DNA of 64,000 bases from a virus: positions 1-64,000 of IMG/VR virus record IMGVR_UViG_3300003323_000915. One strand, written 5' to 3'. How positions within the stretch are numbered: the stretch's first letter is position 1; every line of letters begins with the position of its first letter. Position numbers and translations under genes: made by a program. The notes beneath the pieces are model-generated. The model made no database searches. It had not been told where the DNA came from and was given only the letters and a program-made list of their open reading frames with translations. This document shows, piece after piece, positions 1-64,000 of this stretch.

Positions 1-225
1 GAAGGAACACGATTTTATTTCACCACGTGTGGTGTAAAGAAGAAATATGGTAATGTTGGCCTTCGCCTTGTGATCAGAAGTTCCGCAGATATTAACAATT
101 CGGCGCCGTATCCAATACCAGCCAATAGAGAAGGTGAGGTAATTCAAGAAGTGATAAAATACTTCGTGCTTAAACGCATGGAGCCTACAGATGAAGTCAG
201 GGACTCTAATGATCAAGCGGCATGA
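1..225 (+). CDS. C-terminal end of a gene cut by the window edge, probably a virion or connector protein
   Basis: Reading from base 1 gives 74 codons without a stop, ending in TGA at 223-225. The stop overlaps the next start as ATGA, so both genes are translationally coupled. The visible part has alternating hydrophobic and charged residues (GNVGLRLVIRSS) and no recognisable motif. Its place just upstream of tail-connector genes suggests a structural role, by position only. The start lies outside the window. Confidence 0.75.
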   Translation, partial: EGTRFYFTTCGVKKKYGNVGLRLVIRSSADINNSAPYPIPANREGEVIQEVIKYFVLKRMEPTDEVRDSNDQAA

Positions 226-989
226 GCGATAAATCTCAAGTTTATTTTTTGTCTACTTGCGTGGACGATTTCCTTTCCGACAATGATTTGCATAATGGAT
301 TTTTTCAAAAGGCATTGAAGTGGGCTCAGCGCGCAGTGAGAGAAATAAGACTTGATGTATTTCAGCATCCAAAAACGGTACTACTGAATGTTACTGAGCG
401 GAATACCATAGTTCTTCCTGAAGGATTTGTGGACTGGACAAAGGTTGGAGTCAAAAAGGGACAGTACGTTGTCACGCTGGCTCTTAATGACGACCTGAAT
501 ACACTTGAGCGTCATAAAAATGATGACAAGGTGATTGGCTTACTAAGTCAGCATATGCCTAACGGAACAAACCTGAACACATACGGAGGATATTCATTCT
601 ACAATTTCAATGGAATGAGTTTTCTTGGGTATGGCGGCGGACTTCCGAGCAAGGGATATTTTAAGATTGTGGATCATGGGGAGTGCAAAGAAATGTACCT
701 CGATTACGACTACAACTACAAGCAAGTGTACGTGGAGTATATCACCGATGGCATTAAGCCTTGCGAGCACACCGTTCTCCATCCGTACGAGTATGACTAT
801 GTATTAGCATACATGGAAATGATGTACGAAAAAAAGAACAATCCAAAGGCAACAAATTATTCAAAGGACGAGGCAGGTCGAGATTTATTTTTTGCTGAAA
901 AGAAATTAAGAGCGCGGTACAATGAACTTGATCCTCGCACACTGATAACAATGAGCCGAGCAGAGGCAAGAGTTACTACTAAACTTTAA
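222..989 (+). CDS. Putative head-tail connector / tail stabilisation protein
   Basis: 255 residues. ATG overlaps the stop of the preceding gene (ATGA). The N-terminal half (about 1-90) looks helical and includes KALKWAQRAVREIRLDVFQ and LPEGFVDWTKVGV. The middle (about 110-150) is rich in Gly, Tyr and Asn, and the C-terminus is helical with YVLAYMEMMYEKKNNP. Such proteins upstream of a very large tail protein in podoviruses are usually ring/adaptor proteins (P22 gp4-like or crAss-like stabilisation proteins). I infer that role from position, size and composition; no catalytic motif is visible. Confidence 0.5.
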   Translation: MSDKSQVYFLSTCVDDFLSDNDLHNGFFQKALKWAQRAVREIRLDVFQHPKTVLLNVTERNTIVLPEGFVDWTKVGVKKGQYVVTLALNDDLNTLERHKNDDKVIGLLSQHMPNGTNLNTYGGYSFYNFNGMSFLGYGGGLPSKGYFKIVDHGECKEMYLDYDYNYKQVYVEYITDGIKPCEHTVLHPYEYDYVLAYMEMMYEKKNNPKATNYSKDEAGRDLFFAEKKLRARYNELDPRTLITMSRAEARVTTKL

Positions 990-992
990 AAG

Positions 993-3900
993 TTGGACGC
1001 CGCAGAATCAGTCTTCATTCCTCTTGGCGGAGTAAACCAAGATGATAGCATCGTAACGCCGGTTCAAACATCGAGTGGCGACAGATCGCCATTTGAGATT
1101 GGGGATTATAGGTATGCACTGAACACACGAATAGGGTCAAGTCGGCACGACAACTTTGGAGATGTCGAGAATATAAAAGGTACCCAAAAGGTAACAACCT
1201 ATATTCCATCAGTCGAAAGGGAGACATGGACAAATGATAATCCGACATTTACCGGATCAATCGCAGGATGGCTGCAAGCTGGCGGATCTCCGGAAAAAAC
1301 ATGGGCATATGGATCTGGCGGTGGGTATTTCGGGGCCAAGGTGACTCTATCATCAGATGATTCAACTGAGCGGTTGTATCAATCAGAGAGCATTACAGCT
1401 GGAGATTATCTGGCAATTGAATACACATTCGGAAGGGATGTGGTGGTCTCAGATCCATCACTGATTGTCGGTCTGTATCTTGTTTTTATGTCTGGTGTGA
1501 CTGAACTATCATCGCTATACATTGACAATTTAAATTCATACGGCCCAGGTATATCAAATCCAGGGAACTCAATGAACATGCTAAGTCCGGTGACATGTGA
1601 CGGCATTGGCTTTAAGGTAGTGGTTTCTGGGTCTGGATCGTTATCAAATATTAAATACTCATTCAATAAATTCAAAATAACGCATATCTTCTCAACACCA
1701 GGGCCTCCACCATCCGGAAGGAGCAAGAATATCGGAAAGTATGAGGATCTTGAATTTCAACAGATTTACAATTGCAACTGGAATGAGAATGGCCAGCACA
1801 CTATAACTCGATGGGATGTTGCTACCAACACGATAATAGAAATTCTGAGATGGGAGGGTCTGAACTTCCAGGAAAATTCTTTTGTCAAAATGGCCAAGCT
1901 GGATAACTGGATCTCCTTCACAGACAAGATAAATCCACCGAGACTGATTGACACAAATACAATCAGTGATCTATTCTTGATCCTTGGCGCTGAGAATTTC
2001 AGGGAGTTCCACATCTCCCATCATAAATGGGCGCCAATCATGCCACCCGTGACAAGGATATTGTACGATGGATCACATAATAATTACGAGAAATTAAAAA
2101 ACAAAGCATACCAATTCTCATACCGATACATCTACAAAGGGAAATTGAAATCAAGATTCAGCCCAATCAGCAAGGCAAATGTAACTGCAAGCTGCGGTTT
2201 CTTCTATAGTCCTGGTCCTGGATTTACTGACAAGAGAATAACATCTATCGAGGTTGACATTCCAGGAATGTTATTGGATGTTCCTGGCGCATCAACGCAA
2301 TACAATTATTTCGATCATACTGACGTAAAATTTATAAACGCAGTTGAAACGATTGAGGTTGCATACCGGGAAGGTGAATTAGAGTTGTGGAAGTTATGGA
2401 TGCGTATACCAGTGACACCGGCTATACAACGGCTTTATTATTTCACTGGGGATGCGGACAATACACCAATTCCACAGGAAGATTTTAATCAGTTGTTTGA
2501 TACAGTTCCATTTTTAGCTGGTACTGTAGAGGCTGTTGATAATAGATTTGTTTACGCCGACTGCTTAAATGAGCAGCAGACTATGGATAATCTTGACATA
2601 ACAAATATGTCGGTTGTTCATAGCGATTTAACCGGATGGGCAAGTTCTTATCCCGGTGGATTCCCGGCGGTATCTCCTGTAGTTCAGGATGAGCTGTCAA
2701 GACTTAATAGTCTAAGTCAATTCTCTTTTAAACAGAGGGGTAAATATAAACTGGCGATACAATTCTTTCACCCGACAGGATGGAGAAGTGCTGGATATAC
2801 AATCGACACATGGGGGTATGATTCAGCCGATGTTCCAAAAAATGATCTTGTGGCGTTCAACTTCAAAATACCTAGTGGGGTCGTTCCTCCGGAGTGGGCC
2901 GTTGCTTATCAAATCATGCGAACTAACGTCCTTAATATTGATTTCTTCATGACCGGTATTGTGAATCAATTAATCCCTGTTATAGATAGCGTTGATACAA
3001 TTCTTGATCGGATATCAATTCCTGACAACACGAAGCAAGTTATTCGAGAACATTTCGCTAATAGCAAAATTGTATCCGGATACGATGCGGCTTCTTTTAC
3101 AGAAAGTTCTATTCAGCAAGAGATAGATGCAAGAGAAAGAGCAGCTCAAAATGATGGATGGAATAAGCTGCTCAAACTCAACGAAAATATTGGTAAGTTT
3201 TCCGGGTTCCCGGAACTTGCGCTATCAAATAAATTCCTAAACAAAAACCTTCGTCACAATCCCATTATTGGAGATCTCGCAAACCAAATATTAAAAGTTC
3301 AACAAACCAATATCATAAACGATTGTAGTCGTATTATGATAGACATAAACAACTGGTACAATGCCGCAAAAAAAACAGCAACGGCTGATCAGCCTACGGT
3401 AAACAAGCTTTTCTATAATTACCGAGTTGGAGACAGGGTCAGATTTACCGGAAGCGACGTGGCAAATCCGTCAAATGTAAATCAGACCAAGATTTATGAT
3501 GTCCCGATAATTTCATTTACCGGCAAGGCAATATTGATTGAGCGCCCAGCTGGTCTTATGTGGATACCAGGCCCAACATCATTCTCCGCTGATGATTTTA
3601 TAATTGAGGTATACACCCCAAAGACTGCAAATGAAAGTGATTTCTTCTACTACGAAACCGGTGAGGTGTATCCTGTGCTGTATCCGGGTAAATCGAATAG
3701 AGATTTTGCAAAAAGAGATTGGACGTATACTAATAACGCGGCGGTAACATCAAGCACGTACGGGCCGTTCAATTTTTTCAATAAGTTACCATTTTTCTAC
3801 GCCGACTGTCTTGCTGTATCAAGAACTGTGTATCGGGATTACTTAAGCTCAATGTCTCCGGCATTTTTATCTGGTGCTACAGGCATCAGCATGAATCCTG

Positions 3901-5093
3901 ATCCGGGCATGAATTATGATTATTGGGACAGATACAACGGGAGACCTACGATAACGTATAGGGACCTTCCGCCGGTGAAATTCATTGCCACACAGGCAAG
4001 GTTCAGCGGTAAGATAGTCGAGCAGTCGTTGGTTAATCAATTGAACAGATTTAATGATGCCGATCAGTACAATTACCCGTCAGAATATGGCAGGATCAGA
4101 AACATCATCAATACAGCCAACGCCCAGGTCGAAAGCATCGGCAGTATTATTCTGATGATTGGCGAGCGTGAAGCCTGGAGCGTGTATGTGAATAGAACAA
4201 CGCTTGAGGATTTAAGCGGCAACACTCAAGTATCGCTAAGCAATCAGGTACTTGGTAGCTATAATACGCTCCTTGGTAGCCACGGAACACTGAATCCGGA
4301 AAGCGTGTCACAATATCGTGGTAAGGTTTACTGGTGGGATGCAATAAATGGCGCGTGGATACGGTATGGCCGTGACGGCATCACTGCGATATCCGATTAC
4401 AAGATGCGGAATTGGTTTAAGGAATTGAGTGATCTTCTGATCACAAAATACCTGACCGATGAGTTGCCGACTGCAATAAGTTCGTACGATCCGTTCAATG
4501 ATGAACTTGTGACGTTCATAAATCACAGCTCTCTCCCTGCAACATTCCGCGGATACGATTCATACAAAGGATTTTTATTCAGTGAACGGGATACGCGATG
4601 GAAATCTGCACATAGCTACGCGCCGGAAAGATTCGCAAAAATCAATAATCAGCTCGTAAGCTTTAAAGAAGCAGACATTTATTTGCATGAGATCGATGAA
4701 GATCATTACAACACTTTCTACGGAGTAAAGTACGACTCAAAAATAGAACCTGTATTCAATAAGGATTTATTTTCAGTGAAGCATTGGCAAAACATGATCG
4801 TCGTTTCTACAAATAAATGGTTTGTGGAGCGAGTCATTTCAGAGTATCGCGGGAAGAAAGCATTGATATCGAGCCGGGTTAAGATTGATCAGGTAGAAGA
4901 ACGTGAAGATTCTTATTTTTTGGCATTTAAGCGCGATCTGAATACACCAAATGTGTCAAATCCGATTGTAAATGGACAGGCTGTTCGGTGCAAGGCTATA
5001 CAGGTGTTATTAACTCTTGATCCTGACGTGGATTACTTGAGCTTGATGCATATGGCCACCAGCACGTATATCGATTCACCAAAAAATCCGTAA
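993..5093 (+). CDS. Large tail tube/nozzle (muzzle-like) protein
   Basis: 1366 residues. The start is TTG at 993, three bases after the previous stop; no ATG lies near the conserved-looking N-terminus (PLGGVNQDDSIVTP). The composition is that of a beta-rich structural protein: many Tyr, Asn and Gly, few Cys, no signal peptide and no membrane segment. Size and position after the connector gene match the P22 gp10-like tail nozzle or crAss-like muzzle proteins, which form the distal tube of short tails. A helical stretch around 690-790 interrupts the beta-rich parts. The virion role is fairly secure; the exact homology is inferred. Confidence 0.6.
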   Translation: MDAAESVFIPLGGVNQDDSIVTPVQTSSGDRSPFEIGDYRYALNTRIGSSRHDNFGDVENIKGTQKVTTYIPSVERETWTNDNPTFTGSIAGWLQAGGSPEKTWAYGSGGGYFGAKVTLSSDDSTERLYQSESITAGDYLAIEYTFGRDVVVSDPSLIVGLYLVFMSGVTELSSLYIDNLNSYGPGISNPGNSMNMLSPVTCDGIGFKVVVSGSGSLSNIKYSFNKFKITHIFSTPGPPPSGRSKNIGKYEDLEFQQIYNCNWNENGQHTITRWDVATNTIIEILRWEGLNFQENSFVKMAKLDNWISFTDKINPPRLIDTNTISDLFLILGAENFREFHISHHKWAPIMPPVTRILYDGSHNNYEKLKNKAYQFSYRYIYKGKLKSRFSPISKANVTASCGFFYSPGPGFTDKRITSIEVDIPGMLLDVPGASTQYNYFDHTDVKFINAVETIEVAYREGELELWKLWMRIPVTPAIQRLYYFTGDADNTPIPQEDFNQLFDTVPFLAGTVEAVDNRFVYADCLNEQQTMDNLDITNMSVVHSDLTGWASSYPGGFPAVSPVVQDELSRLNSLSQFSFKQRGKYKLAIQFFHPTGWRSAGYTIDTWGYDSADVPKNDLVAFNFKIPSGVVPPEWAVAYQIMRTNVLNIDFFMTGIVNQLIPVIDSVDTILDRISIPDNTKQVIREHFANSKIVSGYDAASFTESSIQQEIDARERAAQNDGWNKLLKLNENIGKFSGFPELALSNKFLNKNLRHNPIIGDLANQILKVQQTNIINDCSRIMIDINNWYNAAKKTATADQPTVNKLFYNYRVGDRVRFTGSDVANPSNVNQTKIYDVPIISFTGKAILIERPAGLMWIPGPTSFSADDFIIEVYTPKTANESDFFYYETGEVYPVLYPGKSNRDFAKRDWTYTNNAAVTSSTYGPFNFFNKLPFFYADCLAVSRTVYRDYLSSMSPAFLSGATGISMNPDPGMNYDYWDRYNGRPTITYRDLPPVKFIATQARFSGKIVEQSLVNQLNRFNDADQYNYPSEYGRIRNIINTANAQVESIGSIILMIGEREAWSVYVNRTTLEDLSGNTQVSLSNQVLGSYNTLLGSHGTLNPESVSQYRGKVYWWDAINGAWIRYGRDGITAISDYKMRNWFKELSDLLITKYLTDELPTAISSYDPFNDELVTFINHSSLPATFRGYDSYKGFLFSERDTRWKSAHSYAPERFAKINNQLVSFKEADIYLHEIDEDHYNTFYGVKYDSKIEPVFNKDLFSVKHWQNMIVVSTNKWFVERVISEYRGKKALISSRVKIDQVEEREDSYFLAFKRDLNTPNVSNPIVNGQAVRCKAIQVLLTLDPDVDYLSLMHMATSTYIDSPKNP

Positions 5094-5101
5094 ATTCGAC
5101 C

Positions 5102-5554
5102 ATGGAAATCATTAAGAATGCAGACGCTGATATCCTACATGGAGGGCCAAATATTGATCAAAAAATAGACGTCCTTGAGGCTTTAATGCTTGCGAATTTC
5201 CCGGAAGTAAAATGTGATTTAGTCCATCGGTTCACCCCGGGATTGTACACGAGAGAGATATTTATGCCGGCAGGTTCTTTGATCACATCCAAAATACACA
5301 ACACGGAACATCCTTTTGTTGTATCAAAAGGGGTTGTTTCTGTGTTTACGGATGCTGATGGCGAAGTGTTAATTAAGGCTCCACATTGCGGGATAACAAA
5401 ACCGGGAACGCGCCGAGTTCTTTACGTTCACGAAGACTGTGTTTGGCTTACATTCCACCGGTGTGAAGATGGTGAGACGGTTGAGGATATTGAAAAGAGA
5501 ATTATTGAGCCTCATGACAACATTTTATTAAGCGGGAATCAACTAAAATCTTGA
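5102..5554 (+). CDS. Cupin-fold phage protein
   Basis: 150 residues, starting 8 bases after the tail protein. Residues about 45-125 have a cupin-like pattern: FTPGLYTREIFMPAGS, then IHNTEHPFVVSKGVVSV, IKAPHCGITKPGTRRVLY and EDCVWLTFH. Small cupin-like proteins with this wording occur among the tail and internal-protein genes of T7-like and related podoviruses. Histidines in the barrel could bind a metal or ligand. Function is unknown; a virion-associated or assembly role is inferred from the neighbours. Confidence 0.6.
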   Translation: MEIIKNADADILHGGPNIDQKIDVLEALMLANFPEVKCDLVHRFTPGLYTREIFMPAGSLITSKIHNTEHPFVVSKGVVSVFTDADGEVLIKAPHCGITKPGTRRVLYVHEDCVWLTFHRCEDGETVEDIEKRIIEPHDNILLSGNQLKS

Positions 5555-5558
5555 GACT

Positions 5559-6134
5559 ATGACATGGATAGCAGTAGGAGTAGGGGTGGCAGGATTGGCG
5601 TATAGCGTGTATTCTTCTGAGCACGCAAAAAGTCAAGCCAACAAAGCTCAGAAAGCAGAACAGGATGCCATCAATAATGGCCCAAAATATCAAGTTCAAG
5701 ATGAAGCTTATCAGAACAGGAACATCGCCGAAGGGCAGGCTTTTGGTAGAAATAGAGCTATTCAGATGCAGCAGCAAAATATCGGGCAGGAAGCGTCGAA
5801 CGCCGGCGCTGCGGCGCGTGATGTTTCGAGTAGCACGTCTGATTTACTGAGCACGATTGCCGCCATTAACGCCAACAAGAACACCAATCTGCGCGGACTT
5901 GCGCAAGACGAGGCTCAGGTGCAGCAACAAAACCTAGGGTCTCTTTACAATGCGAACAATAACCTGATCGACGAAAAGGATAAGGCGTGGAATTACAATT
6001 CAAACATGCCGTATCAAATGAAGATCGCAATGCTTCGCGATAAGATACAATACAACCAAAACGTACAACAGAAAGCAACTGACAATGCCTTTGCTTCAGC
6101 AACATCAATTGCCGGCGCATACGCGAACAAATAA
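5559..6134 (+). CDS. Small internal virion protein, probably ejected (T7 gp14-like by position)
   Basis: 191 residues. A short hydrophobic Gly/Ala N-terminus (IAVGVGVAGLAYSVYSS, about 3-19) is followed by an Ala/Gln/Asn-rich, strongly helical body with long runs lacking proline (about 20-190). This architecture and the place as the first of three internal-protein genes resemble small podovirus ejection proteins that insert in the host envelope during DNA entry. The assignment rests on composition and synteny, with no signature motif. Confidence 0.5.
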   Translation: MTWIAVGVGVAGLAYSVYSSEHAKSQANKAQKAEQDAINNGPKYQVQDEAYQNRNIAEGQAFGRNRAIQMQQQNIGQEASNAGAAARDVSSSTSDLLSTIAAINANKNTNLRGLAQDEAQVQQQNLGSLYNANNNLIDEKDKAWNYNSNMPYQMKIAMLRDKIQYNQNVQQKATDNAFASATSIAGAYANK

Positions 6135-6139
6135 AAACT

Positions 6140-8026
6140 ATGGCGTACAGGGAATTCCACTATGAAAAGCAGTATGCCGCCCCTGACGCAAGTCAGTTCA
6201 TGGACCACACCACTCAGGCTGTGGCTCATCTTTTTGATTCCGTGCGCCGAAGCCGCGAAGAACGGATAAAATCAACAAACCAATTCGAGTATGACCTGTC
6301 GAATGGCGCCTTTGATAACGACCAAAAGATTCTGACTGAGTACGCTAAAAATGTGGTTAATGCTGGTAAAAACGAGATTTACCATACCGGCAAAATAAGT
6401 AATGACACAGCCTCAAAAATGGCTCAAGGAAAGTCGTTGCAGCAGCTGAGTAAAATACAGATGGAGAAGACAAAAAATCTCCAATCTGAAATATTATCCC
6501 GTGACGCAAAAGATCCATACTACGACTCCAGTCTGGACATGAACCGGCTGAAGGTGGCTGTGAATGGAGAGGACAATAACGTGAACATGTTCGACAGGTC
6601 TGATAGACTGGTAATGTTCGAAAAGCAACTCGGCGGCATCGATTCATTCAAGTACAACAACTACAAGGCTGATTTTGTAAAGGCGTCAGGCCAAAGATAC
6701 AGGGAGCAAACGACTGGCAATCCTAACGCTACAAAGACAAGATATGATCAAGCTACGTTTTGGGATGACTCAACCGGCAAGCCTGGGGTAACAGATAAGC
6801 ACGCGATTGATTACATCAACAGCGATCCTCAGGGAAGAGTTGATCAGTACTTCAACAAAAAGGTAAATAACCAGCTTGATGACGAGATCAAAAAGATGAA
6901 ATCGAGTGGTGATTCCCGTGTGGCATGGATGAAAGGCAAAAGCGATGCCGAAATCAAGAATGAGTTAATAAATGATCCATCAAAAAATATCATCAACAGC
7001 CAGGATTACGGTGTTCGTAAAAGGAATTTAGCGAAGGCCGACCTGCAAGAAGCAGACCGGATAAACACGAAGGTATCAGTCGACTATAAGGCCGACAAAA
7101 ATCCCAATGCGTCTTTGTATAAGAACGACAATATTGCCCACGGCTACTCATTCAATAACTCGAAGTCAGTTGGCGCCGAGCCAGGGAAGGCTCCCGCGGC
7201 ATTTGATAATCCGGGCCCCGGCGGAGTGTTGTTCCAGAAGAACGGTAAACCTATCACCTTCAGCTCGACCACTCCGATCAGGACTGACATAAATACCGGC
7301 AGAACAAACCGCTCAAAGATTGGAAGCGTACCATTCAATCTTACTGGATACCAGTTACAGGCATTCAACACAAACGGTTACCCTGTCCTTCTCCACGGCA
7401 CCGATACGCAGTCGATGATTGACTATATCAACAACATGCCACTGGATTATTTCGATCCTAACGGTAAGTTTAAGTTACAGCCGGAGTTAAAGGTTGCTTT
7501 GCAAGGGTACACCGTAAATCAAGCTCACATTCTTAATGCGGCAAACAATAACGAGCAGGAAATTCAATCGCGAATCTCCGCCGCCGCAAATGCCAACGAC
7601 CAAGACAAGGTGGCGATCGAGGAGGAAAATCTTGAGAAGCTGAGAACGCTTAAAAAACTTATTGGTTCTGGTGTCGACGATCAGGAATTGGCGCTCGCCG
7701 CGAGCCGAGCCGGAATAAATGGTGTCCAGGTAAACGAACTTGTGCAGGCATCTGATCAGGACTTGTCAAACATCAATGCCATCACGCAAGGTTTGAACCT
7801 GAAAGATAAGTCAAAATGGAACGACGACATGCTCCGTATTGATCAGGCATATCGAAACAGATATCAGCAAGCGGTTGCTGCCGGATTTAAGCCAGTTGCA
7901 GAAAAGAAGCCAGCACGACAAAAAAACTCAGTTCCAACCGTCTCCAGCGCAGAAGATTACGATAAAATACCACCTGGCGGAAAATATATGGACCCGGATG
8001 GTAATGTCAGGACAAAGAAAAAATAA
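6140..8026 (+). CDS. Internal virion/ejection protein (middle of three)
   Basis: 628 residues, soluble, mostly helical and charged. It begins 5 bases after the preceding stop, and its own stop TAA shares a base with the ATG of the next gene (TAATG). The C-terminus is a short Pro/Lys linker ending with DPDGNVRTKKK. Position between a small Ala-rich protein and a giant polyvalent protein matches the second internal core/ejection protein of podoviruses. No enzymatic motif seen. Confidence 0.5.
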   Translation: MAYREFHYEKQYAAPDASQFMDHTTQAVAHLFDSVRRSREERIKSTNQFEYDLSNGAFDNDQKILTEYAKNVVNAGKNEIYHTGKISNDTASKMAQGKSLQQLSKIQMEKTKNLQSEILSRDAKDPYYDSSLDMNRLKVAVNGEDNNVNMFDRSDRLVMFEKQLGGIDSFKYNNYKADFVKASGQRYREQTTGNPNATKTRYDQATFWDDSTGKPGVTDKHAIDYINSDPQGRVDQYFNKKVNNQLDDEIKKMKSSGDSRVAWMKGKSDAEIKNELINDPSKNIINSQDYGVRKRNLAKADLQEADRINTKVSVDYKADKNPNASLYKNDNIAHGYSFNNSKSVGAEPGKAPAAFDNPGPGGVLFQKNGKPITFSSTTPIRTDINTGRTNRSKIGSVPFNLTGYQLQAFNTNGYPVLLHGTDTQSMIDYINNMPLDYFDPNGKFKLQPELKVALQGYTVNQAHILNAANNNEQEIQSRISAAANANDQDKVAIEEENLEKLRTLKKLIGSGVDDQELALAASRAGINGVQVNELVQASDQDLSNINAITQGLNLKDKSKWNDDMLRIDQAYRNRYQQAVAAGFKPVAEKKPARQKNSVPTVSSAEDYDKIPPGGKYMDPDGNVRTKKK

Positions 8027-11000
8027 TGGGTAAACAGGTAAAATGGACGCCTCCGGAGGATGATTTAGTCGTTGACCAAAACGAACAGGAAAAGCCTGCC
8101 CAAAAATGGACGCCTCCTGAAGAGGATGCCATCGTTGAGCCAGTAAAAAAAAAAGACCAGCCGAATCAATCAGCTTCTTCGAGCGACTCGCAAGATCTTG
8201 GCGAGCCTTCTGGAAAGAGTACAACAAATACTCCGCAATTAAGCGAAAAACAAAAAGCAACATTTCGCGAAAATGTACTAAAGACTCCGGAACAAAAAAA
8301 GGCTGAAGATCTTAAGAATAAATTCGTTGATACCCAGCTGAAGGACGCCGTTGGAATAGACGAAACCCAATCCAAAGGGTTTACTGAATCATTCCTGCGC
8401 ACCGTTCAATCCGGGTTATCTGATCAAATCCCAAAAGAGTATTACGCGCAACGCCTGCGTATGAGCAAAGGTAACTTTGGTGATCTGTACGATCGTAGGA
8501 GTGACATCAATGCGTTTGGCGGCCCTGAATTCAGTAAGCAGTTACCAAAGGGCACATCCATCGACGCATTTTCCGAGTGGAATAATAAGCAGGATTTTAA
8601 GACAAAACAAAAATCGTACGATGAGCGTGCGAAGCTATTCTTAACCGAGAAACTTGGTGCGAAAGGATTTGAAGATCTGAAACAAAAGTTCATACAAGAA
8701 AACCAGGAAGAAAGGCTTGGATATGAGAAGAATATCCAGCAGCAAAATCAGGAGGTGGCAATTAAAACAGCTGGGGTTACACAGGATCTTAAAGGCATAA
8801 ATGGCGCCGGGGACTTCCTGAGCTTTGCAGGAAATATGATCGGACAGGCGTTATACCGAGCCCCGATCAATCTTGGTACCGGTCCGGCAGGATCAATCAT
8901 TTCAGAATCAGCATCTATCTACGATCAGCAACTTGATCTCATCGCGCAAAAGGAAGGCATCTCCCGGGAAGAGGTGATAAAGAGAGGCCTGGATAAACCA
9001 GCCGAAGGGCAGGCGCTGGCGGTGCTGGCCGGTACGCTGGATGCCGCCAGCGAATTCAATATCGTTGGTCTATTCAAGAAAGCCGCCGGGAAGCAATTGA
9101 CTGAGAATGTCGTCAAGCAATTTGTGAAAGGATTTGTGCGTGGCGCAGCACCAGAAGCGGTGACTGAGGCTGCCCAAGGAGAAATTGAGGAATTCGCCGC
9201 ATCGAAAGGAGCAGGCACAGAGTATCACCCAGACGCATGGCGAATCGCCACAAACGCAGTTGGAGCATTCATTGGCGGAGGAGTTCTTGGAGGTGGCGCG
9301 AATGTGAAGCTGAGTCCTATCTTGAAATCAATGCCGACACAGGACGTAGTCAACACCGCGACAACCGGACAGTCTTCTAACAACATAAAGTCAATTGAAC
9401 AAGCTGCCGATATTATCGACGCAAAAGTCCAAGACGCAGATGATACGACTGTCACCAAAGAGGTGAAGCAAGAAGAGCAATCAACACAACCAGAATTCAA
9501 GGAACCAGTAATAACACAAAACCAAGGAGACGATGCCTTACAAATCAGCGAGCCAACGGGCGTACTTCCAAGTTCACAGGAAGGAACTGGAAGCGAAGGG
9601 AGTGAACGTGGAGGAGTGGAACCAGTCGAGCAAGGGACTGGTACTGCCGAACAAGGTAGCCAGCAAAAAGAAGCTGGCAGAACGAATGAAGGAACGCAAG
9701 AAAAGAAAAGCATCTTAAATCAAGATACAGATTTAACAGGAGAACCGAAGGAAGACTTTATGCTTACTGAAGGTGAGCAAATCAAGAAAGTTCCAGATAA
9801 AAAATCTTTAGTTAATAAATTAGAAGAAATAGGGGCTCCTAAAAAATTGATTGAGAGTATCAGCAAATCAGCTACTCTTGAAAATTATAATTCACTGTTG
9901 ACACTTGGTAAGGTATATCATACATTGAATAATGCGGGTATAGAAAATAAAATTTACATCTCTAATCTCAGTAAATTATTCGGATATAAAGACACAATAG
10001 TACACGAGGCAGTTCATCTCGCTAGTATCGTTGCGATCGATGACTATCTGTATGAAAAGGAAAATGATGTTAAAGTGAGGTATCTAACAGATTCACAAAG
10101 GGAATCACTTGATTATATTGATAACATTTTTCAGAAGGCTAAGAAAAAATCAAAAGTAAAGACATATGGTTATACTGATCTGCATGAATTTTTTGCTGAG
10201 TTTATATCAAGCGAAAAATTCAGGAATAGATTATCCAGAGATTTAGAGAGTAAGTCAATTGTTCGGCGAGTAGCTGACTCTATAATTAATTTTATAGAGG
10301 AATTAACAGGACTGAGTCTATCGAAATCTAAAAATAATGATGTACTAGAGCAGCTTAATAAAATTAATAGTGAAATTGAAAACGTGTATGATGGCCGCAA
10401 TAAAGTAATACAAGAAGCTGTTAGATCCGGTCGATATGTAGCCTACATTCATTTAGGCAAAATGACAGCTAACGATGCAAAAACTATCATAGAATCAGCT
10501 GGAATAAAAGTTCCTGACTCCATACTTAAACTTGCAAAAGAGGAAAATAATAATTCACAACAAAACACTGTAGAAAATGAAAACGTACAGCAACAAGAAC
10601 AAACCGAAGCTGGGCTCGGGGGGCAGATTCAAAGCACTGAAGGAGAAACTAAGCAAAGAGAAAGGGGTGGAGAATCCGGGCGCACTCACAGCCAGCCTGG
10701 GAAGGAAGAAATACGGAGCGAAGAAAATGGAGGCAATGGCCGCCAAAGGAAAAAAAGCCTCCTGAACCGAGCGCACGAAGGAGTCAGTGATGAGCAGGTA
10801 AAATCGTCGATCGAAAAACATGGCCTTACCTATGAAGTTGAAAGCCATATATCCGCTGAGAAGTCAGCACAGAAATTTATTGATGACGTCGGCGTAGAAA
10901 ATGCAATAGAGGCTGTACGAAATAACGAAGTGGACGATGGCGCCGCCGCGTTCGTGTGGGCAAAAGCAATTGACGAAGTCGGACGTAAGCTCGCAGCAGC

Positions 11001-13812
11001 CACCGATAAAAACGAGATCAAGGAACTCACCGATGCGCAGACAAATCTCATCGACGAGTTTGATAAGAAAGCACGTTCCGGCGGCCGGTTTATTTCCGCT
11101 CTGCAAGACGTGTACAAGTCTTCTGATTTTGCATACAAAGCGGATTACCAGATCAAAAAATACAAAGAGGTCAATAACGGAAAAATACCGAAGGAGATTG
11201 AGGAAAAATTCCGTGACCTTGAAACAAAGCTCAATGCCGCCAATGAGAAGCTTCAAAAGTTAGAAGAGTCTCGAGGAAAAGAGTCTTCGAAAAAAACCGT
11301 ACAGGATATCCGCACCGATCTCCAAGCGCAAAAGGAACGCAGAGCAAAACTTGCCAAGGAACGAAAGGAGAAGATTGATAACTTCTTCGATTCACTGAAA
11401 GTAAAGAGTGATCCAAATAAACTAAACTCCATCACGCAAGTGATTGGTGAGTCTGTTTGGAATGGTTCTATCGAAGTTATGCGTGCCGCTGTGCTTGCCG
11501 GATCTGATGTCGCTATGGCTGTACAGGCCGGAATTGACTACGTGAAAGAACATTACCGAGGAAGCGATTTCGATGAGAATCAATTCAGGACAACTGTCGA
11601 GCCTGGCATCGAAAGGCTGGTGCCGACCGAGGAGGATGTAAAACTTCCGACGATGCGTAACGGTAAGCTGTCAATTCCACGGGCGTTAATACGTCAAGTA
11701 GTGGAGTCAGGCGCAAATACGATTGAGGAGGTAACAAATGATATTCACGATCTGATAAAAGACTCAATGCCGGAAGTGTCTGTTCGTGAAGTGCGTGATG
11801 CTATTACCAAGTACGGCGAGACGCGATCCTTGAGCAAGGAAGATCTTGATGTTAAAATACGCGAGCTAAAACGTGTCGGACGATTGGTGTCATCCCTGGA
11901 AGATGTTCAAAATAAATTACGACCACTGCGCAGTGGTCTTCAGCGCGACAAACTCACCGATCAGGAGCGCCGCATGCAACGGCAGGTCAAAGAGGCAATG
12001 AAGGATTTACCCATCGATGAAGATGAACTTAACCAGCAGTGGAAGACAGCGCTTGATGCCGTAAAATCACGCCTTAAAAATCAGATTTCAGATCTCGAAG
12101 ATCAGATAAAAACAGGTGAAAAAACACCGAAGAAAAAAGGCATAAAATATGACGAAGAAGCGACTGCTTTAAAGAATCAGCGCGATGCTTTGAAAAAAGT
12201 AATAGAGGATATTAACGGCAAAAACGGTATTTCTACCGAAGAAAAAGTACGTTTGGCGATAAAATCAGTAGGAGATAGTATTGCTGAATATGAGCGCAGA
12301 ATTCGTGAAAAAGACTTCGATAAAAAGAAAACTGAGCTTACACCTGAGACTCCGGAATTAAGGGAGATGCGCGCGAAGCGTGATCAGATAAAACAGGTAT
12401 ACAAGCAGCTTGAGAAGGATCTCGGTATTGCCGACAAAAAGAAGCTTGAAGCGTACAAGAAGAACATCAAAAAAACTATTGATCGGTATGAGTCGAGGAT
12501 AAAAAATAAGGATTTCGTCACAGAGAAAAAGAAGCCGCTTGACTTGGATAAAGAGGCGAAGGATTTGCGTATCGAACGCGATAAAATAAAATCTGAGTTT
12601 GAACTTGAGCAAGAAAAAAACAGATTGAATAATCGATCGCTGAGCGAAAAGGCATGGGATACTTTTGTTGATGTGGTAAATCTTCCAAAGTCAATGCTTG
12701 CATCGATCGATATGTCAGCGCCATTCCGCCAAGGTGCTGTACTTTCGTTTGCTAATCCGAAAGCCGGCGCTGCATCTTTCGCTGAAATGTTCCGTCAGGC
12801 GTTCTCCGAAAAGAAAGCAACCGAGTGGCTGGCCAAACTCAAAGAAAGCCCGGTATATGACACGATCAAGAAAAGTAAACTATATATCGCGGAACCGACA
12901 ACGAAACTGACTGCAAAGGAAGATCAGTTCATCTCCAATTTCGCGAGTAAAATTCCGCTGTTCAAAATCCCGTACAAAGCCAGTGAACGGGCGTACACCG
13001 GGTACCTGAATAAGCTCAGAGTTGATGTGTTCGTGAATGGTGCCGACAGACTGCAAGAAGCCGGGTTTACACCTGAATCAAATCCAGAGGCATACAAGGC
13101 TTGGGCTGATTTCATCAACAACGCTACGGGCCGCGGTAACCTTGGCGCACTGGAGGAGGCGGCAACAGTGCTGAATGGATTCTTCTTCTCGCCGAGGTTT
13201 GTAGCATCAAGGGTAAATCTCATGAATCCGATTAAATACGCAAAGATGCCACCAGAAGTTCGCAAGATGGCGATGAAAAATATGATCGCTTTTGTCGGGT
13301 TTAGCGCATTAGTGTTGACTATTGCAAGTGCGGCCGGCGCCGATGTTGAGCATGACCCACGCAGCTCTGATTTTGCCAAGATGAGAATCGGAGACACACG
13401 TTACGATATCCTTGCCGGATTCCAGCAGGTGATACGCCTTTTCGCTCAGCTTTCTTCCGGGCAACGGAAGAGCACAAGCACCGGTAAAATTACAGATCTT
13501 GATGGCAAGAAATTCCCGTTCGAAAATCGTGGTGATGTAGCATTGCGATTTGCTCGATCAAAGCTGGCCCCATCCGCAGGCAGCACGGTGAATTTACTTA
13601 CAGGAAAAGACATTGTAGGCCAGGAGGTTACCATTGAAGGCGAGGCGGTGAAGAATGTGATCCCTCTTTACATCCAAGATATTTATTCATTATACCAGAA
13701 AGAGACGCCAACTGGTCTTGTCTCATCGTTGATCCCGGCATTTTTCGGGGTTAGTGTACAGAACTATAGCAAGAAGAAGGAGAAGCCAAAAGAACCAATT
13801 TCTCCATGGTAA
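8026..13812 (+). CDS. Giant polyvalent internal virion protein with a metallopeptidase domain
   Basis: 1928 residues. N-terminus: two repeats of KWTPPE(E/D)D in a Gln/Glu-rich disordered region, then an Ala/Gly-rich segment (about 255-430) with hydrophobic helices. An HEAVH zinc-peptidase motif lies at residues 660-664, with HEFFAEF at 720-726 as the likely third-ligand region. Long Lys/Glu coiled-coil stretches cover about 1000-1540. The C-terminal part (about 1545-1800), with FRQGAVLSFANPKAG and KASERAYTGYLNKLR, matches what I know of the LPD38-type domain of large polyvalent proteins. Such proteins are packaged and delivered with the DNA. Low-complexity linkers at about 490-565 and 845-920 flank the peptidase, and each hides a small gene in another frame. 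Confidence 0.7.
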   Translation: MGKQVKWTPPEDDLVVDQNEQEKPAQKWTPPEEDAIVEPVKKKDQPNQSASSSDSQDLGEPSGKSTTNTPQLSEKQKATFRENVLKTPEQKKAEDLKNKFVDTQLKDAVGIDETQSKGFTESFLRTVQSGLSDQIPKEYYAQRLRMSKGNFGDLYDRRSDINAFGGPEFSKQLPKGTSIDAFSEWNNKQDFKTKQKSYDERAKLFLTEKLGAKGFEDLKQKFIQENQEERLGYEKNIQQQNQEVAIKTAGVTQDLKGINGAGDFLSFAGNMIGQALYRAPINLGTGPAGSIISESASIYDQQLDLIAQKEGISREEVIKRGLDKPAEGQALAVLAGTLDAASEFNIVGLFKKAAGKQLTENVVKQFVKGFVRGAAPEAVTEAAQGEIEEFAASKGAGTEYHPDAWRIATNAVGAFIGGGVLGGGANVKLSPILKSMPTQDVVNTATTGQSSNNIKSIEQAADIIDAKVQDADDTTVTKEVKQEEQSTQPEFKEPVITQNQGDDALQISEPTGVLPSSQEGTGSEGSERGGVEPVEQGTGTAEQGSQQKEAGRTNEGTQEKKSILNQDTDLTGEPKEDFMLTEGEQIKKVPDKKSLVNKLEEIGAPKKLIESISKSATLENYNSLLTLGKVYHTLNNAGIENKIYISNLSKLFGYKDTIVHEAVHLASIVAIDDYLYEKENDVKVRYLTDSQRESLDYIDNIFQKAKKKSKVKTYGYTDLHEFFAEFISSEKFRNRLSRDLESKSIVRRVADSIINFIEELTGLSLSKSKNNDVLEQLNKINSEIENVYDGRNKVIQEAVRSGRYVAYIHLGKMTANDAKTIIESAGIKVPDSILKLAKEENNNSQQNTVENENVQQQEQTEAGLGGQIQSTEGETKQRERGGESGRTHSQPGKEEIRSEENGGNGRQRKKSLLNRAHEGVSDEQVKSSIEKHGLTYEVESHISAEKSAQKFIDDVGVENAIEAVRNNEVDDGAAAFVWAKAIDEVGRKLAAATDKNEIKELTDAQTNLIDEFDKKARSGGRFISALQDVYKSSDFAYKADYQIKKYKEVNNGKIPKEIEEKFRDLETKLNAANEKLQKLEESRGKESSKKTVQDIRTDLQAQKERRAKLAKERKEKIDNFFDSLKVKSDPNKLNSITQVIGESVWNGSIEVMRAAVLAGSDVAMAVQAGIDYVKEHYRGSDFDENQFRTTVEPGIERLVPTEEDVKLPTMRNGKLSIPRALIRQVVESGANTIEEVTNDIHDLIKDSMPEVSVREVRDAITKYGETRSLSKEDLDVKIRELKRVGRLVSSLEDVQNKLRPLRSGLQRDKLTDQERRMQRQVKEAMKDLPIDEDELNQQWKTALDAVKSRLKNQISDLEDQIKTGEKTPKKKGIKYDEEATALKNQRDALKKVIEDINGKNGISTEEKVRLAIKSVGDSIAEYERRIREKDFDKKKTELTPETPELREMRAKRDQIKQVYKQLEKDLGIADKKKLEAYKKNIKKTIDRYESRIKNKDFVTEKKKPLDLDKEAKDLRIERDKIKSEFELEQEKNRLNNRSLSEKAWDTFVDVVNLPKSMLASIDMSAPFRQGAVLSFANPKAGAASFAEMFRQAFSEKKATEWLAKLKESPVYDTIKKSKLYIAEPTTKLTAKEDQFISNFASKIPLFKIPYKASERAYTGYLNKLRVDVFVNGADRLQEAGFTPESNPEAYKAWADFINNATGRGNLGALEEAATVLNGFFFSPRFVASRVNLMNPIKYAKMPPEVRKMAMKNMIAFVGFSALVLTIASAAGADVEHDPRSSDFAKMRIGDTRYDILAGFQQVIRLFAQLSSGQRKSTSTGKITDLDGKKFPFENRGDVALRFARSKLAPSAGSTVNLLTGKDIVGQEVTIEGEAVKNVIPLYIQDIYSLYQKETPTGLVSSLIPAFFGVSVQNYSKKKEKPKEPISPW
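9533..9718 (+). CDS. Small basic protein nested in the +1 frame of the giant virion gene
   Basis: 61 residues starting MPYKSASQRAYFQVHRKE and ending with KKRKAS. The ORF lies wholly inside the 1928-residue gene, in the +1 frame. The sequence reads like a genuine small phage protein of the type beginning MPYKS-QR-YF, whereas the host frame here is low-complexity Gly/Gln/Glu/Ser. That contrast suggests the small gene is the older sequence and the large gene reads through it as a linker. Expression is not shown by sequence alone. Confidence 0.5.
   Translation: MPYKSASQRAYFQVHRKELEAKGVNVEEWNQSSKGLVLPNKVASKKKLAERMKERKKRKAS
10577..10765 (+). CDS. Second small basic protein nested in the +1 frame of the giant virion gene
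   Basis: 62 residues starting MKTYSNKNKPKLGSGGRF; the C-terminal part contains RKKYGAKKMEAMAAKGKKA. Small phage proteins with the pattern LGSG-RF-L then GRKKYG-KKM are familiar. The host frame over the same bases is Gln/Glu/Gly/Arg low complexity. It shares its first seven residues (MKTYSNK) with the separate minus-strand gene at 54816-55304. Both nested genes sit in the same frame and flank the metallopeptidase insert. Confidence 0.5.
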   Translation: MKTYSNKNKPKLGSGGRFKALKEKLSKEKGVENPGALTASLGRKKYGAKKMEAMAAKGKKAS

Positions 13813-13837
13813 CTATTTTCATTAAATTTACTCTTAA

Positions 13838-14353
13838 ATGTCGCACTCTATGTTAAACGAAACACTATTCCATCCTGAAACCGGCACCTTCCGAGCAGTA
13901 ACAGGGGGCGCATATAATCTTCCAAATTCCTACGGCGATATTGTTTCCGGATCATCCTTCCCGGTGAAGGGGACAATCCCAATCGCAAATACCCATGTTG
14001 GTACATTCAAATCAACAGGCAAGGCTGTACGAGGAACAGGCACATTTTTCACAAAGCTGATTCAGGGCAGTTTTCTATATGACGGGAATGTTTTACGTCA
14101 AATTGACTATGTGGTTGCTGATGATTTTCTGTTTCTGAAAGAAGGATTCCCGACAGATGTTACGGCTGCAACTGCGGTGAATGTGTGTGTAAATCAGTTT
14201 TACAAAATGATTCTCGCTAAGAGCACGCATGCAACCGCATCTGCGACTTTGCAGGAAGCTCCATTTCGCCCAGGTGATCACACGGTAAATGGCGGTGCAC
14301 CGTATAGCTACGATGCAACAACAGGAGAAATTTCATTTCAGGTATCGCAATAA
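13838..14353 (+). CDS. Probable virion-associated protein of unknown function
   Basis: 171 residues. Gly/Thr/Phe-rich and beta-like (GTFFTKLIQGSFLYDGNVLRQ, VADDFLFLKEGFP), without membrane segments. An internal ATG at the fifth codon (MLNETLF) is an alternative start. It follows the internal virion genes and precedes the lysis cassette, so a minor structural or tail-tip role is possible. No family recognised. Confidence 0.55.
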   Translation: MSHSMLNETLFHPETGTFRAVTGGAYNLPNSYGDIVSGSSFPVKGTIPIANTHVGTFKSTGKAVRGTGTFFTKLIQGSFLYDGNVLRQIDYVVADDFLFLKEGFPTDVTAATAVNVCVNQFYKMILAKSTHATASATLQEAPFRPGDHTVNGGAPYSYDATTGEISFQVSQ

Positions 14354-14417
14354 AAATGAAACAATACCGGATAAATAAGGTGTTTACTTGGAATAAAAGT
14401 TGTGGTATTTTTATATC

Positions 14418-14576
14418 ATGCTTTTCTATTTCATCCTTGCCGGAATTGTTCTCGCATTCGTGATTGCGAGGCTCGTGATGTTGTGTTACGAGATAACTAA
14501 AGCTTTCAAACAAATAGAGGATTATTATGGAAAAGAAAAAAAAAGAAAAATCGAAGCCGAAAAAAACGGTAGTTAA
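14418..14576 (+). CDS. Small single-span membrane protein, lysis cassette candidate
   Basis: 52 residues: MLFYFILAGIVLAFVIARLV forms one N-terminal membrane span, followed by a charged helical tail (YYGKEKKRKIEAEK). The last 50 bases overlap the next small gene in another frame. Overlapping short genes with a membrane anchor before an endolysin are typical of spanin or holin loci, but no lipobox is seen in its partner, so the role stays open. Confidence 0.5.
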   Translation: MLFYFILAGIVLAFVIARLVMLCYEITKAFKQIEDYYGKEKKRKIEAEKNGS

Positions 14577-14646
14577 ACCTAAAACATCAGAATCTTCTGG
14601 TCCGCCCAACCCCGTTCCAGTTCCTCCTGGCTCAGGCAATGCTTAA
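14527..14646 (+). CDS. Tiny Lys/Pro-rich protein overlapping its neighbours
   Basis: 39 residues: a Lys-rich first half and a Pro-rich second half ending PVPVPPGSGNA. It begins inside the previous small gene and its last 8 bases overlap the start of the next gene, giving a three-gene overlapping chain. No signal peptide. Real expression is uncertain; the neat start/stop overlaps are the main support. Confidence 0.35.
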   Translation: MEKKKKEKSKPKKTVVKPKTSESSGPPNPVPVPPGSGNA

Positions 14647-15049
14647 CAAACCGTTAATCATAATCTACAGCCTCATTGTTTTGGCGCTAAATTTCATCTG
14701 GATGCCGGTCTACATCGGCGGATGGAGAGAAGTTATACACCCATTTTATTACAAGCCAGAACAGGGCATAACTATCCCGGAATATTTCGATTTCATTGGC
14801 AGATGCCTGTCGTACATATTCATCTCGGTGGTTGTTACTATCCATAGTGAAAAGTATAAGTACCACTTGACAATCATTTCCTATCTGTGGTTTCTGTACC
14901 TCATTGATTTTATTCTCACGTATAATGATCCGGTCAAGTTTGGGGCTATTTTTGGATTAACAGTTCCGCTATCGTATTCGATGTATATGGCAACCGGTTT
15001 ATTGATTTGGCTTGTTGTTGAACTTTATAAAAGCAAACGTTATGTTTAG
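14639..15049 (+). CDS. Four-span integral membrane protein
   Basis: 136 residues with about four hydrophobic segments: 4-21, 55-70, 80-98 and 110-130 (TVPLSYSMYMATGLLIWLVVE). Located in the lysis region between small membrane proteins and the endolysin; a holin or membrane-remodelling function is conceivable, but no family is recognised. Its stop overlaps the start of the next gene. Confidence 0.6.
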   Translation: MLNKPLIIIYSLIVLALNFIWMPVYIGGWREVIHPFYYKPEQGITIPEYFDFIGRCLSYIFISVVVTIHSEKYKYHLTIISYLWFLYLIDFILTYNDPVKFGAIFGLTVPLSYSMYMATGLLIWLVVELYKSKRYV

Positions 15050-15314
15050 ATATTTGCTCGCCCAGGCGACTGTTACACCTATCCCTGACGGGATCTTCTG
15101 GTACTCATTATCCACACTTTTGGCCTTATCGTTAATCTGGGTTCTGCAACGATATGTAAACAAAACTGAAAAATTGCTTGAGAGGCTTGTTGCCGACGTG
15201 TCTTTATTGAAAATAAATGAGGCAACCCAGGATACTACTCTAAAAGAACACGGAAAGGATATCCTCGCGCTCGAGACACGGATCAATGGGTTGCCTCATG
15301 TTAACTACAAATGA
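15042..15314 (+). CDS. Membrane-anchored coiled-coil protein, lysis cassette
   Basis: 90 residues from the ATG overlapping the preceding stop. One membrane span at about 18-36 (IFWYSLSTLLALSLIWVLQ) precedes a coiled coil (LLERLVADVSLLKINEAT). This N-anchor plus coiled-coil plan resembles spanin or XhlA-like lysis accessory proteins. The 102 bases after it (15315-15416) hold no convincing gene. Confidence 0.55.
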   Translation: MFRYLLAQATVTPIPDGIFWYSLSTLLALSLIWVLQRYVNKTEKLLERLVADVSLLKINEATQDTTLKEHGKDILALETRINGLPHVNYK

Positions 15315-15416
15315 TGAATAAAAGCCACATCAAAAACTGAGCGATGGCTAATATTTTTAGCGATATAACAGTCCTACGAAACATAGCAGCAATAGTGCAT
15401 TAAATAATCTTGCCAA

Positions 15417-15758
15417 ATGCCACTGACCGAGCTGGAAACCAGGTTGATCATACTAGAAGAGCGGTCGGAGAACGCGAGGTTGCAGATTGCCAGGTTTGTT
15501 TCTCATCTCGAAAGCGAGCAACGCGTCACCGGGAACATATCAAAACGAGTTGATATGTGCGAAAAGATGATCGGCAATGCAGAGCACCAGATAGAAATGA
15601 TGGATAAAATTTTACGGAATGGTAACGGTGGATTGGTTGTAAGAATCGACAGACTCGAGCAACGGAACGACGGGAATAAAAATCGCCTAGTTTTAATCAT
15701 CAGTATCGCCTCCACACTTATCAGTTTGATAACACTCATTTTACACACAACGCGATGA
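15417..15758 (+). CDS. Coiled-coil protein with C-terminal membrane anchor (XhlA-like)
   Basis: 113 residues: an N-terminal coiled coil (ELETRLIILEERSENARLQI), a second helical region, and a single membrane span at the C-terminus (about 91-109, LVLIISIASTLISLITLIL). This layout is that of XhlA/haemolysin-type lysis accessory proteins that sit beside holins and endolysins. Its stop overlaps the endolysin start, coupling the two. Confidence 0.6.
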   Translation: MPLTELETRLIILEERSENARLQIARFVSHLESEQRVTGNISKRVDMCEKMIGNAEHQIEMMDKILRNGNGGLVVRIDRLEQRNDGNKNRLVLIISIASTLISLITLILHTTR

Positions 15759-16183
15759 AAGTAGTAATTGAAAGGGTTTATTTACCACAAGAGACATTGT
15801 CAAGTCTTTACGTTGTAAAGGACGATGATTTTGCTGCTGACTTTTTAATATTCAAGTGCAAAGCCCTTGAGCCTCCAGACAAAGGAAATCAACACAACAT
15901 CTCATGCATCCCAGAAGGGACGTATTGGGTACACAAAGAGGCAACATCAGAGGGGCATGAGTACCCGCACTTCCGCGTTGAGAATGTTCCTGGTAGAGGC
16001 GGCATACTCTGGCACGGTGGCAATTATTTCAAAGACACATTGGGTTGTCTCCTTGTTGGGGACTCATTTGGTGACAGAAATAAGGACGGTGTTTTAGATG
16101 TTTTAAACTCCCGGGCAACTCTCCAAAAATTATACGATCTGCTCCCGGATAGATTCCAAGCTACTTATAAGAAAAAGCCATGA
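15755..16183 (+). CDS. Endolysin-like L,D-transpeptidase/carboxypeptidase (DUF5675 family)
   Basis: 142 residues, close to the family length. The pattern IPEGTYWV, then H87 in WHGGN and C98 in DTLGC, is the YkuD-like catalytic His/Gly-Cys arrangement found in DUF5675, described in Crassvirales as an L,D-carboxypeptidase/transpeptidase. It would cleave peptidoglycan stem peptides or cross-links during lysis. ATG overlaps the upstream stop, and its own stop overlaps the downstream holin candidate, so the three form a lysis operon. No signal peptide, so release to the periplasm would need the holin. Confidence 0.75.
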   Translation: MKVVIERVYLPQETLSSLYVVKDDDFAADFLIFKCKALEPPDKGNQHNISCIPEGTYWVHKEATSEGHEYPHFRVENVPGRGGILWHGGNYFKDTLGCLLVGDSFGDRNKDGVLDVLNSRATLQKLYDLLPDRFQATYKKKP

Positions 16184-16473
16184 AATACGTCATCAGTAAT
16201 ATAATCGAGTCGCTCCATAACAATCCTGGCGGATTCTCTGCGCGGAAGCTGAGTGCGTTGTATTGCCTTATCGTCGGCATGGTTGTGACATTTAAGTTCG
16301 GGAATTCAAACAATAGCGTTGAGCTTACCATCATATGGGTGCTCGCCGCATTTCTATTTCTAGGCATCATAACATTTCAGCAGATCACTGATTTCAAGAA
16401 CGGCACGAAAGTAACCAAGGAGAATAAAACCACGGTCGTTCAGACACAAACAGAAATAAAAAAGCCCGAATAA
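16180..16473 (+). CDS. Putative holin, two-span membrane protein
   Basis: 97 residues with two hydrophobic segments: about 24-42 (LSALYCLIVGMVVTFKF) and about 50-68 (LTIIWVLAAFLFLGIITF), followed by a charged tail. Bacteroidota phage holins beside endolysins often have this short two-span plan beginning with a GGFSARKLSA-like stretch. The gene overlaps the endolysin stop (ATGA) and its own stop lies inside a terminator hairpin, making it the last gene of the late operon. Confidence 0.65.
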   Translation: MKYVISNIIESLHNNPGGFSARKLSALYCLIVGMVVTFKFGNSNNSVELTIIWVLAAFLFLGIITFQQITDFKNGTKVTKENKTTVVQTQTEIKKPE

Positions 16474-16487
16474 ATCGGGCTTTTAGT
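16460..16487 (+). terminator. Rho-independent terminator at the end of the virion/lysis operon
   Basis: AAAAGCCCGA pairs perfectly with TCGGGCTTTT around a 5-base loop, followed by AGTTT. The stem is flanked by A and T tracts on opposite sides, so it can work in both directions. It separates the plus-strand late genes from the convergent minus-strand gene ending at 16488. Confidence 0.85.
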
Positions 16488-16793
16488 TTAAGCAGCGGGC
16501 TGTTCAGTTGCCGGCGGCTCTGGCGTTACCGCCGCGATCTGTTTTAGCTTATCTGCCACTCCCTGAAGTTCAGTTAATGCAGCAGCTTGTTCATCTGGCG
16601 ATAATCCGCCAGCACCGAGTTGATTCGTTAGACGAGTGATGTCGTCTGCAATGTTGTTTGTGGCTTCGTTGATCTGTGCGAAGGCCGCGTCGAAATCTTG
16701 CTTTGTGACCATGGTACGTAAGATATGTTTAAGTAAGTGAATAATTTCAGATTCTCCTCCGTTGTGAATGTATACGTGGACGTCGAGTTTCAT
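16488..16793 (-). CDS. Small helical protein of unknown function
   Basis: 101 residues. It begins with a short beta segment (MKLDVHVYIHNGGE) and continues with a helical Ala/Gln-rich region (FDAAFAQINEATNNIADDIT) and a Pro/Ala tail. The same layout is common in small Bacteroidota and phage proteins of unknown function. An internal start at MVTKQDF is possible. Convergent with the late operon. Confidence 0.6.
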   Translation of the reverse strand: MKLDVHVYIHNGGESEIIHLLKHILRTMVTKQDFDAAFAQINEATNNIADDITRLTNQLGAGGLSPDEQAAALTELQGVADKLKQIAAVTPEPPATEQPAA

Positions 16794-16887
16794 AGTGCGA
16801 ATATAGGCAACAAAAATTATTCCGCGATTTTCACTATAATTGTATCCAATATCTATCTCCGATGCACACGTGAGACTGACGCCTTTG

Positions 16888-16916
16888 AAACCCCTGACTT
16901 AGTTAGGGGTTTTTGT
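16888..16916. terminator. Strong hairpin terminator
   Basis: AAACCCCTGAC, a TTA loop and GTTAGGGGTTT form an 11-bp stem with one G-T pair, followed on the plus strand by TTGTTT. It lies just downstream of the minus-strand gene 16917-17282. The better T tract is on the plus strand, where it would stop readthrough from the late genes. Confidence 0.7.
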
Positions 16917-17282
16917 TTAACCGGCAGAGTACAGAAAGTACGGAGGGTTTAATTCAAGTATTGGCGGTATCTGTTCAACGACTTGTTCCAATCCGCTAAT
17001 AAAGTCATCATTGAAATCTTCGTCATCAGAAAATGGGCTTCCTAATATACGTTTTGAAATCTCAATAAAATTATGGCGTCCTTTAATGTTAAGTAGGAAT
17101 CTGCAAATCTTAACCAGTTTTTCAACATCCTTTACATCAATCCGGTTTTCATCTGGAGCCCATTTGTCGTTAGGATCTGACCAATTGTATGAATGGACAT
17201 GGAAAAAAGTATTCAATACATATTTCTTCCGGAAGTATGCCTCCTCGCCTGTTGGAGTGAATAACGATTGATCAAGTCCCAT
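16917..17282 (-). CDS. Phage protein of the MGLDQ/MGLDM-start type
   Basis: 121 residues beginning MGLDQSLF with FRKKYVLNTFFHVH nearby. Many phages carry proteins of unknown function that start MGLD followed by an aromatic-rich region with a KK-Y motif, and this one fits that pattern. The C-terminal half is acidic. It sits one base before the two-domain GroES-like gene on the same strand. Confidence 0.6.
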   Translation of the reverse strand: MGLDQSLFTPTGEEAYFRKKYVLNTFFHVHSYNWSDPNDKWAPDENRIDVKDVEKLVKICRFLLNIKGRHNFIEISKRILGSPFSDDEDFNDDFISGLEQVVEQIPPILELNPPYFLYSAG

Positions 17283-17283
17283 C

Positions 17284-18030
17284 TCAGTTTAATTTACCAA
17301 TAACATCCTGCGCCGGCATCACAAAATAATCTTCATCCTCAATCTTCACAGGACAATCTGCGTTTGGTAGGTATACAATTAGATCGCCGACGTTACGCCC
17401 TTCATGGTGCGAATGTTCAATCGTAGCGAGCAACCATTTATTCTCCAGCTTCGACTTAGTAATAATCCCGGCCTTTGTTGTAATCTCCTCCCATGTGTCC
17501 TTCTTCGGCTTCACTAAGATCCATTCGCCTTGTGTGATTATCTTTCCGTCACGCACCACGCAGATCAGGTCCGTGACGCACATGCGGTACACCTCACGGC
17601 CTTTCTCCTTCTCCAGCATATTCTCGTCCTCGGTGACCTGCGGCATGAAATAGACCGTGTCTCCTGCCTGCACATCAACCATTTTGGAGATGTCGGCCAT
17701 GGTCACCACATCGTACTTATCGAATGTGCTCGGGTAATACGACTTATCCGCGTGATTCCGGTACCCCTCGTTGATTCTGACTACGATATCATCGTGGCCA
17801 ACATATTTGTGATACGCGGGCATGCCGTCGTCAATTGCGCGATAGGCAGTATCGGAAAATGCTTGCGGTACTGAGAGAACCTTGCCGCAGATTCTTTTAT
17901 GCTCGTTGCGGTCCATGTCCGTATCATCGATCCACGCAGTATTAAGGAGGATAATGCCGGATTTTGTTTTCCTTTCATTGTATCTGCTTTCAATTTCTAC
18001 GATGAAATAATCTTGAATTGGTTCGATCAT
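17284..18030 (-). CDS. GroES-like co-chaperonin with two Cpn10-type domains
   Basis: 248 residues, more than twice the usual GroES length. Domain 1 (about 1-160) starts PIQDYFIVEIESRYNERKTK-SGIIL and contains DTVYFMPQ and a long insert with YHKYVGHDDIVVRINEGY. Domain 2 (about 165-248) begins GEWILVKPKKDTWEEITTKA-GII and contains GDLIVYLP and EDEDYFVMPAQDVIG. Both have the GroES strand order (DRI/V, SGII, GDxVxY, EYFV). It may adapt host GroEL for capsid or tail folding, as T4 gp31 does. No GroEL is seen. The promoter region directly upstream carries a palindrome. Confidence 0.65.
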   Translation of the reverse strand: MIEPIQDYFIVEIESRYNERKTKSGIILLNTAWIDDTDMDRNEHKRICGKVLSVPQAFSDTAYRAIDDGMPAYHKYVGHDDIVVRINEGYRNHADKSYYPSTFDKYDVVTMADISKMVDVQAGDTVYFMPQVTEDENMLEKEKGREVYRMCVTDLICVVRDGKIITQGEWILVKPKKDTWEEITTKAGIITKSKLENKWLLATIEHSHHEGRNVGDLIVYLPNADCPVKIEDEDYFVMPAQDVIGKLN

Positions 18031-18034
18031 AGAT

Positions 18035-18059
18035 CAAAAGTATCGTAACATTTGTTACT
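18035..18059 (-). promoter_or_regulatory. Palindromic operator with -7 box upstream of the GroES-like gene
   Basis: CGTAACATTTGTTACT (18044-18059) is one copy of a recurring AGTAACA-NN-TGTTACT palindrome. On the minus strand it is followed by TACTTTTG (18035-18042), a match to the Bacteroidota -7 consensus TAnnTTTG. The box ends only five bases before the ATG at 18030, so a transcript from here would be almost leaderless. Confidence 0.6.
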
Positions 18060-18103
18060 AACCAAGGAATTAGTTACGTTTGTGAACAGGGATGGCAAAG
18101 AAA

Positions 18104-18127
18104 AAACCGCCGGCGAACCGGAGGTTT
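18104..18127 (-). terminator. Terminator of the 18148-18393 gene
   Basis: AAACC-G-CCGG, loop CGAA, CCGG-A-GGTTT. Read on the minus strand the hairpin is followed by TTTTTTCTTT. One G-A mismatch in the stem. It lies 20 bases after the stop of the minus-strand gene at 18148. Confidence 0.7.
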
Positions 18128-18147
18128 AAGGAGTGGGGCTGGAAATC

Positions 18148-18393
18148 TTAAGCGTCCAGCAGCGTTTTGATCTGCGCTACAGTTTGAGCAACGTAGAATT
18201 TCTTCAGTACGCCAGGGCCAAACGATGTAGTGATTGATGACTTAACGCCGGTGAAATAAGTGTTTTTGAAGTTGTAGACACTCGCTGGATCTACACTTTG
18301 AATATCAGCGACGATAAAGTTTTGAGTGTATTTTTGGAATAAGTCGTTGCCTGTTCCGAACTCATACACATCAATGTTGATATTGGTTGCCAT
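18148..18393 (-). CDS. Small protein of unknown function
   Basis: 81 residues, with MATNINIDVYEFGTGNDLF at the N-terminus and a helical end (VAQTVAQIKTLLDA). No motif. The gene stands alone between its own terminator and a divergent region. A minus-strand TATCTTTA (18428-18435) resembles a -7 promoter box about 40 bases before the ATG. Confidence 0.6.
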   Translation of the reverse strand: MATNINIDVYEFGTGNDLFQKYTQNFIVADIQSVDPASVYNFKNTYFTGVKSSITTSFGPGVLKKFYVAQTVAQIKTLLDA

Positions 18394-18427
18394 GTTGTCA
18401 AATGTTTTAGGTTTGTTATAACAGTCT

Positions 18428-18435
18428 TAAAGATA
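18428..18435 (-). promoter_or_regulatory. Candidate -7 promoter box
   Basis: Minus-strand TATCTTTA, one base off the Bacteroidota consensus TAnnTTTG, in the 47-base gap between divergent genes 18148-18393 and 18441-19244. It would serve the minus-strand gene. Weak evidence alone. Confidence 0.4.
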
Positions 18436-18440
18436 CGCAA

Positions 18441-19244
18441 TTGGAAAATAAATTACTATTCAAGCATTCCTGCTTCTCTGGGGATCTCATCTACGCGATG
18501 GCTGGCATCAAGGCAATCTGTGAGAACAGCGGGCACAAAGCAGTGATTTACCAATGGCTTGATCAAAAAGCGCGTATCTATGACGGCGCCGAGCATCCGT
18601 ACGGAAACTCAATGATGAACCAATACGCGTTCGACATGCTGAAGCCACTGATCGAAGCGCAGCCGTACGTAGAAGCATTTCTTCCATGGCAAGGCGAGAA
18701 GGTGATGGTCGATCTGGACATGCTTCGCCAAGTGAAATCGCACATGCCTTATGGCAATATCGTGACGTGGCTGCCGATGGTGTTCGCGGAAATGCGGCCG
18801 GAGTATTGGAAGCCTTGGATATCATACGATATTTTCAAGGATAATATAAGTCCGAAAGCACAAGTAATGAATAGAATTCTTATTAATCGGACTTCCCGAT
18901 ACCAAGGCGCATGGATTGACTATTTCCATCTCAAAAAATACGAAGGGCAGATGGTGTTCACTGGGACTGAGCAAGAGTACAAAACGTTCAAAGCCGACTG
19001 GAATTTAGACTTGCCTTATCTGGAGCTGAAAGATTTCCATCAGCTTGCCGTGGCAATATCCTCCTGCAAACTTTTCATCGGCAACCAGTCAATGTGCTTC
19101 GCTATCGCAGAGGCATTGAAAGTTCCGCGTCTTTTGGAAGTATGCGACTTCGCGCCGAACGTGCATCCGTGCGGTGATGGTGGATATTACTTCCGCGTGA
19201 CAGAGGTGTTTCAGTATTATGTGGATAAACTGATGTCAGAATGA
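18441..19244 (+). CDS. GT9-like (heptosyltransferase-type) glycosyltransferase
   Basis: 267 residues, TTG start at 18441. The N-terminus has a GT-B opening pattern (FSGDLIYAMAGIKAICE) and the C-terminal domain carries CKLFIGNQSMCFAIAEALKV, matching the donor-binding signature of family GT9 ADP-heptose:LPS heptosyltransferases (usually FIGxDSGPxHxAxAxGxP). The Gly-Pro of that signature is replaced, so donor choice may differ. It opens a plus-strand operon with GroES, a second GT9 protein, a methyltransferase and another glycosyltransferase-like gene. The likely acceptor is unknown: virion protein, phage DNA or host envelope. Confidence 0.6.
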   Translation: MENKLLFKHSCFSGDLIYAMAGIKAICENSGHKAVIYQWLDQKARIYDGAEHPYGNSMMNQYAFDMLKPLIEAQPYVEAFLPWQGEKVMVDLDMLRQVKSHMPYGNIVTWLPMVFAEMRPEYWKPWISYDIFKDNISPKAQVMNRILINRTSRYQGAWIDYFHLKKYEGQMVFTGTEQEYKTFKADWNLDLPYLELKDFHQLAVAISSCKLFIGNQSMCFAIAEALKVPRLLEVCDFAPNVHPCGDGGYYFRVTEVFQYYVDKLMSE

Positions 19245-19558
19245 AAAAGAATACCAAGCAACAAATTGACCACTTACGAATAGCCCTCAGCATGACAGGT
19301 CTGGCAGTTAATAATCCTACCTGTGATTTAATCTTGACGGTACAATCAGAGATGAAGCGCCTAGGTGAAAAATACTCGCTGCGTGATGCCGCCGCTGTTG
19401 AGGTGTTTATTGAAAATAAGTATAAACCGAAAACCGAAGATAAAAATGAACAAGAAAGTATTCTACATGCCCGGCGAAGAACTGACGGAAGAAGAAAAGA
19501 AAATTGCTTCCGAGACACTCAAGCAACAACAGGAGAAAACCCAAAAGGAACTTGCTGA
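19241..19558 (+). CDS. Small protein between glycosyltransferase and GroES
   Basis: 105 residues, start overlapping the upstream stop (ATGA). The first 68 residues look genuine, with a helical QQIDHLRIALSMTGLAVN and YSLRDAAAVEVFIENKYK. The last 37 overlap the GroES gene in another frame and are Arg/Thr/Gly-rich without pattern. That 113-base overlap is unusually long for this genome; a frameshift or read-through tail is possible. Confidence 0.5.
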   Translation: MKKNTKQQIDHLRIALSMTGLAVNNPTCDLILTVQSEMKRLGEKYSLRDAAAVEVFIENKYKPKTEDKNEQESILHARRRTDGRRKENCFRDTQATTGENPKGTC

Positions 19559-19886
19559 TCGCGCCGACGCAACGGCACAAAAAAAATCCACTGTCGATTT
19601 CATGAACGTGAATTTTGAGCCGTTCGAAGATCGTATTCTTGTTTATCCTGATCCGGTGGAGGCAACAACGAAGGGAGGCCTTTACAAGCCTGATGCTGTT
19701 ATCGAGAAAGCAAAGCCAGTGACCGGAACTGTTGTTAAAGTCGGCCCTGGTAAACCAAACTTCAAACTCAACATCGTTCCTGGTGATAGGATATCGTACG
19801 GGAATTATGCTGGCACATCCATACAATTCGGTGAGATAAATTATCTGATCATGCGGTTCGCTGACTGTTTCGGGAAGGTATCATGA
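19446..19886 (+). CDS. groES: GroES co-chaperonin
   Basis: 146 residues from ATG 19446. The Cpn10 core (about 53-146) shows PFEDRILVYPDPVEATTKGG, then GTVVKVGPGK, PGDRISYGNYAGTSI and EINYLIMRFAD, the standard GroES order: DRI, mobile-loop region, GxVxxVGPG, GDxVxY. A 50-residue Lys/Glu/Gln helical extension precedes it; an alternative ATG at 19602 gives a normal-length GroES. As with T4 gp31, it probably pairs with host GroEL to fold a virion protein. Its stop overlaps the next start. Confidence 0.8.
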   Translation: MNKKVFYMPGEELTEEEKKIASETLKQQQEKTQKELADRADATAQKKSTVDFMNVNFEPFEDRILVYPDPVEATTKGGLYKPDAVIEKAKPVTGTVVKVGPGKPNFKLNIVPGDRISYGNYAGTSIQFGEINYLIMRFADCFGKVS

Positions 19887-21325
19887 TTGAACTACCGAAA
19901 GTAACGCTCATAGCTATAACCACGCGTGATTACGGATCAACCGTGATGGCTCTTAAGAAGAGCCTTGAGCACATCAAGCCAGCAGACGTAATTTTATTCA
20001 CAGACATCGCATTCGAAGATCCAGATTACCGGTGCGTGCTGGTCTCAAAAATGAACTGGGATGATTATAATCGGTTCGTCTGCACCGAATTATACAAGCA
20101 CATCAACACCGAATACATCCTTCTGATTCAACATGATGGGTGGGTGCTCGATGGGGATCAATGGACCGATGACTTCCTGAACTACGACTACATCGGAGCG
20201 CCGTGGCTTTACAAGGACACCAGAAATGTCGGCAACGGCGGCTTCTCTCTGAGATCTCGCAGGCTACACGAAATACTGGCTACCGACAAGCTAATTAACG
20301 ACAATGACGTCTATTCACCGGAAGATGAGGTCATCTGTCGATTATATCGTAGTTACCTTGAGAAGAACTACGCGATCCGTTTTGCGCCAGAAGAGCTCGC
20401 GCATCAATTCAGTTTTGAATGTCATGCGCCGAAAAGAAAAACGTTTGGATTCCATAATTTCTTCCATGAACCATTCAAAGAATTTGTTATTCTGAAGAGG
20501 TCACACGCCATGGGTGACATCATTATGATGGAGCCTGTGATGGAGTACTTTCACAACAAAGGATATCGTGTCGTGCTCGATGTTCAACCAGAGTATTTCC
20601 ATCTTTTCCAATACCATCATTATCCTGTTCTGCACATCTCGCAGCTTCCATCAACTGATGGAATACGCTCTATCAATCTTGACATGTCGTACGAGGTAAA
20701 GCCAAAGCAGTTGGTTTTGAGGTCGTACTACGAGACATGCGGAATTACCGATGGAGTCCTGCGCAACTCGGTTCTGAATTTTCCAGTCGACGATACAACG
20801 CGTCTTTTCAAAAAATACATTGTGTTGCACGTGGATGACACTGGCGTACCTCAACGCGACGGATCGCGAAAGGACGGCATTCCCCATCGCGATGTGCATG
20901 GAGTTAACTGGGAGCTTGTGATTACATCCCTTGAGGACATGGGATACACAGTCATACAGGTTGGTGGCCGAGATGATGGCCGGGTGAAGATGAATACGTC
21001 TACGAAGAACATGCTAATGTACCTGATCGCCGGAGCTGACTTTTTTATAGGCGTTGATAGCGGGCCAAGTCAAATTGCTGTGAGTTTAGGAATTCGATCA
21101 ATCATTTTCTTCGGCTCAGTGAATCCTGCATTCCGTTATCGTGATATGAGTAAAATTCGGGTGATACAAAACCATTGTGATAAGGCCGGGTGCTACCACT
21201 CTGTGCTCAGCGTTCGCGGTATTGATTGTGTGTACAATGAAAAGAAGCCACCATGCATTACGCATACCACGTATTCCGTGCAAGAACAAATAAAGCAACA
21301 CATTAAATCTTTCGAAAATGAGTGA
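19883..21325 (+). CDS. Bifunctional glycosyltransferase: DUF5672 domain fused to GT9-like domain
   Basis: 480 residues. The N-terminal half (about 1-195) matches DUF5672, a GT-A-like domain: VTLIAITTRDYGSTVMALKK, YILLIQHDGWVLD, DYIGAPWLYKD, VGNGGFSLRSR and PEDEVICRLYRS. The C-terminal half (about 200-475) begins FVILKRSHAMGDIIMMEPVM and has GADFFIGVDSGPSQIAVSLG with FFGSVNPAFRYR, the classic GT9 heptosyltransferase signature. Two transferase activities in one chain suggest sequential sugar additions. The gene overlaps GroES upstream and the methyltransferase downstream by 8 bases. Confidence 0.75.
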   Translation: MIELPKVTLIAITTRDYGSTVMALKKSLEHIKPADVILFTDIAFEDPDYRCVLVSKMNWDDYNRFVCTELYKHINTEYILLIQHDGWVLDGDQWTDDFLNYDYIGAPWLYKDTRNVGNGGFSLRSRRLHEILATDKLINDNDVYSPEDEVICRLYRSYLEKNYAIRFAPEELAHQFSFECHAPKRKTFGFHNFFHEPFKEFVILKRSHAMGDIIMMEPVMEYFHNKGYRVVLDVQPEYFHLFQYHHYPVLHISQLPSTDGIRSINLDMSYEVKPKQLVLRSYYETCGITDGVLRNSVLNFPVDDTTRLFKKYIVLHVDDTGVPQRDGSRKDGIPHRDVHGVNWELVITSLEDMGYTVIQVGGRDDGRVKMNTSTKNMLMYLIAGADFFIGVDSGPSQIAVSLGIRSIIFFGSVNPAFRYRDMSKIRVIQNHCDKAGCYHSVLSVRGIDCVYNEKKPPCITHTTYSVQEQIKQHIKSFENE

Positions 21326-21842
21326 ACAAAAACAATACATGAGTGAAGCGGCTAAGGTGAGAGATTTGCCAAACGTGATGAAGTATATTACCGGAAGGGT
21401 TGCTGACATTGGAGCTGGGCATGATCCGATCACACCAGATTGTATTGCTTTTGATGGTCGTGATTTGTCAACAATCACTGTGCCTGGTGAGATTTTTATT
21501 ACCGATGCCCATGGCATGTTTGATACAATTTTTTCATCTCACTTTCTTGAGCATGTCCCGAATCCAATTAATTACATTTACAATTGGCATCGTCATTTAA
21601 ACGTTGGAGGTCATGTAGTACTCTATCTGCCAGAAAAAAGTTACTATAATAACCACGATAATCCAGAGCATATGTTCAATTGGTCATTCGATGATTTTAT
21701 GTTTTGGATAAGAAGGTCGGTTTGTGGTGACGGTAAAGATTTTAAAGGAAATCAGGTTCCAGCCTTGTTTAGTGTCATTGACTCAGGCCTTGATGTTGGT
21801 TATGACAAATATTCGTTTTATGTAATCCTAAGAAAATTATAA
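21318..21842 (+). CDS. Class I SAM-dependent methyltransferase
   Basis: 174 residues. The SAM-binding motif I VADIGAGHDP lies at about 28-37, with motif IV-like DTIFSSHFLEHVPNP (about 68-82) and a post-motif NVGGHVVLYLPE, typical of the Methyltransf_11 fold. Located between glycosyltransferase genes, it most likely methylates a sugar or glycan product rather than DNA; this is inferred from context. Confidence 0.75.
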   Translation: MSEQKQYMSEAAKVRDLPNVMKYITGRVADIGAGHDPITPDCIAFDGRDLSTITVPGEIFITDAHGMFDTIFSSHFLEHVPNPINYIYNWHRHLNVGGHVVLYLPEKSYYNNHDNPEHMFNWSFDDFMFWIRRSVCGDGKDFKGNQVPALFSVIDSGLDVGYDKYSFYVILRKL

Positions 21843-21845
21843 TTT

Positions 21846-22736
21846 ATGCCAACACTCGGAGGAAGCACATTCGTCTACAACGCCATCGCGCAAGACTACA
21901 ATATCATTGAAACACTGAACTGCCTGTACGACATCTGTGACGAGGTGAGTGTGGCAATGGGCGGTGACGATGGGACAATTGAACTAATCTGTTCTTGGAT
22001 TAAAGAGGCAACACTGAAGTCGTCAAAGCCAATTATATCGCAAATAATTTCCGAATCAGAATGGAATGAACAACAAGGCCGCGAGAAGCTTTCTTATTTT
22101 TCAAATGTAGCAATTGGTAATTTAACGACTGACTACAACCTGTACGTTCAAGCGGACGAAGTTGTAAGTGAACAATGCATGCCATTCATCCGCCAGGCGA
22201 TCGAGACCGGCAAGGAGGCATTCATGCTCACCAGAATAAACTGCTGGCAATCGGCTTACACGATGCTTGCTGTGGCACAGGATCGTAAGCCTTGCAGCAC
22301 AGAGGTGATTCGTCTTACCAAGACAAAATACCGATGCGTGGATGATGCTGAGTCGCTGGGTGTGCCGGAGGTATCGTTCGAGTTCACACCGCATATCCGG
22401 ATATACCATGTTGGATTTGTGCGCGACAAGGATAAGCATTTGACTAAGATCTTGCACATGCAAGAGAAAGTGTTCTTATGGGAAGTAGATAAACGCATAC
22501 ACAACAACACCGATGGTTTTGACTGCTGGAAGTGGGGGTTCGATCATCGAGATGTTATGCCGATAAAAGAAAAGCTGCCGAAGTACATCCGGCAGTGGGC
22601 ACAAGAAAGACTGGTTCCTCCGTTCAACGATTCCCCTGAAGGAAAAGAGTACGCGAAAGAATGGGTTAAATACGCGTATCCGGGTCAGGAGTATTCTGAA
22701 GATTTGTGGTGGCGATGGGCGAAGAAGTACCAGTGA
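21846..22736 (+). CDS. GT-A (family 2-like) glycosyltransferase
   Basis: 296 residues. N-terminal GFxxN-like opening (GGSTFVYNAIAQDYNIIETL), then YDICDEVSVAMGGDDGT and YNLYVQADEVVSE, where a DxD-like acidic pair sits in the expected position for nucleotide-sugar binding. The C-terminal half is aromatic-rich and ends with EDLWWRWAKKYQ. Last gene of the glycosylation operon; its end overlaps by 71 bases the convergent minus-strand gene. Confidence 0.65.
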   Translation: MPTLGGSTFVYNAIAQDYNIIETLNCLYDICDEVSVAMGGDDGTIELICSWIKEATLKSSKPIISQIISESEWNEQQGREKLSYFSNVAIGNLTTDYNLYVQADEVVSEQCMPFIRQAIETGKEAFMLTRINCWQSAYTMLAVAQDRKPCSTEVIRLTKTKYRCVDDAESLGVPEVSFEFTPHIRIYHVGFVRDKDKHLTKILHMQEKVFLWEVDKRIHNNTDGFDCWKWGFDHRDVMPIKEKLPKYIRQWAQERLVPPFNDSPEGKEYAKEWVKYAYPGQEYSEDLWWRWAKKYQ

Positions 22737-22911
22737 TATCTTCGTCATGTTCAAGACTTTGAATAACATCAACAAGTGATTCGAATTGACTATAGTCTTC
22801 TTCCGGATCTGTCGGATTAAAAATGATCTGAATCACGCTCGCTGTGGAGAAATGTTTTATCGACACATGCTTTCCTGTTATCTCTGCAAAATTGATGTTT
22901 TTCCAACTCAT
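22666..22911 (-). CDS. Small acidic protein of unknown function
   Basis: 81 residues; N-terminal part beta-like (ISIKH/VIQIIFNPTD), C-terminus acidic and Thr/Pro-rich. The start overlaps the stop of the gene upstream on the same strand (ATGA), supporting a two-gene operon. Its 3-prime end overlaps the convergent glycosyltransferase-like gene by 71 bases. Confidence 0.5.
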   Translation of the reverse strand: MSWKNINFAEITGKHVSIKHFSTASVIQIIFNPTDPEEDYSQFESLVDVIQSLEHDEDITGTSSPIATTNLQNTPDPDTRI

Positions 22912-23210
22912 ATGTTTGACATTATTAAACTTAAACAGGCAGCTTTTGCTGATGTGTACTGAATGTCAGTCGCCCACCATGTATTGAAAATCCATTCACT
23001 AAACGATCTCTCAATATCCATCTCCGCCGGCAAATCCATATCGCTGTTTACACTCTGCGTATGATTCAAGGTGGCGTCCATCGCTTCATCATCGTACCAT
23101 GAATTCGATACAAATCGGACATACGATGCGTCATCAGGAATAATGATCACACCTGGCTTTTGATCATTGACGTTTCTCCTTAAAAATGTTTTTCCGTCTC
23201 GTGTTATCAT
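22908..23210 (-). CDS. Protein of unknown function, possible prophage/phage cargo
   Basis: 100 residues from the ATG at 23210 (MITRDGKTFLRRN); an upstream in-frame ATG at 23267 would add 19 residues of unlikely sequence. Features include GVIIIPDDASYVRFVSNSWYD and an aromatic C-terminal part. No family recognised. First gene of a two-gene minus-strand operon ended by the neighbouring overlap. Confidence 0.55.
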   Translation of the reverse strand: MITRDGKTFLRRNVNDQKPGVIIIPDDASYVRFVSNSWYDDEAMDATLNHTQSVNSDMDLPAEMDIERSFSEWIFNTWWATDIQYTSAKAACLSLIMSNI

Positions 23211-23259
23211 GGCATTGTTTTTTTTAAATAAAAGATAGGGCTTACATGCAGCACAACCC

Positions 23260-23278
23260 GGGACCACTCCCTTTTTTT
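23260..23278 (+). terminator. Weak terminator candidate
   Basis: GGGA-CCAC-TCCC followed by seven T on the plus strand. The stem has only 4 bp, so the call rests mostly on the T run. It could end plus-strand transcription from the glycosylation operon or belong to the boundary of the TnpB insertion. Confidence 0.3.
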
Positions 23279-23405
23279 AGACTGCAATGCCTATGTCTTT
23301 GATGTCGATTAGTAAGATTTTTTTGTTCTTTAATGATGTATTTTGAGTTGATCTCCTAAGTTAGATAATTTTCTCATATCAGAAATATTTTGGTATATTT
23401 ATACT

Positions 23406-24527
23406 GTGAAGTTGATATTGAAAATTAAACTTTTGCCAACTGACGAACAGGCTAACTTGCTTATCAATACCATGAAGCAAGCCAATACTGTTTGTAATGC
23501 CATCTCTGATGTGGCTTGGCAAGAAAAGATTTTCAATAACCTTAAACTGCATCACAAAGTTTACCATTATTACAAAAGAAACTTTCAACTTTCTTCCCAA
23601 ATGCTTATTAGGCAAATAGCTAAAGTTGCTGATGCCTATAAGTTGGATAAGAAAACTAAACGCACTTTTAAGCCACTTGGTAGTATTGCTTATGATAGTA
23701 GGATAATGACCTACAAATCCAACAATGTAGTTTCCTTGTGGTGTATTGGTGGTAGAGAAAAGATTAACTTTGTTTGTCATAACCCTTCTTATATTCCTTA
23801 CATTAAAGGGGAAGCTGATTTGGTTTACAAGAAACGTAAGTTTTACCTTTTCCAAACTGTTGATGTTCCCGAAGAAGATGTTGATGATATAGAAGAATTT
23901 ATTGGTTGCGATTTTGGTATAAACTCGATTGTAACTACTTCTGATGGTGTTGAGCATTCTGCTGATGGGCTTAACGCATACCGTGAACATCGGCAAAGGG
24001 TTCGGAGTTCTATTCAAAGCAAAGGCACACGCAATTCTCGCAAGTTGTTGAAACGGCTTTCTGGCAAAGAAAGGACTCACGCTTCCATTGTTAATCACAC
24101 TATTGCAAAATTCATTGTTCAATCTGCTAAAGAGCAAGGTATGGGAATCGCTTTGGAGGACCTTACTGGCATTCGATTTACGAGCAAAAAGAGAAACAAA
24201 AAGTTTCGCACGAAACTTGGTAAATGGAATTTTTCTATGCTTAGACAGTATATTGAATACAAGGCGTTGCTTAATGGTGTGAAAGTCATAGCTATTGCTC
24301 CTGCATATACTTCTCAGACTTGCAGTATTTGCAAACACATTGGAAGACGAAATAATAAGCACTTTAAGTGCAACAACTGCGGAAATGATATGGATGCCGA
24401 TGTTAACGCATCGCTGAATATCGCTACGCTTGGGCGTGCCGTAAATCACGCTGGAAGATGGAATGATATGTGCTGTACTGTGCATTCGTTTGCGTCTAAA
24501 AACCACCGATATTTAGTTGGTGGGTAG
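23406..24527 (+). mobile_element. tnpB: Solitary TnpB-type gene (IS200/IS605 OrfB family)
   Basis: 373 residues, GTG start. The RuvC-like triad is complete: D169 in IGCDFGIN, E251 in ALEDL and D332 in DADVNASLNI. A zinc finger CSIC (306-309) and CNNC (322-325) lies between the last two. TnpB is an RNA-guided DNA nuclease encoded by insertion sequences; its guide RNA normally overlaps the gene end. No TnpA lies nearby, so this is an IS1341-type orphan. At the 3-prime end CCACC and GGTGG form a small hairpin (about 24503-24523). The base composition is AT-richer than its neighbours, and the flanking genes run on the opposite strand, consistent with insertion. Confidence 0.85.
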
Positions 24528-24557
24528 TTTACTTTAAAACATCATGAATACTATTTG

Positions 24558-25271
24558 TCAAAATTTCTTTATCACATACCCCACGCCAATCGTCGGCTGC
24601 ACTTGATCTGTCCAGGGCCGCCCATACATAAACGGCAGGTAGCTTACACCGATAAACACGCCCCATCGCTTATCGCGGATATTGTCAACCAGTACGTTCG
24701 TAGTGCCGGTGATCCTTGAGTTCCTGTTGCTGAATATCGTGGTGCTGTAATATTTCTCTGTGCCAAACATCCATTTCTTCTTCACCGATATAACTGTCTT
24801 TGCCGTGTCCAGGTAATCATAGTCATAATGTGCGTGCAGTGAGTCATACACCTTGGCGCGGAATGATAGATAACCATCTGAGACCTTCAAGTTCAAATAG
24901 GATCTGTTCACTCCGGCGCTGTCGGTATAATGGTAGTGGTTGACGGTGGTGTTGCCTTCGCCATGCGCGGAGAATTGGTTTGATATATAGGCGCGCATGT
25001 CTTTAAATTTTATATCGAATTGCTTATTGAGATCATCGACTATTTTCGGATACGCCTGAGCGATCTGTTTTGTCTGCAAAATGGCCGCATCTTTCTCAGC
25101 AACAGTTTGTCCGAGTTTGTTGGTATGGTATTTTATGATTGCGTCTTTCTCGATGGCAGAAGACATAAGATCCTCTGCTTCGTGTTGCTTTTTCTGTAGC
25201 CTGTCGAACAGGAATAACGCAAGTAACACAAGTCCTGTGATGATAGCGATGTAGGTGAGGTGGATTTTCAT
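24558..25271 (-). CDS. Membrane-anchored coiled-coil protein, spanin-like
   Basis: 237 residues: N-terminal membrane span at about 5-22 (LTYIAIITGLVLLALFLF), coiled coil to about 95, then a beta-rich domain ending with strands typical of an outer-membrane-facing region (GVFIGVSYLPFMYGRPW, PTIGVGYVIKKF). Bacteroidota phages often carry proteins of this plan (DUF6808/DUF6549-like), proposed as unimolecular spanins. The distance from the lysis cassette makes that role uncertain. Confidence 0.6.
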   Translation of the reverse strand: MKIHLTYIAIITGLVLLALFLFDRLQKKQHEAEDLMSSAIEKDAIIKYHTNKLGQTVAEKDAAILQTKQIAQAYPKIVDDLNKQFDIKFKDMRAYISNQFSAHGEGNTTVNHYHYTDSAGVNRSYLNLKVSDGYLSFRAKVYDSLHAHYDYDYLDTAKTVISVKKKWMFGTEKYYSTTIFSNRNSRITGTTNVLVDNIRDKRWGVFIGVSYLPFMYGRPWTDQVQPTIGVGYVIKKF

Positions 25272-25296
25272 GTGAATAAGGTTAGTAAAAAGGATC

Positions 25297-25497
25297 TCAT
25301 GATTCGATTATTTTTTCATATCCACGACGCTTCTCAATTATCTCTATGGAGAGCCATGTGCAATCATACTGGGTTTTCATTTCAAATTTCTGCCCAATGT
25401 CTGGAGGAAACATCCCCGTACCGCGTGGGTGACCAGTGTACACGAAGACATCGCCTATTTTGATTTCATTAATTGATTTTATCTTAACTGTTTTCAT
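25297..25497 (-). CDS. Small protein of unknown function
   Basis: 66 residues from ATG 25497 (MKTVKIKSINEIKIGDVFVY); upstream in-frame sequence belongs to the gene junction. A beta-rich SH3-like pattern with IGDVFVYTGHPRG and CTWLSIEIIEKRRGYEKI. No family recognised. Part of the long minus-strand operon. Confidence 0.6.
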   Translation of the reverse strand: MKTVKIKSINEIKIGDVFVYTGHPRGTGMFPPDIGQKFEMKTQYDCTWLSIEIIEKRRGYEKIIES

Positions 25498-25513
25498 TGG
25501 AGTTGTTTTGTAA

Positions 25514-25873
25514 TTAGTTCTTTTGCTTAATATCAAAATATAAATTTTTCGCCTTCTCGTAGAAATCGCCCATGTTCATCTTTGGATATGGATTTGTTGG
25601 TCTATTTTCGATTCCATGACTATAAAACATGTCGTGTATAAAGTCAAGTAGCTTGTCATTACTGTCCTTCAGTTGATCGCGTTCTTTTTGAAGGGAGTCG
25701 ATTTCATGTTGAAGGTAATGCATATGCTCGGCATCTGTAATACGCTGATCATGATGATCCGACTCCCTTCGTTCAGTTTCCTGTCTCTCGATTCCCCTGG
25801 AGATCCACTCACATTCTTCTGGATTAAAGCAATCACGTCCAATGACGCCACCGCAGCCTTTACATATTCTCAT
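25514..25873 (-). CDS. Small protein with Cys pairs and a coiled coil
   Basis: 119 residues from ATG 25873. An N-terminal C4-C7 pair (MRICKGCGGVIG) with further Cys in DCFNPEECEW suggests a zinc-binding knuckle. A coiled coil follows (LQHEIDSLQKERDQLKDSND) and then a short aromatic tail. Upstream in-frame ATGs lie in the next gene and are less likely. Confidence 0.6.
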   Translation of the reverse strand: MRICKGCGGVIGRDCFNPEECEWISRGIERQETERRESDHHDQRITDAEHMHYLQHEIDSLQKERDQLKDSNDKLLDFIHDMFYSHGIENRPTNPYPKMNMGDFYEKAKNLYFDIKQKN

Positions 25874-25874
25874 A

Positions 25875-26441
25875 CTATTTTGATTTTGGTGGTTTAGGGA
25901 GTGGACGCCAGTGGGTGACTTGCATTTCATATTCGTAATTGTAGTCCCAATCACCTCTGGAATTATAGTGGGACAAATCAATGTTGCCATCATCATCTAT
26001 TATCATCACCTGTTCTGAAGTTCCGTCACTTTCAATCACGGGAAAACGTTTTTTCACACTTATCCACTCCTCCTTATCTGCTAGAAGAGATTCGAGTTCT
26101 TTGATGCGGGCCTGATCTGATAACCATTGTCCAGTAAATCCTTTCAATGACTCCTCCAACTCATTTATCTTCGATTCGTATTTTTCGATAAGCTCTTCCT
26201 CAGATTCAGCAACGGCAATCATTACACGGTTTGTGTCAATCTCCTTTTCTTTTTCACCTTTGAAATACTCCAATCGTTTATTATCTTCTTCGAGTTCCTT
26301 AATCTTCTCATCAAACTCCCTTTTAGCTCGGTTGTAGCCATCAACGAATGCTTTACGCTGCTTTCTAACAACCATGGATTCTATATCATTGTCAGGATCA
26401 TGTTGAATAAACATCTTCTCTGCTTCTTCTTGTGGTGTCAT
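25875..26441 (-). CDS. Coiled-coil protein with C-terminal DUF551 domain
   Basis: 188 residues. A long Glu/Lys coiled coil (about 35-125) is followed by the DUF551 signature: EEWISVKKRFPVIES near 127 and VTHWRPLPKPP at the end. DUF551 is a small phage domain of unknown function that often closes such proteins. The start overlaps the upstream stop. Confidence 0.75.
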   Translation of the reverse strand: MTPQEEAEKMFIQHDPDNDIESMVVRKQRKAFVDGYNRAKREFDEKIKELEEDNKRLEYFKGEKEKEIDTNRVMIAVAESEEELIEKYESKINELEESLKGFTGQWLSDQARIKELESLLADKEEWISVKKRFPVIESDGTSEQVMIIDDDGNIDLSHYNSRGDWDYNYEYEMQVTHWRPLPKPPKSK

Positions 26442-26713
26442 GGCTTAGGCATTAAGTTTAAAATACTGTCTTTGTCAACGTAAGCGGATATATTCTTTTT
26501 GAGGTATGATTTACAATCGTAATCATCAAGATCCTCATGCTCACATGGTTCATACGAGTACAAAGCTTTCGCATTCTCTGCCGCTGCCTTCAACGCCTCG
26601 CATCCATACGATCTAAGCAATCTGTACAATTCATAATGCGACCAATATGTTTTGGTGGGAGTTTTTGAAATGTAATCTTTTAAAAATTCCTCCGGTGTCC
26701 TTAGTGCTTTCAT
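26438..26713 (-). CDS. Small protein of unknown function
   Basis: 91 residues, helical and aromatic (YWSHYELYRLLRSYGCEALK), with acidic EHEDLDDYDCKSY in the second half. It overlaps both neighbours by the ATGA-type arrangement, supporting translation in the operon. Confidence 0.6.
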   Translation of the reverse strand: MKALRTPEEFLKDYISKTPTKTYWSHYELYRLLRSYGCEALKAAAENAKALYSYEPCEHEDLDDYDCKSYLKKNISAYVDKDSILNLMPKP

Positions 26714-26892
26714 ATCTCAAGAGTGTTTATAATCGATTGCTTAATCTTTTCGAAGTCTATGTCGATGGTATCCAGTAGACGCGGTAAGTCTTTAGGATTA
26801 GATTTTTTAAGGCTTGTAATGATCTTTTCGAAAGCCTCGATAGTTCGGTGACATTTCAAAAGCTCAAGGTGGTATTTTTCAAGTTGGCTCAT
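26710..26892 (-). CDS. Small helical protein
   Basis: 60 residues, entirely helical with LEKYHLELLKCHRTIEAFEK and FEKIKQSIINTLEI. Overlaps both neighbours by four bases. Function not recognised. Confidence 0.55.
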   Translation of the reverse strand: MSQLEKYHLELLKCHRTIEAFEKIITSLKKSNPKDLPRLLDTIDIDFEKIKQSIINTLEI

Positions 26893-27143
26893 TTTAGTGA
26901 ATTTTTAAATTCAGTTAACAGATCGTCAGTAGTCAACCATCTGCCTTCCATATCCCATTGGTTATAGTGCACAAGAATGGCGTTTTTAGATGCCCAGTTG
27001 GAAAACTTCTTAGCGAACTCGTCTGCGTAGGATTCGATCATTCCGCATACTTCAGCAGGATGCTTTATATTTCCATCACCATCAACTAATGACTTTAATA
27101 TTACCATCAACTCTTCCGGTTTATCTTTCCAAAAATCACTCAT
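26889..27143 (-). CDS. Small protein of unknown function
   Basis: 84 residues from ATG 27143, chosen because it overlaps the upstream stop as ATGA (an in-frame ATG nine bases earlier exists). Contains KFSNWASKNAILVHYNQWDME. No family recognised. Confidence 0.55.
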   Translation of the reverse strand: MSDFWKDKPEELMVILKSLVDGDGNIKHPAEVCGMIESYADEFAKKFSNWASKNAILVHYNQWDMEGRWLTTDDLLTEFKNSLK

Positions 27144-27283
27144 ACCTTCCATTTTGATTTTATAAAACTAATGTTCGCAGACCTCATTTTCGGAGAGGAT
27201 ATTTTCATGGCGTATTCGATGATATATAGTGCCCGCACGTCAGGGTCACTTACCTTGCCTTTGGTTTTTATGTCTATTCTCAT
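27140..27283 (-). CDS. Very small protein at the operon junction
   Basis: 47 residues, MRIDIKTKGKVSDPDVRALY then a basic helical end (FIKSKWKV). The stop overlaps the next start (ATGA), which supports a real gene. Sequence pattern resembles small phage proteins beginning with a beta strand followed by one helix; function unknown. Confidence 0.55.
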   Translation of the reverse strand: MRIDIKTKGKVSDPDVRALYIIEYAMKISSPKMRSANISFIKSKWKV

Positions 27284-27322
27284 ATCTTTTAACTTTTTTC
27301 TTTGTTCAATTCCTGATGACGT

Positions 27323-27901
27323 TTAAAGATGACTTTCGATTAAATGCACCAGCACATGAATAACTTTAATGTGCACCTCCTGTATCCTGGCAGCATGTCC
27401 AAAATATGGAACAACAATCGCTACGTCCGTGGGCTTGAGTAAGTCCATGATCGACCCGCCTTGATTGCCAGTCAAAAATACGACTTTCATTTCTTTGAAG
27501 TGGGCAGCACGCACAGCAGTGAACACGTTCTCCGACAGCCCGCTTGTGCTGATGGCTAGCAGTAAGTCTCCAGGCTTCCCATGCGCCATTATCCAGCGAG
27601 CAAACACCGCGGCGTAGCTGTAGTCATTACTCACACAAGTCAAGTGCCCAGGATCTGATATAGCGATAGCCTCGATAGGGTCACGGTCTCTGTAATACCT
27701 GCCGGTTAGCTCGCTGGCGAAGTGCATTGCGTCACTCATAGATCCACCGTTGCCGCAGGAAATTATTTTCTTGCCAGACTTTATGGCCGTGATCATCGCT
27801 GTTGCTGCAAGTTCTATTGCAAGCAGATTGTCCGGGTCGTTGGTGAATCGCTGTAGGACTACCTGCGCTTCTTCGAGTTCGGATTGGATGGTGGGTGTCA
27901 T
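27323..27901 (-). CDS. gmhA: Sedoheptulose-7-phosphate isomerase (phosphoheptose isomerase)
   Basis: 192 residues, the standard GmhA length. The SIS-domain pattern is present in order: ISCGNGGSMSDAMHFASELT at about 47-66 (usually GNGGS-H/C-DAxHFAxELTGR), DLLLAISTSGLSENV, and the C-terminal QEVHIKVIHVLVHLIE with the conserved catalytic His. It converts sedoheptulose 7-phosphate to D-glycero-D-manno-heptose 7-phosphate, the first step to ADP-heptose. The kinase and adenylyltransferase for later steps lie at 48315-49600. Here it sits among small early-type genes, ATGA-coupled to the gene upstream. Confidence 0.85.
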   Translation of the reverse strand: MTPTIQSELEEAQVVLQRFTNDPDNLLAIELAATAMITAIKSGKKIISCGNGGSMSDAMHFASELTGRYYRDRDPIEAIAISDPGHLTCVSNDYSYAAVFARWIMAHGKPGDLLLAISTSGLSENVFTAVRAAHFKEMKVVFLTGNQGGSIMDLLKPTDVAIVVPYFGHAARIQEVHIKVIHVLVHLIESHL

Positions 27902-28248
27902 GATTTAAGGTGGCTAATATGCTTCTCTATCAATTGATCTGCTATCTCGGATACTTTAGTGGAAACTGCCTCTTTTAATTTACCATATGATATACTGTTC
28001 CATATAGCGTCCTTTATAACCTTGCTGACCATTTCTTCAACGGTAGATTGGAAATCATAATTCTCAACGGCTCGTTTAATGCCGTCCTCAAGTTGTTGCT
28101 TTACAGCTTCGTTATGAACGACCATTTGATGTATGACCTTTTGCGCTGATATTTCAAGCTCAATTCTGAAGTTAGTGTAGTCTTCCATTGATTCAGTGTT
28201 AAATGTTTGATGATATAATTTCCATATAGAAGGTAGAACTGATATCAT
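27898..28248 (-). CDS. Helical protein of unknown function
   Basis: 116 residues, with amphipathic helices (VIHQMVVHNEAVKQQLEDGI, IADQLIEKHISHL). Start ATG 28248 overlaps the upstream stop; an internal ATG at 28188 is possible. Directly upstream of gmhA on the same strand. Confidence 0.55.
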   Translation of the reverse strand: MISVLPSIWKLYHQTFNTESMEDYTNFRIELEISAQKVIHQMVVHNEAVKQQLEDGIKRAVENYDFQSTVEEMVSKVIKDAIWNSISYGKLKEAVSTKVSEIADQLIEKHISHLKS

Positions 28249-28571
28249 ACCCCAAGTTGCTTTTTAATCTCACTGTATTTCATAGTTGGATTTGCCTTCC
28301 GAATTTTTATCACATCAACCAATGTCTTGAGTTGCACTTTATTCACATTGCGCGGTCCTGCCACGGGCCGCAGTCCGACTTTGAATATGATATGCTGCGC
28401 GCGCCTGACGGAAATGCCGAGGATCTGCGCGACTTCTCTTGTTGTGTAGTATGCTCGCTCTATCCACTCTCCGTCGATATTGCGGAATATCTTCTCCACG
28501 GATAGCACATACACAACCTCATTAGTCGGCGGTAATTTTTTTAAGTCGTATAGGTTCTTGATTACACGCAT
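28245..28571 (-). CDS. Helix-turn-helix DNA-binding protein (MerR/excisionase-like)
   Basis: 108 residues from ATG 28571. The middle has YYTTREVAQILGISVRRAQH, the helix-turn-helix pattern of MerR or excisionase-type domains (HTH_17), at about 42-61. A second helical region with KVQLKTLVDVIKIRK follows. It may regulate the early operon or act as an accessory to the serine recombinase. Overlaps the next gene upstream by one base. Confidence 0.7.
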   Translation of the reverse strand: MRVIKNLYDLKKLPPTNEVVYVLSVEKIFRNIDGEWIERAYYTTREVAQILGISVRRAQHIIFKVGLRPVAGPRNVNKVQLKTLVDVIKIRKANPTMKYSEIKKQLGV

Positions 28572-28855
28572 TAAAATATCTGATGAGAAAGCCAAATACA
28601 AAACACCATGAAAACAAGCGCAACAGTGATGCCAGACATGAACGCATTCCAGACGGAACAAAATATATATCCATCGGTGAAGTAGTACTCAAAGAAATTT
28701 CTGTATCCGTTCCGGTAGAATTGCACTGTACTAATGATTGATGTGATGATCCAGATTATAAATGCAACAATGTACATCGTGATCATTACTTTCACGCCAT
28801 CAGCAGTCATTGGTCCGCCGCTGTATATTGGTATTATGATTGGATATGATTGCAT
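28571..28855 (-). CDS. Two- to three-span membrane protein
   Basis: 94 residues with hydrophobic stretches at about 22-42 (VMITMYIVAFIIWIITSIIS) and 70-90 (GITVALVFMVFCIWLSH). No family recognised. Stops and starts abut its neighbours, fitting the packed minus-strand operon. Confidence 0.6.
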   Translation of the reverse strand: MQSYPIIIPIYSGGPMTADGVKVMITMYIVAFIIWIITSIISTVQFYRNGYRNFFEYYFTDGYIFCSVWNAFMSGITVALVFMVFCIWLSHQIF

Positions 28856-29043
28856 CAGTTGAATATTTTAAGTAATGCCAATAAAATTAAAAGGAAGACA
28901 ACTAAACCAACAGATATCAACATTGGACTCAATACCCACCACCACGACCAGTCGATGTAGTGCGTTAATTTCAATACGATAAACGCAATTGTCAAAAGGC
29001 CGGTGAATCCGATGCCTGAGCTTGATGATGAATTTTTTGACAT
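28855..29043 (-). CDS. Small membrane protein of the Fragile-X-F annotation type
   Basis: 62 residues with two membrane spans. The pattern GFTGLLTIAFIVLKLTHYID followed by WSWWWVLSPMLISVGLVV is widely found in small phage and bacterial proteins annotated as transmembrane Fragile-X-F protein; the name carries no function. Ser-rich N-terminus. Confidence 0.75.
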   Translation of the reverse strand: MSKNSSSSSGIGFTGLLTIAFIVLKLTHYIDWSWWWVLSPMLISVGLVVFLLILLALLKIFN

Positions 29044-29055
29044 GGTTTTATTGGT

Positions 29056-29334
29056 TTAAGCTTCAACTTTTTCGTTAACAATAACTTCGTATCCTTTCGC
29101 TGCCTCCCACACTTGGCGGAGGAACTCTTTATACTTGCTCATTTCCGGCGTGGACTTCAGTTTTATGCCGAATGCATGGGCTACATTGAACATGATCCGC
29201 AGCTCCATCATGGCGCCGATGTCGGTGCAGGCGCGGTATTGGAATGCGAGCCAGCGTTCGAATGTAGTGAGCTTGGCGCCCATGATAAGCCGTGATTGCA
29301 GGCTTTCTGTTTCTTCGAGTGTGATTGTTTTCAT
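29056..29334 (-). CDS. Phage protein of unknown function
   Basis: 92 residues from ATG 29334 (MKTITLEETESLQSRLIMG). Helical, with FERWLAFQYRACTDIGAMME. The in-frame extension upstream would run into the next gene. No family recognised. Confidence 0.6.
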   Translation of the reverse strand: MKTITLEETESLQSRLIMGAKLTTFERWLAFQYRACTDIGAMMELRIMFNVAHAFGIKLKSTPEMSKYKEFLRQVWEAAKGYEVIVNEKVEA

Positions 29335-29341
29335 AAGGGGA

Positions 29342-30223
29342 TTATTTTCGTAGTAGTTCATGGCTTGCAGCGATTAAAGTTTCAAGATCTTTGAGTGAGA
29401 TGCCTTTTTTGCAGCCGATGTCGACGTGGCTTATTTTGAACTGCCAAATTCCAATTACCCTGGAGTAATTTGAAACCGCCTCAAACCAGCGCTCAAGATC
29501 AAACACTAGTATTTGCTCAGTACCGTAAACAACATATCCGTCTTTGATTGTAACTTCGAATTTGCTATCCTCAGCTTCAAGCACCATTGTTTTGAATTTT
29601 GGTTTTGGTTCGGCATACACTGGCTCGAAGAGTGCAGTGTTATTAATAAGCACATCGTCACCAACACACACATCGCCTGGATTTGCGTCTTTCTCACACC
29701 ATTGACCATAGTCGTTTTTATAAAGCATTGTTCCGTAATTCCATCGGAGTAAGTTTGATACCACTTTGTACCCGATGGGTTCTCGTTCTTCTTTATCTGG
29801 TTTTTGATCGGATTGATTAACCGAGAAATGATTCATGATCTCTTCGACGGTGGCTTTGCGGACGTAATAGGTATTAGTTGCCCATCGTTCTGTTGCCTTA
29901 ATTCCATAAACGTTTATAAATTCATTACTGACCTCACTTACTTTATACATACCCAAAGGTAATAATGGGCCTGAATCCGTAACACTAATGACCCATTCCC
30001 CAACATGAATCTCATCCCCTTCAACCATTGCCGCGAGTGCGAGAACTAATTCTGGATTAGAGGCGTCAACTACCGTACGAGAATGCTTCAGGCACGGCAT
30101 TGAGACATCTTTTTGATTGCGCAGGAACTCATCAGTATAACCTAGTGCGCAAAGCTTTGGTATTAATTCTTCGATTTGTTTCGGTGTTCCTTGTATGGCG
30201 AGTGGTGTTGCAAATTTTTTCAT
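29342..30223 (-). CDS. Protein of unknown function with SH3-like segments
   Basis: 293 residues from ATG 30223, which overlaps the stop of the lipoprotein gene upstream. Beta-rich segments include EIHVGEWVISVTD and GDVCVGDDVLINN; the end resembles a short helical repeat (LKDLETLIAASHELLRK). Looks like two related small domains joined by an acidic linker (KPDKEEREP). No catalytic motif. Confidence 0.6.
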   Translation of the reverse strand: MKKFATPLAIQGTPKQIEELIPKLCALGYTDEFLRNQKDVSMPCLKHSRTVVDASNPELVLALAAMVEGDEIHVGEWVISVTDSGPLLPLGMYKVSEVSNEFINVYGIKATERWATNTYYVRKATVEEIMNHFSVNQSDQKPDKEEREPIGYKVVSNLLRWNYGTMLYKNDYGQWCEKDANPGDVCVGDDVLINNTALFEPVYAEPKPKFKTMVLEAEDSKFEVTIKDGYVVYGTEQILVFDLERWFEAVSNYSRVIGIWQFKISHVDIGCKKGISLKDLETLIAASHELLRK

Positions 30224-30588
30224 ATTGCACAAATGTTTTTGTTACTCAATACAATGTTCCCTTTCACGCTGTGGATATATATCGAAGTTAGTTTGCCTTC
30301 GATTTTGTATTTCACATTGTACCAAACACCATTATCGCCAATACCATAATAGGTAGCGGCGCCTGATCGCATTTCAAGTTCTCGGATAACAATGTTGTCA
30401 TTGCCAGTCACGGCCTTAAAGAACAGACGATCGCATGACAGACCGGTCTTCGTTGTGGTTACCTGCACTTGGCGTAGGCCGCAGCCGTCTTTGTCTTTCA
30501 CATACATCAAATCGAAATGTTCCTTGCTGGTGAACATGAAAGAATTGCAGGAACTTAAAATGAGTGCTAATAGGATGAAGGTTTTCAT
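30220..30588 (-). CDS. Putative lipoprotein
   Basis: 122 residues from ATG 30588. Signal peptide MKTFILLALILSSCNS with the lipobox LSSC (Cys at 14). The mature part has two more Cys (DGCGLRQ, TGLSCDR) and a beta-rich body. Likely anchored in the host envelope, perhaps for superinfection exclusion; function inferred only from localisation. ATG is preceded by the junction motif TGCAAACTAATT. Confidence 0.65.
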   Translation of the reverse strand: MKTFILLALILSSCNSFMFTSKEHFDLMYVKDKDGCGLRQVQVTTTKTGLSCDRLFFKAVTGNDNIVIRELEMRSGAATYYGIGDNGVWYNVKYKIEGKLTSIYIHSVKGNIVLSNKNICAI

Positions 30589-30601
30589 AATTAGTTTGCA
30601 G

Positions 30602-30763
30602 TTATTGTTCGTTGATAAAGTAAATCCCATTCATTGGCGGTCCGTCGTATGGCTCGTGCTTCATACTACACGCATCGTTGATCGATGAGAAAAACCATGC
30701 TTCGAACCAGTCGGTTGTGTTGTAAACTCTATAGTTAATGCGGATGGTGTAGAGGCGGTTCAT
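30602..30763 (-). CDS. Small aromatic-rich protein
   Basis: 53 residues: MNRLYTIRINYRVYNTTDWF then a short helical and Pro/Gly-rich end (DGPPMNGIYFINEQ). Fills the space between two operon genes; a purine-rich GGAAGGGGGAACC lies about 30 bases before the ATG. Unknown function. Confidence 0.6.
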   Translation of the reverse strand: MNRLYTIRINYRVYNTTDWFEAWFFSSINDACSMKHEPYDGPPMNGIYFINEQ

Positions 30764-30799
30764 TTTTTTTCTAGCATTTAGGTTCCCCCTTCCAATATT

Positions 30800-31033
30800 T
30801 TATCTACAGATTAGCCGATAACCGACCCATGCAGGTTTGATTCCATTTAACTTTCCTTTGCTTTTACCTTTGACGGCTTTCGAATTTTTATCGTTGGGAT
30901 GCGCGTCGGCTTTATATCGATGATCAAACGCCATCATATTATTTTCATTGATATATAAATCGGGATTATCATCTTCCTTGACTAATATCCCCAAGCGGAT
31001 CATTAGATCAATAATATGTGTTGGTTGTTCCAT
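30800..31033 (-). CDS. Small protein of unknown function
   Basis: 77 residues, N-terminal half acidic/helical (HIIDLMIRLGILVKEDDNPD), C-terminal half Lys-rich (KAVKGKSKGKLNG) ending with GYRLICR. The ATG follows the junction motif AAAGCAAACTAATTTTAGAC. Confidence 0.6.
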   Translation of the reverse strand: MEQPTHIIDLMIRLGILVKEDDNPDLYINENNMMAFDHRYKADAHPNDKNSKAVKGKSKGKLNGIKPAWVGYRLICR

Positions 31034-31041
31034 GTCTAAAA

Positions 31042-31416
31042 TTAGTTTGCTTTGATGTTTGGTTGTTCAATCGATATATTGTCTCTGTGATCCTGGCATG
31101 GCTTAGATAAACAACCGGATGCGCAGAATAAACTTTGCTCTATGCGTGTTAATTCGTCGGCTGTTTGTCCTGTGTGGCATGCGATTGTCCTGGATGTGCC
31201 GTCTTTGAATTTTAATTCAAGAACTGGCGTAGCCCAGTAACTTCCGCTGATGCCGCCTAAAATTTCTTTATTGAAATCTTCTGTAAATCCTGATTCACTC
31301 GACCAAACTTGAGTTGCTGTCCAAAACCAATCCTCATGCATACCCATCGTAGCTTCTTCAATATTTGGAGTTGAGATGATGATTTGTTTTGCGAGAATGA
31401 AGTTGTAGTCTGCCAT
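31042..31416 (-). CDS. Small protein of unknown function
   Basis: 124 residues from ATG 31416 (MADYNFILAKQI). Beta-rich with WFWTATQVWSSESGFTED and a Cys pair CASGCLSKPCQDH. Ends NIKAN with its stop in the repeated junction 11-mer. In-frame upstream sequence belongs to the preceding gene. Confidence 0.6.
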   Translation of the reverse strand: MADYNFILAKQIIISTPNIEEATMGMHEDWFWTATQVWSSESGFTEDFNKEILGGISGSYWATPVLELKFKDGTSRTIACHTGQTADELTRIEQSLFCASGCLSKPCQDHRDNISIEQPNIKAN

Positions 31417-31427
31417 GATTCCTAAAA

Positions 31428-31583
31428 TTAGTTTGCTTTGTTTTTTAATTTCTTCACGCGCCAAACACCCATGATTATCGCGCAATCTTTATCGTGTGGA
31501 TCTGCATACCATACTTGGATCTCTTTAGCGGATGCTATATAGAAATAGTATTTACCGATCTTACTTTGGGTGTACAGTTCCAT
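31428..31583 (-). CDS. Small basic protein
   Basis: 51 residues: MELYTQSKIGKYYFYIASAK, then VWYADPHDKDCAIIMGVWRV and a Lys-rich end. ATG directly follows CGCAAACTAATT and its last codons and stop lie in the next copy of the same motif. Unknown function. Confidence 0.6.
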   Translation of the reverse strand: MELYTQSKIGKYYFYIASAKEIQVWYADPHDKDCAIIMGVWRVKKLKNKAN

Positions 31584-31585
31584 AA

Positions 31586-31945
31586 TTAGTTTGCGCTTAA
31601 AGACCTGTGCTTGATTAAATTCGTTTCATGGATGTGCTCCCAGAGCCAGACTGCCCAGGGTTCGTCGCTAATGTCGAAGATAACGGTTTCGCCGCCGCGG
31701 GTGTAGCTGTATTCTATTTTGGTGCCAGTGAATATAAATTTCTCTACGTGGAAGATCGAGCGCGATAAAATAAACTCGATTCCGCCGGCTATCTGCTTTA
31801 AATAGAACCCGTACTTCTTCACGTCTACCGTTCCGGCCATCATTCGCACAACAGCGTACTTCTGCATTCGCATTAATTCCATGGCATGCTTTCGTAATGC
31901 CGTTCGCTCTTTCTTGTCTTCAATGCCAATGAATTGTGTTTTCAT
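31586..31945 (-). CDS. Phage protein of unknown function
   Basis: 119 residues from ATG 31945 (MKTQFIGIEDKKERTALRKH), which follows AAAGCAAACTAATT; an in-frame ATG at 31996 would start inside the structured upstream region and is less likely. Central beta strands (FILSRSIFHVEKFIFTGTKI) precede an ISDEPWAVWLWEHIHE end. No family recognised. Confidence 0.6.
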   Translation of the reverse strand: MKTQFIGIEDKKERTALRKHAMELMRMQKYAVVRMMAGTVDVKKYGFYLKQIAGGIEFILSRSIFHVEKFIFTGTKIEYSYTRGGETVIFDISDEPWAVWLWEHIHETNLIKHRSLSAN

Positions 31946-31965
31946 AATTAGTTTGCTTTGTGTAA

Positions 31966-32140
31966 AAAGATAGGCGTAAATACTCCCTATTTTCATCCTG
32001 GTTGCTGCTGACCTCTAGGGTAGTCAAGGCAAGGGCCGTAGCTCTACAGCAGCTTATTCCAGCCAAGTATTTACAATCCTATCTTTATAAAGTCCCGGAC
32101 ACACGAAGAAAGACCCTCTCTGAAAAACTTCGATGCCGGG
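31966..32140. ncRNA. Candidate structured RNA with nested helices
   Basis: Outer helix: AAAGATAGG (31966-31974) and GTAAATACT (31976-31984) pair with AGTATTTAC (32066-32074) and CCTATCTTT (32078-32086). Inside it CTGG (31998-32001) pairs with CCAG (32059-32062), and GCTGCTG (32004-32010) with CAGCAGC (32047-32053). A second nested stem follows: CCCGG (32094-32098) with CCGGG (32136-32140), enclosing CGAAG with CTTCG. No convincing gene lies in 31946-32144. The strand is not decided; on the minus strand it would be the leader of the gene at 31945. Confidence 0.5.
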
Positions 32141-32144
32141 GGTG

Positions 32145-32465
32145 TTATGTTGTTGCTTTTCTAATGGTTTTGTCTATCTGCTTAACCAACTCAATAGGAG
32201 GTACTGAATCTTCCGAATACATAGCGATTTTGCCAATGAATTCATTAGCCGCTTTCAATGCCTCCAATAATTCAGGCGCGGCGGCAATTAGTTTGGCGTC
32301 AGCTTCTATATCATTCCCACCCATTGCACCGATAGTATTAATCACAGTTGTTCTAATACCAGGATCATCATAATCTTCATTCGGTTCAACAAACCAACTT
32401 GAAAGGCTTACTATTTTATGGTCTTGATATTCCCATGGCCCCGGCGTGTGCTTTAGATCTTTCAT
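32145..32465 (-). CDS. Phage protein of the HTPGPW / AAAPELLEAL type
   Basis: 106 residues starting MKDLKHTPGPWEYQ and containing DAKLIAAAPELLEALKAANE, a wording shared by many phage proteins of unknown function. The C-terminus is helical. Its stop lies five bases before the structured region. ATG overlaps the upstream stop. Confidence 0.75.
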   Translation of the reverse strand: MKDLKHTPGPWEYQDHKIVSLSSWFVEPNEDYDDPGIRTTVINTIGAMGGNDIEADAKLIAAAPELLEALKAANEFIGKIAMYSEDSVPPIELVKQIDKTIRKATT

Positions 32466-32776
32466 ACCATCATTCCTTTAAGTTCTGACTTCTTACACTT
32501 GTCGATTTTCTTGGTACGCAGGATGATGTTATTTTCCTCACAGTAGCGCGACAATAACGGCATATGCTTTTGTTCGTCCGGTTGTGGAATTAGTTTGCGC
32601 TTCACAAGTTCTCCCATTGTTACCGTTCGGTAATGGTCATCGTAGCCGTATTGGAACGGGATGATGAATGTTTGTTCAGTGGGTAGCGCGAGATCCACAG
32701 TCACGCGCGCGCTGAAGTATGAGTTGCCGTTGGTTTTATCAAACCATTCGAGGCAAAGTATATCGAGAGTTTTCAT
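32462..32776 (-). CDS. Small protein of unknown function
   Basis: 104 residues from ATG 32776 (MKTLDILCLEWFDKTNGNSY), overlapping the upstream stop. Contains YRTVTMGELVKRKLIPQPDE; the KRKL codons include an internal copy of the GCAAACTAATT 11-mer. The C-terminus is Lys-rich. No family recognised. Confidence 0.6.
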   Translation of the reverse strand: MKTLDILCLEWFDKTNGNSYFSARVTVDLALPTEQTFIIPFQYGYDDHYRTVTMGELVKRKLIPQPDEQKHMPLLSRYCEENNIILRTKKIDKCKKSELKGMMV

Positions 32777-33165
32777 ATCCACTCCTGTTTAAGTGCATAA
32801 CCGCCGTCTTTGTCAAATCCGGATGTATCGCCGTTGCGGCCATATCTTCCTTTAGGTAATTTGAATCCTTTAGGATACAGTACCCGGCCAAGTGAGTACA
32901 CCACGCTGAATCCCATATCCATTCCACAGCCGGAAACTTTTAATGCGCCATTGTCCGGATTGCGTTTGTATCCGATCGCGTGTGCGACGTACCAGCTAAT
33001 ATCTGATACTTCACCTCTTAGCACAATTGCCACGCTTATGTCGCGGGACATTCCAGAGGAGGAACGGTGCCTTAAGATCGTGTAAACTTTTTTACCTGGC
33101 TTGAGATGTTTGCGGAGGAACTTAATCGCGTTCTCCTTTAATTCGGCTTGTTCTGAAGTTTTCAT
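32773..33165 (-). CDS. Widespread phage protein of unknown function
   Basis: 130 residues. KKVYTILRHRSSSGMSRDIS and LKVSGCGMDMGFSVVYSLGR are hallmarks of a conserved phage family without known function (the LRH-SGMSR and GCGMDMG motifs). First gene of an operon: the ATG follows a leader with GCGGGGTAAAAATT and a palindromic promoter region at 33210-33232. Confidence 0.75.
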   Translation of the reverse strand: MKTSEQAELKENAIKFLRKHLKPGKKVYTILRHRSSSGMSRDISVAIVLRGEVSDISWYVAHAIGYKRNPDNGALKVSGCGMDMGFSVVYSLGRVLYPKGFKLPKGRYGRNGDTSGFDKDGGYALKQEWI

Positions 33166-33209
33166 AATTTTTACCCCGCTTTCCGAGTAGCAGTAACGTT
33201 TTGATAGAT

Positions 33210-33232
33210 CAAAGATAGTAACATTTGTTACT
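33210..33232 (-). promoter_or_regulatory. Promoter with palindromic operator
   Basis: AGTAACATTTGTTACT (33217-33232) is a 16-bp palindrome with 7-bp arms. On the minus strand TATCTTTG (33210-33217) matches the TAnnTTTG -7 consensus and overlaps the palindrome by one base. The start codon is 45 bases downstream. A factor bound to the palindrome would touch RNA polymerase. Confidence 0.7.
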
Positions 33233-33256
33233 ATGTCAGTAGGTATAGTAAAATAA

Positions 33257-33850
33257 TTATGTAACTATCTGTTTAACAGATTTATTATTTTTCATTATAC
33301 CATGGTGTTTTAGAAGTTTATATACCACGGGGATACAGATTTCGCATTCCTCGGCGATGGCGGCAATGGTGGCCTTTGCGTAATACATTTCAATTGCCTT
33401 ACTGGCTAATTCCTCATTATCAAAAACAGACTTTCGTCCCAATTTGACTCCAATTCTCTTTTTATGTGCGAGGGCATTTTTCGTCCGTTCGCTTATCATA
33501 TTCCTTTCGAATTCCGCGAACACGCCGGCGATCTGGAAAGCCATGCGGCCAATGGCGGTGGTGGTGTCGAAATTGTCGGAGATCGAAATAAAGGTAGCTT
33601 TACGCTTGTCGAATTCGTTTATCAACTCTAATAGATGGCGCAATGATCGGCCTAGCCTGTCAAGCTTTTGAACAACAACAACGTCCCCCGGCTGAAGATC
33701 AGATAAAAGCCTCTCGAGATCTTCACGCTCAGTCTTGGTGCCGGATATTTTCTCTTGGTAGATGATCTCACAGCCGTATGTGGTCAGCGCGTGAACTTGG
33801 CGACCAAGGTCTTGTTCGGTTGTAGATACTCGTGCGTAACCTCGTTTCAT
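33257..33850 (-). CDS. Serine recombinase (resolvase/invertase family)
   Basis: 197 residues from ATG 33850, the usual small-resolvase length. The catalytic region shows GYARVSTTEQDL with nucleophile S9, then GDVVVVQKLDRLGRSLRHLL and FAEFERNMISERTKNALAHK. The C-terminus (about 145-185) has a helix-turn-helix with KATIAAIAEECEICIPVVYK. It may resolve genome multimers or invert a segment; no obvious pair of target sites was found near it. Plasmid or transposon origin is possible. Confidence 0.85.
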   Translation of the reverse strand: MKRGYARVSTTEQDLGRQVHALTTYGCEIIYQEKISGTKTEREDLERLLSDLQPGDVVVVQKLDRLGRSLRHLLELINEFDKRKATFISISDNFDTTTAIGRMAFQIAGVFAEFERNMISERTKNALAHKKRIGVKLGRKSVFDNEELASKAIEMYYAKATIAAIAEECEICIPVVYKLLKHHGIMKNNKSVKQIVT

Positions 33851-33852
33851 GG

Positions 33853-34074
33853 TTATCCGCAAATTATCCAGTAGATCCAAAAACCAAAACACAACGAAAG
33901 GAAGAACACCACAACTATTGCCACGAGGCAAAAAACACCCTTCCACCATAGGTCAATTTCGTCCTCATGTTTTTTTATTGTGATCGTCTTTCCAATAAAG
34001 TAAGGAACGAACACGAACGCCGCAATAATTGCGGGATACATCAGGCTAATCCAAATCCGGTATGTCATTTTCAT
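33853..34074 (-). CDS. Two-span membrane protein
   Basis: 73 residues from ATG 34074; ATG 34068 is an alternative. Spans at about 9-27 (LMYPAIIAAFVFVPYFIG) and 47-70 (VFCLVAIVVVFFLSLCFGFWI). Stop lies two bases before the recombinase ATG. Unknown function. Confidence 0.6.
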   Translation of the reverse strand: MKMTYRIWISLMYPAIIAAFVFVPYFIGKTITIKKHEDEIDLWWKGVFCLVAIVVVFFLSLCFGFWIYWIICG

Positions 34075-34183
34075 CTTGGGTATACTGTGAGGGATCTTTA
34101 ACAAATCGGAAGATAATCTCTAAGACTATCGCGATCACGATGATGACGTATAGCGCGGCTGCCATCAGTGATAAGCCGGACAT
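34046..34183 (-). CDS. Small single-span membrane protein
   Basis: 45 residues: MSGLSLMAAALYVIIVIAIV span followed by a charged tail with DPSQYTQDENDIPDLD. It overlaps the downstream gene by 29 bases and the upstream gene by 19, as elsewhere in this cluster. Unknown function. Confidence 0.5.
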   Translation of the reverse strand: MSGLSLMAAALYVIIVIAIVLEIIFRFVKDPSQYTQDENDIPDLD

Positions 34184-34302
34184 GATACGTAAACCTTATT
34201 CAGGTGTTTGCGGTGGAATTTATTGCCACCGACATTTGAATGCTCGATTGAATTGCAACGTGTGGTTGCGATCAATAGGAGAATGATGAGTAGTGTTTTC
34301 AT
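34165..34302 (-). CDS. Small secreted or lipoprotein-like protein
   Basis: 45 residues with a signal-like N-terminus MKTLLIILLLIATTRCNSIE. A Cys at 16 follows ATTR, a poor lipobox. Short basic mature part. Overlaps the next gene by 19 bases. Together with the two neighbouring membrane genes it could form a small envelope-acting set. Confidence 0.5.
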   Translation of the reverse strand: MKTLLIILLLIATTRCNSIEHSNVGGNKFHRKHLNKVYVSCPAYH

Positions 34303-34496
34303 TGGTTTGGGAGGTTAGACTCCAACATTTCAGTTAATTGCTTTTCAAATACTTTAAGCTCGCCGACAACAGCCGACATATTGCCGGTGCCAAGTCCGCG
34401 ATCGTGGACTAATTTCAATGCAGTTATAGCCGCCTGAACTTCAATAATGGCTAACAACTTTTCGTGTGCGGGTGATTTGCTTGTGATGCGATCCAT
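34299..34496 (-). CDS. Small helical protein of unknown function
   Basis: 65 residues from ATG 34496 (MDRITSKSPAHEKLLAIIEV). Starts right after CCGGGGTAAAAAT, the same leader end as the gene at 33165. Amphipathic helix VVGELKVFEKQLTEMLESNL at the C-terminus. First gene of an operon driven by the palindromic promoter region at 34548-34578. Confidence 0.6.
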   Translation of the reverse strand: MDRITSKSPAHEKLLAIIEVQAAITALKLVHDRGLGTGNMSAVVGELKVFEKQLTEMLESNLPNQ

Positions 34497-34547
34497 ATTT
34501 TTACCCCGGTTTAAAGTGTACCGGAAACCTTTCTGTGAATTGATGTT

Positions 34548-34578
34548 CAAATATACGTAGACAGTAACAAATGTTACT
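34548..34578 (-). promoter_or_regulatory. Promoter with palindromic operator
   Basis: AGTAACAAATGTTACT (34563-34578), the same 16-bp palindrome as at 33217, lies seven bases upstream of TATATTTG (34548-34555), a perfect TAnnTTTG -7 box on the minus strand. The start codon follows after about 50 bases. Confidence 0.7.
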
Positions 34579-34629
34579 AATCTAGTGTAGAAATATCTTG
34601 TAAGTAATTGACAGTGAGAGAGAAAATTT

Positions 34630-34875
34630 TTAGCGTCCGTCGAGATTTTTCAGCTCAGCGAAGTTGGAATAGTATTCAAAGTATTCCTGAAATTGATCTG
34701 TAGTAAGCTGCAACCCGGGTTGCATGGACTCAATAGCGAGGGTCAATAAAGGCATGAAATGAGCACCGCCGGTTTTGCCTTGAGCGGCTAAGCGGTTCGC
34801 GATGTGGTCGCGGACTTGAATGAGATCAGGATGGCTGTTGGTGTGATCTATGAGTTGTTGGATTATTGGGGACAT
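34630..34875 (-). CDS. Small helical protein of unknown function
   Basis: 81 residues, helical, with LIDHTNSHPDLIQVRDHIAN and QLTTDQFQEYFEYYSNFAEL. It lies just downstream of the winged-helix regulator gene and may be co-transcribed with it. No family recognised. Confidence 0.55.
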   Translation of the reverse strand: MSPIIQQLIDHTNSHPDLIQVRDHIANRLAAQGKTGGAHFMPLLTLAIESMQPGLQLTTDQFQEYFEYYSNFAELKNLDGR

Positions 34876-34884
34876 ATGATTAGG

Positions 34885-35319
34885 TTAAGCTGTGGCGCGG
34901 TATGTTGGTATTTCTGAAAGAGTAACAGCCGGTTGGATGTGACCAATACGATTTTTACTCATTGGATACTTCTCACTTACAAGCTCCAAAGCCTTTAAAT
35001 ATGACTCCAGTGCCTTAACTCCTAAATCGGAAATGCCGATTGCCGTAGAACCAGGTACCCTCAAATACTCGTAAGATCCAATAAAGCCCTTTGTCAAAAG
35101 CCCATGGCAATAACCGTGCATTTTCCTGATCTCTCTGTTATTGTTGGTGATATTCTCAAGAAATGCCTGCCGACTTACAACATTGCGCTCAATAGTGCCC
35201 AAATAATGGTTTAAACAACTCAAAAGCCAAAGTTCTTGTTTGTTGATCTTGAAGATTTTAAACACCTCGAATGAGGCCTTTTTGTAGATAAAATCGTGCT
35301 GGCAAGGATCTATCAACAT
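34885..35319 (-). CDS. Probable winged-helix DNA-binding regulator
   Basis: 144 residues. Helical N-terminal region (KINKQELWLLSCLNHYLG) and a recognition/wing-like section: CHGLLTKGFIGSYEYLRVPG then AIGISDLGVKALESYLKALE, which reads as the final helix and wing of a MarR/PadR-type winged helix. The gene is preceded by a 350-base non-coding region with a strong inverted repeat at 35463-35496, which could be its own operator. It is the best candidate in the window for binding the AGTAACA-NN-TGTTACT operators, by position only. Confidence 0.5.
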   Translation of the reverse strand: MLIDPCQHDFIYKKASFEVFKIFKINKQELWLLSCLNHYLGTIERNVVSRQAFLENITNNNREIRKMHGYCHGLLTKGFIGSYEYLRVPGSTAIGISDLGVKALESYLKALELVSEKYPMSKNRIGHIQPAVTLSEIPTYRATA

Positions 35320-35462
35320 ACGTTAGAATTCATCTTGCTTGTATTATAAGTGACATGAATTGTCGCGCCAATTCGCGCCGCCGCCCCGTACGCGTGTGTT
35401 ATTTGGAATTATTCTAAACAAAACTACTTATTTACCACCAAAATAATATTCTGTTCCAATAA

Positions 35463-35496
35463 CCATTAATTAAATGGTGAATTAATTAATCACCAT
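35463..35496. promoter_or_regulatory. Overlapping inverted repeats upstream of the regulator gene
   Basis: CCATTAATTAAATGG (35463-35477) overlaps ATGGTGA-ATTAATTAA-TCACCAT (35474-35496, 7-bp perfect arms). The pair shares the ATGG element. This lies about 145 bases before the regulator start in the otherwise gene-free stretch 35320-35671. Could be an operator or an attachment/origin element. Confidence 0.5.
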
Positions 35497-35671
35497 GCGT
35501 CAAAATTAGTTTATTCCAGCATAGAAAGCAAGAAAGCATTATGCTTTGAAAAAAAATTGAGTCAAAGTCGAGGCCTGGGGTCTTGGATTTCCGGTTTCCC
35601 ATCACTGGCCAAGCCGGGGGCTCCGCTGCCGGGTGGCGCCACTTACCATGCACACAAACTACGGGGTGGTA

Positions 35672-35926
35672 TCAAAACGGGCACCATCCCGGACCATGCG
35701 CGGCTACCCATTCCTTGATCGCCGCATCCGACTTATCGACCGGATCTTCTCGTACAATGATCCGCGGCGCCGCGGATACCTCGGCTTTTGTGAGCCATTC
35801 TTGGACTCGGTTGGAGATGGTGTTCCGGATTTTTTCTCCACCATCATGGATGACCCAATCACCGGATTTTAGCATCTCTTGGACAATCGGCAAGGCGAGT
35901 ATTTGGTGCTGTTTTTCGTTGAGCAT
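35672..35926 (-). CDS. Small protein of unknown function
   Basis: 84 residues, MLNEKQHQILALPIVQEMLK followed by GDWVIHDGGEKIRNTISNRV and an Ala/Trp-rich end (WVAAHGPGWCPF). It lies directly after the iteron-rich region, so it may be the first gene transcribed away from it. A degenerate operator lies about 30 bases upstream. Confidence 0.55.
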   Translation of the reverse strand: MLNEKQHQILALPIVQEMLKSGDWVIHDGGEKIRNTISNRVQEWLTKAEVSAAPRIIVREDPVDKSDAAIKEWVAAHGPGWCPF

Positions 35927-35955
35927 TTTGAGTGATTTTTGAGGTTAAAATTTAT

Positions 35956-35971
35956 AGTAACATTTGTCAAC
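35956..35971 (-). promoter_or_regulatory. Degenerate copy of the palindromic operator
   Basis: AGTAACATTTGTCAAC keeps the left arm of AGTAACA-NN-TGTTACT but loses most of the right arm. It lies 30 bases before the ATG at 35926 and touches the first iteron. Confidence 0.4.
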
Positions 35972-36191
35972 TGTACTAACTGTACTGGTACTGTACTGGT
36001 TACTGTACTAGTGCAGTTGCCTAGCATACTGGTATACTGTACTGCTCACTCTCCTATATGTAGGAGAGCAGTACAGTAGTACAGTTCGTTTTTGAGCTAA
36101 AAACGCGGTTTTTAGTGATTCTTCGAAATTAGCCTGATTTCGCGGTTTTGTCATTTTAGTACAGTTAGACAATTACACAGACCAGTACAGT
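35970..36191. repeat. Iteron region: nine copies of ACTGTACT
   Basis: The octamer occurs five times forward (35970, 35979, 35990, 36002, 36036) and four times inverted as AGTACAGT (36070, 36078, 36158, 36184). Between the two sets is a large inverted repeat: GTACTG(CTCA)CTCTCCTA, loop TATG, TAGGAGAG-CAGTAC (36038-36074). The region is non-coding and lies beside the primase-helicase gene. It resembles an iteron-type replication origin or a multi-site operator. Confidence 0.75.
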
Positions 36192-36220
36192 TGATTCTGG
36201 TATTTTTGGCTCCTGTTTTT

Positions 36221-36247
36221 AGGTCAATTTTTGACCTGTTTTTTTCG
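36221..36247 (+). terminator. Possible terminator
   Basis: AGGTCAA, loop TTT, TTGACCT followed on the plus strand by GTTTTTTT. The hairpin overlaps the stop of the minus-strand gene 36224-36409. The T run faces the plus strand, where no gene is seen upstream, so it may limit transcription out of the iteron region. Confidence 0.45.
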
Positions 36248-36409
36248 TCTTCCGGTACCTGGTCTTTGGTGGTTTTCTTTAACCCCAAAAACGCCTTGAG
36301 CGATGTCGGTACAATGCCATCCGCAGCGCGTGCATTTTCGCCGGACGCCGACTTTGAGTTGTTTGAACCGGTACTTTGGATGCGGGCAAGTCTTCTGTTT
36401 GTCGGTCAT
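36224..36409 (-). CDS. Small zinc-ribbon-like protein
   Basis: 61 residues with KTCPHPKYRFKQL and RRKCTRCGWHC: four Cys plus His could bind zinc. Basic C-terminus (HQRPGTGRRKKQVKN). It starts 11 bases after the primase-helicase stop, so it may be a replication accessory protein. Inference from context. Confidence 0.55.
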   Translation of the reverse strand: MTDKQKTCPHPKYRFKQLKVGVRRKCTRCGWHCTDIAQGVFGVKENHQRPGTGRRKKQVKN

Positions 36410-36420
36410 ATGAATTTGGT

Positions 36421-38364
36421 TTAAAACGGCAATCCATCTGGAGGCTCGTCTGCCTCAACAGGTGCTGGTAGATCGAATGAAAGTTGCGGGGATGGTTCCG
36501 GATACTCGCTGTATTGTTGCGGTTCGGTGAATCCATCGGCGGTGATGACCAGCTTCCATAAAGCCTTCGGGTCTTTATCGCTGCCGCTTTTAATGATCCA
36601 GCCATCTCGTCTGAATTTACGTATGAAGGTTTCGGCTTTGGTTTTACCGATTCCGAATTGGGCACGAAGCTCTTCCACAAGATCCCGGTAAACCATCGGG
36701 CCGTCGGCAAACGCTGCAACCAATAGCTGCCGGGTATTATTTTCGTTGTCCTGCTTACGCTCAGTGACAGTGCCGACCACTTCTGGTAGGCCATCCTTGT
36801 CGTGCCAAAATGAAAAAGTCTCAAATGGCTTGTCGCGCGAACTTTCGCATTTGACCTTGGTGACGTTTTCCTGGGTATCCAATTCGAGCTCTATAGTCAT
36901 CTCTGCCTTGTTTAGGAGCTCAGATCCGATGTGTCCGCGGGCGTTGCTGTCGGTTTTGTTCATGTGAAGGATGTTGATCACATGGCAATTGTATTTCAGG
37001 ATCTGGCGCTCAAGCCAAACGATGAGTTCTGTGGACTGGTCCGGGTCGTTAATGTTGGACATCAAATCGCGGATACCATCGATGATCACAAGTTTTGGCG
37101 TTATGGACCAATAGCGCAGCGTATCGGCGATGATCTGCTGGCGTTCCGAGTAGGACTTACCCCGGAGGTCGAAAACCGGTATATGGTGTCCTGTGAGCGT
37201 CCGGATGCGTTCGCGCATTAGGTATGCCCGGCGCTTGCCCTGCTCGGTGTCGAAAAGAAGGATTTCTTTTGGGTTGGTGTTGGGCCTCTTAAGGTATTCT
37301 GCGATCAGCCAGGATATAAACAGCGACTTGCGGGATTTTTTCTTACCGATGATGAGTGAGTGGTTCCCATGGGTTGCGATCGGGACGCCCTGAATGTATA
37401 AAAGCGGTATTTCAGCCGGTGGCTCCTGGTCGATCATCACATCGTCCCACATTTCCTTAATCGCCAGCGGAAGCCGGGTTGGTAGTTCCCGGATGTACTG
37501 AATCGTCACCTCTTTGATGATATCCGCCAAGTCAAGTCCGTCATTTCTGGATGGATCAAGATCAATCACCCGGGAATCGGCGATGGTCTGCAACTTTTCG
37601 TTTGCCGACGCTGCTCCTTCGCGGCCTTTTGGATTTCGGACTGATCCATCGGGCATCAGATCTCCATTGTCGCAGTCGTAGCATACCCAGATCGTGCGAT
37701 TTTTTAAAACCGGCAGCTTCTCGTCGGTAAGACCCTTGGATCCGCCGGTGGCGACGTAGATAAATTCCTGAAGGTAATCTGAAAATTTCCGAGTGAGCAT
37801 GGCTGCCGTCTTTTCAGATTCGACCAGGATCACTGTGGCTTTGGGGTATTTTGTTAGGTGGTATTCGTAGAACATGGATGGGTAATACCCGGAGTCGCGC
37901 TGGAAAAGGTGCATCGGCGGGTTTTGGTGGTCCCGCTTCATAGCACCATCTGCAAAATTGTACAGCATTTTCTTGGCACCCGTCAGGCGGCCATCGTGGT
38001 CGCGGAAATAAAAGGTAACTGTGTGTTGCCCGGTGATCTTTTTTGGATCGGCTGGTACCGGGTCAATCGTTGTGTCCTGGAATATCCAGTTCCAATTTGG
38101 CTCCTCCAAAAATTTCTGCTTCACGCGCGGCGGTGGTTCGATGGCTTTGATTTGATGGGTTCCGTTCATGGCCGCGCCATTCAGGTGGCCCTTCCATCCG
38201 CAATTATTGCAAAGCCATACACCTTTGTCGATGTTTACCGACAGGCATTTACCTTTTTTGTTGTGAGCCTTTCGCTCCGATGAGCATTCCGGACATAAGG
38301 TGTAAACCTGTCCCGTTGTTCGGCCAGGCGGAATGGAGATGTTATAGTCGGAAAAATCAGACAT
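36421..38364 (-). CDS. Primase-helicase fusion (zinc finger, TOPRIM, RecA-like ATPase)
   Basis: 647 residues. Zinc finger C24-x2-C27 and C52-x2-C55; TOPRIM domain with VILVESEKTAAML (E182) and WVCYDCDNGD (D230, D232); RecA-like ATPase with a variant P-loop GKKKSRKS (340-347) and KLVIIDGIRD (D429); C-terminal winged-helix region (MVYRDLVEELRAQF, KFRRDGWIIK). This is the plan of phage replicative primase-helicases of the DnaG/RepA type. It would prime and unwind DNA at the phage origin; the neighbouring iteron region fits. The P-loop lacks the usual GxGKS spacing, but keeps K-S. Confidence 0.8.
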   Translation of the reverse strand: MSDFSDYNISIPPGRTTGQVYTLCPECSSERKAHNKKGKCLSVNIDKGVWLCNNCGWKGHLNGAAMNGTHQIKAIEPPPRVKQKFLEEPNWNWIFQDTTIDPVPADPKKITGQHTVTFYFRDHDGRLTGAKKMLYNFADGAMKRDHQNPPMHLFQRDSGYYPSMFYEYHLTKYPKATVILVESEKTAAMLTRKFSDYLQEFIYVATGGSKGLTDEKLPVLKNRTIWVCYDCDNGDLMPDGSVRNPKGREGAASANEKLQTIADSRVIDLDPSRNDGLDLADIIKEVTIQYIRELPTRLPLAIKEMWDDVMIDQEPPAEIPLLYIQGVPIATHGNHSLIIGKKKSRKSLFISWLIAEYLKRPNTNPKEILLFDTEQGKRRAYLMRERIRTLTGHHIPVFDLRGKSYSERQQIIADTLRYWSITPKLVIIDGIRDLMSNINDPDQSTELIVWLERQILKYNCHVINILHMNKTDSNARGHIGSELLNKAEMTIELELDTQENVTKVKCESSRDKPFETFSFWHDKDGLPEVVGTVTERKQDNENNTRQLLVAAFADGPMVYRDLVEELRAQFGIGKTKAETFIRKFRRDGWIIKSGSDKDPKALWKLVITADGFTEPQQYSEYPEPSPQLSFDLPAPVEADEPPDGLPF

Positions 38365-38384
38365 TGCACACGTTGATTAAGAAA

Positions 38385-38567
38385 TTAGCCTTCCTTTTTA
38401 CTTCTGATCAGATCGATAACAGCTTCTTCAACAGAAAAGTCTTGATCTTTGGTGACGGCCAATTTTCGACGGTGCTTCCGGATAATAGTCATGACATCTT
38501 CCGGAAAATTGTAACGGACGTGTGTAGTTTCCCGCTTTACATTGGGATCGTTTGGTCTTCGTGACAT
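38385..38567 (-). CDS. Small basic protein, possible DNA-binding
   Basis: 60 residues. TTHVRYNFPEDVMTIIRKHR followed by VEEAVIDLIRSKKEG looks like a short strand plus two helices, compatible with a ribbon-helix-helix protein, although the match is weak. It starts the operon that includes the primase. Confidence 0.5.
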   Translation of the reverse strand: MSRRPNDPNVKRETTHVRYNFPEDVMTIIRKHRRKLAVTKDQDFSVEEAVIDLIRSKKEG

Positions 38568-38642
38568 GTTAAGTGATTATTATTGATGTGTTACTCAAAC
38601 GTATGGCATATTTATTTCTTACACAACCGTTACCGGAGAAAT

Positions 38643-38682
38643 ATTTCCACATGTTGAAGAGATTGTTCCACACTGATCCACA
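38643..38682. other. Cluster of three DnaA-box-like sequences
   Basis: ATTTCCACA (38643-38651), TGTTCCACA (38664-38672) and TGATCCACA (38674-38682) each match 7 of 9 bases of the DnaA box TTATCCACA. They lie in the 183-base divergent gap between the primase operon and the membrane gene at 38751. May mark host DnaA binding. Confidence 0.4.
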
Positions 38683-38750
38683 ACTTAAGTTAAGTATCAG
38701 TGACTTATATCGATTGAGTTCAAGGCACGCTTATTGAGTGCGGCGGAAGG

Positions 38751-38936
38751 ATGAGCATTCTCACGATCTTAATCGTTCTTGTTGTTGCTGGCGTAGTTCT
38801 ATGGGCCATCAATTCCTACATTCCGATGGACGCCAACATTAAAAAATTACTAAACGTAGTGGCGATCATTCTTTTGGTAGTCTGGCTCCTGAAAGCCTTC
38901 GGTGTTTTCGGGTATTTATCGGCGACCCGGGTTTAA
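38751..38936 (+). CDS. Small two-span membrane protein (Thivi_2564 type)
   Basis: 61 residues: TILIVLVVAGVVLWAINSYI then PMDANIKKLLNVVAIILLVV. This matches the small Thivi_2564 family of bacterial and phage membrane proteins of unknown function. The only plus-strand gene between 24558 and 41912, so it must have its own promoter in 38568-38750. Confidence 0.75.
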   Translation: MSILTILIVLVVAGVVLWAINSYIPMDANIKKLLNVVAIILLVVWLLKAFGVFGYLSATRV

Positions 38937-38939
38937 AAA

Positions 38940-38970
38940 GGCCCATTGCTTCCGCTTTCAACAATGGGCC
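38940..38970 (-). terminator. Terminator of the 39129-41912 operon
   Basis: GGCCCATTG and CAATGGGCC form a perfect 9-bp stem. On the minus strand the hairpin is followed by TTTTTAAA. The 158-base stretch 38971-39128 between it and the last gene shows no convincing gene. Confidence 0.7.
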
Positions 38971-39128
38971 GATGTAGCATTGCCTGTAATCATCGTGTAA
39001 CCCTTACATGCATCAAATTCAAATCCATTGGACTTATCCCGTTTCCGGGGCCTCCGGCAGAAAGTCAATAAGCCGTTTTGAAGGGCGAAGTACGGCCATG
39101 CAAACACATACACTATACAGGCTTTCGT

Positions 39129-39446
39129 CTATCTGGGTGTGTATGACTTAGAAATTTTTCTCAAAGCATTTTTCACATTGAGAGCCTGCACATAAATGCA
39201 GTTCTGATTTACAACGAGTTCAAAATTTTGGAGGCGATCATAATTTCCCGATCCGTCACCGGTGATATTTACAGTAACAGGTTTGAACTTAGCCGGCAAA
39301 ATTTCTTTAGTGACTTCGTTGTATTCGAACAGCGTGAGCCCGCGAATTTTGCGCTCCTTTTTCAAAAGGGTCAACTGCTTCTTTTGCTCAGCCTCGGCGG
39401 TGATGACAATCTCGTTGTCTTGAAATTCTTTTGTTGTTTCTTTCAT
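39129..39446 (-). CDS. Protein of unknown function
   Basis: 105 residues. Lys/Glu-rich first half (AEQKKQLTLLKKERKIRG) and a beta-rich second half (FKPVTVNITGDGSGNYD, FELVVNQNCIYVQAL). The last gene of the minus-strand operon; the start overlaps the upstream stop. Confidence 0.6.
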   Translation of the reverse strand: MKETTKEFQDNEIVITAEAEQKKQLTLLKKERKIRGLTLFEYNEVTKEILPAKFKPVTVNITGDGSGNYDRLQNFELVVNQNCIYVQALNVKNALRKISKSYTPR

Positions 39447-39850
39447 GATTTCAAAAAATCAGAATTGTTCCAAATATTTCCAACCACTTCCCATGAAAGC
39501 CAATTTCTATTTTGAGTTTCTTGAATGGGATGTTTTCTATCAACGCTAAGTCCAACAAATTGACCTCCTATGAATTTAATGATTACAAATACATCTTCAT
39601 CGATAGGCTTCAGTATATCGTCTTCGTAAATATCGCGACCATTTTTATCCGGAAGGCCGATATACTGCATGATTTCAACATCAGACGCTACGACTTTCAT
39701 GAATCCACCATTACCAAAAGATAATTCATAAAATTTATGTTTTGGATCTCCTCCGCTCCATCCTTCACCGTACTTTAAAATTCCATTCAGGAAATACATC
39801 CGATGTAATCCTTCACGCTTATCCCACGCCCGAAATTTTATCTCTTTCAT
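39443..39850 (-). CDS. YopX-family protein
   Basis: 135 residues from ATG 39850. MKEIKFRAWDKREGLHRMY, FMKVVASDVEIMQYIGLPDK, GRDIYEDDILKP and NWLSWEVVGNIWNN follow the YopX domain (PF09643) order: KFRAWD, MQYTGLKDKNGKxIYEGDI, VIGNIYE. Common in phages of Firmicutes and Bacteroidota; function unknown, possibly DNA-related. Confidence 0.85.
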   Translation of the reverse strand: MKEIKFRAWDKREGLHRMYFLNGILKYGEGWSGGDPKHKFYELSFGNGGFMKVVASDVEIMQYIGLPDKNGRDIYEDDILKPIDEDVFVIIKFIGGQFVGLSVDRKHPIQETQNRNWLSWEVVGNIWNNSDFLKS

Positions 39851-40131
39851 AACTCTCCATTTACAGCTGCACACAATAAAACGATGGTCTGCCGAAGAGT
39901 GTTGAAATTTTTAGCATCTGATAGATCAGATAAAAAATCATTTGACCTAAGAGATGCCCAATAACCTTTAAACTCATTCACCGGGAATAAATCACTGAAG
40001 GTTTCGTAACCTGGGTTTGGCTTCCAGTAAAGCCAGACAGAACAAAAATTAAAACAAAGCCCAGACTTCGGCATGAAACCTTCCTTCATGCATTCCAGGT
40101 AAAACGCCAAAAAAACTTTTTTCTTCGCCAT
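39847..40131 (-). CDS. Small aromatic-rich protein
   Basis: 94 residues with KKKVFLAFYLECMKEGFMPK and VWLYWKPNPGYETF. It overlaps the YopX gene by four bases. Unknown function. Confidence 0.55.
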   Translation of the reverse strand: MAKKKVFLAFYLECMKEGFMPKSGLCFNFCSVWLYWKPNPGYETFSDLFPVNEFKGYWASLRSNDFLSDLSDAKNFNTLRQTIVLLCAAVNGEL

Positions 40132-40415
40132 ACGGTTTGTGTTTTAGTATTCGACTGAATTATACTTGCTGATAGCCATACTTTTGCAATTCGTGATGTA
40201 ATCTCATCGAGCCTTTCAGGCGAAGTAAACTCCGATCCATTACAGTACACCGACGTATAAGTAATTCCGTCTTCAACAAACTCACTCAATGCGTTGATGT
40301 TGTAGAACAAGTAATCTCGCTCTATGCAATCTTTCAAGCTGTATTGAAGCCCCATATCACTTTGAGTCCGAGTCTCATCAGTCCATGTTTTGATCATAAT
40401 TGTTATTGGTTGCAT
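40086..40415 (-). CDS. Protein of unknown function
   Basis: 109 residues; ATG 40397 (MIKTWTDETRTQSD) is an alternative start. Body with VYCNGSEFTSPERLDEITSR. The last 46 bases overlap the next gene in another frame, and the end is Arg/Trp/Phe-rich, so the C-terminus may not be conserved. Confidence 0.5.
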   Translation of the reverse strand: MQPITIMIKTWTDETRTQSDMGLQYSLKDCIERDYLFYNINALSEFVEDGITYTSVYCNGSEFTSPERLDEITSRIAKVWLSASIIQSNTKTQTVWRRKKFFWRFTWNA

Positions 40416-40417
40416 AT

Positions 40418-41035
40418 TTAAAAAGGTAAGTCCGGATCTTCAAAATAAATAACACTCGGCTTTGTAACAACGACAGTTTCCCAGGTGAATATAGTTTTTA
40501 TTCTCCTTTTAAAACGTAACCATCTCCATCTGAATCTTTGGTAAAGGTCACTCTTAATGTTATTAAAATAATCTATACACTGAGGCTTGTCATATATACA
40601 GTAAAGCATCAAAAGAGCAAACCATCCAATCGGTGATTCTTCATGCTCGATATATCCATTAATTAGCGGTAAGCCTTTTGAAATTTCCGGCCATGGGTTA
40701 TTTACTTTATTTAACCGCCGCAACGGACGATGAAATACGTATCGACCAAATCTTATCCGAGAAAGACAAACCCATATAGGGAGGCGATACCATCCACCGA
40801 AGCAATGCCAACAAGTATCCCAATCGTAAGCCTTGTAAGGATATGTATTGCTGTATCGAGCATGAAGACCAGAACCGCCACAAGATCTACATTTTTTACC
40901 ATCAATCTTTTGCAGATCATAACCGACACACTCTCCGTATCGGGATAAAACTTTATCCTTGATGGAATAAAATGCATGCGCCTTAGTGGACCGATTAGCA
41001 TGATGCAAAAGCCAAGAAAGAATAATTTTTTTCAT
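40418..41035 (-). CDS. Protein with a DnaJ-type zinc-finger repeat
   Basis: 205 residues. KKCRSCGGSGLHARY and DTCWHCFGGWY form two CxxC(x)G pairs as in the DnaJ central zinc finger. The rest is Arg/Trp-rich (YQRFRWRWLRFKRRIK). Probably a metal-binding phage protein of unknown role. Overlaps the upstream gene by four bases. Confidence 0.6.
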   Translation of the reverse strand: MKKIILSWLLHHANRSTKAHAFYSIKDKVLSRYGECVGYDLQKIDGKKCRSCGGSGLHARYSNTYPYKAYDWDTCWHCFGGWYRLPIWVCLSRIRFGRYVFHRPLRRLNKVNNPWPEISKGLPLINGYIEHEESPIGWFALLMLYCIYDKPQCIDYFNNIKSDLYQRFRWRWLRFKRRIKTIFTWETVVVTKPSVIYFEDPDLPF

Positions 41036-41271
41036 TTTGAAAAATCATTATTCCCAACAATCTCGTTATACACACTCATGCAACCTTGTCGGTAACCCCA
41101 AGTATATATTCCATTGTACAAATCACAATAATTTTTTGCCATTCGCTTAGTCCAGAAAATCCCAGCCTTTTCACCGTTAAGCGTTTCGATATACCAAAAC
41201 AGTATTCCTTTTTTAAGGATGTACTTCATCGGCTCATGCTTGATGATGTAGTCGAGTCGTTGTTGGTTCAT
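41032..41271 (-). CDS. Small protein of unknown function
   Basis: 79 residues: YIIKHEPMKYILKKGILFWY, then KAGIFWTKRMAKNYCDLYNG. Aromatic and basic. ATGA-type overlaps on both sides. Confidence 0.55.
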   Translation of the reverse strand: MNQQRLDYIIKHEPMKYILKKGILFWYIETLNGEKAGIFWTKRMAKNYCDLYNGIYTWGYRQGCMSVYNEIVGNNDFSK

Positions 41272-41453
41272 ACATTCTCAATTTTAAGTTCATGCGGCAT
41301 CAACTCATGGATTTTACCATCTTCATCTTTAATCTCAAACCGAGCCCCAAGTGAATTGTCGGCTCCTCGCTTGTATCTCACATTGACGATCACGCCGATT
41401 ACCTGTGTTGATTTAATGGTGGCTGTTTTGCCTTTGTAGTTTTCGAAGTTCAT
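41268..41453 (-). CDS. Small beta-rich protein
   Basis: 61 residues from ATG 41453 (MNFENYKGKTATIKSTQVIG). Strands VIGVIVNVRYKRG and GARFEIKDEDGKIHELMPHE suggest a small SH3/OB-like barrel. The longer in-frame extension overlaps the neighbouring gene and is unlikely. Confidence 0.6.
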   Translation of the reverse strand: MNFENYKGKTATIKSTQVIGVIVNVRYKRGADNSLGARFEIKDEDGKIHELMPHELKIENV

Positions 41454-41454
41454 A

Positions 41455-41676
41455 TTATTTTTCGTCGAAGGTGAAACAAACAGTTTGACGTTCGTGATTA
41501 TTGAAAACAAATTTTTGGTTCGGCAGCACATGCATGATGTATCCAGATGTAAATTCAACTGGTTCGTCATGGTCATCCACATCAACAACAATATTGTCGC
41601 TGAATTTAAATAGCACCTTCACTGGGATGTTAACGATGGCTATTTCGTTATGAATCGGAGGTCCAACTTTTTTCAT
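41455..41676 (-). CDS. Small beta-rich protein
   Basis: 73 residues, strands VNIPVKVLFKFSDNIVVDVD and SGYIMHVLPNQKFVFNNHER. Acidic DVDDHDEPVE loop. One base gap to the next gene. Unknown function. Confidence 0.55.
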   Translation of the reverse strand: MKKVGPPIHNEIAIVNIPVKVLFKFSDNIVVDVDDHDEPVEFTSGYIMHVLPNQKFVFNNHERQTVCFTFDEK

Positions 41677-41678
41677 AA

Positions 41679-41912
41679 TTAATTATAAAAAGCCATTTCC
41701 ATCACCAGATATTTACTGGATTGATTTTTATTCTTCTCTATCCATGCCTCACAAGCTTGGAAAGCCAAGATGAGCTCAGAGTCATCGACCGGATCAAATG
41801 GTGCGGAGTACAGGATATTCCAACATGGCTTCGTTGCGGCCTTCGGCGGAAAAACTGACAATAAAATATCAGATTCTTTCTCATACTCCACTACACAATA
41901 TTTCCACTCCAT
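41679..41912 (-). CDS. Small protein of unknown function
   Basis: 77 residues with YCVVEYEKESDILLSVFPPK and LILAFQACEAWIEKNK. First gene of this minus-strand operon; the divergent gap to the plus-strand gene at 41961 is 48 bases and holds a degenerate operator. Confidence 0.55.
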   Translation of the reverse strand: MEWKYCVVEYEKESDILLSVFPPKAATKPCWNILYSAPFDPVDDSELILAFQACEAWIEKNKNQSSKYLVMEMAFYN

Positions 41913-41929
41913 ATTCGCAATTTTAAAAC

Positions 41930-41952
41930 ATTAACAAATTTTACTATTTTTA
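41930..41952 (+). promoter_or_regulatory. Operator-like palindrome and -7 box in a divergent gap
   Basis: ATTAACAAATTTTACT (41930-41945) matches AGTAACAAATGTTACT at 14 of 16 positions, and TATTTTTA (41945-41952) starts at its last base, the same geometry as at 33210-33232. The plus-strand ATG is at 41961. It could control both diverging genes. Confidence 0.45.
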
Positions 41953-41960
41953 CGAGACTT

Positions 41961-42203
41961 ATGGCAAAGACTAAAGCGAGCAAGCAACCTCAAATTATAT
42001 CACTCCGGTACCTTTGTGAAAAGGCGGATGTAAAACACTACAAGGTTTACAACAATCTTCGCGGTGAATACTCATCCCTTTCCCATGATGAGAAAGCGAA
42101 GCTTGCAAATACTTTATTCGATGAGGTGACTCCATTTTTGAATGGTCTCGGTTATTACATCACCATTGCCAGGATCAAAGATCCAGTTCCAAAGCAGAAG
42201 TAG
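41961..42203 (+). CDS. Small DNA-binding-like protein
   Basis: 80 residues, basic: SLRYLCEKADVKHYKVYNNL resembles the start of a short helix-turn-helix, followed by a helix (LSHDEKAKLANTLFDEVTPF). Expressed divergently from the neighbouring operon and preceded by the operator-like palindrome, so a regulatory role is possible. Its end overlaps the convergent gene by 29 bases. Confidence 0.55.
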   Translation: MAKTKASKQPQIISLRYLCEKADVKHYKVYNNLRGEYSSLSHDEKAKLANTLFDEVTPFLNGLGYYITIARIKDPVPKQK

Positions 42204-42717
42204 TCTCATCCTCCATAAACGAATCCTCCTCTTTCTTTTTCTTCTTGTCTTTTTTCAGGATCGGCTTGTGCTGATTGATTTGCTCTATCGACATTTCCTT
42301 TGTGTATTGCGAAAACTCTTCGCCTTCGATAGTAACGCCGACCATCAATGAATCTTCCGGATACGGGATAACGAACACCTGCGTCTCTTCTTCCTTATAA
42401 CCCTGCTCAATCTGCATATCGGCGAACTTCCGATTTGCTTTCAGAACTTTAAGTCCTTTTGTTGGCGGAATGGTGATATCAAACGGAGCCTCAACATCAG
42501 GAGTTCCGCCATTTAAAACCTCCATGAATTTTTCTTTTATGTTTTCCAGGCGATCGATAGCGCGCGAGGCAAGTGAGGATTGTTTTTCAAGTTCTTGGAC
42601 TTGCTCCTCTTCAAGTTCAATCTTTTCAGTGTGAATGATAGTCTCAGCAGCATTATCCTGAATCCATTTTGCAAGATTCTCCGGAGTAAATGTTTGTGGT
42701 AAGCAGCGGTGTAGCAT
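42175..42717 (-). CDS. Protein of unknown function with coiled coil and acidic tail
   Basis: 180 residues from ATG 42717 (MLHRCLPQTFTPENLAKWIQ). A coiled coil with EKIELEEEQVQELEKQSSLA covers about 35-75. A compact middle part (GLKVLKANRKFADMQIEQGY, YPEDSLMVGVTIEGEEF) precedes a Lys-rich then acidic tail (FMEDETTSALELDL). An ATG at 42738 is in frame but lies inside the upstream gene. Confidence 0.55.
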   Translation of the reverse strand: MLHRCLPQTFTPENLAKWIQDNAAETIIHTEKIELEEEQVQELEKQSSLASRAIDRLENIKEKFMEVLNGGTPDVEAPFDITIPPTKGLKVLKANRKFADMQIEQGYKEEETQVFVIPYPEDSLMVGVTIEGEEFSQYTKEMSIEQINQHKPILKKDKKKKKEEDSFMEDETTSALELDL

Positions 42718-42721
42718 AGGT

Positions 42722-42931
42722 TTAATTGTTTTGTTCAAGTTCTTTTAAAATTCCATCAACCTCTGCGAACTCTTTCTTAAGGAGATTCCGCAGGCATTGA
42801 ATTTCTTTCTTTGTTGAATTGCCGCGATAGCCGTTCATTAAGTGGTATATCTTCGTGTACACCGTCGATCCTTTCCCGTTGAATGAGCTTTCAAGTTCGT
42901 TTTGAAGGTGCTTTATATTGAATAATCCCAT
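42722..42931 (-). CDS. Small helical protein
   Basis: 69 residues: LFNIKHLQNELESSFNGKGS and KKEIQCLRNLLKKEFAEVDG. First of a two-gene minus-strand operon, diverging from recT. The gap 42932-43111 is AT-rich, with GACAG-AAG-CTGTC at 43063-43075 and one DnaA-box-like GTATCCACA at 43048-43056. Confidence 0.55.
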   Translation of the reverse strand: MGLFNIKHLQNELESSFNGKGSTVYTKIYHLMNGYRGNSTKKEIQCLRNLLKKEFAEVDGILKELEQNN

Positions 42932-43111
42932 GTCTGTCGTTTGATGTCACAATTATAGGAATAAAAAGATTATCAAAAAAATTCCTGAAAGAATTTTCAA
43001 AATATTTTACGAAAAATTTTGTGAATCGAAATATTCTGTTTTGCTTTGTATCCACATTAATCGACAGAAGCTGTCAGAAACTAACTGTTACTTTTATGAA
43101 AAAATAAAATT

Positions 43112-43957
43112 ATGAGCCAATTAGCAGCATTTGATCAAAAACTCGCTCAGGCGAAAAACATTAAAGAAGTATTACAGATTCCTGAAGTGAAGGAACGCGC
43201 GATAAAGAACTACCAAGCGACAACAGGCAGGACCGACGGAGAGAACAGATATGAACAAGAGCGCTTCGCGTATCTTCAATTGATCGTCGACAAGCCGGAT
43301 CTTGCAAAAGTTGATAAGTTCTACCACTTCGGCGCAATTGTGTATGCATTGACTACCGGCCTTTCATTCCGGGATAACAAACTGTATGTCATTCCAAACG
43401 GGAACGGATTAAAGATCCAGTCATCACCAGCCGGTAAAAGAGAAATGCTTGAGATGATGCCTAACGTCAAGAGCGCTCCGCAAGCGGTGCTTGTCATGAA
43501 GGGCGACTTGTTTGTACACGACAAGGCTAATCACAAAGTGATAAAGCACGAAACAACAGAGAAGTCATCCGAAAGTATGAAGCTTGAAAATATCCGAGCT
43601 GCATATCAGCGCATCAATTACAAGGACGGATCATACATCGACACAGTGGTGTACTATGATGATCTGGTAAAAGCAAAATCAAAAAGCAAAGCAAAGTCTG
43701 ATCAGTCATTCTGGAACGAGTGGCCTGGGCAGGCATGCGAGAAGGTTGCTACCAACAGAGCATTCAGGTTGTATCACAAATATCCAGATAACGTTGTACT
43801 AATCGGGAACATGGAATCAACTGGCGAGGATGAATCGACTGAGTATGCTCAAGTGATTGATGAGCCTGTTAATAAAGGACAGACAAGAACAGAGCAAGTC
43901 GATGAGTCTACCGGCGAAATAACACAGTCTTCAGAAGACCAAGAATCATTCATGTAA
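43112..43957 (+). CDS. recT: RecT-family single-strand annealing protein
   Basis: 281 residues. FYHFGAIVYALTTGLSFRDN, YVIPNGNGLKIQSSPAGKRE and then FWNEWPGQACEKVATNRAFR with YHKYPDNV are RecT-family features (early strand, GYKG-like region, conserved W..ACxKxAxxRAxR). The C-terminal 40 residues are acidic and disordered. It anneals complementary strands in phage recombination with the RecE-like nuclease at 47020. First gene of the plus-strand middle operon. Confidence 0.8.
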   Translation: MSQLAAFDQKLAQAKNIKEVLQIPEVKERAIKNYQATTGRTDGENRYEQERFAYLQLIVDKPDLAKVDKFYHFGAIVYALTTGLSFRDNKLYVIPNGNGLKIQSSPAGKREMLEMMPNVKSAPQAVLVMKGDLFVHDKANHKVIKHETTEKSSESMKLENIRAAYQRINYKDGSYIDTVVYYDDLVKAKSKSKAKSDQSFWNEWPGQACEKVATNRAFRLYHKYPDNVVLIGNMESTGEDESTEYAQVIDEPVNKGQTRTEQVDESTGEITQSSEDQESFM

Positions 43958-44142
43958 TGGAAGAGTTCATCAACCTTGTCCTTCAGATGCGTAACGCGCA
44001 GAAAGAATATTTCTTGGCACGTAAGAAAAAAGACGACCGCAAGTCAGCAATTGCTCTCGTCGACAGTAAGAGCTTTGAGCGACAGGTTGATGACTTCATC
44101 GAGAAGTACAAATCGGACAAAAGACAAGCTAAACTTTTTTGA
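43957..44142 (+). CDS. Small helical protein
   Basis: 61 residues, charged and helical (LVLQMRNAQKEYFLARKKKD, FERQVDDFIEKYKSDKR). The ATG shares one base with the recT stop. A possible accessory of recombination; unknown. Confidence 0.6.
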   Translation: MEEFINLVLQMRNAQKEYFLARKKKDDRKSAIALVDSKSFERQVDDFIEKYKSDKRQAKLF

Positions 44143-44143
44143 T

Positions 44144-44356
44144 ATGCACTTCGAAAACGCATCCAAGGAGTCATGGGTATTATGGCAAAACTCAATGGAT
44201 AATGAAGACGAGATGCCAGGAGAGCCAGCACTTCTTATTGAGAAATACAACGATATTATATCGATTCGTCAGGAAGACCGCTACATCAACATTAATCTCG
44301 AAATGATCGATGAATTGTGTAAGCGATTGAAGCAGATCAACAAAGGTTCGTTATAA
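44144..44356 (+). CDS. Small protein of unknown function
   Basis: 70 residues from ATG 44144: MHFENASKESWVLWQNSMDN then DIISIRQEDRYININLEMID. One-base gap from the previous gene. Unknown function. Confidence 0.6.
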   Translation: MHFENASKESWVLWQNSMDNEDEMPGEPALLIEKYNDIISIRQEDRYININLEMIDELCKRLKQINKGSL

Positions 44357-44390
44357 CCTACAGAGAGGCGTTACTTAAACTTTATAACTC

Positions 44391-44801
44391 ATGAACATTC
44401 ATGATAAGATAAAAGCTGGCGACGATGGTAAATGGCATGTCAGATTTGAACACACTACTATAGATAAGAATGAACGCAATTTTGGCACAGGTACTACAAT
44501 ATTTTGGCAAACATACCAAAGTGGTTGGGATGCTGTTGAAGGGCTGATTAAATATTGCACAGATAAAGACATTCATTTTTCTGATTTCGACCGCGAAGCT
44601 TGGTCTAGATACTACTCAGATTATGACAAGTTATTAAGCAGGCAGTCAACAATGCAGGAGATGTTGCACGCATTGAAGGATTGCTATATGACGATGTACG
44701 GCGGTAACTCTATAAATATCGAAGACGCTATTCGTAGAGCCAAACATGCAGATGATTTTGAGAACAGGATTATTTCAGTGATTAAAAAAGCAACAGAATG
44801 A
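44391..44801 (+). CDS. Protein of unknown function
   Basis: 136 residues. N-terminal strands (KWHVRFEHTTIDKNERNFGT) and a helical C-terminal half (MQEMLHALKDCYMTMYGGNS, IRRAKHADDFENRIISVIKK). No family recognised. Confidence 0.55.
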   Translation: MNIHDKIKAGDDGKWHVRFEHTTIDKNERNFGTGTTIFWQTYQSGWDAVEGLIKYCTDKDIHFSDFDREAWSRYYSDYDKLLSRQSTMQEMLHALKDCYMTMYGGNSINIEDAIRRAKHADDFENRIISVIKKATE

Positions 44802-44826
44802 CCACCACAGACGAATAATACAAAAC

Positions 44827-45087
44827 ATGACAAACAAAAAATATTTTAAGATCGCATTTACCATTATCCTGACATTTTCAGCGATAATTATGATGTCATT
44901 TGTTGCTGATAGCATGCATGAATTTCTTGGAGACTGGCATTGTAATGGTGCGGGATGTCATTCTGGATCTGGCGCGCATGATGCAACGTGGCATTGGGGA
45001 TGGCGGCACTGGATGTTTTTTACATGTGGCTTTTGCCTCTTTATTTTAAATGTTGTTCGTGTTATAATAATTGCAGACGAAAAATGA
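44827..45087 (+). CDS. Two-span membrane protein with His/Cys-rich loop
   Basis: 86 residues. Span 1 about 9-27 (AFTIILTFSAIIMMSFVA); a loop with DWHCNGAGCHSGSGAHDATW rich in His and Cys; span 2 about 62-80. The loop could bind metal or haem-like ligands, though only one CxxxxC spacing is seen. Stop overlaps the KTSC gene start. Confidence 0.6.
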   Translation: MTNKKYFKIAFTIILTFSAIIMMSFVADSMHEFLGDWHCNGAGCHSGSGAHDATWHWGWRHWMFFTCGFCLFILNVVRVIIIADEK

Positions 45088-45302
45088 TCAACAAAAAATT
45101 CACCGACAGCACCACTGTACGAGAAGCTTGGTATTACCCTGAGAACAAAGAACTCATTGTTGAGTTCACAACAGGGAAGCGTTACAGCTACGCTGGCGTG
45201 CCTGAAGAAATCTGGAACGGATTTATTTCGGCCGCATCCGCTGGAGTTTACCTATCAAATAAAGTTAAAGGTCAGTATCCGTATAAACTTGTAACAGAAT
45301 GA
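45084..45302 (+). CDS. KTSC-domain protein
   Basis: 72 residues from ATG 45084. STTVREAWYYPENKELIVEF then TGKRYSYAGVPEEIWNGF match the KTSC domain (S-I-xxxxYd...L-V-x-F-x-x-G-x-x-Y-x-Y-x-x-V-P). The domain is often found near RecT or lysyl-tRNA synthetase proteins; role unknown. Confidence 0.85.
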   Translation: MINKKFTDSTTVREAWYYPENKELIVEFTTGKRYSYAGVPEEIWNGFISAASAGVYLSNKVKGQYPYKLVTE

Positions 45303-45586
45303 TGAGCGATCAACAGGCAGCTGCGATGGAGTTCATTAAGCCAGGCTCTAGTGTGCCCTTTGAGATCAAGATGGATATATTCGCAAAAATATGCAATGAT
45401 ACTAAACGAGCAAGCTTTTACATTACCAAAAATGTAAGAACTCGCAAGTGGAGAATCCATTTAAGCGGCATCCATAAGGATTTTATAGGAACTGACCTTG
45501 TAGCATTGCTTGATGAAGCTGGTCAGTATGTTGTTGATAACACAAAAGAATCAGAATCACATAATATTTTAATGCCACAAAAATGA
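45299..45586 (+). CDS. Small protein of unknown function
   Basis: 95 residues; a second ATG follows directly (45302). Contains MEFIKPGSSVPFEIKMDIFA and RKWRIHLSGIHKDFIGTDLV. Overlaps both neighbours by ATGA. Unknown. Confidence 0.55.
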   Translation: MMSDQQAAAMEFIKPGSSVPFEIKMDIFAKICNDTKRASFYITKNVRTRKWRIHLSGIHKDFIGTDLVALLDEAGQYVVDNTKESESHNILMPQK

Positions 45587-46806
45587 TCGAAGAAATAACT
45601 CTCCCCGTAAAACTCGAACCGATCCTGAAGCAAATCCAGGATAACGTTCCGTCCATGATCAAAGGCCGCGACGCGGCAGTTGGCGCGATGGAGAAAATCG
45701 TTGATGTGAACGACGATAACATTGAAGAAGCAAATAAATTATTAATCCGGGTTGACGCCACGTATCAGAAGATATACAACATCCGAACAGGAATCACTAA
45801 GTCTTTCGATGATGCCAAGGAATTTCTAATGCAGTTCGAAAAAGATCTTAGTAAGGATAGCAAGTCGAATCATGTACACCGAATCAGGTCTCTTATCGGT
45901 GCACATAATCAGAAAAAAATCGACGAAAATAAGCGCGTTCAGGAGCAAGCACGCATCCAGAAGGGAAAAGAAAACTATAAAGCGGAAATTATCGCTCGGA
46001 TAAAGAAAAATCTCGCCGACATGGTCATCGAGCGCGTGCGAAAAGTACAGGATGGCAGCCGGGATTACTTCAACGCATGCACACTTGATGATTTTGATAA
46101 GCGTGCGCAGGTTTTTAAGAGCAATCAGCCAAAATTGAAGACTGAAGAGTGGTCAAAATGCTTCATGACTGAGATAAACAAGTCTTTGATCACTGATGAA
46201 GCGTACGCTGAGCTTTGTCTTGAGCTTCAAAAAGAAGAGACGTACGAAAAATGGAATGAAACTGTGATCACAGCCATCATGCCGAAAATAAACGAGTGGA
46301 TCGGGCGAATTCCGGAACTTAAAGACAAGCTTATTGCACTGAAAAACGCTTCCGATGAAGAAGCGAAGAAGAAATTACTTGCAGAACAGGAGACGAAGGC
46401 AAAAAAAGAAGATGAAGAACGTCAGCTTGAGCTCAACGAGATGAAAAAATTGAGCGACGAACAAATTGAGCGCGACAAAGAGGTTGAAAAGCTACAAAAC
46501 GACTTCCGTGAGCAAGCTGTGACGCAAAAACTGGAAGATGCCGGTCCGGTGAAGCTGCTTTTGAAGTTTAAAGACGAAAAACCAGTGAAGGCGATCACTG
46601 AAATGGTGTATCACTGCTTCATGAACGAAAAATTCCCACCGATACAGAAAAAGAACAAGGCCGGCGAGCTTCAATTTGACGAGCACGGATTCCCGATTTA
46701 CGTGGACTGGGTTGATACGCTTGTGAAGTTTTTTGTGAAGTATTGTGACACTGGAATCAACGGAATTGAGCTTAAGGAAGTGTCACGTGTAATCGTTCGA
46801 AAATGA
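45583..46806 (+). CDS. Coiled-coil protein of the recombination operon
   Basis: 407 residues. Charged helical region about 85-300 (QKKIDENKRVQEQARIQKGK, EEAKKKLLAEQETKAKKEDE), with a compact C-terminal domain (AITEMVYHCFMNEKFPPIQK, FFVKYCDTGINGIELKEVSR). Located between recT and the recE-like nuclease, it resembles DUF1351-like accessory proteins of recombination operons in layout. A nuclease motif is not visible. Confidence 0.5.
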   Translation: MIEEITLPVKLEPILKQIQDNVPSMIKGRDAAVGAMEKIVDVNDDNIEEANKLLIRVDATYQKIYNIRTGITKSFDDAKEFLMQFEKDLSKDSKSNHVHRIRSLIGAHNQKKIDENKRVQEQARIQKGKENYKAEIIARIKKNLADMVIERVRKVQDGSRDYFNACTLDDFDKRAQVFKSNQPKLKTEEWSKCFMTEINKSLITDEAYAELCLELQKEETYEKWNETVITAIMPKINEWIGRIPELKDKLIALKNASDEEAKKKLLAEQETKAKKEDEERQLELNEMKKLSDEQIERDKEVEKLQNDFREQAVTQKLEDAGPVKLLLKFKDEKPVKAITEMVYHCFMNEKFPPIQKKNKAGELQFDEHGFPIYVDWVDTLVKFFVKYCDTGINGIELKEVSRVIVRK

Positions 46807-47018
46807 TAACCAATGACACCACGGAACTTATCGACACTCATAGATATGAATTGGAATATGTATACGATAAGGATGTATGGACCGTACCTGTTGTACTAAC
46901 CACTGAAAGAAGAGAAAAGATGTTAAATGACAATTCAATAAGCAGGGTTAGGTTTACCCCTATTTTGAGGTATGACGGACTTTTAAGTTTTACGTTTAAT
47001 CACGCTGATTTAGTGTAA
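46803..47018 (+). CDS. Small protein of unknown function
   Basis: 71 residues: THRYELEYVYDKDVWTVPVV, then VRFTPILRYDGLLSFTFNHA. Beta-rich. Overlaps the coiled-coil gene and ends one base before the RecE-like gene. Confidence 0.55.
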   Translation: MITNDTTELIDTHRYELEYVYDKDVWTVPVVLTTERREKMLNDNSISRVRFTPILRYDGLLSFTFNHADLV

Positions 47019-47019
47019 A

Positions 47020-47616
47020 ATGACCTACTTCGATCATCAATACGTATCCAACTCCGATCTTAAGGCTATCATCCACAAGACAGAACAGGTACGTGCTGAG
47101 CCGGAGAATTTGAAGGATATTTTTGAAGCCGGAACGCTAAATCACCACGCGCTTCTTGAGCCACATAAGGCAGACAAAACTCACATTGGATATGTGACGG
47201 CAAAGCGAATGGCAGATACGGTTTTGCGAGATGAGATGTGCCGAAAGCTGATAATGATGCCCGACTTTCGTAGAGAGCACGAATGGTACAAGAAAGATAT
47301 TTTCGGTTTAGAAGGAGCCAGGTGTAAGACAGATGGAGATAGCAGAATGATGTCTACCATCTTCGAGTACAAGGGGCTTTCAATCACAACCGAAAATGGA
47401 TTTGACAGCGCGATTGAAAATCATGACTACGACCAGTCGGCGTTTTTTTACTTGAACGTTGTAGGATATAAAAATTACCTCATAGTAGGGGTATCTAAGA
47501 AGTCTCCTGATAAATTATTCAAGAGACTCATCGATCGTGATCATCGATGGTATTCATCCGGCGGAATAAAGACCGAGAAGGCGATTAAAGCTTGGAAAAA
47601 TTTTGGATTTGTTTAA
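47020..47616 (+). CDS. RecE-like PD-(D/E)xK exonuclease
   Basis: 198 residues. YVSNSDLKAIIHKTEQ and FEAGTLNHHALLEPHK are the opening of the exonuclease VIII/DUF3799 type; D105 in CKTDGDSRM and E117-x-K119 in IFEYKG form the PD-(D/E)xK core. It would resect double-strand ends to feed RecT, a standard phage pairing. Some 150 residues shorter than many RecE domains but the motifs are all there. Confidence 0.75.
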   Translation: MTYFDHQYVSNSDLKAIIHKTEQVRAEPENLKDIFEAGTLNHHALLEPHKADKTHIGYVTAKRMADTVLRDEMCRKLIMMPDFRREHEWYKKDIFGLEGARCKTDGDSRMMSTIFEYKGLSITTENGFDSAIENHDYDQSAFFYLNVVGYKNYLIVGVSKKSPDKLFKRLIDRDHRWYSSGGIKTEKAIKAWKNFGFV

Positions 47617-47628
47617 AAAATAAAAACT

Positions 47629-48027
47629 ATGAGTTTAGGAATTGGGGCAATGCTGCATTCACTTGGTGGAGGATCAGCACATTCACCAAATGAATACTAC
47701 GGAAAAGAAATCAGTGATATCAAAATGGATGATAAGTCTTTGTTTATTGACTTCACCAATTGTGTAAAGATAAGAATATTCGATGATGGACAATCGTGCT
47801 GCGAATCAAGATATATGAGAACTGATGACGATATGAGGTCATTGATTGGCAAGACGCTTGTTTCTATTGAAACTAAAGATGCGCCTGACATCGAGGATGA
47901 ATACGGAGTACACCAAGTAGTTTTTCTTGAAATAAGAACCAACGATGGATGGATTACAATATCAAACCACAATGAACATAATGGTTATTATGGTGGATTT
48001 GGACTTTCAATTGAAGAAATAAAATAA
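47629..48027 (+). CDS. DUF7448-type protein
   Basis: 132 residues. LIGKTLVSIETKDAPDIEDE then QVVFLEIRTNDGWITISNHN and EHNGYYGGF are typical of DUF7448, a small domain of phage and bacterial proteins with unknown function. The N-terminus is Gly/Ser-rich. Confidence 0.75.
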   Translation: MSLGIGAMLHSLGGGSAHSPNEYYGKEISDIKMDDKSLFIDFTNCVKIRIFDDGQSCCESRYMRTDDDMRSLIGKTLVSIETKDAPDIEDEYGVHQVVFLEIRTNDGWITISNHNEHNGYYGGFGLSIEEIK

Positions 48028-48032
48028 AAAAT

Positions 48033-48311
48033 ATGATAACACTGAAAATTGATGTAATGAAGATTGACAAGACCAAGCTGTTCGAAGGAAAGAATGGCGC
48101 AAAGTACCTTGATCTTGTTATAATGGATAGTAAGAATGACAAATACGGTAACGACTACATGGTTGTTCAGGCTGTCAGTAAAGAAGACCAGGAGAAAGGT
48201 GTAAGAGGAAACATTCTTGGCAACGGCAAAAATGTTGGGACGAAGTCAAGCGGACAATCGTCAGAACAATCATCAAGCAGTAGTTCAAACATTGATGAAT
48301 TGCCATTCTGA
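48033..48311 (+). CDS. SSB-like single-stranded DNA-binding protein
   Basis: 92 residues. KYLDLVIMDSKNDKYGNDYM is OB-fold-like; a Ser/Gly-rich linker leads to the acidic end NIDELPF, close to the SSB C-terminal tip (DDDIPF). Only about half the OB fold length of typical SSB, so a minimal type. It would protect ssDNA in the RecE/RecT pathway. Confidence 0.65.
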   Translation: MITLKIDVMKIDKTKLFEGKNGAKYLDLVIMDSKNDKYGNDYMVVQAVSKEDQEKGVRGNILGNGKNVGTKSSGQSSEQSSSSSSNIDELPF

Positions 48312-48314
48312 CCT

Positions 48315-48734
48315 ATGACAGTATTCTGCGCAGGAACATTCGATTTACTTCATGTCGGACACATCAATCTGCTTTTGTTCTGCCGGCAACAAGCCGGGCA
48401 CAACGGAAAAGTGATTATGTCGATCGATTCGGACAAGAAAATAAAAAAAGACAAAGGTGATGATCGTCCGATATTCAAGTACACTGACCGATTACTTGCG
48501 CTTGAGTCCATCAGATTAAATAATCTTCGTGTTGTTGATTTGGTGATTGAGCACCCAAGTAATGAATACTTGCTTGATTCAATCAAGCTATACAAACCGG
48601 ATGCTATAGTCGTTGGTGGAGATTACCAGGACAAAGAAGTGATCGGTAGTGGCGTATCAAAAGTTATTTACTATCCGCGAGATTACCGGTTCTCGTCCTC
48701 CGGAATCATTGAAGCAATAAAACGAAAACTATGA
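48315..48734 (+). CDS. HldE-type heptose 1-phosphate adenylyltransferase domain protein
   Basis: 139 residues. The nucleotidyltransferase motif GTFDLLHVGH occupies 7-16 (HxGH at 13-16). SIDSDKKIKKDKGDDRPI and DAIVVGGDYQDKEVIGS (near 96-112) match the C-terminal domain of HldE, which joins heptose 1-phosphate to AMP. The closely related glycerol-3-phosphate cytidylyltransferases are an alternative, but the VxGGDY and IxGS elements and the adjoining heptose kinase favour heptose. Stop overlaps the kinase start, so the two are coupled. Confidence 0.75.
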   Translation: MTVFCAGTFDLLHVGHINLLLFCRQQAGHNGKVIMSIDSDKKIKKDKGDDRPIFKYTDRLLALESIRLNNLRVVDLVIEHPSNEYLLDSIKLYKPDAIVVGGDYQDKEVIGSGVSKVIYYPRDYRFSSSGIIEAIKRKL

Positions 48735-49600
48735 TCTTCCAAGAACTACTCGAAAAAGCGCCGAAGTTGAAGATCGCCGTAATCGGTGATTACATTATCG
48801 ACAAATATATTTTCGGATCAGTTGACAGGATCAGCCCGGAGGCTCCCGTGCCCGTAGTTGTACCGAACAGGACATTCACTCGGCCTGGCGGTGCTGGTAA
48901 TGTTGTAAAAAATCTTCTCAACATCGGAGTCGATGCATATCTGTTTACCACCGGAGATCGGTTCCATGAACTTCCACGGGATGTCGTATTTTATCACCCA
49001 GGAGAATTTCCGAAAAAAACGCGAGTGATATCCGGCACGCATCACTTACTTAGGATGGACGAGGAATCTGTATTTGATGTGGTGTACGATGACGTGCTTT
49101 GGAAAGAAGATTTTGAGGTGATATTGAGATCACTCGATGCTGTTGTTTTTTCCGACTACCACAAAGGAGTAATCAACCCAACTGTGTCGAATACGATCAT
49201 AGCCATGTGCAACGAGAAGGGGATACCTGTGATTGTGGATGCTAAGAAAGATTTTGACAAGTACACGAATGCGACGATATTGAAATGCAATCAGAAGGAG
49301 GCACAGAATATCAATCCGATAATCGAGCGATCGAATCTGTGCCTAAATTATTTTGTGGTGACATGTGGCGAAAATGGCATTTCATGGTTTACCGACTCCG
49401 GTAATGGAGTTGATGGCATCCCGGTAGACATTGTTGACGTCTGTGGTGCCGGCGACACCGTGACAGCCATACTCGCAGCATCATACGCAGCTGGATTCAA
49501 TATCCAGAAATCAATTACACTCGCCAATATTGCTGCCGCTGAGACATGCAAGCATATTGGGGTATATCCGATAACGAAAGAAGACTTATTAAGATTATGA
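48731..49600 (+). CDS. HldE-type D-glycero-D-manno-heptose 7-phosphate kinase
   Basis: 289 residues, PfkB fold. VDRISPEAPVPVVVPNRTFT (about 31-50) is the diagnostic HldE substrate motif, followed by RPGGAGNVVKNLLNIGVDAY; the catalytic DVCGAGDTV has D242. It phosphorylates heptose 7-phosphate at C1. In most bacteria the kinase and adenylyltransferase are fused as HldE (kinase first); here they are separate genes in the reverse order. Together with GmhA (27323) only a phosphatase is missing from the ADP-heptose route. Confidence 0.85.
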   Translation: MIFQELLEKAPKLKIAVIGDYIIDKYIFGSVDRISPEAPVPVVVPNRTFTRPGGAGNVVKNLLNIGVDAYLFTTGDRFHELPRDVVFYHPGEFPKKTRVISGTHHLLRMDEESVFDVVYDDVLWKEDFEVILRSLDAVVFSDYHKGVINPTVSNTIIAMCNEKGIPVIVDAKKDFDKYTNATILKCNQKEAQNINPIIERSNLCLNYFVVTCGENGISWFTDSGNGVDGIPVDIVDVCGAGDTVTAILAASYAAGFNIQKSITLANIAAAETCKHIGVYPITKEDLLRL

Positions 49601-49716
49601 GCCATTACAGCATTTTCAAGGAAGGCGATCATGTTGAAGTTAATTCATGGCACACAAAAATTTATTTGAAAGGGATTCATGGCAAGTTTAACTCTGTAAG
49701 TTTTGAAAAGGTATGA
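49597..49716 (+). CDS. Very small protein
   Basis: 39 residues, MSHYSIFKEGDHVEVNSWHT then a short beta stretch. Both ends overlap neighbours as ATGA, which supports translation. Unknown function. Confidence 0.5.
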   Translation: MSHYSIFKEGDHVEVNSWHTKIYLKGIHGKFNSVSFEKV

Positions 49717-49925
49717 AATACACTCTTGTGACGCATCAATTTTCGCTTTTCGACTACAACGAAATGCGTCCAAAAGTGAAGGTGCCACTTAAGCGCATCA
49801 GTAAGGAACGCATGGAGCAGGCGATGATCGAGCATAAAAAAGGAAAAGACGGGAAACTTCTGAATGTGCTGCGCGACATAAACGATTCACTTGAACGATA
49901 CTGTAATAATAAAAATATAAAATGA
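49713..49925 (+). CDS. Small basic protein
   Basis: 70 residues: FSLFDYNEMRPKVKVPLKRI then a helical segment (RMEQAMIEHKKGKDGKLLNV). Overlaps both neighbours. Unknown function. Confidence 0.55.
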   Translation: MKYTLVTHQFSLFDYNEMRPKVKVPLKRISKERMEQAMIEHKKGKDGKLLNVLRDINDSLERYCNNKNIK

Positions 49926-50656
49926 AGATAACGAAGGCGCGAATAGTAAGTAAATCGGTAATTGAATTTGATCCAATATTTAAAGATGAATTTTCAATAC
50001 CTTTTGTTCCACAGGCGTATTTGCAAGGGAGCGGTATCTATAAAATAGTGAATATTTTTACAGGTGAGATCTATGTAGGTGCTACCAAGAATTTTTACAG
50101 GAGACTTATGTCCCACAAGAGTTCAATAGTATCAGGGCACACTAAAAGTAAAAAACTAACAGAGGCCGCTAAAAAATATGGCATACATAATTTCAATTTT
50201 GTAATTATAGAACACACAGAGTTGCGCAATCTGTCTGAACGTGAACAATTCTACATAGATTTATTAAAACCACAGTATAACGTAGCTGTGCCTGGAGCCA
50301 CTAAAAGTGAAGAAACAATAGAAAAGATCAGAAGATCTATTTCGGGCATCAAGCATCCGGCATGGAGAAATGAGATAAAAAGAATTGCGCAAACAGGGAT
50401 TAAGACATCACCACGATCTGAGATTGGAAAGATTAACATGTCCAACGCTCAGAAAAAATTGCATAGTAGCGGCTACAAAAGCCCAAGATCAAAAGCTGTA
50501 TTACAATATGATCAATCTGGAAATTTTATCCGAGAATACTATAGTGCGTCAGAAGCCGGTAGACATATTGGCGTTACTGGTGATGCGGTGACTGCGAATG
50601 CAACAGGCAGAAATAGGACATGTCAAGGGTTTGTATTTAAATACAAAATACAATGA
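49922..50656 (+). CDS. GIY-YIG homing endonuclease
   Basis: 244 residues. SGIYKIVNIFTGEIYVGATK (about 37-56) is the GIY-YIG core with YVG as the second motif, followed by NFYRRLMSHKSSI and a conserved E near RNLSEREQFYIDLLKPQYNV. The C-terminal part has NUMOD-type repeats (SKAVLQYDQSGNFIREYYSA). Free-standing homing endonucleases cleave DNA lacking themselves and spread by repair. It splits the heptose-gene region from the HAD phosphatase. Confidence 0.85.
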   Translation: MKITKARIVSKSVIEFDPIFKDEFSIPFVPQAYLQGSGIYKIVNIFTGEIYVGATKNFYRRLMSHKSSIVSGHTKSKKLTEAAKKYGIHNFNFVIIEHTELRNLSEREQFYIDLLKPQYNVAVPGATKSEETIEKIRRSISGIKHPAWRNEIKRIAQTGIKTSPRSEIGKINMSNAQKKLHSSGYKSPRSKAVLQYDQSGNFIREYYSASEAGRHIGVTGDAVTANATGRNRTCQGFVFKYKIQ

Positions 50657-51024
50657 AAATAGCTATTGATGTAGATAGTACGATCGTGTTTAACCAGTAT
50701 CCGTATTTCGGTGACTCAGTCCCAAATGTCGAAAAAGTATTAAAGCGAATTATTACTGCCGGACATGAAATAATAATTCTGACAATGAGAGATGGCAGAT
50801 TGCTGGACGATGCAGTTGAATGGTTTTTAAAGAATAGCATACCAGTTAAGTACATTAATTGCAACCCAGAGTTTGAGACTGGATCAAGAAAGGTGTACGC
50901 AAATCTATACATCGATGACCATAATCTCGGCATTCCACTTATTCATAACTACGAAGTACATCCAAAACCATTCGTTGACTGGCTTGCAGTTGAAAAAATA
51001 TTGGAAGCAAAAGGATATTTATGA
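50653..51024 (+). CDS. HAD-superfamily phosphatase
   Basis: 123 residues. The catalytic motif I DVDST (D6 to T10) and motif II IIILTMRDGR are seen, with LYIDDHNLG (D-D) near 93-100 as motif III/IV. Small HAD phosphatases of the BT0820 type have this plan. It could substitute for GmhB, which removes the C7 phosphate in heptose synthesis, since the other steps are encoded 2 kb upstream; this is inference. Confidence 0.7.
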   Translation: MKIAIDVDSTIVFNQYPYFGDSVPNVEKVLKRIITAGHEIIILTMRDGRLLDDAVEWFLKNSIPVKYINCNPEFETGSRKVYANLYIDDHNLGIPLIHNYEVHPKPFVDWLAVEKILEAKGYL

Positions 51025-51245
51025 ACCGAATCAATCAATTTAATTTCGAGCCAGGAATCTATGTGTGTGCCGCGTACATAATGGTTGTGGTTACTGAATT
51101 AGTTACGCATCACGATGACGGAACCGAACTACAAGAGCTACCAGACCCCATGGTGGTATTCAGATCACTGGAAGACAAGATCGAAAAATACACACGACAT
51201 TCTATGAGATTAAGTGCCTTCAAAAGTAAATACAAGAGAGCATGA
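51021..51245 (+). CDS. Small protein of unknown function
   Basis: 74 residues: FEPGIYVCAAYIMVVVTELV, then a basic helical end (MRLSAFKSKYKRA). Overlaps both neighbours. Unknown. Confidence 0.55.
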   Translation: MNRINQFNFEPGIYVCAAYIMVVVTELVTHHDDGTELQELPDPMVVFRSLEDKIEKYTRHSMRLSAFKSKYKRA

Positions 51246-51772
51246 TGGAAGCATGGAAAGACATTCCTGGTTATGACGGATACCAAGCAAGTAATTCAGG
51301 ACGCATTAAAAGTGTAGGAAGAATCGTAACATCGAAGGGGTTTGGTGGATGCTTATTTACAGTGCATGAAAAAATTTTAAAACAAGAAGTAACCAGAGAT
51401 GGATATCTAAGGGTTACGTTGAGTCTAAATGGAAAGACTAAAAGATTTTCCGTTCACAGAATTGTTGCAGAGTTATTTATCACAAAGAAAGAGGGTAAAC
51501 CATTCGTTAACCACATCAATGGCATAAAATCAGACAATAGGGTAGAAAATTTGGAATGGTGCACGATTTCGGAAAACGAAAAGCATGCGTATAATTGCCT
51601 AGGCAAAATACCCCCACAAGCAAAACTTGTTTTAGACACTCAAACCGGTGTGTTCTATTCTTCGGTCACTAAAGCCGCGACAGCAAAAAACATTAATCCA
51701 AAATTTTTACTGGAATTACTCGGTGTAAAAGGCATGAACAGAGTAAACAAAACAGGATTAATTAAAGTATGA
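51242..51772 (+). CDS. HNH homing endonuclease with NUMOD4
   Basis: 176 residues; ATG 51245 is an alternative start. NUMOD4-like EAWKDIPGYDGYQASNSGRI leads, and the HNH region is FSVHRIVAELFI with PFVNHINGIKSDNRVENLEW, containing the H-N-H residues. The C-terminal part resembles a NUMOD1-like module (LDTQTGVFYSSVTKAATAKN). A second free-standing homing gene within 600 bases of the first. Confidence 0.85.
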   Translation: MMEAWKDIPGYDGYQASNSGRIKSVGRIVTSKGFGGCLFTVHEKILKQEVTRDGYLRVTLSLNGKTKRFSVHRIVAELFITKKEGKPFVNHINGIKSDNRVENLEWCTISENEKHAYNCLGKIPPQAKLVLDTQTGVFYSSVTKAATAKNINPKFLLELLGVKGMNRVNKTGLIKV

Positions 51773-53037
51773 TCACACTTCGCGATTATCAAATCAAAGC
51801 TGTTTCTGAGCTTGTACCAATTCTTACTAAATACAATCTTGCGTACTTAGCCGCTGAAGTGCGATGTGGTAAAAACTTCATGAGCATGGAGACTGCTAAG
51901 CAATTAGGATGGCGTAAGATATGCTTTATCACTAAAAAGTCAGCATTCAGTGGTGTAAAACTGGATTATCAGAATTTCGGATATCAGTTTCAGTTGTTTG
52001 ATGTTTTCAACTTCGAGCAGTCACACAATATCCATCCGGTGTACGACGGGTACATCATCGATGAGGCACATAGTATTGGAGCATTTCCGAAGCCAGGCGC
52101 ACACTGTAAAGAGATCCGAAAATTAATTCACGCTAAAAAAAGTCCATGCCTGCTGATGTCCGGCACCCCAACAGCTGAATCTTATTCACAAATATTCCAT
52201 CAATTATGGGTGTCACCATTTACGCCATTCCAAGGATATGGACACCGATCCGGAGAGTTTTACGGATGGGCGAAGGAGTATGTGGACGTAAAGCAAAAGT
52301 TTATCAATGGATTTGCGATCAACGACTACAAAAAAGCGAATAAAGAAAAAATCGAAGAAGTGCTGAAACACTACATGGTCACCGTCTCTCAGCAAGACGC
52401 CGGATTTACATCATTTGTCCAAGAAGAGGTATTCTACGTTGACATCGACAAGCGCCTATATCAGCTGATGAATGTCTTGAAAGAAAAGAAGATCTATCAA
52501 ATGAAGACCACGGGCGATTACATCGTTGCCGATACACCAGCTCGCATGCAGCAATGCTTCCATCAGCTCAGCAGCGGCACCATCATTACCGGTGAAGATC
52601 CGTCTAAAAAATATCATGTTATTGATGAATCAAAGGCCCATTTCATTAAGCAGAAATTTGCCGGTAAAAAGATCGCGATCTATTACTACTACGTCAGCGA
52701 AGGAGAGCTTCTGCGCCGGCTGTTCCCAATGAACACCGATTCCCCGGAATTGTTCAACGCCAGCGACAACCTTGTATTTATCCGGCAGATGGTATCTGGA
52801 AGTCTAGGCGTAAACATTTCAACGTGTGACTGGCTTCTGATGTATAACATTGGCTTTTCGGCAAATATTTACTGGCAGGTACGCGCACGCATGCAGACGA
52901 AGGACCGGACAGCGCCGAGCAGGCTTGGATGGATTTTCAGCAAAAACGGGATTGAGAAATACGTACTGAAGGTTTTACAGAAAAAGAAGAACTTCACAAC
53001 TGCGTACTTCATCAGGGATTTCAAGATCGACGTGTAA
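51769..53037 (+). CDS. SF2 helicase (DEAH/SNF2-like)
   Basis: 422 residues. LRDYQIKAVSEL opens the Q-motif region; the P-loop is an unusual AAEVRCGKN (28-36); DEAH is at 98-101 (YIIDEAHS); SGTPTAES is motif III; ARMQTKDR at about 375-382 resembles motif VI. Such phage SF2 helicases take part in recombination or replication. It is coupled by overlap to the VRR-NUC nuclease. Confidence 0.8.
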   Translation: MITLRDYQIKAVSELVPILTKYNLAYLAAEVRCGKNFMSMETAKQLGWRKICFITKKSAFSGVKLDYQNFGYQFQLFDVFNFEQSHNIHPVYDGYIIDEAHSIGAFPKPGAHCKEIRKLIHAKKSPCLLMSGTPTAESYSQIFHQLWVSPFTPFQGYGHRSGEFYGWAKEYVDVKQKFINGFAINDYKKANKEKIEEVLKHYMVTVSQQDAGFTSFVQEEVFYVDIDKRLYQLMNVLKEKKIYQMKTTGDYIVADTPARMQQCFHQLSSGTIITGEDPSKKYHVIDESKAHFIKQKFAGKKIAIYYYYVSEGELLRRLFPMNTDSPELFNASDNLVFIRQMVSGSLGVNISTCDWLLMYNIGFSANIYWQVRARMQTKDRTAPSRLGWIFSKNGIEKYVLKVLQKKKNFTTAYFIRDFKIDV

Positions 53038-53315
53038 TGGCCGGTGAGTCAAAACTTCAGACTAAAATAAAAAACAAACTCAGGCTGGATGGATGGTTTG
53101 TCACAAAAATTTCAATGACAAGCAGGCCCGGGTGGCCAGATTTATACCTTCTTAAAGATGGCAGAAGCGTGTGGTTGGAGATAAAGGACGGTAAAAAACT
53201 GAAAGAATTGCAGATATACATACGCGACGAGATTCGGAAATTTGGCGGAGAATCGTATTCAGCCGCCAATTGGGATGAGTTCATCGCCTTGAACCTCATA
53301 TCGACTTGCAAATGA
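53037..53315 (+). CDS. VRR-NUC nuclease
   Basis: 92 residues. RPGWPDLYLLKDGRSVWLEI with K50 gives D35 and E48-x-K50, the VRR-NUC (PD-(D/E)xK) core. Often encoded beside SF2 helicases in phages; probably processes branched or replicating DNA. Start shares a base with the helicase stop. Confidence 0.85.
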   Translation: MAGESKLQTKIKNKLRLDGWFVTKISMTSRPGWPDLYLLKDGRSVWLEIKDGKKLKELQIYIRDEIRKFGGESYSAANWDEFIALNLISTCK

Positions 53316-53316
53316 T

Positions 53317-53336
53317 CGTAACATTTGTTACTATTG
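53317..53336 (+). promoter_or_regulatory. Palindromic operator with possible promoter
   Basis: CGTAACATTTGTTACT (53317-53332), with TACTATTG (53329-53336) as a -7-like box that misses TAnnTTTG by one base. It begins two bases after the VRR-NUC stop and is about 100 bases before the next gene, so it may start a second transcript inside the operon. Confidence 0.55.
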
Positions 53337-53390
53337 TATTGCCACACGGTTTTGAGGGAGTTTCCGTGTTTGGTTAATAGTAACAGGTTT

Positions 53391-53424
53391 AGCCGGGGCA
53401 TGTGGTTGTGTCCCGGCTTATTTT
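53391..53424 (+). terminator. Hairpin, possible attenuator
   Basis: AGCCGGG (53391-53397) pairs with CCCGGCT (53412-53418) around a GU-rich loop, followed by TATTTT. An earlier 6-bp hairpin ACACGG/CCGTGT (about 53344-53369) precedes it. With the operator upstream, these could form a roughly 90-base RNA or a regulated leader of the 53436 gene. Confidence 0.45.
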
Positions 53425-53435
53425 AAACTAAATCT

Positions 53436-53633
53436 ATGAAGATCGTAATATCAATCGCCTGGGGAGTTGCTTGGTTTGTAGCGGCTCTTGTTGAATCAAT
53501 CCTGATAGGAGCAACGAGCTACAGCGATATGAATTCATTCGGAAAAATCGCGACCATTATGACCTGCGTTCCGGTTGCGTATTGGGTAATCTTGGCGATT
53601 ATTGGAACAGCGCAAAATATTTTCAAAAAATGA
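53436..53633 (+). CDS. Two-span membrane protein
   Basis: 65 residues, spans about 4-24 (ISIAWGVAWFVAALVESIL) and 40-58 (MTCVPVAYWVILAIIGTA). Start of a new transcript after the operator and hairpin. Stop overlaps the next start. Unknown function. Confidence 0.6.
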   Translation: MKIVISIAWGVAWFVAALVESILIGATSYSDMNSFGKIATIMTCVPVAYWVILAIIGTAQNIFKK

Positions 53634-53989
53634 CACAACACGAAGCATTAAATGTTTTAATAAAATCACTTGGTGATACAAATCCTATAAGCGACGGTTA
53701 TCACACATTTGAAGAATTGTATGATCATAGAATTACCCTTTACGTGGCTCTCTGTAAGCAATTATCAAAAGAACGGCATGACATCTGGAGGACAGCAATC
53801 CATTCTGATAACAGTGTATGGGATGGATGGTTCTTGCTAGGCATCGGTTATAATGCCGGTGAACAGATAACATACCATCTCCCTGTATCAAGATGGGAAG
53901 AGTGCGACTTCGCTATACAAATACACAAGGCGCCAACATTCGACGGGCACAGTTCGGCACAGGTGATCCAAAGAATAAAAAACTTATAA
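53630..53989 (+). CDS. Widespread phage protein of unknown function
   Basis: 119 residues from ATG 53630 (MTQHEALNVLIKSLG). DHRITLYVALCKQL and WDGWFLLGIGYNAGEQITYH with LPVSRWEEC are the pattern of a conserved phage family (often annotated hypothetical). Overlaps the membrane gene. Confidence 0.7.
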   Translation: MTQHEALNVLIKSLGDTNPISDGYHTFEELYDHRITLYVALCKQLSKERHDIWRTAIHSDNSVWDGWFLLGIGYNAGEQITYHLPVSRWEECDFAIQIHKAPTFDGHSSAQVIQRIKNL

Positions 53990-54454
53990 ATGAGAATAAT
54001 CGTATCATTCATTCTCCTCCTTCTGCCGACATGGCTCGAAGTGTACAAAGACCGCAACGGCGATGTTCATCCGAATCATGATTGGATTTTTCGCGGAGTG
54101 CTTTGCCTTATCGTTGGCTTTTTGCTTGGACTCGTATCGACTACCAATCACCACTTTTTATTGCCGTGTATAAAGTACACGATATCATCAGCACTGTTGT
54201 TTGCCGGCATATTCCCGTACTGGATCAACTTCGTTCAGCTCAAAAATGGGATAACAACATATGCTAAAGTCCCAAAATTGCACTTGTATGGATATAGACT
54301 ACTATCCAAATCAGAGGTACTTGACCATGTATTAAACCACCTTTCTGATAGCGCCTGGCCAGATAAAACAAAATGGTGGAGATCAATTGGATGGCTTGGC
54401 AGGCTTATTGTGAATATGATCCTTATTACCATTGCTGTCCTTCTTGTAGTATGA
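53990..54454 (+). CDS. Multi-span membrane protein
   Basis: 154 residues with an N-terminal signal-anchor-like segment, spans at about 32-52 (WIFRGVLCLIVGFLLGLVS) and 60-78, and a final span at 136-153 (LIVNMILITIAVLLVV). Unknown; starts at the base after the previous stop. Confidence 0.6.
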   Translation: MRIIVSFILLLLPTWLEVYKDRNGDVHPNHDWIFRGVLCLIVGFLLGLVSTTNHHFLLPCIKYTISSALLFAGIFPYWINFVQLKNGITTYAKVPKLHLYGYRLLSKSEVLDHVLNHLSDSAWPDKTKWWRSIGWLGRLIVNMILITIAVLLVV

Positions 54455-54819
54455 AAACACTGATCCTTGGATTGCTATTAATTTCGGCGAATCTTTCCGC
54501 TCAGAATTTTTATTCCGAGTTGAACGAATACCGAAAAAGACATTTTCTTCGGCCGCTTGAAGTTGACTCAATGCTCGAGATCGAATCCAAAATTCAGATC
54601 AATAAAATCATCAATAGGTGGCATGGCGGCCTTGTTCACGGATCGGTGAATGATAAAAATCACAAATTCAAGACTGAAGTTTTGAATAAAAATTGTGAGT
54701 CAGATCTGATATGCTGGCTCGAAAGCCCTCCGCATAAGAAGGCAATTTTAAGTCGTAAGGCGCGAAAAATAGGCTATGCTAAAATCAATAACATAGCCTG
54801 CGCAAGACTTACAGATTAG
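54451..54819 (+). CDS. Secreted CAP-domain protein
   Basis: 122 residues from ATG 54451. Signal peptide MKTLILGLLLISANLSAQ. The mature part has YSELNEYRKRHFLRPLEVDS, HGGLVHGSV and ICWLESPPHKKAILSRKARK, matching CAP/SCP-domain motifs (N-x-x-R, H, E and SPpH). Such domains in secreted proteins bind or cut other molecules in few cases; the phage role is unknown but the product should reach the host periplasm or outside. Last plus-strand gene before the minus-strand gene at 54816. Confidence 0.7.
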   Translation: MKTLILGLLLISANLSAQNFYSELNEYRKRHFLRPLEVDSMLEIESKIQINKIINRWHGGLVHGSVNDKNHKFKTEVLNKNCESDLICWLESPPHKKAILSRKARKIGYAKINNIACARLTD

Positions 54820-55304
54820 CGGCCGCGCTTCAATATTGCACGAACTTTATTCTTGTACATCGTACCTCCGCCTTTTGTCGGGCTGTCTGTACCATACGTC
54901 ATAGCCATTGGCTTCAATCTTCCGCCGGACTTGCCGGTTGATTTTTTCTCAGGCGCTGGAGTCTTTTTATTCTCAACAACGGCAGCTGGTTTCGGAGTGA
55001 CTTTTTTAATTTCAGGCTTATTTACCGGAATTTGCACGTCAACTTTATCGGCATCTTTCTTCACGGTGGTCACGCCGGCACGATATGGTTTCCCGTCTTT
55101 GTAGGCAATGTCCTGTTTTTTTGCGCGGGCATCTTCAATAAAGTCGGCATCTTTGTTCTCAGCGTTCTCTTTTCCATAACGCTTGTCACCAGTCAATGCG
55201 CGTGACGGTGTATACGTTTTTGTTTCTGCGCCTCTCTTGAAAGAGAGTGACACACCTGATTTTTTTGGTTGGCCTGGACCTGTCTTGTTACTGTAGGTTT
55301 TCAT
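54816..55304 (-). CDS. Basic disordered protein sharing a 7-residue start with a nested ORF
   Basis: 162 residues, Lys/Pro/Ala-rich and largely disordered (KPEIKKVTPKPAAVVENKKT). The N-terminus MKTYSNK equals that of the nested small ORF at 10577. The C-terminal 30 residues (GGGTMYKNKVRAILKRGR) are Gly/Arg-rich. Lies on the minus strand between the plus-strand recombination and packaging operons and overlaps the CAP gene end by four bases. Confidence 0.5.
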   Translation of the reverse strand: MKTYSNKTGPGQPKKSGVSLSFKRGAETKTYTPSRALTGDKRYGKENAENKDADFIEDARAKKQDIAYKDGKPYRAGVTTVKKDADKVDVQIPVNKPEIKKVTPKPAAVVENKKTPAPEKKSTGKSGGRLKPMAMTYGTDSPTKGGGTMYKNKVRAILKRGR

Positions 55305-55309
55305 TTTCG

Positions 55310-55317
55310 TATCTTTG
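55310..55317 (+). promoter_or_regulatory. Candidate late promoter -7 box
   Basis: TATCTTTG fits TAnnTTTG exactly, 15 bases before the ATG of the first packaging gene; TTGTTAC lies 26 bases upstream. The same TATCTTTG stands before the scaffold gene at 60738. Suggests a shared late promoter. Confidence 0.55.
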
Positions 55318-55331
55318 GTTAAAATTTTAGT

Positions 55332-55868
55332 ATGGTAAAATTTTCAGACTTTGATGTATGTCAATCGTTCGTACACAAAGATAAAGCAAAAATACTGTCA
55401 TACATATCCCTGCTTTACGATCGGGAATCATCACTCAACGGAATCCAGAATTTATCCGACCGAAAGAGGGAAGCTTGCAGTCGAGCGAAGCTTGATGCGA
55501 GAGATCCAGAGATAATATCCATTATGGACATGCAGCATGAGCAAGTCAACAAACTGATATTCGCCTACCTGTCGCAGTTTCAGAATAGTAACGCATATCA
55601 TAAGCTGTGCTCCGATCAGCAACTATTCTGGGATATCCAGAAAATATTAATGAGCCCAGGTGGAACGGATGATGAAGATAAATTGATGGAGAAGTACAAG
55701 AAGCGCGGAGATTTATCAAAAACCGCCGATCAATTGCTGACAACAATAAATAAGCTGTTCTCTGAAATATACAAGGATGACGACGTCCAAGAAGTTGCCG
55801 CCACAATGATGAGGCAGATGCTTCGTCCAGAGGACAGAGTAAGACAGAAAGAGAGGACTAATGTTTAA
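55332..55868 (+). CDS. Putative small terminase-like protein
   Basis: 178 residues, helical and charged. It directly precedes and overlaps the large terminase by eight bases, the usual place of the small terminase subunit. The N-terminal part (KILSYISLLYDRESSLNG) has no clear helix-turn-helix. No motif decides; the call rests on position and size. Confidence 0.5.
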   Translation: MVKFSDFDVCQSFVHKDKAKILSYISLLYDRESSLNGIQNLSDRKREACSRAKLDARDPEIISIMDMQHEQVNKLIFAYLSQFQNSNAYHKLCSDQQLFWDIQKILMSPGGTDDEDKLMEKYKKRGDLSKTADQLLTTINKLFSEIYKDDDVQEVAATMMRQMLRPEDRVRQKERTNV

Positions 55869-58002
55869 TCCGACAAACAATCCATATCGATTCCAGTATC
55901 TAATCACTGCAATAACCGGAGGAGGCATTCAACAGGTATTTCTTCCGGATGTTCCGCCTGACGCTGAAATTCTTTTCCATAAAGAACAAAAATGGGTTCG
56001 CCCTCAGCCAACGGAAGCAACTCGTAGAGCCATCAGGGAATACGCGAAAAGAGTACAGGAGGATAAAAATTATATCCACCCGATGCAGATGCAGATCAAT
56101 GAATGGGCGGATCAAGAATGGGAAAGGTCTGAGAAAGGCGTCTGGATATGGATTAAAGGTGTGCCTACGTATATCACCGGTTTTTATTACTGGTATTTAA
56201 CTTCTTGGCAGACGACGTTCGGATTTCCGATGTATCGCGAAACCGACAAGGAGCTCACATACCTGCTTCAATTCTGCGAAGAAGATCCGGACTGCTACGG
56301 TTTATTATTGAACACAGTCCGTCGGTACGGTAAATCTTCCCTGATGGGTGGATGGGGAATGTATCGAACAACACGTAACAAAAATCATTATACTGGCTGC
56401 CAAGGAGAAAATGATCACAAGGCAGGATTGTTTTATACCCAGATGATTCGATCGCCATTTAAAAAATTGCCGTTTTATTTTTTACCGAGATACGACACTA
56501 CATCGGCATTAACCTCCGACATAAAATTTGAACGTCCGGTTGAGAGAAGCAGACTCGCCGTGATTGGTGATTTTGATGAATCTGAAGATCTTGAATCAAG
56601 ACTTGATTACCGAGCATCTGGTGTTGCCGAATACGACGGTAGTGTACTGCATACTTACCTCATGGAGGAGGCCGGTAAGATATTGAATTGTAATGTGAAT
56701 GACCGGTGGGCTATCGTGAAACCTTGTCTTCGGAAAGGTAAAGATCTGCGGGGAAAAGCCTTCATGGGCACTACCGTAGAATTTATGGATTCAACAGGTA
56801 AGGGAGGACGCGCTTATAAAAAATTATTTTACGAAAGCGACTTTGATCAGAAGCAGCCTGACAAGAGAACGAAGAGTGGACTGTATGCATGCTTCCTCCC
56901 TGGAGATTGCGCACATGAAAGTTTCTTAGATGAATGGGGACGACCGAAGCGAGAAGAGGCGAAAGAATGGATCTTACTCGAGCGTGAATCGTATAAGGAC
57001 AACCCGAAAGAATTATCCGGCGTGATCCGTCGGTACCCATTATACATCCGAGAGATTTTCTACATCAACACCGATCGCTGCGAATTCAACGCCACAATTC
57101 TTCAAGACAGAAAATCAGAACTTGAATCATTACCCGAGCCAATTCTTGTTAAAGGTGAATTTTACTGGGTTGACAATAAAAGATTTGGCGAGGTTCGGTT
57201 CAGGCACAATCAGTACACTGGCTGGGCATGGATACATTCACTGATTACAAATCCAAAAGAAACAAACCTTGTTCAGCGAAAACTTGGACATGACAGGCCT
57301 ATTTTTGCTCCAACAAACGACGCGAAATTTATTGCCGGAGTTGACCCGGTTGATCACGGTGTGGTTATCGAAGGCAAAGGTGGGGATGAAGAATACATCA
57401 GCACGCGCCGGTCGAAGCCGGTGCTGTTTGTGAAGCGGAAATACGACTCATCGATTGATGGTATCATAAGTCAAGAAATTTTAGAGCAACGCGCGAAAGA
57501 AAAATTTCCATACAAAACCAATCGGTACGTCGCTATGATGGATGTTCGTCCAAACGACCCGCTTGTTTTTTACGAACGAGCGTTGATGATGATGTGGTAC
57601 TTTGGATGCAGCCTGCATGCAGAGTCTCAAAAGCCAGGCATCATGAATTATTTTCACGAGCACGGATGCGGTGACTTTATTTTACAAAAGTATGTAGCCG
57701 AAAGTGGGTACAAGCGGAACATGACCATGGACGGAACACCAGCCAGCGGACCAATCATTCAGGAGTACACCGGCGCGCTGGCGACTTACATTGAGTACTT
57801 CGGACACACCATACCGTTTGTTGATCTCGTTGAAGATTTATTGATTTTCAATCCAAAAAAGACAACGGAACATGACTACTCTGTGGCGGCCGGGTTCACG
57901 GAAATGGCGTGCAAGATTCAGCCGAAAACTTACACTTTACCGGTGATCGATATTCACGATTTCATGCCCGGTTTTGATGAATATGGGAATGTCGTTGCAT
58001 AA
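55861..58002 (+). CDS. terL: Terminase large subunit
   Basis: 713 residues. ATPase: LLLNTVRRYGKSS (Walker A type, K158) and YLMEEAGK (Walker B, E269/E270). Nuclease: IAGVDPVDHG with D495 and HDYSVAAG with D672 near the end, as in RNase-H-fold terminase nucleases. It cuts and pumps DNA into the prohead through the portal. Size is large for TerL but like that of crAss-like phages. Confidence 0.85.
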   Translation: MFNPTNNPYRFQYLITAITGGGIQQVFLPDVPPDAEILFHKEQKWVRPQPTEATRRAIREYAKRVQEDKNYIHPMQMQINEWADQEWERSEKGVWIWIKGVPTYITGFYYWYLTSWQTTFGFPMYRETDKELTYLLQFCEEDPDCYGLLLNTVRRYGKSSLMGGWGMYRTTRNKNHYTGCQGENDHKAGLFYTQMIRSPFKKLPFYFLPRYDTTSALTSDIKFERPVERSRLAVIGDFDESEDLESRLDYRASGVAEYDGSVLHTYLMEEAGKILNCNVNDRWAIVKPCLRKGKDLRGKAFMGTTVEFMDSTGKGGRAYKKLFYESDFDQKQPDKRTKSGLYACFLPGDCAHESFLDEWGRPKREEAKEWILLERESYKDNPKELSGVIRRYPLYIREIFYINTDRCEFNATILQDRKSELESLPEPILVKGEFYWVDNKRFGEVRFRHNQYTGWAWIHSLITNPKETNLVQRKLGHDRPIFAPTNDAKFIAGVDPVDHGVVIEGKGGDEEYISTRRSKPVLFVKRKYDSSIDGIISQEILEQRAKEKFPYKTNRYVAMMDVRPNDPLVFYERALMMMWYFGCSLHAESQKPGIMNYFHEHGCGDFILQKYVAESGYKRNMTMDGTPASGPIIQEYTGALATYIEYFGHTIPFVDLVEDLLIFNPKKTTEHDYSVAAGFTEMACKIQPKTYTLPVIDIHDFMPGFDEYGNVVA

Positions 58003-58036
58003 TCGCTAAATTTGGTAAAATATTCATTTCCAGGAT

Positions 58037-58348
58037 ATGGCCAAGACGAATCCACGCAAGACATTGGATGAGGTTTTAGAAAGCACAGAATTTGAGTTAA
58101 ATCCATCCCATGTATCCGATTGGCATTACGGCTATTCACCCGAACAATTCCTGACCATTAAGAAGGAAGTCCCAAAAGAACGGTTCGGAAAATTCAACAT
58201 TGAAGCGGCAATAACAAACCCAAAATCCATACGATTCAGGCAGATGGCATCACAATTCGATTACGGAAAAGCCGGTGATTATCTGTTTTTGGACATGGGC
58301 GGCGGAATGATGGGAATACCTTACAAACTTTTTAAAAGACTGTTCTGA
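58037..58348 (+). CDS. Small protein between terminase and portal
   Basis: 103 residues. Lys/Glu-rich N-terminus (NPRKTLDEVLESTEFELNPS), then KFNIEAAITNPKSIRFRQMA and GDYLFLDMGGGMMGIPYKLF. Ends one base before the portal start. A packaging or head-assembly accessory by position. Confidence 0.55.
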   Translation: MAKTNPRKTLDEVLESTEFELNPSHVSDWHYGYSPEQFLTIKKEVPKERFGKFNIEAAITNPKSIRFRQMASQFDYGKAGDYLFLDMGGGMMGIPYKLFKRLF

Positions 58349-58349
58349 A

Positions 58350-60731
58350 ATGGATCAAATAGGCGAAACACAACTGGTCGACTCGACATTTGCCTTAAAA
58401 GGCTCAATGTTCCCAAATGAATATGTAAGTCCGTTGATCAAAGAACTCCCGGAATACGGAGTGATGTACGCCCGAGCGATCTTTTACTCCGCAAACAAAT
58501 TCGGGGGATACACCTTCTGGAATGACAGCGAATTCCAGGCATTGACCGAGATATCCCAAGGCAGACAGAGTATCAGCGACCTGCGCAAGATGTTTGGGTT
58601 CTTCAAGGATAAAAGCGACGACCCGGCCGATGATGGCTCGTCTTCGCTTGCTTATTTGAATCTTCAGGTATTAAATCTTGCACCAAAGTACATCAACCGG
58701 GCGGTGGCGAAGGTGATGAATTTGGAATACGAAGTCCAGCTTGAGGCGGTAGATCCGGTTTCGGTCCACGATAAAAAGAATTACGAGGCATCTATTGCCG
58801 CGTTCTACGAATTCAAAAACTGGCTCGCTGACATCAAAATGACGCCGCGGGACTTTTTCCCGGATCTTGATTTGGATGTTTTACCGGAATATCCGGACGA
58901 ATTAATGATGGAAATGCTGGTAAATCCAAAGCTCCAGCGATGTATCGACGGAGAGAACGCGATATCTTTGATCCATCAAATCAATGATTTCAACCAAAAG
59001 ATGCGACTCGCAACCAACGATAAAGTGGTTTACGGCCGCGGGCACTTACATGTTTACCGTGATGAGAACGGAATTCCGCGTGTTGACCGGATAAACCCAA
59101 AATATTATGTCGGCAGCTACGTTGAAAATGAGAATTTCAATGAACAGGAGTATGCCGGGTATTATGATTTCCCGACTATAAATCAATTCCGGAAAGAATC
59201 TCGCGATACATTAACAGAAGAGCAGATTGAATTTGTAATTCAGAAATATGCCAACGAGAACAGTATCCAGAACTACAACAATGCATCGCGCGAGAACGCA
59301 AAATACGACGGACTGAATTATATCCCGGTTCTGCGTTTCTACTACCTGAGTAATGATGACCGTGTATTTGTCACACGTCCGAATAAGTACGGCAATCCGA
59401 CGATTATGGAACGTGGACTTGAGTGGAAGCCACGCGAAGACGATAAAAGATTCAGTCCTGATGGTGATTCGCAGATCGTAAGAAATTCGTACACCTCGGT
59501 TTATGGAGGTACCTGGGTATTGGACAGCAACATAATTTACGACTACGGACGGAAATCTTACCCAAGATCCAATCTTGTGGATGTCCGATTGCCTATCATA
59601 ACCTTTGCGCCAAATTACAAAGATGGACGCACGGTGAGCTTCGCCGCGCAAATGATCGAGCCGCTATTCATGATCAATCTGGCTTGGAACAAAATCAAGG
59701 AAATTTTAGCGAAAGGCTGGATGGGTGTTCAAGAGATTGACTTTACGCAACTTGAAGCTGTGTCGCTCGGTAAAGGCGGGAAATCGTGGAGCCCGAGAGA
59801 AGTATACAAGCATTTCCTCCAAACGCAACGATTAATCAAGCGATCGCCGGTAAACAAATACGATCAGAATCGTTCTGGGAGCGCCGTTGACAGCAATCCA
59901 TCGGGACTTCAAATGTCAGATTATTTCAGCGCCTTTACCACTGGCATAAACATGCTCGAGCAAATGACCGGGACCACAGTCGCGGAGCAGATAAATACAC
60001 CAGACAGACTCGCCGTCGGTGTTATGGAGCAATCACAGGCTACCGGGGACTTGGATATGGAGTATTTATTCAACTCGCACCGGTATTTATACAAAGCCGC
60101 AAGTGAACAGTTGCTATATCTCGTACAAGAAGCCAAGCGTGATGGCGTTGGTATCGCCGGATTTATTCCGGCCCTCGGGAAACATTTCACAGTTCCGGAT
60201 GCGGTTGCAGACTGTGATTACGGACTATTTTTAACAAAGGCACCAGGGCCTCAACAATGGGCCGAGTTCTACCAAGAGCTTGCTATTGGTATTGAGAAAG
60301 GGCAGATATCAAATTTCGACGCTGCATTTATTCGTGAAATAAAGAACCTGAAGCAGGCGCGCCAGATACTCGGCATCCGTATGAAAATCAACGAGCGCAA
60401 GGCAGGTCAGCTAATGCAGGCTAACCAGCAGGCACAAATGGACGCTAACCAGCAGGCCGCGCAGCTTAAGAACCAAGGAACAATGGCTGAACTTGAACGT
60501 AAGTCACAACTTGACCAAGAAGCAATTCGTTTGCAAGGATTGATCGATGAGCATTTACTGATCAAAGAAAAAGAACTTGATGCGGCCATCGCAGACAAAT
60601 CCGATCTCGCTAAAAAGCAGATCGCTAAACAGACAAGCGTTGACGAGATCATCAAGCAGGCAGTCAGAAACAAGCCGGAATACGCAAAAGCGGAAGCTCG
60701 TGTAGAGAAGGCGAGTGAACCAAAAAAATAA
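58350..60731 (+). CDS. Portal protein
   Basis: 793 residues, in the usual position after TerL. The N-terminal region (KELPEYGVMYARAIFYSANK) is followed by a stem-like part with YLNLQVLNLAPKYINRAVAK; the helical section around 400-520 contains AQMIEPLFMINLAWNKIKEI. The C-terminal 130 residues form a Gln/Ala/Lys-rich coiled coil (ANQQAQMDANQQAAQLKN). Order and size match the roughly 800-residue portals of crAss-like phages. It forms the dodecameric ring through which DNA enters. Confidence 0.75.
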   Translation: MDQIGETQLVDSTFALKGSMFPNEYVSPLIKELPEYGVMYARAIFYSANKFGGYTFWNDSEFQALTEISQGRQSISDLRKMFGFFKDKSDDPADDGSSSLAYLNLQVLNLAPKYINRAVAKVMNLEYEVQLEAVDPVSVHDKKNYEASIAAFYEFKNWLADIKMTPRDFFPDLDLDVLPEYPDELMMEMLVNPKLQRCIDGENAISLIHQINDFNQKMRLATNDKVVYGRGHLHVYRDENGIPRVDRINPKYYVGSYVENENFNEQEYAGYYDFPTINQFRKESRDTLTEEQIEFVIQKYANENSIQNYNNASRENAKYDGLNYIPVLRFYYLSNDDRVFVTRPNKYGNPTIMERGLEWKPREDDKRFSPDGDSQIVRNSYTSVYGGTWVLDSNIIYDYGRKSYPRSNLVDVRLPIITFAPNYKDGRTVSFAAQMIEPLFMINLAWNKIKEILAKGWMGVQEIDFTQLEAVSLGKGGKSWSPREVYKHFLQTQRLIKRSPVNKYDQNRSGSAVDSNPSGLQMSDYFSAFTTGINMLEQMTGTTVAEQINTPDRLAVGVMEQSQATGDLDMEYLFNSHRYLYKAASEQLLYLVQEAKRDGVGIAGFIPALGKHFTVPDAVADCDYGLFLTKAPGPQQWAEFYQELAIGIEKGQISNFDAAFIREIKNLKQARQILGIRMKINERKAGQLMQANQQAQMDANQQAAQLKNQGTMAELERKSQLDQEAIRLQGLIDEHLLIKEKELDAAIADKSDLAKKQIAKQTSVDEIIKQAVRNKPEYAKAEARVEKASEPKK

Positions 60732-60737
60732 TTTTAG

Positions 60738-60745
60738 TATCTTTG
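60738..60745 (+). promoter_or_regulatory. Candidate late promoter -7 box
   Basis: TATCTTTG in the 30-base gap between portal and scaffold genes, identical to the box at 55310. It would give separate strong expression of scaffold and capsid genes. Confidence 0.55.
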
Positions 60746-60761
60746 AGATAAATAAAAAGTT

Positions 60762-62027
60762 ATGGCAAAAGAAATTTATTCATTCGACGACGACAAAATG
60801 GTAGCGGTTGAGCCTCCAAAAAAAGAGGAGAAACAACCCGAAGACACATCTGCACCAGACGAAGAGAACGAAGAAGAACCGGAAGAAGGTGAGGAGGAAG
60901 AAAAGAAAGAAGAAGCCTCTGAAGATGATAACACCAAGGAAGAATTAGAGGAAGAAATTGAAAGTGAAGAGCATCCAGCCGAAGAAGAGCAAGAAAAAAC
61001 AGAGAGCAAGTCTGACGAAACTCCAGATAGTGAGATAACGCCAGATGAGGTAATTCAAGATCTATTCTCGGAAAAATATGGCATCAAATCTGAATCAGAA
61101 TTCCAAGAAATTCTGGATCAGTCGATCGAGCTACTTGACGAAAATCAGAAGCTCGAAGCCAAAATAAAAGAACTCGAGAGTGCGCCAAAAGGTCCGGCAT
61201 TCAAGAGTGAAAATCAAAAAGCCATTTATGAAATGATCAAGGATTACGATCCAGATCGCGTTCCTGATGGGCTCAGTATGATCGCCTCTTTGGTTGGGAT
61301 GGATCTTAAGACCACCGACACAAAATTGATTCTGCAACAGGAATTCATCATGCAGCATCCGGAACTATCCATTGACCGGGCTCGTAAGAAATTCGAAAAT
61401 GAATACAATAAGTTGTACGCCATCGACGAGGAATCATTTGACGACGCCGAAAAACTGAAAGAGAAGAAGGAAGATGTGGAGAGCGACCTGATAATCGCCC
61501 GCAAGCGCGCAACAAAGTTCATCCAAGAAAAACAGCAAGAATTTAAAACAAAAAGCGAGGAAAAAGAGGAATCAGCAAAGGTAAACGAAGAAGTTCAGGC
61601 ATCGATCGCAAAGACAACGTCTGAATTTAACGAGTACTTCGATGGTCTTCATACCCTCGTGATACCGAAGGAAGAAGGCGACAAGACGCCTTTTAAGTAC
61701 AAATTCAGCACTGAAGAACTTAAAAGGATCAAAATTGTAGTCGACAACCATCTCAAAAATCCTGGCGCGTATGACGCGAAAGGTAAGTTAGTTGGAGGTT
61801 TTGACGCTCACCAAAACTTCGAAACGGCAGCATTTGCTGTCTGCGGTCTAAGAATAACCGAGGAAGCCTTGAAATTCGCAAAGAATATGGCTCAGAGGAT
61901 GAAGGCCGAGGATATCGCAAAACGCAAACCAGAAAGAAAATCGAGCGAAAAGAGCCAGCCGGTAAGCATGAGCATCGACGCTCAGGCAGAACGTTTGGCG
62001 CAAAAAAAGAAGGCAGAAAGGTCATAG
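60762..62027 (+). CDS. Probable scaffolding protein
   Basis: 421 residues. The first 110 residues are extremely acidic (EENEEEPEEGEEEEKKEEAS); a coiled coil runs about 115-145, and the rest is charged and helical with EDVESDLIIARKRATKFIQE. The C-terminal end is basic (DIAKRKPERKSSEKSQ). Acidic helical proteins before the capsid gene are scaffolds in many phages; they hold the prohead together. No protease motif is visible. Confidence 0.65.
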   Translation: MAKEIYSFDDDKMVAVEPPKKEEKQPEDTSAPDEENEEEPEEGEEEEKKEEASEDDNTKEELEEEIESEEHPAEEEQEKTESKSDETPDSEITPDEVIQDLFSEKYGIKSESEFQEILDQSIELLDENQKLEAKIKELESAPKGPAFKSENQKAIYEMIKDYDPDRVPDGLSMIASLVGMDLKTTDTKLILQQEFIMQHPELSIDRARKKFENEYNKLYAIDEESFDDAEKLKEKKEDVESDLIIARKRATKFIQEKQQEFKTKSEEKEESAKVNEEVQASIAKTTSEFNEYFDGLHTLVIPKEEGDKTPFKYKFSTEELKRIKIVVDNHLKNPGAYDAKGKLVGGFDAHQNFETAAFAVCGLRITEEALKFAKNMAQRMKAEDIAKRKPERKSSEKSQPVSMSIDAQAERLAQKKKAERS

Positions 62028-62076
62028 TGTGCAAATCGGTAGGGAAAGGATATCAAAACTTTAACCTAACGAAACA

Positions 62077-63531
62077 ATGGCAATATTCACCGAAGTAAAC
62101 ACTTGGCAGGACTTCGCCGTCGCAGCACGCGAAGAAAACCCGCTGATTTCCCAAATGAGCTTTATCCATAAACCTCAGGTTGGGTCAACAATGTTCGATG
62201 TCAATCCACTTGAAACCGACATCGGCGAAATGTTCAAAATGGGCCTCATGGAAGAGGTCAAAGGTGAGGAAATCATCCACCACGAAGCCGCAAAACGTTT
62301 CGATGCTCCGTACATCAACACGGACTCGACAATTACGAACGTATACGGAATCGGAGCTACCGGCAACGGCGATGACGCCCTGTATACAGGCATCGATTAT
62401 ATCCAGCTGGCAGCTGTAAGCCATAGTCCGCAAACCGGTGCTCTTGCGCTGAAGTATTCATACCCACGCACTGGTCAATTGATCCAGTTCAAAAACAAAG
62501 GTGTATGGCGTATTAGCGGAAAAAGAGAGTCTATCGCCGGGGCTCACCGCCTTTACATTGTGAAGGTAGATTCTTCGTTCCCGTCACTGGCGAACACAAT
62601 CACGAACGCGGCCGGCGTATACGGTGGTGATCAATTCTCCGTAATTGGATCTGCTTTCGAGGAAGCTTCATACGGCATGCAAAAAGGTATCGTGCCTGCG
62701 TCAAAAACATACACGAACTACCTGCAAGCATTCGCTGATTACTATGATCAGACAGATTTCGAGGCAACCAACGAAACGTACCCTTTCGTGTATCAAGGAA
62801 AGGAAATCAACTTCATCTATCCTCGCGGGTTTTCCGATACCGAAATGCGCTTCGCTTTCCTTGAGCAAGCTGGCCTATTCTTGACTCCTCGCGGAGCCGC
62901 CATTCCTGGTTTTGACAAAAACAACAACGCTGTTACAATCTCCACAACGCAAGGCTACATGCCGAACCTGGAGCTTAACGCGCCGAAGTTGTATTATGAC
63001 AACAACCCGACGGTTGCTCTCTTCGAACAAATCATCCGCCTGCGCCGGAAACTAAACCAAGGCCGAGAATGCTTAATGCAATGCGGTTACGAGTTCTTAC
63101 TGAAAGCGAAGGATATCATCACACAATTTGGTGTGAATGGTGGTATGGTTTACAATCGTACCGCTCTGGATTTGAACATTGATCAGATCAAGATCGGCGG
63201 ATTCACCTTCAACATGAAGGAGTTGATGATCCTAAATCACCCTGATATCACCGCACTCCCTGGATTTAACTATCCATGGTACTTCATTATCGCTCCTATG
63301 GATAAAACCAAAGACGCGAAAACAGGTATCATGAAAGATGCTTTCACCATCATGTGGAAGAAATCAATCGGTGGTGGATCACGCGGTCACTACCAGATGT
63401 TCATGACTGGCGCGATGGCCGATACCCCTACGGACGATCAGAACGTAAGACGTATACACATCCGCTCACGTAAAGGCACCAGAGTTGTTGGCGCTTCCAA
63501 GTTCATCTTGGGGCAACGCTTACAGCCATAA
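62077..63531 (+). CDS. Major capsid protein
   Basis: 484 residues, in the expected place after the scaffold gene. Pattern of an HK97-fold capsid protein: N-arm about 1-50, spine helix in IIRLRRKLNQGRECLMQCGY (about 325), and a C-terminal region with IHIRSRKGTRVVGASKFILG. Rich in Asn, Thr, Gly and Ile. Size is like crAss-like capsid proteins (about 490). Followed by two strong terminators, fitting high expression. Confidence 0.8.
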   Translation: MAIFTEVNTWQDFAVAAREENPLISQMSFIHKPQVGSTMFDVNPLETDIGEMFKMGLMEEVKGEEIIHHEAAKRFDAPYINTDSTITNVYGIGATGNGDDALYTGIDYIQLAAVSHSPQTGALALKYSYPRTGQLIQFKNKGVWRISGKRESIAGAHRLYIVKVDSSFPSLANTITNAAGVYGGDQFSVIGSAFEEASYGMQKGIVPASKTYTNYLQAFADYYDQTDFEATNETYPFVYQGKEINFIYPRGFSDTEMRFAFLEQAGLFLTPRGAAIPGFDKNNNAVTISTTQGYMPNLELNAPKLYYDNNPTVALFEQIIRLRRKLNQGRECLMQCGYEFLLKAKDIITQFGVNGGMVYNRTALDLNIDQIKIGGFTFNMKELMILNHPDITALPGFNYPWYFIIAPMDKTKDAKTGIMKDAFTIMWKKSIGGGSRGHYQMFMTGAMADTPTDDQNVRRIHIRSRKGTRVVGASKFILGQRLQP

Positions 63532-63532
63532 G

Positions 63533-63559
63533 CTTAGGTGCCATACCCTAAGTTTTTTT
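63533..63559 (+). terminator. Terminator after the capsid gene
   Basis: CTTAGG, loop TGCCATAC, CCTAAG followed by seven T. It lies one base after the capsid stop. A second hairpin follows directly. Confidence 0.85.
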
Positions 63560-63560
63560 G

Positions 63561-63590
63561 AAAGGTTTCCGGTTTCGACCGGAGCCTTTT
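63561..63590 (+). terminator. Second, tandem terminator
   Basis: AAAGG-TTT-CCGG, loop TTTCGA, CCGG-AG-CCTTTT, then ATTT. Arms are interrupted by short internal loops. Tandem arrangement should give near-complete stop after the capsid gene. Confidence 0.7.
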
Positions 63591-63641
63591 ATTTATACCC
63601 AAAAAAGTAAAAAATATTACTAAACATTTAAATCGTAACAT

Positions 63642-64000
63642 ATGTCAAAAAAAGATAAAGAAACAGGTTCGCTCCCAACGATGGAAGACCTGTCGTTCAT
63701 GGATAATGCTTCCGCGACAGAATCAAGCAATGAACAAGAAAGCGAGGAAGCATCGGAAGAAGATGATCCCACTGGAGAGGTAAGTGGTGAACAAAAAAGA
63801 TACGTCAAAAAATCAAAGCGTCCAGTCTTAAATGAAGATGGAACTCCATACACCGGCCCCGTAGCGCGTGTTTTCCGGGAAGACGGCAAGGAGCAGAAAC
63901 GGAAAGCGGTAAACTTCCAAGGACTTAGCTCCCAGATGCTTCCGCCGATCACGCGAAAAAAATTCGCCATATACGAGATTATCAACAAAGGACACGTTGA
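63642..64000 (+). CDS. N-terminal part of a head-associated protein, cut by the window edge
   Basis: 119 codons open at the window end. Acidic Glu/Ser-rich first 50 residues (NEQESEEASEEDDPTGEVSG), then a basic segment (KRYVKKSKRPVLNEDG) and a compact region beginning PVARVFREDG. Position after the capsid gene suggests a head decoration or connector protein; not recognisable further. Confidence 0.55.
   Translation, partial: MSKKDKETGSLPTMEDLSFMDNASATESSNEQESEEASEEDDPTGEVSGEQKRYVKKSKRPVLNEDGTPYTGPVARVFREDGKEQKRKAVNFQGLSSQMLPPITRKKFAIYEIINKGHV

Follow-up and report, generated by a model that had tools for sequence, protein, structure and literature searches.

An iteron array beside a RepA-type primase-helicase gene as a probable phage replication origin

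The array and its surroundings

We analyzed a window of 64,000 b, bases 1-64000 of a viral record of 77,248 b (G000). Within a non-coding stretch (35927-36223) flanked by minus-strand genes, copies of the octamer ACTGTACT converge from both sides on a palindrome. The features of this region are listed by window position.

35672-35926, minus strand: 84-aa gene directly after the array, in the same place in G001, G002, G003, and L172
35970-36191, no strand: iteron array of nine exact copies of ACTGTACT, five forward and then four reverse
36010-36017, minus strand: degenerate iteron ACTGCACT, with one mismatch
36036-36077, no strand: extended hairpin ACTGTACTG-CTCA-CTCTCCTA-TATG-TAGGAGAG-CAGTACAGT
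36049-36068, no strand: core palindrome CTCTCCTA-TATG-TAGGAGAG
36224-36409, minus strand: 61-aa zinc-ribbon ORF between the helicase gene and the array; its homologue in L171 (48%) adjoins the helicase
36421-38364, minus strand: primase-helicase of 647 aa, with a zinc finger and DUF6371 primase-type domain, a RepA-type AAA_25 helicase, and a C-terminal winged helix
36532-36747, minus strand: predicted C-terminal winged helix (aa 540-611), the proposed reader of the iterons
36604-36645, minus strand: recognition helix (aa 574-587, KTKAETFIRKF...), which includes residue 578

The cluster of ACTGTACT is real and far beyond chance. Forward copies start at 35970, 35979, 35990, 36002, and 36036, and reverse copies at 36070, 36078, 36158, and 36184. 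A preliminary description of this DNA had reported five plus four octamers in 222 b, in non-coding DNA beside the primase-helicase and zinc-ribbon genes, and had judged such a cluster improbable. We recovered the same counts, orientations, and setting, and the top cluster of any 8-mer per 300 b in 60 shuffled windows was three copies in 56 windows and four copies in the other 4, compared to the nine observed. The search for the octamer elsewhere that had been suggested found it to be infrequent: there was a single further copy in the window, at 28725 (whole-window expectation, 0.92 ± 0.98 copies), and none in positions 58000-77248 of the record. We dropped ACTGTACT itself as a conserved motif, as it does not cluster in the related phages G001-G003 described below, and we also set aside viral contigs with three copies as parallels, many of these being evenly spaced tandem repeats.

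The long inverted repeat previously described at the center of the array was also found, though its left arm has a 4-nt bulge (CTCA). The iterons on either side of the core pair together (ACTGTACTG/CAGTACAGT), and the DNA fold of the hairpin has a free energy of -16.1 kcal/mol (z of -5.5). The core is an imperfect palindrome, and the AT-rich part is limited to the short center CTATATGTA. A terminator was rejected as the explanation of the hairpin: no T run follows it, and a terminator scan did not list it.

The helicase domain of the window protein scored 24.3 bits against AAA_25, under the cut-off of 27, and that of a homologue (L072) scored 47.7 bits, over the cut-off. There was no Pfam match to DUF927 or D5 in the helicase at an E value of 0.001 (window) or 0.1 (relatives), and a helicase profile gave no sequence match among solved structures. 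The winged helix was modeled by AlphaFold with pLDDT values of 85-96 across its first 70 residues, and its structural matches were the winged helices of BlaI, MecI, SarX, and MarR. Because the Foldseek matches were weak (best E of 8e-3) and the VIA-align Z scores middling (best 8.0), we take them as support for the fold class only. A serine recombinase (resolvase/invertase) gene lies at 33257-33949, in the early region.

Arrays in related phages and at other helicase loci

The closest relatives that we found were three viral contigs of 77-78 kb. The terminase of the record had about 25% relatedness to those of Flavobacterium phages, and megablast against known phage DNA found no relatives. The contigs are related to the record at 83% (G002) and 79% (G003) in the terminase and at 56-58% (G001) in the helicase. 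We take all three to be closed genomes because they have terminal direct repeats of 123-127 b; no terminal direct repeat longer than 10 b was present in G000.

We scanned the four whole genomes for clusters of octamers in mixed orientation. There was one leading array each in G000, G001, and G002, and a weaker array of four copies in G003. Each relative's array is built around a palindrome and has its own word: GCTAGGC in G001 (nine copies), AGTGTCCT in G002 (seven), ACTCTCCC in G003 (four), and, in a further phage, AACCGAGT in L172 (seven). The distance from the end of the helicase gene to the array is about 0.2 kb in G000, 0 kb in G001, 2.9 kb in G002, 4.3 kb in G003, and 1.2 kb in L172. Even among these close relatives the N-terminus of the helicase is swapped, being of the DUF6371 primase type in G000, Prim-Pol in G001, and a DnaB N-domain in G002 and G003. 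G001-G003 also have a conserved 144-aa gene (window 34885-35319) farther downstream, past the array and the small gene. Separately, G003 has a second four-copy cluster of mixed-orientation octamers (ATATCCAG, 41994-42227), and short tandem repeats with 6-b and 15-b periods lie outside the origin region at G001:58747-59065 and G003:13202-13538.

A gene of the 84-aa type is directly 3' of the array in all five phages in which we found it (G000-G003 and L172), and in G002, G003, and L172 the array adjoins this gene and is 1.2-4.3 kb from the helicase. The array could be an origin with a different reader of the octamers, such as the 84-aa protein, and the helicase would then be brought in secondarily, in the way that RepC recruits RepA in RSF1010. 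G004, a closed genome with a full-length primase-helicase (50% identity), had no array anywhere by the same search and no small gene, and L171 had neither in the sequence examined, both as expected if the small protein were the reader. However, many other loci have arrays and no detectable homologue of the small gene, and the co-variation described below points to the tail of the helicase. We consider a separate reader improbable.

We surveyed the surroundings of related helicase genes in viral contigs, phages, and Bacteroidota genomes. Single-protein scans gave nothing, and alignment-based scans succeeded; these and phage records yielded 249 loci, and the helicase was matched in 246 of them. 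Removal of redundancy left 149 loci of Bacteroidota phages and elements with the same RepA-type (AAA_25) helicase. The helicase is also encoded in plasmid records. Loci were divided into 400-b bins set from the helicase stop codon, with thresholds that were picked after the first examples and applied alike to all bins.

Repeats were enriched only in the first 400 b after the helicase stop. Among the 149 loci, at least four mixed-orientation 7-mers were present in this bin in 22.1%, compared to at most 4.4% in the 21 other bins, and at least five in 14.1%, compared to at most 1.6%. A TATA-centered palindrome with a GC stem was present there in 30.9% of loci and in at most 4.6% in other bins. 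Exact 8-mer clusters occurred in 24 of the 249 loci and in 1 of 747 shuffled loci. The usual layout is iterons, GC stem, TATATA center, GC stem, and inverted iterons, and in 21 of 22 scorable loci the nearest iterons flanking the core formed an inverted pair. No core or array was detectable in about 70-78% of helicase loci. The core center in the window, CCTATATGTAGG, fits this family of palindromes and resembles cores such as GCCTATATATAGGC and CCCTATATGTAGGG, which lie 3' of related helicases.

The survey also bears on whether the array is a multi-site operator. In that case a phage regulator (the tail of the helicase, or either the 84-aa or the zinc-ribbon protein) would bind the octamers and govern how the downstream gene is transcribed. 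In the window, a gene on the same strand follows the array, the largest nearby downstream ORF was co-directional in 28 of the 29 loci scored, and the structural matches to the winged helix are mostly transcription regulators. However, the downstream gene varies widely among loci and the array stays after the helicase. In addition, operators do not usually have a conserved AT-centered palindrome flanked on each side by inverted repeats, and the repeats co-vary with a replicative helicase. There was no match to a sigma-70-like promoter within the array, although the promoters of Bacteroidota depart from that consensus. A simple operator is much less likely than an origin, and we give it quite a low probability.

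Co-variation of the repeats with the helicase tail

Differences among the relatives suggest a helicase that itself reads the repeats, through a DNA-binding tail that changes along with them. Between the near-identical loci L072 and L073, nucleotide identity is mostly 0.9-1.0 before the C-terminus of the helicase, 0.5-0.75 over the C-terminus and the repeats, and about 0.98 after them. The helicases of L185 and L186 are also near-identical; among the 150 C-terminal residues compared, they differ where the recognition helix begins, in the wing, and in the extreme tail. The start of the recognition helix is GVAKAK in L185 and GEKKAK in L186, a change at two positions, and the iterons are TGGTTCAA and TGGTGCAA, respectively. 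In L191, GVAKAK is as in L185, and the word GGTTCAA is also kept.

The identity of residue 578 was associated with the presence of GG in the repeat. Across 51 loci, GG was present in 23 of the 26 with Lys at this position and in none of the six with Val (Fisher p = 1.3e-5). In a ranking of 314 columns by association, position 578 was second and V327, in the ATPase domain, was first; because a column of the ATPase domain ranks higher, we treat the correlation at 578 as supporting evidence only. Mutual information by itself was rejected as proof of the reader, as phylogeny confounds it, and the same confounding applies to the test of residue 578.

The array as a probable origin and known systems

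We conclude that the nine-octamer array around the palindrome is most likely a DNA replication origin. We favor an origin over a multi-site operator because the place and architecture of the array are kept in relatives and its sequence changes completely, in step with the part of the replicative helicase that would bind DNA. The preliminary description had proposed a candidate origin, and the comparison of relatives supports that proposal; the description did not include the helicase as the likely binder or the wider family of the palindrome. We estimate a probability of roughly 0.8 that the array is the phage origin, or one of several, and is read by the helicase's own C-terminal winged helix. 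The cumulative GC skew, which had been suggested as a check, did not turn at the array in any of G000-G003. The minima were 7-10 kb away, that of G000 near the divergence of transcription, and we dropped GC skew as evidence for an origin. Also weighing against this reading are the lack of an array in G004, the separation of array and helicase in G002, G003, and L172, and the many helicase loci with no detectable core or array.

We propose that helicase subunits would bind both inverted sets of octamers directly, through the C-terminal winged helix. By analogy with other systems, two rings may then assemble head to head around the AT-centered palindrome, the duplex would open at the palindrome, and the fused primase domain would lay the first primers. 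The origin would fire at the array.

Several known replicons combine some of these elements. The alpha protein of phage P4 has a helicase of the SF3 family, a different family from that found here. It joins a Toprim-type primase and a helicase to a winged helix by which origin repeats are bound (PMC4234260), the same combination as is proposed for the window protein. ORF904 of pRN1 likewise has a primase, helicase, and winged helix in one protein and an origin just downstream of its gene, with a stem-loop that is kept and varies in sequence among relatives; it differs in that its helicase is SF3 and its large stem-loop has no iterons (PMC4234260). The RSF1010 (IncQ) replicon also combines iterons and stem-loops with a primase and a RepA-type helicase, but there RepC, which is distinct from the helicase, binds to the iterons and opens oriV before RepA is loaded (PMC4234260, PMC8965321). 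In contrast, the helicase here has a predicted winged helix of its own, and the iterons are short and in both orientations.

The arrangement is closest to that of PICI/SaPI origins, which have the same layout and are functional in vivo (PMC6092414). That layout is described as common to no other known bacterial replicon (PMC6092414). The PICI/SaPI origin is just 3' of the initiator-helicase gene, and the window array is 230 b past the helicase stop, separated from it by a single 61-aa ORF; in both, two sets of short iterons flank an AT-rich stretch. The C-terminus of the PICI/SaPI helicase recognizes the iterons (PMC7581432), and the winged-helix model and the co-variation suggest the same here. 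However, the helicases of SaPI (Rep) and SCC (Cch/Cch2) belong to the DUF927 or D5 type, whereas the helicase here is of the RepA type (AAA_25), its N-terminus may be a DUF6371 primase, a Prim-Pol, or a DnaB-N module depending on the relative, and a GC-stemmed TATA palindrome is at the center. Because the helicase is not PICI-type, we do not assign the array to the PICI origins, although the arrangement is PICI-like.

More cautiously, we lean toward a widespread replicon of Bacteroidota phages and mobile elements in which the RepA-type helicase is its own origin-recognition protein. A few residues of the recognition helix and wing would set the iteron, the N-terminal primase or DnaB-N modules would be interchangeable, and the tail and origin would move as one cassette. 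A literature search found no paper about iteron-type origins in Bacteroides phages. The landmark of a helicase stop, a TATA-centered palindrome, and inverted repeats would allow origins to be called in many such genomes. Were the helicase the reader of its own origin, helicase activity and origin recognition would be united in one RepA-type protein. The natural swaps would be ready-made pairs for matching residues to the bases that they read.

We also considered a site for recombination, partition, or telomere formation (a res site for a serine recombinase, a centromere, or a protelomerase target). The resolvase gene is about 2 kb from the array, and L051, another contig in which ACTGTACT repeats surround a palindrome, encodes a telomere resolvase. 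However, the core in the window is an imperfect palindrome, arrays track the helicase across loci, and there is no protelomerase in this record. A telomere was rejected, as PF16684 had no match in the 77,248 b of this possibly incomplete record. Together, sites of this kind are very improbable, and an origin read by the helicase remains our preferred interpretation. In L051 (IMGVR_UViG_3300008255_000170), which encodes ParA as well as the telomere resolvase (PF16684), ACTGTACT surrounds a palindrome (CTCCTTATCTAGCTAGATAAGGAG) at 11320-11640, adjoining the resolvase gene, and this is possibly the telomere site of that contig.
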